38,419 nucleotides of DNA, taken from contig SYHX01000065.1 of assembly GCA_005799025.1 (NCBI GenBank), positions 1-38,419 of the forward strand. Reading direction: 5' to 3'. Positions 1 through 38,419 of the stretch are shown one piece after another; position 1 is the stretch's first letter; each line of letters begins with the position of its first letter. Below the pieces are notes generated by a model. The model searched no databases, was not told the DNA's origin, and worked only from the letters and a program-made list of their open reading frames with translations. The position numbers were made by a program, and so were the translations under genes. Origin of the DNA: Bacteroidota bacterium (lineage in GTDB: Bacteria > Bacteroidota > Bacteroidia > UBA7662).

Positions 1-2
1 AT

Positions 3-3000
3 GGCTATTATTTCAACCGATGCCAGAATATCCAAGTGGTTGCCAACAAATTAACAGGTTCCGGAACAACCTACTACGGATACTATATAATTGGGTCCAT
101 GGGTATGGTCTTTCGTGAAAACGAGCTGTATGGAAATATGAATTCTTACGGTTACTACTTTAGTAATATTAGTGGTTCCGCAAGCATGCCCAACCAACTC
201 ATCAACAATGTGGTTTCCTGTAATTTCTCTGCTGTGACGCCCAGGGTTCTTTATGTGAGCACTAGTGTGACCGATGGGTTAGATTATCTTGAACTCCACC
301 ACAACAGCTTTGAGGCCAGAGTAAACAGTAGTTCAACAACGGCAAATGGCCTCGTTTATATAATAGGCGGATCAGCGACTTCAACAACGATGAGCCGTTT
401 AATCATGCAGAACAATATATTCCGCTTGGTACGGGCCGGCGGTACTTTTTCAGCAACTGGGCTCTTCTATTTTTCAGGTAACTGGCTTATTGACTCCACA
501 ATCTCAAACTACAATTTGCTCCATTTTGAAGGCCAAGGAACCTCACCTACCGTCCGTGTGTCTGCAACAAATTACACACTTGCAACCTGGAGGACAACTT
601 TTGGCGAGGATCTCAACTCCCTCGATAGCGACCCTTTGTTTAGTGGGGTTAATAATTTAACTCCTTTTGGGCTTTCACCTGTCCGTAATGCAGGCATACC
701 CAGCTTTGTGACCAACGATATTGCGGGCAACCTGCGCGATGCCAACCCCGATATGGGAGCTTATGAGATTCAATTGGGTGCCGCGGATGTTTATGTCGAA
801 GCCATCCTTAACCCACCCGCTATCGTTCAGCCCTCAACCAATTATCCGGTGACAGCGCGTATCCTCAACGCATCGTTGAACCCCTTAACTTCGGTCCGTT
901 TGCATTACCAAATGGGGTCACAACCCGAAGTCGTTCAGGTATTTACGGTAAGTTTACTTAGCGGAGATAGCGCGGTTTTGACCTTCACTCAACCCTTAAC
1001 AACAGCAACATCGGGAAGCCTTCGTTTAACCGTATGGTCAGATCTGCCCAATGGTGCAAACGATGCCAATCCCATAAATGATACCGCAAGGATTTTGTTA
1101 TGTCAACCGATAACGACAGGAACCTACACCGTTGGTCAATCGACTGGTAATGATTTTAACAATTTTGCTGACTTATTTGAAATCCTTGGATGCGGAGGAG
1201 TTTCAGGTTCCGTGGTGGTTCAACTGAATGCGGACAACAATTTGTTGAATGAACAAATTATAATTCCGTCCATTCCTGGATTAAGTGCAAGTAATCCTCT
1301 CATCCTTGATGGAATGGGCGATACTGTTTCGGCCGCCAACACCCAAGCAAGCTTGGGTGTACTTGGATTTTTGAATGCGAGGCATGTCATTGTTCGAAAT
1401 TTTGTCATCCGGGCCCAAGGAACCGCCACAGGGGTCATTTTTGCCAATGCGGACTCGTGCGGTTTGGTTCAAAATACGATTCTTGCCGACGTTACATCAA
1501 CGTCTTCCAGCATCAACGGTATTGTTACCAGCGGGTCACTTAATTCGACCACCAGTGCTTCCCTAAGCAAGGCCCTTTTGATCGATTCCAATTTAATCAA
1601 GGGCGGTTATTATGGAATCAGGCTGTACGGTGATGCAGGACTATACAGCGCTTCAAATACCGTAAGCAACAATGTCTTTGAGGATTTCTATATTTATGGA
1701 ATCTATACGTATTATCAGGATGGCGCAAAAATTCGCAACAACGACATCAGCAGGCCATCGAGGAGCACACTGACAACATTCTACGGAATTTACAACTTGT
1801 ATTTTTTGCGCGGTGAGATTTCCGGAAACCGTGTTCACAACGGCTTTGGCGCGAATACCTCCGGGTCCTCCAGCGTTTACGGGATTTTTGTATCCAACTC
1901 TCCATCCCCTGCGAATGAGCCCAACTTGATTTATAACAACTTGATTCACAACATGAATAACGGAACCGGTTCTATTTATGGCGTTTACAATATTGGTTCA
2001 TCCAACACCCATTGGTACCACAATACCTTGATTTTTGATCAAGCTTCCAGTGCATCTGGTTTGGTGTACGGCGCTTACTTCTTGGGATCGGGCAGCAATA
2101 ATCATTTCAAAAACAACATTGTTTCGATAAGTCGCGGTGGATCTGGCGCTAAATATTGCATCTATTATGTAGGAACCTCTGGAATGGTTTCCGATAACAA
2201 TGATTTGCACATGGAGTCCACTACTGGGACTGTGGGTATAGGTTATAACGGAGCGGCACAAACATCCCTTGCCGCTTGGAGAACCGCTTCAGGTGGAATC
2301 TTTGACTTGAATTCCACCGATGCTAATCCGCTTTTTGCCTCCACGACCACCCTGCCATTGGTACCCACCAACTGGCCTTTGAACAACATCGGTGAAAATC
2401 TGGGCAATATCGTACCCCTAGACTTCGCAGGGCAATCAAGATCCTTAACCCCCGATCCAGGTGCCTACGAGTTTACGGTCAACGGGTGTTTTGGACTTTT
2501 GAACCTCCGGGCAGATCAGATTCAAGCATACAGCGGACGGGTTTTGTGGGCATCAGCCGCTGCACAATGGGAATTGGAATACGGCTTAGCGGGCTTTGCC
2601 CAGGGAAGCGGGACGTTATTGACTTTAAGCCAGTCGAATGTGGTGCTTAACGGATTGTTGTCGAATACCGCATACCAGGTGTATGTCCGTGAAGTGGGAT
2701 GCAGCAGCGGACCCGGTGTTTGGACCACTGTAGGATTTACCACCAGAAGAGATTTTGACCTCTCAGCGGTTGATTTGATCGCCCCAACTAGCGGTCAATG
2801 CACCAATGCTAGCCTGCCTGTTCGGATGGTTGTAGCGAATACTGGGCTTCTGCCGATGACAGGATACACAGGTCGGGTGAGGGTCAGCGGACCAACCATC
2901 GCAACCATTACAGCTACCTCTACCAATACCCTGGCTCCTGGTCAAAAAGACACGTTATTGGTCGGTAACCTCAACCTCTTCCCTGGACGCTTGGCGTCAT

Positions 3001-4994
3001 TTGAAATAACGGTAAGCAATCCGACTGATTTCTTCCGATTCAACGATACCCTCGTCATTGACAAAGAGTTTATCGGGGTCGATGCTGGACAAGACACCAC
3101 TATAACTCCGGGGGATACGGCCACTTTGAATGCTGCCATCTTTGGATTTGCATCCAGTTCGGTATTGAATGCAAGTCCTGGGGCTAACAATGGTTCATCA
3201 GGCGTTTCTTTCAACGTGCGTGCTTTACAAACTGCTTACATTGATACGATTTACACCAATATCTACGGGATATTGGGCAATCCAGCCACAGTTGAATTGT
3301 GGTACAATCCCACCGCTATCAATGGAGCCCCTAACATATCCTCGACAGGCGGTTGGACCCAAATTCACAGTGCTTATCCTACAACTGTTGGTAATTCAGC
3401 TTTCGCCAATTCCTTAGCAAACAGCGCTATTGCTTTACCTGCAGGATTCAATATTCCTGCCGGATCAACCTACGGTTTCTTCGTAACGGTGGCATCGGGT
3501 GGTAGTACCGCTTACAAAACCCACATAGTAGGATCGGTGGACACTTTTGTCAACAATGCAATCGTCATCTCAACCGGACCCAACGTGGGTTATGGCGGAT
3601 CGGTGCCTTTGCCGACCTTTCATCCAAGGCAGTTTTGCGGTGCCATATCGGTTCGCAATCGTGCTGTCGTCCATTGGACAGAACAAGGTTCAAGTACGGT
3701 ATTGGCAACGGGTAATACGCTGCGAGTAGCTCCTGCTTTGACGACCTCCTATGTGGCAACCTTAGTGGATAGTTTGTGTCCCTCGTCGGATGCAGTGACC
3801 GTGTTCAGCGGAACAGTGAACGAAATCACCGGTTTGTTCCGTTACAACAACACCTCCCAAACCATCATGACCAACAGTGTCGTTCAGCTCAAAGACCCCC
3901 AGAATGTAATTGTCATGGCGGTCCCCACAAACTCCACCGGATCTTATTTGTTAAGTCCTGTAGCTGCAGGAAATTACACCATCACCGGGACTACCAACAA
4001 ACCATGGGGAGGTGTCAGCGCGACGGATGCCTTGGGAATTTCCAGAAGTTTTACAGGCGCAGCGCCCTTGGTAGGTTTGAGGCTTAAAGCAGCAGACGTG
4101 AACGGTTCCAATACCGTAAATTCCCTCGATGCTTTGACCACATCAAGGCGCTTTTCTGGTTCCGTTTCATCCTTTGCAGTGGGTAACTGGGCTATTGAAA
4201 ATTTACCTATATCCTTCAGCTCAGGCACCATTACTCGAAACTTTTATGGAATATGTTACGGTGATGTTAACGGATCGTATAATCCAAACACCGCCTTGCG
4301 ACAAGAACCCAAAATTCAACTCATTGCGCAAGGCTCTGTGGAGGCAGATAAGACCATGAGCTTACGCGATTGGACTTGGCGTGCTCATCAAAACACAACC
4401 TTAGGAGCCCTATCTTTGGTTCTTACCTTCCCTGAAGGAGTGCATATTAATGAGGTGCGCTCGCTAATGAACGATGGAAATTTTGATTATCATCAGAATG
4501 GTCGTGAACTCCGGATTTCATGGTACAGCCTCGAGGAAAATCATAAGAAAGCAGGAGATCCTTTGTTTGAAATGGATATTAGTCAATTACCAAGCAGCGG
4601 ACTAAATCTATCGAATCTTGTTGTTGAAGAACTGAGCGAGGCAGCATCACCGCTTGCCGAGGTTTATGATTTAACTACCGTAAGAGTCCCCGAGATAGCA
4701 GGAATATCAGAAACGGAGTGGACTATCTTCCCTAACCCAAGTTATGGTCAGGCTAAGCTTCGTATTGTCGCTCCTGAAAATGGGGTTTGTATAGTTCGCA
4801 TAGTGGATGCTCAAGGTCGCTTGATTTGCTCGGAATCCTCTTTTGACCTATCCAAGGGTGCGCAGGAGCTTTCTTTGCCTATAGAGGGGCAGGCTGATGG
4901 CCTTTATTTGGTTCACGTCGCTTATTCTCCCGAAAAGTCCACCAGCTCTGTTAGGGCATTCACCAAAAATTTCTCTTTGAATATCCGTAAATAA
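3..4994 (+). CDS. Giant modular T9SS-sorted surface protein (5' end missing)
   Basis: The frame is open to the window edge, so the start lies upstream; the first in-frame GTG at 36 falls inside a beta-helix repeat and is not a real start. Modules by nucleotide position: end of one parallel beta-helix with a terminal GAYE motif (3-775), CARDB-like domain (about 775-1110), a second beta-helix with many short NN-rich coils (about 1240-2250) ending in another DPGAYEF (near 2475), fibronectin III-like (about 2490-2755), CARDB-like (about 2750-3075), a PKD/Ig-like domain split by an inserted domain (about 3088-3800), a carboxypeptidase-regulatory-like segment (about 3810-4060), a dockerin-like Ca-binding loop DVNGSNTVNSLDAL (from about 4096), a cohesin-like domain (about 4310-4660), and a type A sorting domain with FPNPS (about 4716-4991). 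It is probably exported by T9SS and anchored at or released from the cell surface as an adhesin or matrix protein; no enzyme motif is visible. Confidence 0.9.
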   Translation, partial: GYYFNRCQNIQVVANKLTGSGTTYYGYYIIGSMGMVFRENELYGNMNSYGYYFSNISGSASMPNQLINNVVSCNFSAVTPRVLYVSTSVTDGLDYLELHHNSFEARVNSSSTTANGLVYIIGGSATSTTMSRLIMQNNIFRLVRAGGTFSATGLFYFSGNWLIDSTISNYNLLHFEGQGTSPTVRVSATNYTLATWRTTFGEDLNSLDSDPLFSGVNNLTPFGLSPVRNAGIPSFVTNDIAGNLRDANPDMGAYEIQLGAADVYVEAILNPPAIVQPSTNYPVTARILNASLNPLTSVRLHYQMGSQPEVVQVFTVSLLSGDSAVLTFTQPLTTATSGSLRLTVWSDLPNGANDANPINDTARILLCQPITTGTYTVGQSTGNDFNNFADLFEILGCGGVSGSVVVQLNADNNLLNEQIIIPSIPGLSASNPLILDGMGDTVSAANTQASLGVLGFLNARHVIVRNFVIRAQGTATGVIFANADSCGLVQNTILADVTSTSSSINGIVTSGSLNSTTSASLSKALLIDSNLIKGGYYGIRLYGDAGLYSASNTVSNNVFEDFYIYGIYTYYQDGAKIRNNDISRPSRSTLTTFYGIYNLYFLRGEISGNRVHNGFGANTSGSSSVYGIFVSNSPSPANEPNLIYNNLIHNMNNGTGSIYGVYNIGSSNTHWYHNTLIFDQASSASGLVYGAYFLGSGSNNHFKNNIVSISRGGSGAKYCIYYVGTSGMVSDNNDLHMESTTGTVGIGYNGAAQTSLAAWRTASGGIFDLNSTDANPLFASTTTLPLVPTNWPLNNIGENLGNIVPLDFAGQSRSLTPDPGAYEFTVNGCFGLLNLRADQIQAYSGRVLWASAAAQWELEYGLAGFAQGSGTLLTLSQSNVVLNGLLSNTAYQVYVREVGCSSGPGVWTTVGFTTRRDFDLSAVDLIAPTSGQCTNASLPVRMVVANTGLLPMTGYTGRVRVSGPTIATITATSTNTLAPGQKDTLLVGNLNLFPGRLASFEITVSNPTDFFRFNDTLVIDKEFIGVDAGQDTTITPGDTATLNAAIFGFASSSVLNASPGANNGSSGVSFNVRALQTAYIDTIYTNIYGILGNPATVELWYNPTAINGAPNISSTGGWTQIHSAYPTTVGNSAFANSLANSAIALPAGFNIPAGSTYGFFVTVASGGSTAYKTHIVGSVDTFVNNAIVISTGPNVGYGGSVPLPTFHPRQFCGAISVRNRAVVHWTEQGSSTVLATGNTLRVAPALTTSYVATLVDSLCPSSDAVTVFSGTVNEITGLFRYNNTSQTIMTNSVVQLKDPQNVIVMAVPTNSTGSYLLSPVAAGNYTITGTTNKPWGGVSATDALGISRSFTGAAPLVGLRLKAADVNGSNTVNSLDALTTSRRFSGSVSSFAVGNWAIENLPISFSSGTITRNFYGICYGDVNGSYNPNTALRQEPKIQLIAQGSVEADKTMSLRDWTWRAHQNTTLGALSLVLTFPEGVHINEVRSLMNDGNFDYHQNGRELRISWYSLEENHKKAGDPLFEMDISQLPSSGLNLSNLVVEELSEAASPLAEVYDLTTVRVPEIAGISETEWTIFPNPSYGQAKLRIVAPENGVCIVRIVDAQGRLICSESSFDLSKGAQELSLPIEGQADGLYLVHVAYSPEKSTSSVRAFTKNFSLNIRK

Positions 4995-5011
4995 GTCGAA
5001 CTTATTTGTCG

Positions 5012-5043
5012 AAAACCCCGGTTCTTGAAAAAGCCGGGGTTTT
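5012..5043 (+). terminator. Intrinsic terminator after the giant surface protein gene
   Basis: A perfect 10-bp inverted repeat, AAAACCCCGG (5012-5021) and CCGGGGTTTT (5034-5043), flanks a 12-base loop and starts 17 bases after the stop codon. The T run on the 3' arm fits rho-independent termination. The A-T symmetry means it could also work on the minus strand. Confidence 0.85.
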
Positions 5044-5077
5044 CTCATTTTAGGGCTGTTTATTTTTAAATTCGTTT

Positions 5078-6529
5078 ATGATACCTGCTAATATGAACTT
5101 TACATCATTGAATTCCTGTTTCCTGAGCATGGGATTGATCTTTATCCTCATTAACCCAACAACTAACGGTCAATCCTTGAACGGCCTATCCTTGGATGGA
5201 GTAGATGATTATGTGGCAGTAAGCGGATCCAGCGGGTTGATCGCGAATCTTGGTTCGTTTTCCATGGCTTGTTGGGTTTACCCCACCAATGCGACACCCT
5301 CTTTTCCAGATTTTGATGGAATTATAGGGTTTAGAAACGATGCCAACGCTGATTTTTATTTACTTCAATTAAGTGCTTCAACCTACGAGGCCAGATTTAG
5401 AAACAGTACAGGTATAATGCACACCTTAACCCAAGGGCCGGTCCTCCTGAATCAATGGCAACACCTTGCTTTGGTTTACACAGGCTCTAGCCTTCGTTTC
5501 TATCACAACGGCAACCTTACAGGAAGCATGAATGCAACGGGGAACATTACCAACACTGGTATTCCCCTCGAAATCGGACGTCTTAGTTTCAATAATAATC
5601 CATTTTATTTGAACGGGTCAATCGATGAGGCGGCTCTGTGGGGAAGAGCACTCTCGGACAACGAGGTAATGTGCCTATTCAAACAACAACTGGACAGTGC
5701 CTCTGCCGGAATACTATGCTATTACCCTATGGACCAAGGTATTCCAGGTGGTAATAATGTTTCTGTGCCATACTTGGAAGATGTCAAAAGTGGATACCAC
5801 GGATTTTTCTATGGGATGAATCTTACAGGTTCAAATTCAAACTTTGTGACGGGGAGGCAAATGATGGGGATTCTTCGAGATACCTTGTGCAGAGGTGAAT
5901 CGCTTGTTTACGGCGGCAATAATTACCAGCAGGCAGGGCAATTTCGGGTAAGATTACCACGACTAGGCCAATGCGATTCTACGGTATGCATTGTAATCAA
6001 AGTTGACACTGCCGATCGAAGAATATCCGTCAACCGGAATCAGTTGAACGCAGTTCAGTCAGGAGCACTTTCCTATCAATGGATTAACTCCGCTGGGACC
6101 ACGATTGCAGGGGCAACAAATCGAAACTACACAGCGACAAGCAACGGAACATACCGAGTTGTTATGCGTATAGGTAGCTGCGTGGACACCTCCTACCCTG
6201 CCTTGGTTAGTAGTGTTGGGCTGCCTGAGGACCTCAACACGCGTACCAATCGTGCCCTAACAATTTATCCAAATCCAGGGACAAATCAAGTTCAGCTCTT
6301 GCCTTTGGGCAAAGGAATAGCTCGGATATTGGAGGTTTATTCTATCGACGGAAAGGTCATGCACCGACAAGTCTTGAATAACGAAGTCGGTGAACCTATT
6401 CAAGTGGTAACCTCGGAATGGCCCAACGGCTTATACCAATTTCTACTAAAGCTGCAACCGTTGGAATCGTGTCTATCCAATCACCGCCATCAAGAAACCT
6501 TGTTCATCTCCACCTGGTTAAAGCAATAA
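5078..6529 (+). CDS. LamG-like surface protein with T9SS tail
   Basis: A 483-residue secreted protein. Residues 1-33 form a signal peptide (hydrophobic LSMGLIFILIN then NGQ); an alternative start is Met6 at 5093. Residues about 36-215 are a concanavalin/LamG-type jelly roll: it opens with LDGVDDYV and ends with IDEAALWGRALSDNEV, the usual signature of Bacteroidota LamG_3 domains. Then come a short CRGES...G...CDS module (about 268-310) and an Ig-like segment with YQWI (about 325-380), both common in T9SS cargo. The C-terminus starts with IYPNPG, a type A sorting domain, but the last 20 residues do not look like the usual sorting-domain end. It follows the terminator at 5012-5043, so it is probably a separate transcript. 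A carbohydrate-binding or adhesive role is inferred; no catalytic domain is seen. Confidence 0.88.
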   Translation: MIPANMNFTSLNSCFLSMGLIFILINPTTNGQSLNGLSLDGVDDYVAVSGSSGLIANLGSFSMACWVYPTNATPSFPDFDGIIGFRNDANADFYLLQLSASTYEARFRNSTGIMHTLTQGPVLLNQWQHLALVYTGSSLRFYHNGNLTGSMNATGNITNTGIPLEIGRLSFNNNPFYLNGSIDEAALWGRALSDNEVMCLFKQQLDSASAGILCYYPMDQGIPGGNNVSVPYLEDVKSGYHGFFYGMNLTGSNSNFVTGRQMMGILRDTLCRGESLVYGGNNYQQAGQFRVRLPRLGQCDSTVCIVIKVDTADRRISVNRNQLNAVQSGALSYQWINSAGTTIAGATNRNYTATSNGTYRVVMRIGSCVDTSYPALVSSVGLPEDLNTRTNRALTIYPNPGTNQVQLLPLGKGIARILEVYSIDGKVMHRQVLNNEVGEPIQVVTSEWPNGLYQFLLKLQPLESCLSNHRHQETLFISTWLKQ

Positions 6530-6568
6530 AAACCCCGTAGATTACAGCAACACGTTTTGTTTCACCCA

Positions 6569-6576
6569 TAGGTTTG
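6569..6576 (+). promoter_or_regulatory. Candidate -7 box for the DUF1003 gene
   Basis: TAGGTTTG matches the Bacteroidota housekeeping -7 element TAnnTTTG and ends 11 bases before the ATG at 6588. No TTG is found at the usual 17-23 base distance upstream, so only half of the promoter is supported. Confidence 0.45.
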
Positions 6577-6587
6577 CAACATTGAAT

Positions 6588-6965
6588 ATGAAAAATATTT
6601 TGAGTTTAGAGCCACGAATGGCCGATCGAATTGCGGCCTTTGGAGGATCGTGGGCCTTTATTTTTTTGTTTTTTGGGATTTTGATGGCATGGATCGTACT
6701 CAAGGCGTGGGGTTTAGGCAAGATAGCCTACGACCCCTACCCGTTTATATTGCTTAATTTGATACTGAGTTGCTTGGCCGCCATCCAAGTCCCCATCATT
6801 ATGATGAGTCAAAATCGTCAAGAAGAAAAAGACCGACTTAATGCCAAGAAAGATTACCTAATCAACCAAAAAGCTGAAATAGAAATTAGAGCACTACGTT
6901 ACAAAGTGGATCAAATTCAAGGACAAATTCAGGAGCTAATATCGCTTTCCAAGAAGACCCCCTGA
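6588..6965 (+). CDS. DUF1003 family membrane protein
   Basis: A 125-residue protein starting at ATG 6588; an in-frame TTG six bases upstream is less likely. The family signature is clear: LADRIAAFGGSW-like opening (here MADRIAAFGGSW), a first membrane segment (about residues 22-42), DPYPFILLNLILSCLAAIQ leading into a second membrane segment (about 52-74), then MMSQNRQEEKDR and a charged coiled-coil tail (about 75-120). DUF1003 proteins are small inner-membrane proteins of unknown function, in some cases linked to metal transport. The next gene starts 7 bases after the stop, so the two probably form an operon with a glycosyltransferase. Confidence 0.9.
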   Translation: MKNILSLEPRMADRIAAFGGSWAFIFLFFGILMAWIVLKAWGLGKIAYDPYPFILLNLILSCLAAIQVPIIMMSQNRQEEKDRLNAKKDYLINQKAEIEIRALRYKVDQIQGQIQELISLSKKTP

Positions 6966-6972
6966 TAAGTTT

Positions 6973-7704
6973 ATGAAGATATCAGGTGTCGTTATTGCGT
7001 TCAACGAAGAAGCCAAAATCGAGGCTTGCTTGCGGTCCCTTAATCTAGTTTGTGATGAAATTATTGTATTGGATTCAGGCAGTACCGACAGAACGGTGAG
7101 CATCGCATGTGCTCTGGGAGCAAAAGTCCATTTTCAAGTTTTCCAAGGCCATATTGAACAAAAAAACACTGCCATTCAATTCGCCAAAAACAACTGGGTC
7201 CTTTCCCTAGATGCAGATGAAGTCCTATCAGAGGAACTCATCTCAGCCATTCATCAAATCAGGGGGGCCTTGCCAACTAAGGCTTTTCGATTCCCAAGGC
7301 TCAACAATTACTGTGGTCAATGGATTCGGTACGGGGCATGGTACCCCGATCGAAAAATTCGACTTTGGCATCGACATTACGGAACTTGGGGGGGACGAAA
7401 TCCCCATGACCAAGTTTTGGTTCAAAAAGCCGTTGCTGTGGTGGATCTACCTTTTGATATTTTGCATTACAGCTATGATAAGCCTGAAGACCTTCGTCTG
7501 CAAAGCGATAAATTTGCAGCCATTGCACGCTCAACCTTGAACAAAGAAGGATCGAATGCATGCCGTCTTCCCCTCCCTCGTGCCTTGTTCAAATTCCTTC
7601 GGGATTATATTTTTAAACAAGGAATCTTGGATGGCAAAGCTGGGTTAGTCATCGCCTTTCACAATGCGCGTTATACCTATTTGAAATACTCAAACAAACC
7701 TTAA
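6973..7704 (+). CDS. Family 2 glycosyltransferase (LPS core/KdtX-like)
   Basis: A 243-residue GT-A fold enzyme. It begins directly with MKISGVVIAFNEE; the nucleotide-sugar binding LDSGSTDRT is at residues 33-41 and the metal-binding LDADE at 79-83. The later region with W-x-GGRNPHDQV resembles the WaaE/KdtX-like group that adds sugars to the lipopolysaccharide inner core. No membrane segment is seen; such enzymes act on the cytoplasmic face of the inner membrane. It follows the DUF1003 gene by 7 bases. The donor and acceptor sugars cannot be read from sequence. Confidence 0.9.
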   Translation: MKISGVVIAFNEEAKIEACLRSLNLVCDEIIVLDSGSTDRTVSIACALGAKVHFQVFQGHIEQKNTAIQFAKNNWVLSLDADEVLSEELISAIHQIRGALPTKAFRFPRLNNYCGQWIRYGAWYPDRKIRLWHRHYGTWGGRNPHDQVLVQKAVAVVDLPFDILHYSYDKPEDLRLQSDKFAAIARSTLNKEGSNACRLPLPRALFKFLRDYIFKQGILDGKAGLVIAFHNARYTYLKYSNKP

Positions 7705-7731
7705 CTATCTTCGAACTTTAATCCTTTACCC

Positions 7732-8256
7732 ATGATTTTTCGAAAAATTACCTTTGGGGCATTATGCGGCCTACTCATGTTCATGCTAAATGGTTGTAAT
7801 TCAGCATCCAAAACGCAAACCGTTACCATGGAAAAGATCTCCTTTGAATGGTCGGGCCCCCTTTTTGAAGGCTCGAATCCAGCTCAACAGCTTGTTAAAG
7901 TTGACCTCGCGGGTTTGTTAGGTGTTCACTATCAAGAAGGCATGAAAATCATCAAGATTCAACTTAAATCTGCTGATTTAAGTGGTGATAGTGCTTCCTC
8001 TCTAGATGGAATTAGTTCCCTTGTCCTGAGCGTTGCCAGTGATGACCCCTCTCTACCTATGAAGGAATTAGCAGTCCTCAATCCTGTAGCCGCCCCATCA
8101 GGACAAGCCGCTTTGAAACCTAGCCCTGAAGCTGAAGTGACGGATTTTTTTACTCAAAAAGAATTTTACCTGGTCATTGATGCAGGACTTTCTGCAGACA
8201 GGGATCAGGATTTACGTTTGACCGGGAAATTCCAATGGGAAATTCAATACCGGTAG
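7732..8256 (+). CDS. Uncharacterised lipoprotein
   Basis: A 174-residue protein with a lipoprotein signal: hydrophobic segment up to residue 19, then the lipobox LNGC with the acylated Cys at 22. The mature part is about 150 residues, acidic and Ser-rich, and I recognise no family. It lies 27 bases downstream of the glycosyltransferase and 68 bases before the DUF2147 gene on the same strand. An envelope location is well supported; function is unknown. A weak promoter-like TATCTTCG lies at 7706-7713 (one mismatch to TAnnTTTG). Confidence 0.8.
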   Translation: MIFRKITFGALCGLLMFMLNGCNSASKTQTVTMEKISFEWSGPLFEGSNPAQQLVKVDLAGLLGVHYQEGMKIIKIQLKSADLSGDSASSLDGISSLVLSVASDDPSLPMKELAVLNPVAAPSGQAALKPSPEAEVTDFFTQKEFYLVIDAGLSADRDQDLRLTGKFQWEIQYR

Positions 8257-8324
8257 TTTCACATTTTTTTCTTCATAACACCACCTTTTAATATTTTTTC
8301 GATTCAAACCACAAAATTAATTTC

Positions 8325-8783
8325 ATGAAAAAGCTAACCTTGTTCCTGATTGGCCTTGCAATTTCTATACAAGCTTTTGCCTTAATTCCGGGTGAAGACG
8401 GGGATCGTTTATTGGGCGTATGGGAACCCAGCAACGGCCGTGCACGGGTCAAAGTAGAGAAAATTGGATCCAAATACTACGGCAAAATCGTATGGCTCAA
8501 AGAACCCAACGATCCAGAATCCGGCGTCCCCAAGACAGACAAAAACAACCCGGATGCCAACTTACAGAATGTACCTCTCAAAGGATACCGAATGCTCAAA
8601 GACTTTGTCTATCAGGGTAATAACCAATGGACAGAAGGCACGATTTACGATCCATTGAACGGGAGCACGTACAGCTGCACCATCAAAATGACCGATCCGA
8701 ACACTTTGGATATCAGGGGTTATATCGGAGTATCTGCCTTTGGTCGAACGGATATTTGGAAACGCCTTGCGGTGAAAAAATAA
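8325..8783 (+). CDS. Secreted DUF2147 domain protein
   Basis: A 152-residue protein with a classic signal peptide (MKK start, hydrophobic core, AFA near residues 17-19). The rest is one DUF2147 domain: LLGVWEPSNGRARVKV opening, YYGKIVWL, a DPLNGSTYSC-like strand and the terminal GRTDIWKRL. The family forms small periplasmic lipocalin-like barrels of unknown ligand. It is followed after 10 bases by an outer-membrane protein gene, so co-transcription is likely. Confidence 0.9.
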   Translation: MKKLTLFLIGLAISIQAFALIPGEDGDRLLGVWEPSNGRARVKVEKIGSKYYGKIVWLKEPNDPESGVPKTDKNNPDANLQNVPLKGYRMLKDFVYQGNNQWTEGTIYDPLNGSTYSCTIKMTDPNTLDIRGYIGVSAFGRTDIWKRLAVKK

Positions 8784-8793
8784 ATTAATTTCT

Positions 8794-9939
8794 ATGCAAC
8801 ACCAATTCAATAACCGCTGGAAATCCGTTGTCCTTTCCCTTGGATGCTGGGCCATTATTGACGTTGCCCAAGCCCAAAGCCCGGACAGCACCAAACAAGA
8901 AATCACCAACGACGAAGACTTTTCGATGTACGATAACGTGGGCTTTGCCGACGAAGGGGCGCGCCGTTATTGTTCTCCCAAAATCGAAGGCCTTAGTCCA
9001 GCCAAGTTAATCAGTGTAGGCTACGACTACCAGCTTGGTTACGGACTGGGCGCCGGTAAATTCACCAACCAAGCAAACAGGATTTTGGAGCCGGATAGCG
9101 CGCGTGTTTTAAATTCCAGGGGTCTGCGATTGGGTTTTAATATCCCGGTGATCTCACGTACCGATTTGGTATGGCAGATGGGAGCCAATTATTGGGAACA
9201 ACGCTACTCTATGCTGGATCCCGATGGATCAAAACTCAAGACGGACCATCCCTTGCTTCAGACCCTTTCGGAGAATGGCCTAAGAACCTTCGGCGTTAGC
9301 ACCACACTCTTTAAGCCATTGGACGATACGCGGTTTCTGTTATTTCAGGGTTCAGCCGATCTGAACGGTGATTTCTCTCCCCCAGGGCTTATGCCGCTCA
9401 AATACGTGAAATACTCCGCTGCGCTGGTTTACGGAATTCGACCTCACGAGAAAAAACAATGGGGTGTTGGACTGGCCCGAACCTATCGGGTGGGTGAACT
9501 GAATTATATCCCGGTTTTCTTGTTCAATTGGACCGACCCCGCCAACAAATGGGGCACTGAAATTCTCTTTCCTGCCAGAGCTCATGTTCGTTACACGATC
9601 AACCCGCGCAACATGTTGTTCGGAGGCTTTGAATTGGAGGGGCAGAGTTATCGCCTGTGGAGGGTCTCCAACTCTTATTCTATTCAAGGTGAAGATTTGG
9701 AAATTCGTCGTGGCGAAATTCGGTTGCGGGCCATGTACGAGTTCTCCCTTAAGGATTTTGTATGGCTATCGGTGCAGGCCGGTTATCGAATCAACTACCG
9801 TTACGAGGTGGACCGCTTGGTCGGCGGTCAAGAAATTTACCGTGCCTTTGGCCTTCTGAGCGATGAGCCATATGTTATGGAAAATCGACTAGGCAATCCG
9901 CTGTACTTCAATATCAGCCTCAACCTGGTTAGCCCGTAA
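8794..9939 (+). CDS. Outer-membrane beta-barrel protein, DUF6268-like
   Basis: A 381-residue protein with a signal peptide ending near AQA (residues 26-28). After an acidic linker the chain is a series of alternating amphipathic strands with many aromatic residues (for example GYDYQLGYGLGAGKF, KQWGVGLARTYRVG, FVWLSVQAGYRINYRYEV) and ends in YFNISLNLVSP, consistent with an outer-membrane barrel. The overall pattern resembles DUF6268 proteins of Bacteroidota. Function is unknown. It ends 13 bases before the converging CapA-like gene, with no clear terminator between them. Confidence 0.78.
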   Translation: MQHQFNNRWKSVVLSLGCWAIIDVAQAQSPDSTKQEITNDEDFSMYDNVGFADEGARRYCSPKIEGLSPAKLISVGYDYQLGYGLGAGKFTNQANRILEPDSARVLNSRGLRLGFNIPVISRTDLVWQMGANYWEQRYSMLDPDGSKLKTDHPLLQTLSENGLRTFGVSTTLFKPLDDTRFLLFQGSADLNGDFSPPGLMPLKYVKYSAALVYGIRPHEKKQWGVGLARTYRVGELNYIPVFLFNWTDPANKWGTEILFPARAHVRYTINPRNMLFGGFELEGQSYRLWRVSNSYSIQGEDLEIRRGEIRLRAMYEFSLKDFVWLSVQAGYRINYRYEVDRLVGGQEIYRAFGLLSDEPYVMENRLGNPLYFNISLNLVSP

Positions 9940-9952
9940 ACGAATCCCAGGG

Positions 9953-11332
9953 CTATTCCCCTAATGATGGCTGAACCCAGCGTTCCCAATATTCCAAAAC
10001 CTCGCTAAATTCTCGTTGCGAGGACTTGTCAACGGAGTCGATGGACCTGCAGCCTTTCGTTCCGTGGACCTTTTTGAACCGTAGGGACTCCACGCCTTGT
10101 CCTCGAATAATCGCCTCGACATAAACAGGCATCAATTCCAAGCGGTGTATGCAAGTAGCCCAAGATTTTCCTTGCATCCCATCTTGGTCAGGATAATAAC
10201 CCTTGATAATTTCTACACGCAACCATGCAGTTAAATGACTCCATTTGAAGATATCGTAGGACACAAAATCCCCCAGCGAATAGACAATCCAATGACTGCG
10301 ACCACTCACCTTGGAGCAATATTTCTCTACAGGTTGAGGGTGATGCGGGTGGCCTGCAATAACCAAATCCACCCCGGATTCTTCGCAGAAGCGATGCACA
10401 TTGTTTCGAAAAACGGAGCCCGGAAAGGCCTGGTACGCCCCACCACCGTGCAACATGGCCACAACCAAATCAGCACCTCGTTGACGTAGACCCTGAACCT
10501 CTTGGACCAGAATAGACCAATCTGCATCCGCTTCGTTCATACGAACTACGTTGCAGCACTTTTCGAATCCAGAAGGTAAGACCCCCTTGTTCAGGGAGAA
10601 GGTCGCCCCCACAAAGCCAAGGCGAATACCGTGGCGCTCCAACACAGGAGCGGATTCCCCATCCGATCCGAAACGATAGGCCCCTGCATAGGAAACCTTT
10701 TGGCTTCGAAGAAAAGCCAAGGTGGCTTCCAGGCCCTCTAATCCTTGATCCAGACTATGGTTGTTGGCCACGGATACCAAATCCAAACCCCTCCAACGAC
10801 CTCCCCCCTTAAAAATTTCCCAAGTTGGCCTGTCAATATTGAACAGCATATCGTTCAACATAACCTCTGGTGCCGGCGAATATGGTCTGTTGAAATCTGC
10901 AGGGCTTTCGAGGTTAGCCGCCACTAAATCAGCACCAAAAAAATCTTCCCCTATCTCATCCCAAAGGTGTTTGCAAGCGACAGGATGAATTGCTTGGTAA
11001 GGTATCAAATCCCCACCTACATGCAGGCTCATCCTTTGCTCCACTTGAAATCCCTTGGGCAATGGATCAGGATAATGAGAGGTATGCATTGCCTCACGGA
11101 TTCCACTGCCTTGCTCATCCCTGACCAAGGGACGGTAATAATATTTGGAGCCCAAATAGATCCCTGAACGAATTTCGTGCCAACGATTCCGCATAGAACC
11201 TGGGTCTTCGTGCTGATTCACTTCAGGATACGGGCCATGACGGTAACCCAAGAAATTCAAACAACTGTAAAGGTTACGTATCAGGGCCACCAAGACCCAG
11301 CCTTTCCTGGTGATAGGCCGAACGGGATTCAT
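9953..11332 (-). CDS. CapA-family metallophosphatase-like protein
   Basis: A 459-residue protein with the PGA_cap/CapA fold: GGDLIPYQ (in place of the usual GDVML), NLESP, SVANNHSLDQG, LHGGGAYQAFP, VIAGHPHHPQPVE and VYSLGDFVSYD, in the order known for the family. These Asp, Asn and His motifs form the metallophosphatase-type metal site. Family members are linked to poly-gamma-glutamate capsule synthesis or have unknown hydrolase roles; no capBC partner is present. No signal peptide or membrane anchor is seen, although CapA of Bacillus is membrane anchored. It lies 50 bases downstream of mnmE on the same strand. Confidence 0.88.
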   Translation of the reverse strand: MNPVRPITRKGWVLVALIRNLYSCLNFLGYRHGPYPEVNQHEDPGSMRNRWHEIRSGIYLGSKYYYRPLVRDEQGSGIREAMHTSHYPDPLPKGFQVEQRMSLHVGGDLIPYQAIHPVACKHLWDEIGEDFFGADLVAANLESPADFNRPYSPAPEVMLNDMLFNIDRPTWEIFKGGGRWRGLDLVSVANNHSLDQGLEGLEATLAFLRSQKVSYAGAYRFGSDGESAPVLERHGIRLGFVGATFSLNKGVLPSGFEKCCNVVRMNEADADWSILVQEVQGLRQRGADLVVAMLHGGGAYQAFPGSVFRNNVHRFCEESGVDLVIAGHPHHPQPVEKYCSKVSGRSHWIVYSLGDFVSYDIFKWSHLTAWLRVEIIKGYYPDQDGMQGKSWATCIHRLELMPVYVEAIIRGQGVESLRFKKVHGTKGCRSIDSVDKSSQREFSEVLEYWERWVQPSLGE

Positions 11333-11382
11333 GGAGCTTGAATAAAAATCAAATTGGTTACTCTCTATACGCCGTGCTTTTC

Positions 11383-12768
11383 TTACTTCCCGATACAGAA
11401 TTTCGAAAAGATAGCGCTGAGCAAATCATCAGCAACGATATCCCCGGTGAGTTCTGCCAAAGACCGTAACACTGCCCTCATCTCCTCAGCCAGCAGCTCA
11501 GTGCCTAGGTTTTGCTGAAGTCCTTGAGCAATGCTTTGCAATACCGAAGCGGCTTGGTCGAGAGATTGTCTTTGCCGCGCATTCACGGCCACAAAATCAC
11601 CTGAGAGACGACCCAGGTCCACCATATCGCGCATCCGTTTCCTTAACAAGTCCATACCAAGGCCTGTTTGGGCCGAAATTTCCACCAAATCCGGAAAGCG
11701 CTGCAGCCAATCTGAACGATTGCCATATCCTTCAGGTAAATCCACTTTGTTCAAGACCACCAAAACCTTGCTTTGGGTTCCCGCTAAACTCAGGAGGTTC
11801 ATCCAAGCCTCATCAGGGTATTCATCGACGCTGGCCACCATCAAAACAAGGCCGGCATGGGTGAGTTTTTGACGGGTTCGTGCTACGCCCATTTGTTCAA
11901 CAGCATCGGTCGATTCGCGAAGACCCGCAGTGTCCATCAACCGAAATATAATTCCGTCTATCACGCAAGGCTCTTCAATGGTATCCCGAGTAGTCCCGGG
12001 CTGATCCGAAACCAAAGCCCGGGCATCATGCAACAATGCATTGAGCAAAGAAGATTTCCCAGCATTCGGCCTACCTGCCAACACCGTAGGGATCCCTTTG
12101 CGGATAACCTCCCCAGCCGCAAACGAATCTCTCAGGGAAACAACCTGCATTCGAACGGATAACACCAGTTCTTTTAAAGCCGTACGGTCGGCAAGCTCCA
12201 CATCTTCTTGCGAAAAATCCAATTCCAATTCCAACAAGGCAGCAAACTCCGTCACGCGTTCACGCAATACGGTAATTTTCCGAGCGAAGCCACCCTCCAA
12301 CTGGTTCATCGCTAGTCGATGCGCTAACGGATTTTCAGCGGCAATCAAGTCGGCGACAGCCTCCGCTCTGCTGAGGTCCATTTTGCCGTTAGCGAAAGCC
12401 CTCCAGGTGAACTCCCCTGGCTGGGCCATCCGAACCCCAGAAATCTCAGTGCATAAAGTCAAAAATCGGTTGACAACGAAGGGTGACGCATGCAGGCCCC
12501 ATTCCACACAATCCTCCCCAGTGTAGGACGCCGGAGCCTCAAAGGAAGTGACCAGCGCCCGGTCTAACAAGTCATCTCCATCCCAAATCGAAACCAACCT
12601 AACAGTTCGGGCAGGAAATATTGACGCATTGCACGACTTCTTGGTTAGATATGACACGACGACCCTGCTCAATTTTCCTGAAACCCGCACCAGACAAACC
12701 GCACCTTGCCCAGCAGGGCTCAGAGGGGCAACAATGGTGTCTTCAGACTGGTACAACTGGGCTTGCAT
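11383..12768 (-). CDS. mnmE: tRNA modification GTPase MnmE
   Basis: MnmE with MnmG installs the carboxymethylaminomethyl group on wobble U34 of certain tRNAs. The 461 residues match the usual length. The N-terminal folate-binding domain starts with DTIVAPLSPAGQGAVCLVRVSG (residues 10-31, abridged here) and has QPGEFTWRAFANGKMDL (116-132). The GTPase domain carries GRPNAGKS (232-239), TTRD (259-262), DTAG (279-282) and NKVD (340-343). The C-terminal end is FCIGK, with the conserved Cys needed for the reaction. The divergent phosphotransacetylase-like gene starts 112 bases away. Confidence 0.98.
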   Translation of the reverse strand: MQAQLYQSEDTIVAPLSPAGQGAVCLVRVSGKLSRVVVSYLTKKSCNASIFPARTVRLVSIWDGDDLLDRALVTSFEAPASYTGEDCVEWGLHASPFVVNRFLTLCTEISGVRMAQPGEFTWRAFANGKMDLSRAEAVADLIAAENPLAHRLAMNQLEGGFARKITVLRERVTEFAALLELELDFSQEDVELADRTALKELVLSVRMQVVSLRDSFAAGEVIRKGIPTVLAGRPNAGKSSLLNALLHDARALVSDQPGTTRDTIEEPCVIDGIIFRLMDTAGLRESTDAVEQMGVARTRQKLTHAGLVLMVASVDEYPDEAWMNLLSLAGTQSKVLVVLNKVDLPEGYGNRSDWLQRFPDLVEISAQTGLGMDLLRKRMRDMVDLGRLSGDFVAVNARQRQSLDQAASVLQSIAQGLQQNLGTELLAEEMRAVLRSLAELTGDIVADDLLSAIFSKFCIGK

Positions 12769-12880
12769 GAGGCTATTTTTCGCGAAATTGCAGGTGAAAT
12801 TTGATTAACAACGATGAAAATTAACTTGGCTTTCCTAATTTGGTGGTTCATTCAATTGCATACTGCGCTACGGTTATCCC

Positions 12881-13288
12881 ATGGATAAGCTCGACAAAAT
12901 ACGCTCTTGGGCAAGGAATTTGGAAGATCCAATCCTCTGCTTTGTGGAAGGCGGTCAACCTGAGGTTATCAAATTGACTAAAGCCATCTTGGAAGAAAAA
13001 ATGGCCGAGGTAGTTTTGCTGGGCGATGAACTTGAGATCTTTGATCAGTGCAAGAAATACCGTTTGCCCGAAAGTCGGCTTTACGGTGTAATCAATCCCC
13101 TTAATCCTCCTGATTTGGAAAATTTGCTGGATGAAATGATGGAGGAATCCGGGGAAACCGATCGCAAAACGGCCCTCAAATGGATTAAGAACCCATTGAA
13201 TTTGGCGCAGACTTTGTGGCTACGAGGCGATGTGGATTGGGTGATTGATTCTTTGGAACCCATTCCAGACCCTCCCATTCAAGAATAA
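12881..13288 (+). CDS. Phosphotransacetylase N-terminal-half-like protein
   Basis: A 135-residue protein. By eye it aligns with the first part of the PTA/PTB phosphotransacetylase domain: FVEGGQPEVIKLTKAILEE corresponds to the LPEG..R..KAA strand-helix, VVLLGDELEI to VLLGN..EI, then a MEESGETDRKTALKWIKNP segment corresponding to the KGMT..A...L.DN helix, and TLWLRGDVDWVID to the D.LVSG strand. It stops there. The second half of the enzyme, which holds the catalytic Ser-Arg pair and Asp of known Pta enzymes, is absent, and only 7 bases separate the stop from a converging gene, so no remnant of it exists downstream. It is probably not an acetyltransferase; a regulatory or binding role is inference. 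Confidence 0.7.
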   Translation: MDKLDKIRSWARNLEDPILCFVEGGQPEVIKLTKAILEEKMAEVVLLGDELEIFDQCKKYRLPESRLYGVINPLNPPDLENLLDEMMEESGETDRKTALKWIKNPLNLAQTLWLRGDVDWVIDSLEPIPDPPIQE

Positions 13289-13295
13289 GCGCCGT

Positions 13296-14156
13296 TCATT
13301 CGCCCTTCAAGGTTCGTTCAAGGAAATCCAACAAGGGAAATCCTGATCGAAAAGCCTCCTCCCCCAATCCAAACAGGGCAAAATCCAACAACGCAGGATC
13401 ATCCGGGCAAATTTGCCGTGCCTCGATCCCCAATCTTTCTACCGCATTCCAATTCGGCTTGGCGTTAGCCGGCAAGAGTCCCAACGCCATAGCTGTCGTT
13501 GTGGAATGAACATCCAAGGGCAGATGCAAGTCACTCATGGAATGGATCTTCCACAAACCTAGGTCCACACCGCACTCATCAGATCGAAGCATCCATCTCA
13601 ACAACATATTCATACGTTTGCATGCCGAACCCTGGGCCGGCGATGCAAAATGTTTGCGAATTCGGTCACCTGGCTGAAGCCCATCCTTCATCAAAGACGC
13701 ATAGCAATGCAGGCCATCTTTCACTGTTGCACCTCTAAACATGCCCTGAAGGCTTCCATGCTCTATCAAATAGGCTGACCACTTACCCAACATCCATAGG
13801 ACATCGCTGTCTTTGAAGGTTCGGTGCACAAATCCTTCCAAGCGACGCCATTCCAAGGCCGATGCATTCTGTAAAAAAGAACCTGGCTCAAGGTCCATGC
13901 GCCGCAGCAATTCCCAGGATTTGGAAAGGATGATATCCCTTCGCCCCCATGCAAAGTGGGACGCAATCAAGGACGCAATTTCCACATTGGATTGATGATA
14001 CTGAATGCCCTTCTCCCTAGTCAATCGCCCTTGCGGCATGTAGGCTCTGGGAATCGAGATTGGGTCAAGATCCACAAAGGAAGAAGAATTGTAATGCTTC
14101 GCTATCCTAAGCAAAGTAGGCCCCAATGGGGAACCGTGCTGAAGGTCAGAGACCAA
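13296..14156 (-). CDS. TIGR02757 (DUF2400) family protein
   Basis: A 286-residue protein with the TIGR02757 pattern: DPISIPRAY near residue 31, EIASLIASHFAWGRRDII, KRMNMLLRWMLR, LPLDVHSTTTAMALGLL and the terminal DPALLDFALFG. The family is uncharacterised and distantly resembles helix-hairpin-helix DNA glycosylases (the LDVH...LGLL segment). No ATG is available before the conserved region; the earliest in-frame start is TTG at 14156, which overlaps the end of the upstream trans-sulfuration gene by 11 bases, and other TTG codons follow within 40 bases. The exact start is therefore uncertain. The overlap suggests translational coupling. Confidence 0.88.
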   Translation of the reverse strand: MVSDLQHGSPLGPTLLRIAKHYNSSSFVDLDPISIPRAYMPQGRLTREKGIQYHQSNVEIASLIASHFAWGRRDIILSKSWELLRRMDLEPGSFLQNASALEWRRLEGFVHRTFKDSDVLWMLGKWSAYLIEHGSLQGMFRGATVKDGLHCYASLMKDGLQPGDRIRKHFASPAQGSACKRMNMLLRWMLRSDECGVDLGLWKIHSMSDLHLPLDVHSTTTAMALGLLPANAKPNWNAVERLGIEARQICPDDPALLDFALFGLGEEAFRSGFPLLDFLERTLKGE

Positions 14157-15399
14157 GGGCTCTGCGAATGGCTTGATCCAGATCCATGATCAGATCGTAC
14201 GCGCCTTCGATGCCTACGCTCAACCTCAGAAGGGTATCGGTAACCCCGCTGGCCAATCGTTGAGGTCTAGGAATGCTTGCATGGGTCATTGATGCTGGAT
14301 GACCAATCAATGATTCCACCCCACCCAGTGATTCAGCCAAGGCAAAAACCTTGGTATAGGACGCCATGCGCATAGCGTCCTCTTCCTTGCCTGAAGCCAA
14401 TTCAAAAGAAATCATACCCCCGAAATCCTTCATTTGAGCTTTGGCGATCGCATGACCAGGGTGATCCGGGAATCCTGGCCAATAAACCTTGGACACCCCG
14501 GGATGTTCCTTGAGGTAATGGGCCACGATTTTGCCGTTCTCGCAATGGGCTTTCATTCTTAGATGAAGGGTCTTGATGCCTCTTAACACAAGGTAGCAAT
14601 CCATAGGGCCGGGATTAGCCCCGGAGCTATTCAGAATGAAAGCAAGCTCCTCATGCAAAGCACTGTGGTTAGTGGCCAGAAAGCCCATAATTACATCGCT
14701 GTGGCCACCTAAGTATTTGGTGGCCGAATGCATCACCAAATCCGCTCCCAAATCCAATGGGTTTTGGAGATACGGGGAGGCGAAGGTGTTATCCACCGCC
14801 AGGATCACATCGTGCGCCTTGGCAATCATGGACAAAGCCCGAATATCAGCCACCTTCATCAGCGGATTGGTCGGCGTTTCGGTCCAGATCATTTTGGTAC
14901 GTGAATTCAAGCAAGATTTCACAGCCTCAACGTCGCTAAGGTCCACAAAATGAAAAACCATACCCATCGGCTCGTAGAGTCTCATAAAAAGGCGGTAAGA
15001 TCCCCCGTACAAATCGTCACCACAGATCACTTCATCGCCAGGTCTGAGTCTCTTGATGACCGCATCAATCGCTCCCATTCCACTGGAGAAACAGAGCCCA
15101 TGCTGTGCATTTTCGAGTGCTGCCAATGCAGACTCTAATTGAGAGCGGGTAGGATTCTTACCCCGTGCATAGGCATAGCCCTTATGTTGACCAGGATATT
15201 CCTGGACATAGGTCGAAGTCTGAAAAATGGGGGTCATAATCGCCCCGGTTGTCGGATCCGGGAATACCCCGGCATGAACGGCCTTGGTACCAAAATCCCA
15301 ATTAAAGGAGGAATTTTCGGGATTTTCGTTATTTTTTGAAGACAGGTCAGCACCACTATCTAAGGGGGGCTGTGGACAAAATTGCGGATTTCGAATCAT
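14146..15399 (-). CDS. metB: Cystathionine gamma-synthase/lyase family PLP enzyme
   Basis: A 417-residue Cys/Met metabolism PLP enzyme. Landmarks: FGTKAVHAG (37-44), YAYARGKNPTR (75-85), FSSGMGAIDAV (104-114), DNTFASPYLQ (203-212) and SATKYLGGHSDV with the Schiff-base Lys228. The late segment with ESLGGVESLIGHPASMTHAS is typical. These enzymes make or cleave cystathionine in methionine/cysteine interconversion; synthase and lyase cannot be separated by eye, and synthase is preferred by general resemblance. The start is ATG 15399 (an in-frame TTG lies two codons upstream). About 35 polar residues precede the conserved domain, longer than usual. The divergent dnaG starts 72 bases away. Confidence 0.9.
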   Translation of the reverse strand: MIRNPQFCPQPPLDSGADLSSKNNENPENSSFNWDFGTKAVHAGVFPDPTTGAIMTPIFQTSTYVQEYPGQHKGYAYARGKNPTRSQLESALAALENAQHGLCFSSGMGAIDAVIKRLRPGDEVICGDDLYGGSYRLFMRLYEPMGMVFHFVDLSDVEAVKSCLNSRTKMIWTETPTNPLMKVADIRALSMIAKAHDVILAVDNTFASPYLQNPLDLGADLVMHSATKYLGGHSDVIMGFLATNHSALHEELAFILNSSGANPGPMDCYLVLRGIKTLHLRMKAHCENGKIVAHYLKEHPGVSKVYWPGFPDHPGHAIAKAQMKDFGGMISFELASGKEEDAMRMASYTKVFALAESLGGVESLIGHPASMTHASIPRPQRLASGVTDTLLRLSVGIEGAYDLIMDLDQAIRRALGL

Positions 15400-15402
15400 T
15401 CT

Positions 15403-15409
15403 CAAAATA
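15403..15409 (-). promoter_or_regulatory. TATTTTG element 3 bases before metB
   Basis: Read on the minus strand this is TATTTTG, one base shorter than the TAnnTTTG -7 consensus, ending 3 bases before the ATG at 15399. The same heptamer lies just upstream of three other minus-strand genes in the window. If used, the transcript would have almost no leader. Confidence 0.3.
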
Positions 15410-15441
15410 AATACCGGACCCGCGCTCCTTGGCCTTGATTG

Positions 15442-15449
15442 TATTTTTG
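15442..15449 (+). promoter_or_regulatory. Candidate -7 box for dnaG
   Basis: TATTTTTG fits TAnnTTTG exactly and ends 22 bases before the dnaG ATG at 15472. No TTG is present at the standard spacing upstream. It lies within the in-frame extension back to TTG 15439, which argues that this extension is not translated. Confidence 0.5.
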
Positions 15450-15471
15450 TTATTCGTCAATTTTATATTCA

Positions 15472-17457
15472 ATGATTTCCCGTTCCACCATTGATCGAGT
15501 CTTTGAGACGGCCAGGATCGAAGAGGTCGTTGGAGATTATGTTGTTCTCAAGAAGAGGGGCGGTAACATGCTGGGGCTGTGTCCTTTCCATAATGAGAAA
15601 ACCCCCTCTTTCACGGTAACCCCCACCAAAGGAATTTACAAGTGCTTCGGATGCGGTGCCGCAGGCAACGCCGTAGGATTCTTGATGGCACATGATCAAT
15701 TGACCTACCCTGAAGCCATCAAACAGTTAGCGGTCAGGTACCAAATAGAGATTGAAGAAGACCAACGGGCCCACAACGATCCCGCTTACCAGGCCGAGAA
15801 AAGCCAACGAGACCGACTATGGGACCTGATGGCCTTTGCCCAACAGTATTACACACGAGTGCTTTGGGATCATCCGTCAGGGATAGCTATCGGGCTTTCT
15901 TATTTTCATGAAAGAGGCTTGAGCGACGCCACTATTCATCGATTTGGCCTTGGATACAGTCTGGAGCAGTCCTCTCCCTTGCTGGATTTGGCTACCCAAA
16001 GTAGCTTTTCTCCTGAGGAATTGGAATTAGCCGGTCTCGCCCTGCGCAGTGAAAACCGAGGACATTACGATCGCTTCCGTGGACGAGTCTTGTTCCCCAT
16101 TTATCATTTGAACGGTAAGGTGATTGGCTTTGGCGGTAGAACCCTCAAAACTGACCGCAAAGAGGCCAAGTATATCAATTCCCCGGAAACTCCGCTATAC
16201 CGTAAAAGCGAATCCCTGTTCGGTCTGCACCAAGCCCGCAAAGCCATGGCCGCTGCAGGCTTTGTGTACCTGGTAGAAGGGTACATGGATGTTATATCCA
16301 TAAGCCAGGCTGGGGTCGAAAATGTCGTGGCAAGCAGCGGAACCGCTTTGACCCGCGAACAAGCCGCCTTGATCCATCGCTTTGCCGATGAGGTGACGCT
16401 TATCTACGATGGAGACCAGGCCGGGATCAAAGCTGCCCTTCGTGGCATTGATATCTTGTTGGAGAATGATCTGAAGGTTCGGGTGATCGCATTACCGGAG
16501 CATGAAGACCCTGACACGTTGGCGAGGCGCATGCAAGGTGAAAACCTAAAAGAGTTTTTAAATTCAAATGCTCAAGACTTTATGGCATTTCAGCAAAATC
16601 TTTTGTTGAAAGAAGCGGGTCGCGATCCCTTGCGAATCAGCAGCGCACTCCAGGTGGTCGCGGCAAGCATTGCCTGTGTTGGTGACCCAATTCTGCGGGC
16701 AATGTACATTCGGCATTTGGCCGAAGATGCGGGGATTCCGGATGCCTCCGTTCAGGAAGCGGTAGTGCAACAATTCAAACTAAAAGCCAAACGAATTCCA
16801 TCCTCCTCTGCAAGCATTACGCCCGCCCCGCCCTTGGAAGCGGTCACGAAGCCTTCTGATGAGATCAGGGATGAGCCCCCCCCTTCGCCTGAGATTCAAC
16901 CTTTGAACGATATTCCTCAGGAAACTGAAATTCTTAGGTTGCTCCTTTTGGTAGGCAACCAAACGATGAGCAACACCACCGGGGGAGCACCGATTTCCTT
17001 AATCGACTATATGGGCGAGACCCTCTTAAGTTTATCTTGGGATAGTTCATCTTGCCGAGCTCTTCTCGAACTGTGTATTGCTCGGTGGCAAATGGAAGGC
17101 TGCCTACCTGCTAACCACGAATTGATGAACCATACAGACCAAGGTATTTCCACAATGGCGACCCGTTGGTATACCGATAATCCACAAATAAGCCCCAATT
17201 GGGATCAGATGCACGATATCACGGTTCCTCCCCCTACAGATAATCTGACCAAGGAAATTGAAACCACTTTCGATCGCCTCCTTTTGAAGAAAATTTTGCG
17301 GCATAGCCGGATTAAACAAATCGAACTCCAGACCCTACAGCAAAACCCCGCCGGACTTGATAACCCCTCCGTCCTTACCGCCATAAGAGAAATCCAAGAG
17401 CTCAAAGAAGCAGAGCGTCGAATCACAGCACGTACCGGCATCGTCATCACCCATTAG
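15472..17457 (+). CDS. dnaG: DNA primase DnaG
   Basis: Primase makes RNA primers at the replication fork. The start is ATG 15472, giving 661 residues; the zinc ligands then fall at Cys37, His40, Cys58 and Cys61 (CPFH...CFGC), in line with E. coli DnaG. The catalytic core follows, with KVIGFGGR and KYINSPETPLYRKSE, and the TOPRIM domain (about 263-345) has VEGYMDV and YDGDQAG. The region around 440-490 is a Pro-rich linker, and the C-terminal part (about 490-661) should be the helicase-binding domain, which is poorly conserved. Its 3' end overlaps the converging phosphopantetheinyl transferase gene by 11 bases. Confidence 0.97.
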   Translation: MISRSTIDRVFETARIEEVVGDYVVLKKRGGNMLGLCPFHNEKTPSFTVTPTKGIYKCFGCGAAGNAVGFLMAHDQLTYPEAIKQLAVRYQIEIEEDQRAHNDPAYQAEKSQRDRLWDLMAFAQQYYTRVLWDHPSGIAIGLSYFHERGLSDATIHRFGLGYSLEQSSPLLDLATQSSFSPEELELAGLALRSENRGHYDRFRGRVLFPIYHLNGKVIGFGGRTLKTDRKEAKYINSPETPLYRKSESLFGLHQARKAMAAAGFVYLVEGYMDVISISQAGVENVVASSGTALTREQAALIHRFADEVTLIYDGDQAGIKAALRGIDILLENDLKVRVIALPEHEDPDTLARRMQGENLKEFLNSNAQDFMAFQQNLLLKEAGRDPLRISSALQVVAASIACVGDPILRAMYIRHLAEDAGIPDASVQEAVVQQFKLKAKRIPSSSASITPAPPLEAVTKPSDEIRDEPPPSPEIQPLNDIPQETEILRLLLLVGNQTMSNTTGGAPISLIDYMGETLLSLSWDSSSCRALLELCIARWQMEGCLPANHELMNHTDQGISTMATRWYTDNPQISPNWDQMHDITVPPPTDNLTKEIETTFDRLLLKKILRHSRIKQIELQTLQQNPAGLDNPSVLTAIREIQELKEAERRITARTGIVITH

Positions 17458-18211
17458 TCCGATCCACTTTGCCCCTCGTCCAAGCGACTGCCCAATACCA
17501 AAGCGCTTCATCTTGACAGAAAGAACCTGCTTCAAATTCAATGAGTTCATAAGGCTCGGTCTTGCCGGAAACCAAGCATCCCGCCCATCTTTGCTCTTCG
17601 GATTCCAATGAATCATATTTTTTATCGATTATTCTAATTAATTGATTTTTACCGAACAAAGCATTCTGAATCAAAGTAGCTTTGTAACATGCCTCTTTGA
17701 TGACCCAAATTAAAACGGCGGCCTCGGTCTCCAAGCCATCAAGGATAGTCCCTCGGACTTTTTCCATTTCCTCGGTACAGGCAACTCGCGATACAACACG
17801 GAGGAAACGCTCTGAGAACTGCTCCACATCTGCCCCTATCCCTTGGATGCTCGAATGACGAGGCAGAGCGGCCGCACCCATGCCCACGGTATGCGCCAAG
17901 GAAATTGGTACAGCTTGGCCAACTGGGTTTACTATATAAGGTTTCCCGGAAGGGTCTTTTTTGACGTTCAATGGGAGCAATTCCTTACTTTGCTCTACCC
18001 CACACGGCTCCATCAATAGCTGCAAGGCCAAACGAGAGCTTTGCCATTGGTGGGATCGAGTTACCTGATCCATAGACGAATTAACCCCTTCGAAGACCGC
18101 GTTTTTGGCATAGGTTTCGGTGACCAAAGCGATGGCCCATAAACCCGAATTATGCTCTAGGCTCCACCACAGTGGCCTATCTTTACCGTCTACACTTTCT
18201 TGGGCTTTCAT
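17447..18211 (-). CDS. 4'-phosphopantetheinyl transferase superfamily protein
   Basis: The enzyme would transfer phosphopantetheine from CoA to a carrier-protein serine. The 254 residues (from ATG 18211; an in-frame GTG is two codons earlier) carry the two family motifs: GIGADVE with metal ligands Asp128 and Glu130, and WVIKEACYK (169-177) with the usual Lys-Glu...Lys. The length and the N-terminal half point to the Sfp/Gsp-like two-domain type rather than short AcpS. The N-terminal half is divergent, and no carrier-protein or synthase gene is nearby, so the substrate is unknown. Its start codon is only 14 bases from the divergent dcd start, and its 3' end overlaps dnaG. Confidence 0.88.
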   Translation of the reverse strand: MKAQESVDGKDRPLWWSLEHNSGLWAIALVTETYAKNAVFEGVNSSMDQVTRSHQWQSSRLALQLLMEPCGVEQSKELLPLNVKKDPSGKPYIVNPVGQAVPISLAHTVGMGAAALPRHSSIQGIGADVEQFSERFLRVVSRVACTEEMEKVRGTILDGLETEAAVLIWVIKEACYKATLIQNALFGKNQLIRIIDKKYDSLESEEQRWAGCLVSGKTEPYELIEFEAGSFCQDEALWYWAVAWTRGKVDRTNG

Positions 18212-18216
18212 TGCCA

Positions 18217-18223
18217 CAAAATA
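18217..18223 (-). promoter_or_regulatory. TATTTTG element before the phosphopantetheinyl transferase gene
   Basis: On the minus strand, TATTTTG ends 5 bases before ATG 18211 and lies in the 14-base gap between two divergent start codons. It is a short variant of the -7 element; no second element is visible. Confidence 0.3.
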
Positions 18224-18225
18224 CC

Positions 18226-18762
18226 ATGATCTTATCGGACCAACGCATTCTAGAAGCTATTCAACAGGGTCATATTCTGATCGAACCCTTTGACCGGCAA
18301 TGTCTGGGCACCAACTCCTACGACGTCCATTTGGGCAGGTTCCTCGCAATCTACAACTCCAGAATTTTGGACGCCAAAGTTGACAATCCTGTGGAAGAGC
18401 TCACCATACCCGCGGAAGGGCTGGTCCTCCACCCCGGGACCCTCTATTTGGGGGTTACCGAAGAATATACCGAAACTCATCGTCACGTACCTTTCTTGGA
18501 GGGAAAATCCTCGGTAGGACGCTTGGGAATTGATATTCACGCCACAGCAGGCAAAGGGGATGTTGGATTTTGCAATACCTGGACTCTTGAAATATCGTGT
18601 ACCCAACCTGTCAGAGTCTACGCTGGTATGCCGATTGGCCAACTTATCTACTTTGAAGTGGCTGGGGATATTGAGCAAATGTACCATTCCAAAAAGAATG
18701 CCAAATACACCACCCGAACGGTCAAACCCGTTCCTTCCCAGATGTGGCGTAATACTTTTTAG
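18226..18762 (+). CDS. dcd: dCTP deaminase
   Basis: dCTP deaminase converts dCTP to dUTP for thymidylate synthesis. The start is ATG 18226 (MILSDQRI, the typical opening), not the 18-codon longer frame that would run back through the divergent gene. The 178 residues include GTNSYDVHLG (28-37), EGKSSVGRLGIDIHATAG (92-109) and the WTLEIS strand whose Glu122 matches the catalytic Glu of the family. The tail YHSKKNAKY is the nucleotide-closing segment. It cannot be told by eye whether the enzyme also has dUTPase activity. Only 2 bases separate its stop from the converging SDR gene. Confidence 0.95.
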   Translation: MILSDQRILEAIQQGHILIEPFDRQCLGTNSYDVHLGRFLAIYNSRILDAKVDNPVEELTIPAEGLVLHPGTLYLGVTEEYTETHRHVPFLEGKSSVGRLGIDIHATAGKGDVGFCNTWTLEISCTQPVRVYAGMPIGQLIYFEVAGDIEQMYHSKKNAKYTTRTVKPVPSQMWRNTF

Positions 18763-18764
18763 AA

Positions 18765-19547
18765 TTAAACCCGGTGTACTGATCCACTGCCGGCCTGTGC
18801 CCGGGGCATGATGAGCAGGTCAGCAATTTGGACATGCGCGGGACGCGTGGCCATGAAGCCGATAGCCTCCGCAACATCATCAGGATGCAAAGGCTCCAAA
18901 CCCGTGTACGTATTACCCGCTCGCTCCGCATCCCCCTTGAATCGGACCAAGGAAAACTCTGATTCCACCATACCTGGAGAAAGGGTTCCCACCTTGATGC
19001 CAAAGGGCAATAATTCGTGACGCATGGTTTTGGCGATCGCCTCCACTGCAAATTTGGATGCGCAATAAATACCACCTCCAGGATATACTTCCTTCCCTGC
19101 CGTAGAGCTTACATGAATGACCTGGCCATCACCGCGCGCCTTCATTCCGGGTACCACCGCCCTGCTTACGTTCACCAGTCCTTTGATATTGGTATCCACG
19201 ACCCTGTCGACATCATCCGGATCGGACTCATGGACCGCAGTCAGTCCCTGCGACAGACCTGCATTATTAAGCAACAAATCAATGCCCTTCAAGGAATCTG
19301 GCAAAGAAGCATACGCCCTTTGAACCTCGGCATCCACCCGAACATCCACTTGTTCAATCCATATTTCCAAGCGGTTCCCCGCCTCACTAATTAGGGTCGA
19401 ATTGAGTTCCTTCAAGCGGTCTATACGCCTTGCCCATAACACAAGACTCCAACCATTTGCGGCAAACCACTTAGCGCTGGCCTGCCCAATTCCCGAACTT
19501 GCTCCAGTAATCAAGGCAATTTTAGGTTGATCCGATTGGCGCATCAT
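18765..19547 (-). CDS. SDR oxidoreductase, YdfG-like
   Basis: A 260-residue classical short-chain dehydrogenase. TGASSGIG (14-21) binds the cofactor, NNAG is at 94-97, and the catalytic Ser148, Tyr161 and Lys165 (YCASK) are all present. The Arg after the second strand (ARR, 39-41) suggests NADP(H). The C-terminal part, with SLVRFKGD and HPDDVAEAIGFMATRPAHVQI, is like E. coli YdfG, an NADP-dependent 3-hydroxy acid (serine/3-hydroxypropionate) dehydrogenase. Its ATG overlaps the porT stop codon by 4 bases (ATGA), so it is translationally coupled in the ubiE-porT-SDR operon. Confidence 0.92.
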   Translation of the reverse strand: MMRQSDQPKIALITGASSGIGQASAKWFAANGWSLVLWARRIDRLKELNSTLISEAGNRLEIWIEQVDVRVDAEVQRAYASLPDSLKGIDLLLNNAGLSQGLTAVHESDPDDVDRVVDTNIKGLVNVSRAVVPGMKARGDGQVIHVSSTAGKEVYPGGGIYCASKFAVEAIAKTMRHELLPFGIKVGTLSPGMVESEFSLVRFKGDAERAGNTYTGLEPLHPDDVAEAIGFMATRPAHVQIADLLIMPRAQAGSGSVHRV

Positions 19548-20269
19548 TCAAAAGTGAAAGTAAAAACCCATGTTCTCGAGCGGAGACTTTCCATAAAATT
19601 GGAATACACATGCGATTCCGGAACCAACACATTTCGAAAGCCGTTGGCAACTCGGATTTCTGGCGAAAGCTTGAAATAAGGCAAATACAAATCCAAGCCC
19701 ATTCCGGTTTCATAAGTATAATCCATTCGACGCAATTTGACTTTGTCGATATCATCTACCACCTTCTCCTGAGAAGCCATGTCAATCATGCCTTTCACGC
19801 CGCCCAAAACATAAACTCTGTAATTCTTCATGCGTTTGGATCGAAACTTCAAGGTCAAAGGAAGATCGACATTCGCCATCTGTATAGATTTTCGGGTAAT
19901 CTTGTCAGTGTTGCGAAATTGATAATCGAAATTTCGCTGCGAAAACATCAGTGTTGGCGTAAACCGAAGGGCAAGGTACTCATGAATCCGTAAATCAGAA
20001 ATGATACCCAATTGAAAGCCGGGGCCAAATCCAGGGGTGATGTAACGAAGATTGGTTGCCCCCGACACATTTAGTGAATCACTGAGTTGCACCCGATTAC
20101 TGCTTGAATTAAATCCCACATGGAACCCGAAATGCAAGGTCTTGGTATCGTAGTAAGCATTGTATTGCCCCCAACAAGGGAGCGTTGAAAACAAGAACCC
20201 CAAGATGACCCACGTGATTTTCTCCTTGAGAAAACCTTTGAAAAAAAAGGATATACCTACGTACCCCAT
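19544..20269 (-). CDS. porT: Type IX secretion protein PorT (SprT)
   Basis: A 241-residue outer-membrane barrel protein. A signal peptide ends near CWGQ (residues 33-35); the mature part starts with KTLHFGFHVGFNSS and has GPGFQLGIISDLRIHEYLALRFTP, VDLPLTLKFRSKR and a terminal VFTFTFE strand, the pattern of PorT. PorT/SprT is required for type IX secretion in Porphyromonas and Flavobacterium. The position directly downstream of ubiE, 4 bases after its stop, is the gene order known for porT in Bacteroidota and strengthens the call. The window's T9SS cargo proteins fit with it. Confidence 0.87.
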   Translation of the reverse strand: MGYVGISFFFKGFLKEKITWVILGFLFSTLPCWGQYNAYYDTKTLHFGFHVGFNSSSNRVQLSDSLNVSGATNLRYITPGFGPGFQLGIISDLRIHEYLALRFTPTLMFSQRNFDYQFRNTDKITRKSIQMANVDLPLTLKFRSKRMKNYRVYVLGGVKGMIDMASQEKVVDDIDKVKLRRMDYTYETGMGLDLYLPYFKLSPEIRVANGFRNVLVPESHVYSNFMESLRSRTWVFTFTFE

Positions 20270-20273
20270 AATC

Positions 20274-21029
20274 TTACTTTTTCTTGGCTAAATAAATGGA
20301 GGCAATACCCATGCTAAGCCTTTTGGTTTCCAATACCTCAAGGCCACTTTCTTTCAAATACTTTTCGAAAGCTGGCCCTTCCGGGAATACCGCAACCGAC
20401 TCCGGTAAATATGTGTAAGCCGCTCGGTCATTGGAGAGCCAACCTCCCAAAGCTGGCATCAGGGAACGGGAATAAAAATTCATCGCATGTCGAACAATCC
20501 ACGACTTCGGTTGAGAAAATTCGAGAACCATAAGGATCCCTCCAGACCGCAACACCCTGGTGATTTCCTCAAGGCCTTTGTCCAAATTCTCGAAATTCCT
20601 TACTCCAAAAGCCACCGTAACCGCATCGTAGGTTTCACTTTCGTAGGGAAGATTCTCAGCATCCGCCGTTCGAAGTTCCAGCCTTGTGGCAAGTCCTGCG
20701 AATTGAATTTTACGCCGACCAACCGCCAACATTCCTTCTGAAATGTCCACGCCCATAACCTCTGCCTCAGGCCAACGATTAGCCAAGGCCAACGCTAAAT
20801 CGGCTGTACCCGTGGCCACGTCCAAAACCCGAAGAGGTTGAACATACTTTCCAAGCATCCTAAGCGCTTCCTTTCGCCAACGAATATCAATTCCCGCCGA
20901 GAGCAAACGATTCAGCAAATCGTACCGATGCGAAATGCCATCAAACATCTTCGCAACCTGATCCTTTTTATGGCCACCCTCACGACCGTATGGAAGTATT
21001 GAAATTGGGCTTGTGGTTGTGTTTTTCAT
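20274..21029 (-). CDS. ubiE: Demethylmenaquinone methyltransferase UbiE/MenG
   Basis: This SAM-dependent enzyme methylates demethylmenaquinone in the last step of menaquinone synthesis. The start is ATG 21029, giving 251 residues; a TTG seven codons upstream is less likely. Family marks: VAKMFDGISHRYDLLNRLLS near 25-44, SAM motif I VLDVATGTADLAL (68-80), the VAFGVRNFENLDKGL segment and GGILMVLEFSQP. It is the first gene of the ubiE-porT-SDR run; TACTTTTC at 21051-21058 (minus strand) is one base off the -7 consensus and could be its promoter. Confidence 0.96.
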   Translation of the reverse strand: MKNTTTSPISILPYGREGGHKKDQVAKMFDGISHRYDLLNRLLSAGIDIRWRKEALRMLGKYVQPLRVLDVATGTADLALALANRWPEAEVMGVDISEGMLAVGRRKIQFAGLATRLELRTADAENLPYESETYDAVTVAFGVRNFENLDKGLEEITRVLRSGGILMVLEFSQPKSWIVRHAMNFYSRSLMPALGGWLSNDRAAYTYLPESVAVFPEGPAFEKYLKESGLEVLETKRLSMGIASIYLAKKK

Positions 21030-21127
21030 GGGGCTAGGCGATCGAATCAAGAAAAGTAAATTGAAGGCTCGAAACCTGTTAGGTGTTTAACGATTGGGGA
21101 TCAAAGATAGTTCATGGCAATGGAGCA

Positions 21128-21135
21128 TACTTTTG
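21128..21135 (+). promoter_or_regulatory. Candidate -7 box for engB
   Basis: TACTTTTG matches TAnnTTTG exactly but ends only 4 bases before the engB ATG at 21140. If it is the true -7 element, transcription would begin at or next to the start codon. No -33 TTG is found at the standard spacing. Confidence 0.35.
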
Positions 21136-21139
21136 AGGA

Positions 21140-21781
21140 ATGAAAACGGAATTGATCAAAATAAAAGCATCCTTCATCGGAAGCGGAGTACGATTGGATC
21201 AATTACCGAAGCCCGACCGTTGCGAAATCGCCTTTATCGGGCGCTCCAACGTCGGCAAATCATCCTTAATCAACCGTTTGGTCGACCATCAGGGTCTCGC
21301 CAAAAGCTCAGCCCAACCGGGCAAAACTCGTTTGATCAACCACTTTGGCGTCGAAATACAGGGTGCCCCCCCCATGTATCTAGTGGATCTGCCGGGCTAC
21401 GGATACGCCAAGGCATCCAAAAAGGACATTGAAGCGTGGAACATCATGATGAGGAACTACCTGCGCAAACGCCCCAATTTGGTTTGCGTGATGCAACTCC
21501 TAGACAGCAGGCTCTCGCCCCAAAGAGTCGATCTCGAATTCACTAACCAATTGGGCGAATGGTCTGTGCCCTTTGTGATGGTTTTCACCAAAACCGATAA
21601 AGGATCCATGCTCAAAGCCCGCCAAAACGCGGATGCCTACGGAAAGGCCATGCTTGCCACCTGGGAAGCCATACCCCCTATTTACATGTCATCCGCTGAA
21701 GATGGACGAGGTCGGCATGAACTTCTTTCATTCTTGAGAGAATGCAGCAGCTCATACCAAGGAATTTCGGAACATCCTTAA
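21140..21781 (+). CDS. engB: Ribosome biogenesis GTPase EngB (YsxC/YihA)
   Basis: An essential small GTPase for large ribosomal subunit assembly. The 213 residues contain G1 GRSNVGKS (34-41), the G2 region QPGKTRLINHF (59-69), G3 DLPGYGYA (83-90) and G4 TKTDK. The length is normal and ATG 21140 is the only sensible start. It is divergent from ubiE (110 bases between starts), and its stop overlaps the converging nuclease-like gene by 4 bases. Confidence 0.96.
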   Translation: MKTELIKIKASFIGSGVRLDQLPKPDRCEIAFIGRSNVGKSSLINRLVDHQGLAKSSAQPGKTRLINHFGVEIQGAPPMYLVDLPGYGYAKASKKDIEAWNIMMRNYLRKRPNLVCVMQLLDSRLSPQRVDLEFTNQLGEWSVPFVMVFTKTDKGSMLKARQNADAYGKAMLATWEAIPPIYMSSAEDGRGRHELLSFLRECSSSYQGISEHP

Positions 21782-23178
21782 TCGCTATGTAAAAAACTCC
21801 GCGAAGCACGCCGTGCTTTCCCGTTCATGCTCCCGTGTTTGGCATTCCCTAGCCATTCCACGGTCAACGAATACCAGCCTTTCGAATACGGTTCCTTGAA
21901 TTGGACTCGACCAAGTCCATCGACTCCATCAGCCCCTTGTTCCACAAGCCTGCCCATAGGATCCCATAATTTCCATCGACACCAACCCTCTGCATACACC
22001 TTGGGAAATTGAATCCACGGTCGAAATGAAATAAGCGTACTTGACGGTGAATTTTGGGAAATCGTGAATTGGAAGGCCTCTTCCTCCAAAGCATCATAAG
22101 ATGGGTCCGTGGAGGAGACCAAAGCCGGACCGATTGCTAATTTGAGCATGACCGGAAGGTGATCCGAAATTTCATGCAGAGCATTGGCCACAGCCACAGG
22201 CACCGAGGCATTGAAGGTGCCGTTCACACTCCCATTGAATCGATTTCCGTCATTGCCAGGTATCCGGAAAGACGCAGGTACATACTTGATCTGGGCTGAA
22301 TCGCCCATAGCCCAATCGTTCAGCAGAATATGATCGTAACGATCATCCATTCCACCGCCCGTTGCACATCCATTGGAAGCGGTTCTAGGTGATTGCGTAT
22401 GCCAAAGTGCAAAACTTGAATTTCCACTCCACGAACCAGGCCTGGACACCGGATCCTTGAGCCGATGATTCATGACAGACGCCGCATTCATCAGGCTATC
22501 GTAAGCAGGTTCCGTGGAGGTGCTTACATTCAAATCGCCCATAACAAGTAAGTTACCTCGAAAGCGATTATTCCGCATGAATTGAACTAATGCACCAGCT
22601 TCCTGTCCTCGTTGTGCCACATCCGCCGAAGTCCCCCCTGCCTTAAGATGGGCAACAGCCACATGCAAAAAGGTGGTATCGCCGCTCATAGGAATCGGTT
22701 TGTGATAGAGCCGGTACCAAGTTATATCACGGCCTTGGGTAGCTATTGGCGCCTGACTCTGCATTCCAAATTTAGCTGCGTTATAATACAACAACGATAC
22801 GATTTCCGAGCCCGAAGAATTCATCAAATTAGCACGCAAGTAGCCACTACGTCCACCGTTGTTCAATACATTGTTAAGCAATCCTAGATTCACGGACGAA
22901 ACAGGGCTCATTTCGCAAACCCCGAGTAAATCAGGTCGTGCATAATTGAATAAGGTCATCAAACCCGCGTTTTTGGCAGTAACGCTGTTGTTGGAGCTGG
23001 TACAAAAGGATGTATTAACCCCGTAATACAGCATATTGTACATCATAACCGTAACGGTATCCCTACGCAAGCCCTGGGACTGCACAGTACTCCAAATTAA
23101 AAGGAATATTGCAAGGGCCGTAAAAAATAAGCCCGGGGCTTTCACCTCGGGCTCAATTCGTCTTGCGTAAAAACTCAT
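21778..23178 (-). CDS. Secreted endonuclease/exonuclease/phosphatase-fold protein
   Basis: A 466-residue protein with the EEP fold. Residues 17-35 are a hydrophobic signal segment ending in SQG. Catalytic landmarks are in order: MMYNMLYYG (Asn48), GVCEM (Glu89), HVAVAHLKAG, VMGDLNV, DDRYDHILL and the terminal SDHLPV with Asp-His. It should be a metal-dependent phosphodiesterase or nuclease outside the cytoplasm. The C-terminal 75 residues (KLWDPMGRLVEQG ... KGWYSLTVE) look like a worn T9SS sorting domain without the PNP motif. The first codon lies one base after the rpmE2 stop; a hairpin with a T run (23121-23153) falls inside codons about 9-20, so a start at GTG 23145 (codon 12), giving a compact signal peptide, is possible. 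Confidence 0.85.
   Translation of the reverse strand: MSFYARRIEPEVKAPGLFFTALAIFLLIWSTVQSQGLRRDTVTVMMYNMLYYGVNTSFCTSSNNSVTAKNAGLMTLFNYARPDLLGVCEMSPVSSVNLGLLNNVLNNGGRSGYLRANLMNSSGSEIVSLLYYNAAKFGMQSQAPIATQGRDITWYRLYHKPIPMSGDTTFLHVAVAHLKAGGTSADVAQRGQEAGALVQFMRNNRFRGNLLVMGDLNVSTSTEPAYDSLMNAASVMNHRLKDPVSRPGSWSGNSSFALWHTQSPRTASNGCATGGGMDDRYDHILLNDWAMGDSAQIKYVPASFRIPGNDGNRFNGSVNGTFNASVPVAVANALHEISDHLPVMLKLAIGPALVSSTDPSYDALEEEAFQFTISQNSPSSTLISFRPWIQFPKVYAEGWCRWKLWDPMGRLVEQGADGVDGLGRVQFKEPYSKGWYSLTVEWLGNAKHGSMNGKARRASRSFLHSD
23121..23153 (-). terminator. Hairpin with T run after rpmE2
   Basis: On the minus strand AGCCCG pairs with CGGGCT around a 12-base interior that can add two more GC pairs after one mismatch, followed directly by TTATTTTTT. 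It starts 27 bases after the rpmE2 stop and looks like a rho-independent terminator, yet it lies within the first codons of the next gene. Confidence 0.7.
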
Positions 23179-23179
23179 T

Positions 23180-23425
23180 TTATCGCTTATAGCGTTGCTT
23201 AAACTTATCTACACGCCCTGCAGTATCCACGAGGACTTGCTTGCCAGTGTAAAATGGATGGGACTTATGGGAAATATCGAGCTTAATCAGAGGGTATTCA
23301 TTACCATCTTCCCATTTTAGGGTTTCACGCGTTTCGGCGCAGGATTTACCCAAAAACATGTACTCGTTGGACATGTCCTTGAATACCACGATTCGATAAT
23401 TCTCAGGATGGGTGTTGGTTTTCAT
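23180..23425 (-). CDS. rpmE2: Ribosomal protein bL31, type B
   Basis: An 81-residue large-subunit ribosomal protein. It starts at ATG 23425 with [19 protein letters not shown], has [24 protein letters not shown] (residues about 51-74, abridged here) and lacks the CxxC zinc motif, which marks type B (zinc-independent) L31. A full promoter match lies just upstream and a terminator-like hairpin just downstream, so it may be a one-gene transcript between two large genes. Confidence 0.97.
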
Positions 23426-23446
23426 GCTTTTTCCATTTGAAGACCG

Positions 23447-23476
23447 CAAATATAGTGGTTTTTAACGGGAAATCAA
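23447..23476 (-). promoter_or_regulatory. rpmE2 promoter (-33 TTG, 19-base spacer, -7 TATATTTG)
   Basis: On the minus strand TTG (23476-23474) is followed after 19 bases by TATATTTG (23454-23447), a full match to the Bacteroidota promoter TTG-N17-23-TAnnTTTG. The -7 box ends 21 bases before the rpmE2 ATG. The -33 element lies within the last codons of the giant surface protein gene, whose stop is at 23464-23462. Confidence 0.75.
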
Positions 23477-26400
23477 GAGCTTCTTGGTCAATTTACGACC
23501 TTCAAAGTTCAATGTGTAATAATAAAGGCCCTGGGCAAGGGATGTTGTTTCTATGCCCTCCTTGTACCATCCCCCTTCCAAAAGGCCCAGAGCACGGCCC
23601 CAAACCGGCCTACCATAGAGATCACGTAATTCAAGGCTAGCCTTGCCACCTTTGGGTAAATAATACGCCACCGTGGTTAAGTCCGAGGCAGGGTTAGGAA
23701 AATTCTGTGACAAAACCAAGCCGATATTGTTGAGCTCTGGAACCGAAACAACCTCACAGGGCCCAGGCAACAACTCGAAACAAAAATCATCAATGGACCA
23801 ACCCTCGCCCTGGAACGCATAATCTGAACCAAAGCGGAACCGGAAGATAACCTGAGCGTTAACTGTGGTATTGAATATCTGCTGCATGGGCGCATACAAG
23901 GAAGGAGAAAGCCCAGACCATCCGAAACCTACGATATTTTGTTGTGTATTGAATACTGCTAGGGCTTGCACAATCGCGTTGTACCATTCATTGGTCAACG
24001 TATCAAGATACCCAAAGGAATTCCACTTGACCCCTCCGTCCGTTGAATATTCAATCGTGCCACCGTCACCATGAAGAGGACGAGTAGTGGTATCGTTCGC
24101 AAAAAAATCAGTCATCCACAACGTTTTGAACTTTACGACATAGCAAGAATCCTTGATCGTTTGAAAAATAGGAGTGTACAAAGCAGAGGAGTCATAGGGC
24201 TTGTACAAACTATCTGCTGAGATATACCAAGCATTGGGCGATGAAGCCGCACCATTAATTAAGCCCTTGGCGGGAGACCCAAAGGTCCAAGAATTTCCTG
24301 AGCTCCTTAAAGTGACGGGATTTCGAGTCAACCATGAGGGTAGCCCCTCGTCAAAATTATTGCAATACGGGTAACTATCAATTAGAGGAAAACCTACCGC
24401 ATCCGAACACGCCGTATCATCAAAAGGGAAATTGTCCGCAAGGCCATTAGGTAGGGACGAAGTCACGCAAAGAGCATTGGAACCTAAATTCAGGTTGAAG
24501 GTATTCGAGAACGTGTACAAAGTATCTTTCATGAACGATAAAGTCATTGGTACGACAAGATTCTGAACTGAGGATCCGTTGAGATTGAGATTTAAATTAA
24601 TATTACTCAAAATAAAATTCGGATTCGCATTATTTCGAATTCGCGCCTTGGCTGTCACTGGAATATTGGCCGTAGGAAATGGAGGATCATACAAAACCTC
24701 CACAACTTCGGCACCATTAGGTACCGAATTATAAATGATAAGATCATCTATGAAATTCCCATTACGGTCAGTTCCCCCCGTTCCTGCAGGGAGAAATCGG
24801 TACCTACACTTGGATTGAAACTCTATCACCAAAGGATCACCCATCACATAACACGTATCCAATCCAAAATCAATGGTTTGAAAGGGATTATTTGCTGCCG
24901 TAGCGGTTAGAGGTTGGAGCGTTGGGCCCACCTGACGACCGTTGGCCACTACTCTCAGCAATGAAATTCTTTTGTCGGCCCCGTTATCCCCTGCAACTTG
25001 CAAGAGTTTGAATCGAATGCGAATATTGTTCCGATTGGCGGTATTGACCGGAAAAACCACCCTGGAAAGGTAAGTCCCGTTCCAAGAATCAGCCCACGGA
25101 TTCAAAGGGATAGTGGTATTGAATGAGGCTCCGGAGAACTCAGTGCCCATATACAATGCATAATCGGGTGAATTATTGATGGCAGGCACCGGTGCATAGC
25201 GAACATCCGTCACTGCATTCGAAAGTGAAGTATCGCAATAGGGTGCATAACCCTGACGCTCAAAATTGTTCGTATGGGTCAGATTGAGAGCTTCGCGTCC
25301 AAACAAAGTGACGGCTAAAGTATCATTGTTACGAATGGGATCGATAGTACCACCGTTCACAAACAACCGAATAGTGGTATAACCGTTAGGAATATTCGCC
25401 GGGGTGCCAATGACGATAGTATCATAAGAATTCGGCTGAATTACCCTCGTAAAATTTTGAAAGACCGGGGGCAAGGTGTCTATTCGGTAACCTGCAGTAA
25501 ACGTAGTGGTCGGTGAATGACCAATATTCCGAATCCTAAATTTTAGTTGTCTTAAACCGCTTGGATAACAAATTGCAGACGTGGGAACAATATTATTGAC
25601 CATGATTAAGTCATTCACCGGAATTGCCTTAACACAACGGGTAATGGTATCATTCGTTGTTCGCGCATCCCCCGTGAGTTGGGTATACACCTTCAAGGTA
25701 TAGGTCCCTGGAGGTAGAGGGGACTGAATGGCCGGCAAGGTTACGGTAGCTTCTGTGGCCGGTGGCAATGGGATAGTGTAGAGGTACGGACTCGCACCCA
25801 GAACAGGGGGCAAGTTATCGTATCGGTAATTGAAAGGAATGGAAAACAAGGTATCACCACCAAAATTCTTAATCACAACACGTATTGTATCTATTGCTTT
25901 GAGGGAATCGGGGCAAACCACCGGCTTCAAAATTTGTCTCATCCCCACCTCTCGCGCTGGTGGGGGGATAATAGCCCAATTGTCGACAATCACACCCTCA
26001 GAAGGAGTAAAACCGCTTTGGAAATCAAGCCGAAAGCGAACTCGATTATTTCGGTAATTGAACTGAGTAGGTAACTCCAAACTATGTTCTAAATAATCCG
26101 CTAGGCCGCCACTGCTTCCGGAATTTCCGTTCCATGCAGGACCCGCGATACCACCGATTGTACCTGTGGAATTGTACCAATTCACTCCTGTTGGATCTGA
26201 AATCTGTCCTAAAGTTTGCCAAGATGTAAACAGTTCGTCCGCGTAAGAAATTCGAAAGGCGGAACCCGAATTGCCCAACCTTCGGTTTATTCTTAGTTTG
26301 AGCGTTGTATTGACACCGCTTCGGAAATTATAAAGTGGAGACAACACATACCCACCTTGTCCTGAAGTCGGATTCCCGTTGAGCACAGTGCCCCAAACAT

Positions 26401-29400
26401 TCGGCGAGCTGAAAGCTGCATTCAACTGTGGACCCGAGGGAACACCTCTCTGCCAGGGGTTTGCCGCAGTCCCCATGGTCACGGGGAGCCAGTTGTCCGG
26501 TAACACGTCAAAATTATCGTTGCTAGGAACGGACAAGATGGGGACACCGTACATCTGAACGGAGGTGGAATCGTTGGAGCTGTTCCCATCCTGACCCAAA
26601 GAAGTATACGCCGATAAAGTAAACCACCGCAGGGGTGCCGACATAATCGAGTCCAAGCGAAGGGCTGTTGTGGTAACGGCACCTGGTCGGAGTGAATCAG
26701 TCAATCGAACTTGAGTGGTTTGGGTAAATGTTCCAATCCTTACGGTCACAGGAATTATAGTATCCAAAATTGTACGAAGTCCAAAATTCTGGAGGCGAGC
26801 AAAAACCGCAAAGGGTTCGCCACCCTTGACCTGGTAATTGTTGTTGGGGATAGATATGAGCGAGCCAGCAGCATTGGAAGAAATTAACTGAACGCCGACG
26901 TCTCGAAGAGGCGGCATAGCCACTTGAATATCATCGAACGCTACACCGTTAGAGGTGGTAGCCCCGTTGGATCGGAATACCATACGAAAGCGAACCTTGG
27001 AGGCCGTACCACCAAAATTCACACCTTTGAAAAGCGAGTCCGGCAGACGAATTTCAGATCTAGCCCATCCCCCGTTTCTTCCATCCCATCCCCCGCTAGT
27101 TGTCAAACCCGAAATGCTAGATCGATTATACCAATTGCTCTGCGCTGAATTAGGCAATGCGCTGTAAATTCCGAGTTTCTGCCAATTGGGGACTGAAATG
27201 TTGCGGGTGTATTCCACCCAGAATCCATCCCCCAATCCGGGGCTAGTAGGATTGGTGGTGCCACCACTATCAATGGCTCGCCATTGCATAAAATTCAGGT
27301 ACGACTGTTCTGAATTAAGGAAATTAAAGACCGGAGATTCCAACACATAAAAAGCATTATTTGGGTAATTACCGTTCAAAGAATCCACCGTCCAAGCATT
27401 CGAACCCTGGTAGGCGCTATTTAGGATGCTCTTGCCGGGGGTACCACGAACCCATCCCCCAGGCGTATATACCGGGTTTGCAACGGGTCCGGTAAGCACA
27501 AAGGGTGACCACAAGGCATTATTAACTTCAAAGCCATCCTGGTAAGGCATGTTCAATCCGTTCAATGCTATGAACATTCTTGGATTTTGAATAGACGGAC
27601 TCACACTCAAATTTCTTCGAACTGACCTATCAAATGCCCTGATGTAATAGGACACCGTATCACTATCCGAGACCGCCGGAACCTGAGCAAACCAATTGCA
27701 ATATGAATCATTTTCGCCCGTAATCGTCACCGCATCGACACGCAGGGAACCTGTTTGGGCATAGATCTGTCCTGTCGTTGCAGGGGCGTATACTGAAGTA
27801 CCGGGAGCAAAAACGGTAATCAACCTTACCCGAAATGAGCTATTATTATCGACTCCGGTGATTCCAGTGAAATCCGCAGTTCTGTTGTTGTACCATTGGT
27901 TACCTCCTAGATTTGCTCGGTATAAATTTACCGTGTCGGTACCGACTCCGGTATATGGGATCCATGTGGCTCCGTTAAGAGAGTACTCCAATCGTACAAA
28001 GCGAGATGCAGTTGCTCCATGGTACATATCAAAACTCAATTTGACTTTACGCTTACCGGTGGTCGCTACATTGAATTGTAAACCACGAGCGGTATTGCTA
28101 TTCACCGCAGGATATTGATTGGTATTCCAAGAGAAATTGGTGGCGCCTGCAGCAGAGTCCGAAGAATTGTTCGTAGAGGTAGCAGCATTTCCCAATACAA
28201 AAGTACCCGTAGGTGCATTCACCAAGGCGGCAGTCCCTGTGCCCCGATGCGGGGTCGGGGCATTCACGCCGCCGGGGATAGTTGTCGCCGATGCGCCGTT
28301 GAAATTCCATCGAGCCAGGGTATCAAGAACAGCCACACCTCTGCTCATGCCCAACATTTGGTAAGGTCCGTTGTCCACCTTATAGTGCAGATAGGCTGTA
28401 TCAATATCCGATCCATCGGTTAGGCGAACAGGGATATTGAAAGGGCCTAGATTATACACAGGACCAAGAAATACATCGCATTGCTGAAAGGTTGCAGGCC
28501 ACTCGACCAAAGGTGGGCCTGATGCATTAAACGTGTAAAAAGCTGTAGTATCGGGTAATTTTTTCCGAAAACGTCTCGGTGAATTGTCCACCGCTTCAAT
28601 GTAGTATTGAACAGAATCTCCGTCCACGGTAAAAATGGAGTCTCTGTAATTAATCCCCCCCACATTGGGCATTTTACGAGTGACAAAAGGGCCGTTGTTC
28701 AGGGAATACACCAAGATCGCGCTATCAATTCCAGAGGCATCACTCATTTGAGCATTTATCACAAAGGGGCCGGGACTAAATTGGTATCCTGTAACTGGAG
28801 CAGAATGCACCACCGTTGGAAAAAAAGATGCCAAATAGGTGATGAACGAGTCTGCTAAATTGGTTTGCGGCGGGAAAAACTTAACATTGCGTCTGGGCGA
28901 GGAGTCCAATGCTCGGATTAAATATCGAACCGTGTCGCCGTCTGCAATCCGCGAGCTATCCAAATTGGCCAACCATGTCAAGGTGCTTCCTTGACGCAGC
29001 ATACGCACCGAATCCAAGGATCCTGAATTGATGCGGTAGAAAAGATGAACCCCCAAGGTATCGATACCCGTAGAATCGCAGCCCAGGGAATCCCGAATCG
29101 TTGCCGAGAATGTTTGGTTTATATTGAATTGAAGGCCAGTTAATGCAGTATGGGTAATGACAGGAGGAATAATTTCAGAAAATGCTGAGGTCACGAGGAT
29201 TGAATCCACCAACCAACCGTATCCCGGGGTTGGTGAGCCCAGACCATTATTATTTCCATCTTTCAGCAGAAAACGAATACGGACATCGGCCCGATTCGAA
29301 ACGAAAGGGGATAGGTCAAATCGCTCTTGTTTCCACCATGCCGCTTGAGGCAATGCACCGAGATTACCACCAGCCAACCAGTCTGCCGGATAAGATTGTT

Positions 29401-29884
29401 GATGAAACCGGCTACCACCGGTGACTAAAGTCTGTGGAAAGCTAATTGAAGTTCCCAAGTATCGACAAGGGGCCCCCAAAAAACGTATCCATGTCGCCCC
29501 CTGATCAACCGAATATTGAACAATTGCGGTATCGTTGAATTCCAATTTTGCAATGTGCGCAAAGTCCAACCACACTTTGAAATGCCCTAGAGTCGAAAAA
29601 GGCTTAAGTTCTAATATCGACGTCTGTGCGGAATTGATCCGGCCACGAACGGATAAACCGACAGGCGTTGCAGGAAACCGGTAGGTACTCACCGTATCCC
29701 ACAGGCCCGTAACAATAACCGAATCCAAGGGGTTAGCATTCTGAAAAGTGGTGTAAAATCTTGCGGTAATTCCGGGGGGAAGTACTGGCTGGGCAAGGGA
29801 CTGCCAAGGTGCAATCAAAGAACAACCCAAAAGGATCCACATGAACCCTCTAATCGATACTAAAAACGGCTTGATAAAATTCAT
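23462..29884 (-). CDS. 2140-residue multi-domain T9SS surface protein
   Basis: The start is ATG 29884, giving a clean signal peptide ending SLAQ (about residue 31). Domains by residue: an N-terminal jelly-roll-like domain (about 32-240); three related Ig-like units each ending DGDTVRYLIRALD-S-RR-type strands (about 242-342, 356-455, and 459-521 plus 725-769); a separate sandwich domain nested in the third unit (about 522-724); alternating choice-of-anchor J/MAM-like lectin folds (about 782-989, 1122-1312, 1839-2039), another lectin-like block (about 1534-1719) and CARDB-like linkers; and a type A sorting domain with FPNPAS (about 2049-2140) ending KKLLISR. It is exported by T9SS and displayed or released; an adhesive role is inferred. 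No protease or glycosidase motif is seen. It lies 46 bases after the E1 gene. Confidence 0.9.
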   Translation of the reverse strand: MNFIKPFLVSIRGFMWILLGCSLIAPWQSLAQPVLPPGITARFYTTFQNANPLDSVIVTGLWDTVSTYRFPATPVGLSVRGRINSAQTSILELKPFSTLGHFKVWLDFAHIAKLEFNDTAIVQYSVDQGATWIRFLGAPCRYLGTSISFPQTLVTGGSRFHQQSYPADWLAGGNLGALPQAAWWKQERFDLSPFVSNRADVRIRFLLKDGNNNGLGSPTPGYGWLVDSILVTSAFSEIIPPVITHTALTGLQFNINQTFSATIRDSLGCDSTGIDTLGVHLFYRINSGSLDSVRMLRQGSTLTWLANLDSSRIADGDTVRYLIRALDSSPRRNVKFFPPQTNLADSFITYLASFFPTVVHSAPVTGYQFSPGPFVINAQMSDASGIDSAILVYSLNNGPFVTRKMPNVGGINYRDSIFTVDGDSVQYYIEAVDNSPRRFRKKLPDTTAFYTFNASGPPLVEWPATFQQCDVFLGPVYNLGPFNIPVRLTDGSDIDTAYLHYKVDNGPYQMLGMSRGVAVLDTLARWNFNGASATTIPGGVNAPTPHRGTGTAALVNAPTGTFVLGNAATSTNNSSDSAAGATNFSWNTNQYPAVNSNTARGLQFNVATTGKRKVKLSFDMYHGATASRFVRLEYSLNGATWIPYTGVGTDTVNLYRANLGGNQWYNNRTADFTGITGVDNNSSFRVRLITVFAPGTSVYAPATTGQIYAQTGSLRVDAVTITGENDSYCNWFAQVPAVSDSDTVSYYIRAFDRSVRRNLSVSPSIQNPRMFIALNGLNMPYQDGFEVNNALWSPFVLTGPVANPVYTPGGWVRGTPGKSILNSAYQGSNAWTVDSLNGNYPNNAFYVLESPVFNFLNSEQSYLNFMQWRAIDSGGTTNPTSPGLGDGFWVEYTRNISVPNWQKLGIYSALPNSAQSNWYNRSSISGLTTSGGWDGRNGGWARSEIRLPDSLFKGVNFGGTASKVRFRMVFRSNGATTSNGVAFDDIQVAMPPLRDVGVQLISSNAAGSLISIPNNNYQVKGGEPFAVFARLQNFGLRTILDTIIPVTVRIGTFTQTTQVRLTDSLRPGAVTTTALRLDSIMSAPLRWFTLSAYTSLGQDGNSSNDSTSVQMYGVPILSVPSNDNFDVLPDNWLPVTMGTAANPWQRGVPSGPQLNAAFSSPNVWGTVLNGNPTSGQGGYVLSPLYNFRSGVNTTLKLRINRRLGNSGSAFRISYADELFTSWQTLGQISDPTGVNWYNSTGTIGGIAGPAWNGNSGSSGGLADYLEHSLELPTQFNYRNNRVRFRLDFQSGFTPSEGVIVDNWAIIPPPAREVGMRQILKPVVCPDSLKAIDTIRVVIKNFGGDTLFSIPFNYRYDNLPPVLGASPYLYTIPLPPATEATVTLPAIQSPLPPGTYTLKVYTQLTGDARTTNDTITRCVKAIPVNDLIMVNNIVPTSAICYPSGLRQLKFRIRNIGHSPTTTFTAGYRIDTLPPVFQNFTRVIQPNSYDTIVIGTPANIPNGYTTIRLFVNGGTIDPIRNNDTLAVTLFGREALNLTHTNNFERQGYAPYCDTSLSNAVTDVRYAPVPAINNSPDYALYMGTEFSGASFNTTIPLNPWADSWNGTYLSRVVFPVNTANRNNIRIRFKLLQVAGDNGADKRISLLRVVANGRQVGPTLQPLTATAANNPFQTIDFGLDTCYVMGDPLVIEFQSKCRYRFLPAGTGGTDRNGNFIDDLIIYNSVPNGAEVVEVLYDPPFPTANIPVTAKARIRNNANPNFILSNINLNLNLNGSSVQNLVVPMTLSFMKDTLYTFSNTFNLNLGSNALCVTSSLPNGLADNFPFDDTACSDAVGFPLIDSYPYCNNFDEGLPSWLTRNPVTLRSSGNSWTFGSPAKGLINGAASSPNAWYISADSLYKPYDSSALYTPIFQTIKDSCYVVKFKTLWMTDFFANDTTTRPLHGDGGTIEYSTDGGVKWNSFGYLDTLTNEWYNAIVQALAVFNTQQNIVGFGWSGLSPSLYAPMQQIFNTTVNAQVIFRFRFGSDYAFQGEGWSIDDFCFELLPGPCEVVSVPELNNIGLVLSQNFPNPASDLTTVAYYLPKGGKASLELRDLYGRPVWGRALGLLEGGWYKEGIETTSLAQGLYYYTLNFEGRKLTKKLLISR
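28226..28273. repeat. Nested GC-rich inverted repeat inside the giant gene
   Basis: GCCCCGA (28241-28247) and TCGGGGC (28255-28261) form a perfect 7-bp hairpin, enclosed by GGCGGC (28226-28231) and GCCGCC (28268-28273). It lies in coding sequence near the beginning of the nested domain and has no T run, so it is not a typical terminator. Confidence 0.5.
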
Positions 29885-29906
29885 AGGTATTTTGAAGTCA
29901 AGGCTA

Positions 29907-29913
29907 CAAAATA
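29907..29913 (-). promoter_or_regulatory. TATTTTG element before the 2140-residue protein gene
   Basis: On the minus strand TATTTTG ends 22 bases before ATG 29884, in the 46-base gap after the E1 gene. It is the one-base-shorter variant of TAnnTTTG. A separate promoter here would allow the surface protein to be expressed independently of the upstream metabolic genes. Confidence 0.3.
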
Positions 29914-29930
29914 ACCCCAAAAAACGCTAT

Positions 29931-31973
29931 TTAGTAAGCCATGAGGGCTTTTAATTTAGTTTTTAGACGAGAATAACCCAAGAAATCTTGTTCCAAGCTC
30001 ACCGCGAAAGGCACTGGGGTGTCCAAAGCACCAAATCGCATTACCGGGCCGTCCAGGTGAGTAAACACCTCCTCGGCGATAGTAGAAGCAATTTCCCCAC
30101 CGAAACCTCCCGTTAGGGTATCCTCGTGGAGTACCAAAACCTTACCGGTCCTCATCACGGATCCAAGAACAGTGGCCTTATCCCAAGGCTGCAAGGATCG
30201 CAAATCCACGACTTCCAAATCAAAATCAGGGAATTCCTCCGCCAAGCTTAATGCCCAATGCACTGCCATACCGTAAGCTACCAGCGTAGCCCCTGTTCCA
30301 TCGCGGACGATTCTTGCTTTACCCGGAGCTAATTCAGCAATTCCTTCCGAAACAGGACCACTCAAACTCCTGTACAGGGCTTTGTGCTCCATGAACAAAT
30401 AAGGAGAATTGTCGCGCAACGCATACAAAAGCATGGCTTTAGCCTCCGCTGGAAATGCTGGATAGACCACTTTAAGGCCTGGAATTTGGGTAAACCAAGC
30501 TTCGTTAGATTGGGAATGGAAGGGACCCGCCCCTACCCCTGCACCCGTTGGCATCCGCACCACTACCCTCGCTTGCTGACCCCATCGGTAATGAATTTTG
30601 GCAAGATTGTTAACAATTTGGTTGAAACCGCAGGAGACAAAATCAGCAAATTGCATTTCCACCATGGCACGTTTACCCGCAATCGATAAGCCAAGACCCG
30701 CTCCTAAGATCGCAGATTCGCAAAGCGGTGTATTGCGAACCCGGCTAGGTCCGTATTTCTCCAGAAACCCTTCCGTGGCTTTGAAAACCCCGCCATATCC
30801 CGCGATGTCTTGTCCCATCAGCACCAAATTCGGATCCCTTTCCATGGCCTGATCCAGGCCTTCTCTCACCGCATCCACCAAACGAAGTTCTCTTGGGTTA
30901 TTGGGCGACCAAACTGCTTCCTCGGCTTCAGGACTTGGAGCGAACGCGTAAACAGCTTCTAATTCCCTGACAGCATCAGGCACAGGTTCTGCTTCAGCAA
31001 AAACTGTTTCCAAAGCCACATCTATTTGCTGAAGAAATTGATCGCGCCATTCTAGAATCATGGAATCCTTCAGGATCGCAAGGTCTTTGAGGTAGGTTTC
31101 GTAATTCGTCAAAGGATCTTTGAACGACCATTGTTCCAACAATTCTTTGGGAACGTATTTCATCCCTGAAGCCTCCTCATGACCACGCATCCGGAACGTC
31201 ATGCATTCCAACAATAAAGGTGCAGGTTGATGGCGCATTTTCTCGGCCTCTGCCTTGACCGTACGATGTACCTCAAGAACATTGTTTCCATCAATACGAA
31301 TGGCCTTCATTCCATAACCTATACCCTTATCTATAAACTGTTTACAGCGAAATTGTTCCTCGGAAGGTGTGGACAAACCGTAGCCGTTGTTTTCAATCAC
31401 GAAGATGACGGGTAAATTCCAAACAGCGGCTACATTGAGAGCCTCATGGAAATCTCCTTCCGATGTTCCACCATCGCCGCTGAACGCCAAACTAACACCA
31501 GGCTTTCCATCCAAAATAAGACTTAAGGCTGTACCGTTGGCCAAAGTCAATTGAGGCCCCAAATGCGATATCATTCCGACTATGGCATGCTCTTTGCTTC
31601 CAAAATGGAAGGACCTTTCACGACCTCGGCTATAACCAGAGGCTTTTCCTTGCAATTGTGCAAATAACCTGGTCAAATCCATACCGCGCGATGTAAAAAC
31701 ACCTAAATTTCGATGGAGTGGAAAAATAAATTCTTGTGCCGTCAGCGCCTTAGTGCAACCAACTGCAATGGCCTCTTGGCCTATTCCCGAAAACCATTTA
31801 GAAACTTTACCCTGACGAAGAAGAATTAACATTTTCTCCTCGATCATTCGAGGCAAAAGAATGGCTTGATAAAGGTCTAATAATTCTATATCCGAATAGC
31901 CTGTTCGATCATACCGAAGCCTTGGGTTTGAACCCCTATTGGCGGAGGAAGAACCTCGAGAAAACCATTTCAT
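29931..31973 (-). CDS. Fused E1 alpha-beta 2-oxoacid dehydrogenase (branched-chain type)
   Basis: A 680-residue thiamine-diphosphate enzyme, the decarboxylating E1 part of a 2-oxoacid dehydrogenase complex. The first half is E1 alpha: GIGQEAIAVG (63-72), then the TPP motif from GDGGTSEGDFHEALN (166-180) to NN (195-196), then FRMRGHEEASG. The second half (from about residue 360) is E1 beta: LRLVDAVREGLDQAM, MGQDIAGYGGVF, ESAILGAGLGLSIAG, FADFVSCGFNQI and VLHEDTLTGGFGGEI. Such fusions are common in Bacteroidota and usually labelled 2-oxoisovalerate dehydrogenase. No E2 or E3 gene is nearby. The start is ATG 31973; the frame runs open to TTG 32102 inside lutB, but the extra 43 residues lack conservation cues. 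Confidence 0.93.
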   Translation of the reverse strand: MKWFSRGSSSANRGSNPRLRYDRTGYSDIELLDLYQAILLPRMIEEKMLILLRQGKVSKWFSGIGQEAIAVGCTKALTAQEFIFPLHRNLGVFTSRGMDLTRLFAQLQGKASGYSRGRERSFHFGSKEHAIVGMISHLGPQLTLANGTALSLILDGKPGVSLAFSGDGGTSEGDFHEALNVAAVWNLPVIFVIENNGYGLSTPSEEQFRCKQFIDKGIGYGMKAIRIDGNNVLEVHRTVKAEAEKMRHQPAPLLLECMTFRMRGHEEASGMKYVPKELLEQWSFKDPLTNYETYLKDLAILKDSMILEWRDQFLQQIDVALETVFAEAEPVPDAVRELEAVYAFAPSPEAEEAVWSPNNPRELRLVDAVREGLDQAMERDPNLVLMGQDIAGYGGVFKATEGFLEKYGPSRVRNTPLCESAILGAGLGLSIAGKRAMVEMQFADFVSCGFNQIVNNLAKIHYRWGQQARVVVRMPTGAGVGAGPFHSQSNEAWFTQIPGLKVVYPAFPAEAKAMLLYALRDNSPYLFMEHKALYRSLSGPVSEGIAELAPGKARIVRDGTGATLVAYGMAVHWALSLAEEFPDFDLEVVDLRSLQPWDKATVLGSVMRTGKVLVLHEDTLTGGFGGEIASTIAEEVFTHLDGPVMRFGALDTPVPFAVSLEQDFLGYSRLKTKLKALMAY

Positions 31974-32016
31974 AAGGAAAGTTAAGGGGGAGCCAAATTC
32001 ATGAAAGCCGTAAATC

Positions 32017-33411
32017 TTAAGGCTTACGATTGGCCCATTGCTGTTGAAAAGATTTGACGGCGGGAGAAGGTAAATGCCGACGTTGGCCCCATGCAGAGGC
32101 AAAGAAGGTTCGCAAAAACCAAGCCTTGGTACGTGATCCTACCAGGTCCAACAATGGCCTATGCTGCATGGCTCTGGCCCATGTTTTCCACATCAAATGC
32201 TGAGATGATGTAGAAGAGTGGATTTGAGGATCATTCGCGGCCTCATGACGATTAGCCAAAATGAGTTGGTGCAGGGGTATCCTGACTGGGCAAACTTCGG
32301 TGCAATTTCCGCATAATGAACTAGCCTGGCTCAAATGCTGAAAATCCGAAAACGGTAGCAAATGAGGGCTAATGACTTTCCCAATCGGCCCGGAATAGGT
32401 AGCGTTATAGCTATGCCCACCGATATTTTTATAAACAGGGCATGCATTGAGACAGGCCCCACAACGAATGCAATAAAGCGATTGACGCATAACAGGATCT
32501 GCCAACAAGCGGGTACGTCCGTTATCCAGAAGGATGACCACCATTTCTGAAGGTCCATCGGCTTCCGAGCGCAGGCGCGATGTATGAAAAATAGTGTTAT
32601 AGGCTGTCATTTGTTGACCTGTGCCCCTTGACGCCAACAGAGGCCACATCAAGTCCAGATCCTCTGCGGACCCTATAACTTTCTCTATTCCGGCAATCAC
32701 AATATGTGATTTCACGAAAGAGGTGCTCATTCTTGCATTACCTTCATTTTCTGTAACACAAATACCGCCTGTGTCCGCCAAGAGAAAATTAGCCCCCGTA
32801 ATCCCCACACCCGCTTGAAGGTATTGATCACGCAATAAATTTCTTGCGTGCAGTGTAAGCGCTTCGGGACTTGCATGCAGATCCGTGCCAAGCTTACGGT
32901 GAAACAAGGCGGCCACATCTTCCTTCGATTTGTGCATTGCCGGTGTAACGATATGATAGGGAGGCTCCTCATCCAATTGTTGAATGTACTCGCCCAAGTC
33001 CGTTTCAACCACGCGAATGCCATTCGTCTCCAATCCTTGATTTAAATGAATTTCCTCCGTAACCATGGATTTGGACTTGACCACGAGCTTGGTTCGATGA
33101 CGGCGAACAACCTCCAATACAGCCTCTAACGCTTCCGAAGAATCAGTGGCCCAAACAACCTTCACGCCGTTATCTCGAGCTGCGGATTCGAAACGTAATA
33201 AGTTAGTTTCCAAATGCTCTATCGCCTTCCATCGGATCTCGGCTGCCCGGTCTCTTGCCAATTCCAAATCACGATAATCCTCAACGCCTCTTGTGACGGC
33301 TTGATGATACCGCCCCATATTGAAATTTATTTTCCGACGGTGATCTTGGTCAAAGCCCTTGTTGGACGTAACCGACTCGAATTTTTGGGCCTTGTTCAAA
33401 GTTCCTGACAT
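32017..33411 (-). CDS. lutB: LutB-like iron-sulfur lactate utilisation protein
   Basis: A 464-residue LutB/LldF family protein. The N-terminal LUD domain includes KSKSMVTEEIHLNQGLE and ITGANFLLADTGGICVTENEGNARM-type segments (abridged here), and two ferredoxin-like cluster motifs follow: CIRCGACLNACP (about 314-325) and CGNCTEVCPV (about 367-376). In Bacillus, LutA, LutB and LutC together oxidise L-lactate to pyruvate; here neither lutA nor lutC is present. It follows rpiB with one base between stop and start, and the E1 gene starts 43 bases later. Confidence 0.93.
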   Translation of the reverse strand: MSGTLNKAQKFESVTSNKGFDQDHRRKINFNMGRYHQAVTRGVEDYRDLELARDRAAEIRWKAIEHLETNLLRFESAARDNGVKVVWATDSSEALEAVLEVVRRHRTKLVVKSKSMVTEEIHLNQGLETNGIRVVETDLGEYIQQLDEEPPYHIVTPAMHKSKEDVAALFHRKLGTDLHASPEALTLHARNLLRDQYLQAGVGITGANFLLADTGGICVTENEGNARMSTSFVKSHIVIAGIEKVIGSAEDLDLMWPLLASRGTGQQMTAYNTIFHTSRLRSEADGPSEMVVILLDNGRTRLLADPVMRQSLYCIRCGACLNACPVYKNIGGHSYNATYSGPIGKVISPHLLPFSDFQHLSQASSLCGNCTEVCPVRIPLHQLILANRHEAANDPQIHSSTSSQHLMWKTWARAMQHRPLLDLVGSRTKAWFLRTFFASAWGQRRHLPSPAVKSFQQQWANRKP

Positions 33412-33412
33412 T

Positions 33413-33877
33413 TTATGGACCTTCGATTGAATTTACCGAATCAATAAGTTCAATCCTCCTCAAATGGCGACCACCTTCGAAAGGAGTTTGCAAAAAGGCT
33501 TGCACAATATTCCAAGCATCTTCTTGGCCCAGGAAACGGGCAGGAAGGCAAAGTACATTGGCATTGTTATGCAAACGTGCCAAAGTGGCTATTTCAACAT
33601 TCCAACACAAAGCCGCCCGAATTCCCCGGAACCTGTTAGCGCTCATGCAGACCCCATTTCCGGATCCGCACAACAGTATTCCCAAGGCAGAGTTAATATT
33701 CTTGAGAACACCCGAAGCCAAAGCAGAGGAGATGCCAGGATAATCCACCGATGCTTCGTTCGGACAACCCAAATCAACTACGGTATGAGTCAATTGAAGT
33801 TGACCCACTAAATATTCCTTCAAGGAAAAGCCCGCATGATCCGATCCGATAATAAGCGTTGGATGAACGATTGACAT
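33413..33877 (-). CDS. rpiB: Ribose-5-phosphate isomerase B
   Basis: It interconverts ribose 5-phosphate and ribulose 5-phosphate in the pentose phosphate pathway. The 154 residues show GSDHAGFSLK (11-20, with Asp13-His14), CGSGNGVCMSANRFRGIRAAL with the catalytic Cys70, LARLHNNANVLCLPARFLG and FEGGRHLRRI, all normal for LacA/RpiB. The start ATG 33877 is 16 bases after the tatC stop, and its stop is one base from the lutB start, so tatC-rpiB-lutB are closely coupled. Confidence 0.97.
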   Translation of the reverse strand: MSIVHPTLIIGSDHAGFSLKEYLVGQLQLTHTVVDLGCPNEASVDYPGISSALASGVLKNINSALGILLCGSGNGVCMSANRFRGIRAALCWNVEIATLARLHNNANVLCLPARFLGQEDAWNIVQAFLQTPFEGGRHLRRIELIDSVNSIEGP

Positions 33878-33881
33878 ATCG

Positions 33882-33889
33882 CAAAGTTA
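33882..33889 (-). promoter_or_regulatory. TAACTTTG box before rpiB
   Basis: On the minus strand TAACTTTG matches TAnnTTTG exactly and fills half of the 16-base tatC-rpiB gap, ending 4 bases before ATG 33877. Use as a promoter would give a leaderless transcript; no -33 TTG is found at the standard spacing, so chance is possible. Confidence 0.3.
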
Positions 33890-33893
33890 CGGT

Positions 33894-34724
33894 TCAGGTC
33901 CTCATGGATGACTTGGCAACCACCCAAATGGCCATTTCATACAGCAAAATCATGGGCAATGCCAAGATCAGCATACCCCCTACATCCGATGGAGTCAAGG
34001 CGGCAGCGATGAATAAATTGATCACAATCGCATAACGACGGTTAGCCCTCATCCAAGGTGCGGTGATTAAACCAACCATTCCCAAAAAATAGGCCAAGAC
34101 CGGCAATTCAAAAATCAAACCGGCAGACAAAACCATCATCGTCAGCGTGGAAATATAAGAGCCCAAAGCGATGGTGTTCACCACCTCAGCGCTAACCGAA
34201 TATTGACTGAGGAATAGTATGCTCATTGGGCTTAGCACAAAATACCCGAAGGCGCAACCCACGTAAAACAAAGCAATTACCGCGATGATTAATTTCCTGG
34301 AGGCATAAAATTCTTTGTCCCTCAAGGCAGGAGAAATAAATCGCCAAATCTCCCAAATCAAATAAGGAAAAATCAGAATCACCGCCCCCACTATCGAAAC
34401 ATAGAAATGTTGCATGAGTTGTCCGGTCAAATCCAAATTAACCAATTGCATTGGCAACGCCTTCACGCACCATGCACGACCCTGACCCCAATATTCTCCT
34501 AAGGAACAAACCCAACGATAGGTTATAAAATCCGGGCGCTTGGGTCCAAGCAATACCAAATCAAAAACCCAAGCTTTTTGACTAAAAAGAAAAATGACCG
34601 CTACGAACAAAGCCAATACCGAACGCCACAAATGGGCCCTCAGGGCATCAAGATGCTCCAGGAACCCCATAGAGCGATCCTTCTTTTCGAATTGATCCGT
34701 GTACGCCAAGCCTATTGAGGGCAT
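33894..34724 (-). CDS. tatC: Sec-independent translocase subunit TatC
   Basis: TatC is the core inner-membrane subunit of twin-arginine export. The 276 residues carry the family opening GFLEHLDALRAHLWRS (20-35), preceded by an 18-residue polar extension, and about six membrane segments, including FYVSIVGAVILIFPYLIWEIWRFISPAL-type sequence (abridged) and the ELPVLAYFLGMVGLI region. The final segment with AAALTPSDVGGMLILALPMILLYE-type sequence is typical of TatC. No tatA/tatB is in the window. A -7 box (34745-34752) places transcription start just upstream of ATG 34724 and favours this start over Met19. Confidence 0.96.
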   Translation of the reverse strand: MPSIGLAYTDQFEKKDRSMGFLEHLDALRAHLWRSVLALFVAVIFLFSQKAWVFDLVLLGPKRPDFITYRWVCSLGEYWGQGRAWCVKALPMQLVNLDLTGQLMQHFYVSIVGAVILIFPYLIWEIWRFISPALRDKEFYASRKLIIAVIALFYVGCAFGYFVLSPMSILFLSQYSVSAEVVNTIALGSYISTLTMMVLSAGLIFELPVLAYFLGMVGLITAPWMRANRRYAIVINLFIAAALTPSDVGGMLILALPMILLYEMAIWVVAKSSMRT

Positions 34725-34744
34725 GAAGATACCCTCTCTCCCCC

Positions 34745-34752
34745 CAAAAATA
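34745..34752 (-). promoter_or_regulatory. Candidate -7 box for tatC
   Basis: On the minus strand TATTTTTG matches TAnnTTTG exactly and ends 20 bases before the tatC ATG at 34724, in the gap after the histone-like gene. No TTG is found at the standard distance upstream. Confidence 0.5.
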
Positions 34753-34758
34753 GGACCC

Positions 34759-34932
34759 TTAAGATGTTTTCTTGGACTGTACGTCCAAACGCAATTCCTG
34801 GGCCTTGGCCTTTAGGTTTTGCAAACCTTTGCGCACCCTGGTGCCGGCTGCCGCGTTGGTTTTGTCGTAGAATTTCTCGAAATCTTTCTCCATTTCTAGA
34901 ACGGCATTCAAGAGGGATTGATAAGGATTCAT
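34759..34932 (-). CDS. Histone H1-like DNA-binding protein (Hc1-like), 57 aa
   Basis: A short gene reading MNPYQSLLNAVLEMEKDF ... KKTS with a TAA at 34761-34759. The middle, DFEKFYDKTNAAAGTRVRKG (residues 17-36), followed by LQNLKAKAQELRLDVQ, is the signature I know from the small histone H1-like proteins of Bacteroidota: a helical, Lys/Arg-rich protein thought to bind DNA or act in the nucleoid. It has no membrane segment. It sits 34 bases upstream of tatC on the same strand. The start ATG 34932 is the only fitting one. Confidence 0.82.
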   Translation of the reverse strand: MNPYQSLLNAVLEMEKDFEKFYDKTNAAAGTRVRKGLQNLKAKAQELRLDVQSKKTS

Positions 34933-35025
34933 AGGCTAATGTTTTATTAGGTCTAAGATAATTAAATCATTAATGCGATAATAACATTTCAGCAAAAAAA
35001 AATCCCACTACCCCTAATACCTGCC

Positions 35026-36273
35026 TCATACGACCACAATTCCTTCGTTTTGATACGCACCAGCCTCCAAATTGGCTGCAATGGCAGAAAATGCCTGCAA
35101 GGTATGGTCTACATCGGCCATGGAATGGCCAGCGGTCGGAATAAGACGTAGCAAGATGACCCCCTTGGGAACGACCGGATACACCACCACAGAACAAAAA
35201 ATACCCCATTTCTCACGTAATTCCGCCACAAGCCCGGTAGCCTCCCCCAAAGTGCCGTTCAAAATGACAGGAGTTACTGGCGATTGAGTCTGACCCAAAT
35301 TGAAGCCTCGGGATTTAAGCCCAGACTGCAAGGCATTCACAATAGACCATAAGTTTTGGCGAAATTCTGGATTGCTCCTCATCAAATCGAGACGCTTCAG
35401 GGCACCTTTCACAATGGGCATCGGCAAAGATTTCGCGAAAATTTGCGAACGCATATTGTAACGAAGATGTCGAATCACACCTACCGAGCCTGCCAAAAAG
35501 CCACCCACAGAGGCCATGGCCTTGGCAAAGGTTCCAAAATACAAGTCTACCCCATGGGTCACTCCCAAATGAGCCGGAGTACCTTCCCCGTCGGGCCCCA
35601 TCACACCAAAGCCGTGTGCATCATCTACCATTAATCGGAAATCAAATGATTCCTTGAATGCAACCACCTCTTTCAGGGCCCCCATCGCCCCGGTCATCCC
35701 AAAAACCCCCTCGGTGATCACCAAAATGGCCCCTAATCCTCCTTGTTCAGCCAGCACTTTGGTGGCCCGCTGCAATTGAGTACGCAGACTATCCATGTCA
35801 TTATGTCGAAAGACAAAACGTTTGCCTGCATGCAAACGAACCCCGTCCACAATGCAAGCATGCGATTCTGCATCATAAACGATGATATCATGACGGTCCA
35901 CCAAGGCATCAATGGCTGAAACCATGGCCTGATAGCCATAATTCACCAAAAGACCCGACTCGTACCCCACATAGGAAGCGAGTTCACGCTCCAATTGTTC
36001 GTGCGCATCGGAATTCCCTGACATCATACGAGCCCCCATTGGCCAAGCCATACCATATTGTGTCGTTGCCTCGGAGTCGGCTTGCCTCACTTCGGGGTGA
36101 TTGGCGAGCCCCAAATAATTATTCAAGCTCCAAACCAGGTTTTCGCGACCTCTGAACCGCATATGTGGGCCGATTTCACCTTCCAATTTGGGGAACATGT
36201 AATAACCCTCCGATTCTTTTGCGTGCTGCCCTAATGGTCCAGGTCGTTTTTCGAGTTTATGCCAAAGATCCAT
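35026..36273 (-). CDS. Alpha-oxoamine synthase, serine palmitoyltransferase-like
   Basis: A 415-residue PLP enzyme of the AONS/KBL/SPT family, which condenses an amino acid with an acyl-CoA and releases CO2. The sequence shows NNYLGLANHP (51-60), the GARMMSGN segment (80-87), ESHACIVDG (136-144, His138 stacks on PLP), VDDAHGFG (216-223) and GTFAKAMASVGGF with the Schiff-base Lys251. No bio genes are near, so biotin synthesis is unlikely. In Bacteroidota close relatives are expected to make the sphingoid base (serine as substrate) or the sulfonolipid base capnine (cysteate as substrate). The substrate cannot be decided from sequence. Divergent from bamD by 119 bases. Confidence 0.85.
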   Translation of the reverse strand: MDLWHKLEKRPGPLGQHAKESEGYYMFPKLEGEIGPHMRFRGRENLVWSLNNYLGLANHPEVRQADSEATTQYGMAWPMGARMMSGNSDAHEQLERELASYVGYESGLLVNYGYQAMVSAIDALVDRHDIIVYDAESHACIVDGVRLHAGKRFVFRHNDMDSLRTQLQRATKVLAEQGGLGAILVITEGVFGMTGAMGALKEVVAFKESFDFRLMVDDAHGFGVMGPDGEGTPAHLGVTHGVDLYFGTFAKAMASVGGFLAGSVGVIRHLRYNMRSQIFAKSLPMPIVKGALKRLDLMRSNPEFRQNLWSIVNALQSGLKSRGFNLGQTQSPVTPVILNGTLGEATGLVAELREKWGIFCSVVVYPVVPKGVILLRLIPTAGHSMADVDHTLQAFSAIAANLEAGAYQNEGIVVV

Positions 36274-36280
36274 ATGATAC

Positions 36281-36287
36281 CAAAATA
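36281..36287 (-). promoter_or_regulatory. TATTTTG element before the alpha-oxoamine synthase gene
   Basis: On the minus strand TATTTTG ends 7 bases before ATG 36273. It is the one-base-shorter variant of TAnnTTTG; no TTG is found at normal distance. Confidence 0.3.
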
Positions 36288-36366
36288 CGAAAATGCTCGA
36301 TTAGATGTTATTCCTTGAATTACGGGTTGCCTAACGTAAAATACGTTTATTTACCTCTAAATTAAG

Positions 36367-36374
36367 TAAATTTG
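36367..36374 (+). promoter_or_regulatory. Candidate -7 box for bamD
   Basis: TAAATTTG matches TAnnTTTG exactly and ends 18 bases before the bamD ATG at 36393. A TTT at 36346-36348 stands 18 bases upstream where the consensus has TTG. It overlaps the in-frame TTG at 36372, so that codon is unlikely to be the start. Confidence 0.55.
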
Positions 36375-36392
36375 CACTTTCTTTCTTCCACT

Positions 36393-37241
36393 ATGCCTAC
36401 AGCTATCCATTTCCTAAACGTTAAGCCCTTCAAGGGCTTCTCATGTAGGCAGTGGGTGCTGGTCTGCCTCCTTTCGCTGGGATTGGTATCCTGCGACTCT
36501 TACAGCAAAATTCTCAAGAATCCCAACCTTACCTTCAAGTACGGTAAAGCCAAAGAATTTTATCTCAAAGGCGAATATTTCAAGGCCCAACCCCTACTCG
36601 AAGAATTGGTATCGGCATACCGGGGCTCCGAACTATCCGAGTCCATCTACTACTACTATGCCTATTGCGATTTTCAAATGGGGGCCTATCTGACTGCAGC
36701 ATACCATTTCAAGCAATTTAACCAGCTTTTTCCCGCCAGCCCCAAGGTCGAAGAAATGGATTTCATGTTCGCCTACTGCATGTACATGGACTCTCCCATC
36801 TATGCCCTTGATCAGTCCAATTCCCTCAAGGCCATAGAGGGGTTGCAGTTGTTTGTCAACAAACATCCCAATAGCCTCCGGGTAGATCAATGCAATTTCA
36901 TTATTGAACAACTCCGCGACAAAATGAGGCTCAAAGCATACGAAGCCGCGATGTTGTTTTACCGCATGGAAGATTACCGAGCGTCTGCAGTTAGTCTGAA
37001 GCAATTGCTTGTCGAATACCCCGACTTGGCGGACCGCGAAAAAATCAAATGGTTGATCACAGAGTCCTATTATAAACTAGCCTCCAACAGCATAGAATCC
37101 AAAAAAGGCCTACGCTTTGAACAAGTCATCTTGGCCCACGAAGCGCTAGAGGAGGAGTTCCCCAATTCTGTTTATAAAACTCAAAGTCGAGCTATGGCCC
37201 GGGAGGCCAAAGCCTATCTCACCAAATCCAATCCGTCTTAG
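36393..37241 (+). CDS. bamD: Outer membrane assembly lipoprotein BamD
   Basis: BamD is the essential lipoprotein of the BAM complex that inserts outer-membrane barrels. From ATG 36393 the protein has 282 residues; the signal ends in the lipobox LVSC with lipid-modified Cys34. The rest is tetratricopeptide-like helices: LTFKYGKAKEFYLKGEYFKAQPLL, YYYYAYCDFQMGAYLTAAYHF and FPASPKVEEMDFMFAYC-type repeats (abridged), then LFVNKHPNSLRVDQC. This is the DUF/YfiO form seen in Bacteroidota. It is followed by rpoZ and coaBC, a conserved order in the phylum. Confidence 0.93.
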   Translation: MPTAIHFLNVKPFKGFSCRQWVLVCLLSLGLVSCDSYSKILKNPNLTFKYGKAKEFYLKGEYFKAQPLLEELVSAYRGSELSESIYYYYAYCDFQMGAYLTAAYHFKQFNQLFPASPKVEEMDFMFAYCMYMDSPIYALDQSNSLKAIEGLQLFVNKHPNSLRVDQCNFIIEQLRDKMRLKAYEAAMLFYRMEDYRASAVSLKQLLVEYPDLADREKIKWLITESYYKLASNSIESKKGLRFEQVILAHEALEEEFPNSVYKTQSRAMAREAKAYLTKSNPS

Positions 37242-37363
37242 ACTACGCATCTTTAAATAAACCTTGGCAAGATTCATTTTGATAAGTTCGCTATTTACCG
37301 CATAAGAATTCTTAAAAATAATTTAACAACGAATAAATAATTAAATCCACCAAAACACTTATC

Positions 37364-37678
37364 ATGTCACAACCTAACAACACCATCACCCGGAGTCTTC
37401 GCGACTTGGAACAAAGTACCGGAAATGTTTATGAGGCCGTTGCAGTCATTTCTAAGCGCAGTAACCAAATCGCTTCCAAAGTCAAAGAAGAATTAAACTC
37501 AAAATTGGCTGAATTTGCAACTCCTGCTGATACGCTCGAAGAAGTTTACGAAAATCGTGAGCAAATCGAAATTTCCCGTCAATACGAGCGCATGGCTAAG
37601 CCGACCTTGCAGGCAATCGAAGAGTTCAAACAAGGTAAAATTTATTACCGAAACGATTCCAAGAACAAAAAAGCCTAA
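37364..37678 (+). CDS. rpoZ: RNA polymerase omega subunit (RpoZ/RPB6-like)
   Basis: A 104-residue protein. TGNVYEAVAVISKRSNQIA (residues about 19-37) is the omega/RPB6 core, and EEVYENREQIEISRQYERMAKP-type sequence (abridged) follows, as in the Bacteroidota version. Omega supports assembly of RNA polymerase. The position between bamD and coaBC is the usual one in this phylum and strengthens the call. The 122-base gap upstream holds no gene and no exact promoter match; the coaBC start follows after 9 bases. Confidence 0.88.
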   Translation: MSQPNNTITRSLRDLEQSTGNVYEAVAVISKRSNQIASKVKEELNSKLAEFATPADTLEEVYENREQIEISRQYERMAKPTLQAIEEFKQGKIYYRNDSKNKKA

Positions 37679-37687
37679 AATCAAGAT

Positions 37688-38419
37688 ATGCCTGCCGGCA
37701 AGAAAGTTCTGATAGGCATTAGCAGCAGCATTGCTGCCTACAAAATTTGCGGGCTGGTTCGTGAACTTGTGCGGTCTGGTGCCGAAGTTCAGATTGTTTT
37801 GACCCCCTCAGCCCAAGAATTTGTAACACCGCTCACCCTAAGTACCTTAAGTGGTAGGCCCGTTTACACCAACCTAGTCCAAAACAAGGAAGGCGAATGG
37901 GTCAACCATGTAACCCTTGGCCTGTGGGCTGATTTGATTTTGGTGGCACCATGCACGGCCAATACCTTGGCAGCAATGGCCAGTGGTTCGTGCAACAACT
38001 TGTTGCTGGCAACAGTTCTGTCTGCACGCTGTCCTGTTTCAGTGGCCCCAGCCATGGACCACGATATGTTCCTTCACCCCACTACTCAGGCTAATCTCCA
38101 AAGGTTGAAAGATCTTGGTTACCGTATTCTCGCACCGGGTATAGGGGAGCTCGCTTCTGGCTTGATTGGTGAAGGCCGTATGGCAGAACCCGAAGAATTG
38201 TTGAAAGCCATTCGAGAAATCCTTCTAGGGGATTCTTTTCTTCAAGGTCAACGTGTTTTGGTAACCGCTGGTCCGACTCGAGAATACCTTGACCCCGTTC
38301 GCTATATCACTAATCGATCCTCCGGCAAAATGGGTGTGGCTTTAGCAGAAGCCTTGGCTGACCGTGGCGCCCAAGTTGAGCTCATTTATGGGCCAGGAAC
38401 TGAACTATGCCGACACCCA
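37688..38419 (+). CDS. coaBC: CoaBC phosphopantothenate pathway enzyme (3' end missing)
   Basis: A bifunctional enzyme: CoaB couples cysteine to 4'-phosphopantothenate, and flavin-dependent CoaC decarboxylates the product. The frame starts at ATG 37688 and runs 244 codons to the window end. Coa[38 protein letters not shown] (with the catalytic His), and APAMDHDMF where the usual motif has PAMNxxMW. The late CoaC loop reads [15 protein letters not shown], with Ser where the E. coli enzyme has the active-site Cys. CoaB begins with [25 protein letters not shown]. It follows rpoZ by 9 bases and is probably co-transcribed with bamD-rpoZ. Confidence 0.95.

Follow-up and report, generated by a model that had tools for sequence, protein, structure and literature searches.

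A stand-alone first segment of the phosphotransacetylase domain retained in one order of Bacteroidia

Main finding

The window, that is the whole stretch of 38,419 nucleotides that was analysed, carries a gene whose 135-residue product corresponds to the first segment of domain I of a phosphotransacetylase (PTA) and is referred to here as the half-PTA. Distribution, phylogeny and dN/dS ratios show that the half-PTA had a single origin, earlier than the diversification of the order, and that selection has maintained it from then on. It probably now serves a different, non-enzymatic function, a reading drawn from its retention without an active site, usually beside a tRNA-modification gene. The features of the locus are as follows.

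11383..12768, minus strand: mnmE (tRNA modification GTPase), head to head with the half-PTA gene (Pfam TrmE_N, MMR_HSR1, MnmE_helical)
12769..12880, no strand: divergent intergenic region of 112 bases common to half-PTA and mnmE, conserved in the genus
12881..13288, plus strand: half-PTA gene, 135 aa, first segment of PTA domain I only, predicted as four parallel strands with helices between (ORF, Pfam, AlphaFold model, PDB matches)
13049..13051, plus strand: Cys57, invariant in 14/14 half-PTAs and mostly Ala or Ile in PTAs (alignment)
13142..13153, plus strand: residues 88-91, with a two-residue gap where PTAs have R-x-x-K-G, contacts of the CoA 3'-phosphate (14 half-PTAs against 26 PTA domains; role of R and K from the excerpted texts of PMC6461089 and PMC7902834)
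13296..14156, minus strand: DUF2400 gene, convergent neighbour 7 bases off (Pfam PF09674, 4.9e-53)

The half-PTA frame is intact. The convergent DUF2400 gene has its stop 7 bases beyond the end of this frame and there is therefore no space for a PTA remainder downstream, which bears out the statement of the first-pass annotation that the catalytic half is missing and that the neighbouring gene leaves no room for a remnant. Elsewhere in the window the frames at 36-4994, 5078-6529 and 23462-29920 are large and have, by eye, the look of secreted proteins that are rich in repeats and carry a sorting-like tail at the C-terminus.

Fold and family assignment

Residues 7-122 of the half-PTA matched Pfam PTA_PTB (PF01515) with an E value of 7.3e-8 and a score of 32.6 bits, above the curated cut-off of 24, and this assignment to the family extends over profile positions 6-121 of 319 only. 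The NCBIfam phosphotransacetylase models gave weak matches that fell far under their full-length cut-offs. A match to Pfam YaeQ (E 0.0042), under its cut-off, was taken as chance. When a profile of the orthologues was compared with PDB sequences the best match was PgPta, the Pta of P. gingivalis (6iow, E 1.9e-9, profile positions 7-129), with the MaeB PTA domains next, and the N-termini of half-PTA and PTAs line up in the alignment. An AlphaFold (AF2) model of the half-PTA as a free domain, built with 14 orthologues in the alignment, reached a pLDDT of 92.7 and a pTM of 0.85. This predicted model matches PTA domain I; the top PDB matches were all phosphotransacetylases and MaeB PTA domains, the best having a Z of 14.0 over 131 residues at 2.5 A, and the best row outside the PTA/PTB family had a Z of 7.4. 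The protein is thus the N-terminal part of PTA/PTB that it had been proposed to be from its letters. The motifs on which that proposal was built fared less evenly, since the overall alignment held but the supposed 'KGMT' reads GETDRK, a degenerate form without the R and K that PTAs conserve in R-x-x-K-G; a D.LVSG-like strand is present as VDWVIDS, but the SG or AG that follows it in PTAs is missing. The member from family f2 had no Pfam match of its own, and its predicted structure had a pLDDT of 51.8 from an alignment of three near-identical rows only.

PTA features missing from the half

The comparison of residues used 14 halves, being the 18 loci minus the near copies L004, L005, L010 and L020, and 26 PTA domains, being 29 loci minus L066 (a duplicate of L019), L090 and L091; the last two are MaeB regions of two members of the order in which the half profile had no match at E 0.01. 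Long frames in the comparison were labelled MaeB by length alone, and L061, L064 and L065 (714-722 aa) are presumably E. coli-type Pta rather than MaeB.

In the excerpted text of PMC6461089, domain I of PgPta comprises residues 1-145 and 302-336 and domain II, which dimerises, residues 146-301; Arg89 and Arg135 contact the phosphates of acetyl-CoA, and D309, S311, R312 and D318 matter for catalysis. The half-PTA ends before all of these functional residues except the place of Arg89. It stops within domain I and so has neither the two-domain cleft nor any of the dimerising domain II; the C-terminal segment of domain I is missing with it, and the four catalytic residues all lie beyond its C-terminus. 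In MaeB, R535 contacts the CoA 3'-phosphate, R535 mutants lose acetyl-CoA binding, and binding runs through R535 and K538 (PMC7902834, excerpted text). Judged from the alignment, PgPta Arg89 would match the arginine of R-x-x-K-G (position 93 in the chain, less a tag of four residues) and MaeB R535 would fall in the same column. That Arg is present in 26/26 PTA domains as against a gap in 14/14 half-PTAs, and the Lys column holds K in 23 of the 26 PTA domains and G (7/14), P (5/14) or other residues in the halves, so that contacts of the R535/K538 type were found in none of them. With domain II, the C-terminal segment and the key arginine gone, CoA binding in the known mode and catalysis have been lost, and by the alignment and the published residue roles the PTA reaction and the Pta- or MaeB-style holding of CoA would be impossible. 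The suggestion in the first-pass annotation of an acyl-phosphate or CoA sensor using the PTA site finds no support, given these missing parts and CoA-binding residues and the lack of an acetate kinase in the order (0/21 genomes by profile search).

The break lies near the boundary of domains I and II (145/146 in PgPta, PMC6461089, excerpted text), as it would if the half-PTA were one subunit of a split PTA with its catalytic half encoded elsewhere. That arrangement is most improbable, PF01515 having found only the half in the window genome and, among 13 genomes of genera g1 and g2 searched, only halves in the nine that had any match (9/9).

Distribution and origin

In the window genome (92.6% complete) the half-PTA is the sole PF01515 match and no full-length PTA was found. 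A profile search detected an equally short orthologue in 17 of the 21 genomes of the order, and in all 18 half-PTA loci that were read the frame is intact and 126-136 aa long from the chosen start, standing alone with no fusion to a malic enzyme. The four genomes in which it was not found all belong to the window's genus. In G003 the contig C3 (3719 bases) ends inside mnmE at codon 393 and the start of C83 cuts the DUF2400 gene (L087, L088), contig C55 of G004 begins within DUF2400 (L089), and in G004, G005 and G006 similarity to MnmE was confined to the level of the G-domain (best E about 1e-15), as other GTPases give. The mnmE gene is near-universal in bacteria and is also missing or broken in these genomes, and the four absences were therefore read as assembly gaps; in G003 and G004, two other species of the genus, the locus would be scored as absent although it is probably the assembly that is incomplete. 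In G007 the locus was found on two contigs (L005, L020) with slightly different sequences, and contamination of this genome is 5%; the double locus looks like mixed strains, not duplication.

The PTA profile matched 42/395 genomes in a sample of the class, of which 13 were members of the order and the other 29 had their matches in frames of 334-814 aa. In a sample of the phylum 97/395 genomes matched and, among the matches listed, all but the window genome had frames of at least 326 aa. As far as these samples and the sensitivity of the search reach, a single order contains the half as a stand-alone protein. Viral contigs yielded no relative to the half-PTA profile, the protein of the window found none in plasmids, and neither a described stand-alone half-PTA nor a Pta-MnmE link was found in the open-licence PMC literature, where nothing turned up on Arg 87 of the M. 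thermophila enzyme either. In a 500-kb genome of the class (G044:C1:320461-320691) a 712-aa frame matched positions 3-80 only of the PTA profile and may be a MaeB whose PTA domain has shrunk.

Malic enzyme was detected in 8 of the 21 genomes of the order, with none in the window's genus and none in g2. In those eight one and the same long frame holds both the full-length PTA and the malic-enzyme match, contigs being broken in G017, and since PTA there shares the malic-enzyme frames the order showed no full-length Pta that stands alone.

The orthologues are under purifying selection, with dN/dS (Nei-Gojobori, within four genera) of 0.039-0.130 in 24 of 25 pairs, the remaining pair being identical. 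A tree of the 14 halves and 26 PTA domains placed the halves in one group (support 99/98) on a long branch, for which the software gave a long-branch warning, and did not tell Pta and MaeB apart as the source. Since orthologues occur in 17/21 genomes, the absences are read as assembly gaps and dN/dS is 0.04-0.13, the half-PTA is no local truncation or pseudogene; the first-pass annotation had rightly taken the intact frame for a retained gene, and neither of the results that would have spoken against it, want of a PTA fold or full-length homologues in close relatives, was obtained. A decaying leftover of a vanished pta, or of the PTA portion of MaeB, that persists only by chance might be looked for in a genome without full-length PTA and acetate kinase and in genera (g1 and g2) without MaeB, but it is already contradicted, and is very unlikely indeed, in view of the low dN/dS, the intact frames at 18/18 loci and the single clade on its own long branch. 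Moreover, the half coexists with MaeB-PTA in other genera, and when genera of the family are compared the half-PTA is 43-51% identical to the window copy, a range like that of MnmE (45-54%).

Gene neighbourhood

The gene mnmE directly adjoins the half-PTA in 15/15 loci of two families, f1 (14 loci, 13 genomes) and f3 (one locus). In f1 the two genes stand head to head and are divergent, forming no operon. In f3 the half-PTA is followed by mnmE on the same strand and the stop and start codons overlap (TGATG, L079 4159-4163). On the other side the gene next to the half-PTA is DUF2400 in 12 of the 14 f1 loci; DUF2400 was not found in L008 and lies ~1.1 kb off in L013. The mnmE side is thus the more stable of the two, at 15/15 against 12/14. 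In the three genomes of f2 the half-PTA is kept beside a DUF2805 gene and mnmE is on other contigs, so that any link with MnmE is not mirrored in the gene order of that family. The link drawn from gene adjacency is suggestive, and it is not required for the half-PTA to be retained.

Conserved residues and possible function

Residues G48, P73 and D119 are common to half-PTAs and PTAs, and K34, C57, R61 (K once), G69, K96 and K103 (R once) are conserved in the halves only. K34 and K96 occur in 14/14 half-PTAs, positions 61 and 103 are K or R in 14/14 and position 31 is K or R in 13/14, in proteins that are acidic overall (pI 4.3-5.9). Two of the positions specific to the family, 57 and 69, may owe their conservation to packing within the fold instead of marking a functional site. 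The invariance of Cys57 in 14/14 halves, where PTAs have another residue, could mark the new active site of a small enzyme, but the column is Ala or Ile in 22/26 PTAs, which suggests a buried packing site, and no other conserved set of catalytic appearance was seen; such an enzyme is improbable.

The half-PTA would accordingly be seen as a small stable protein made from the first segment of PTA domain I and working without catalysis. It is rather likely to be a non-catalytic binding protein, and we infer how it binds: the surface that once lined the cleft and packed on domain II would now be free to grip a protein partner. The leading candidate for that partner, tentative as it is, would be MnmE or its complex, since the genes are adjacent across two families and overlapping in one; MnmE is the GTPase responsible for modifying U34 in tRNAs. 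It is conceivable, at somewhat longer odds again, that the MnmE tRNA-modification machinery has in the half-PTA an accessory or regulatory subunit of its own, built from a metabolic enzyme domain, which couples wobble-base modification to metabolism or to complex assembly in this order.

A small-molecule sensor is also a possibility, if a doubtful one. Here the free domain I would bind a phosphorylated ligand other than CoA through the conserved lysines and arginine and signal by altered contacts with a partner; the family-specific basic positions (31, 34, 61, 96, 103) in an otherwise acidic protein could point this way, and in MaeB non-catalytic PTA domains serve to sense acetyl-CoA (PMC7902834, excerpted text). 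Against it, the known PTA ligand site is a cleft between two domains of which half is missing, and the arginine for the 3'-phosphate has been lost in 14/14 halves.

Comparison with known systems

The half-PTA shares with Pta, e.g. PgPta (6iow/6iox), the domain I fold and the order of its elements, but it lacks domain II, with dimerisation and half of the cleft, the C-terminal catalytic Asp/Ser/Arg/Asp segment, and both CoA-binding arginines (roles from PMC6461089, excerpted text). The likeness to the PTA domain of MaeB (6zn9, 6zng) lies in the reuse of the PTA fold without catalysis. MaeB has the complete two-domain PTA and uses R535 and K538 to bind acetyl-CoA (PMC7902834, excerpted text), whereas the half-PTA has about a third of it and neither residue; MaeB also has a malic enzyme, and none was found in the window's genus. 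The same PTA domain is contained in the long Pta of the E. coli type (about 714 aa). This long form is a full two-domain PTA with additional N-terminal domains, and the half-PTA has neither.

Non-catalytic enzyme domains that have been reused often keep their ligand site, as MaeB does. The half-PTA preserves by itself, across an order, about a third of a two-domain enzyme; the dimerisation domain and the ligand residues are gone, and the genomes have no Pta-Ack pathway. It offers a clean small case of how a piece of a Rossmann-like enzyme can turn into a protein in its own right. It is also a likely source of misannotation as phosphotransacetylase.

Two further observations concern the f3 locus. 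Just upstream of the half-PTA-mnmE pair (L079:3540-3755) there is a tandem repeat of the 7-base unit CCATTCT in about 31 copies. In the same locus TACCTTTG ends a few bases ahead of the start codon, and we take it to look like the Bacteroidota -7 box of a nearly leaderless transcript.
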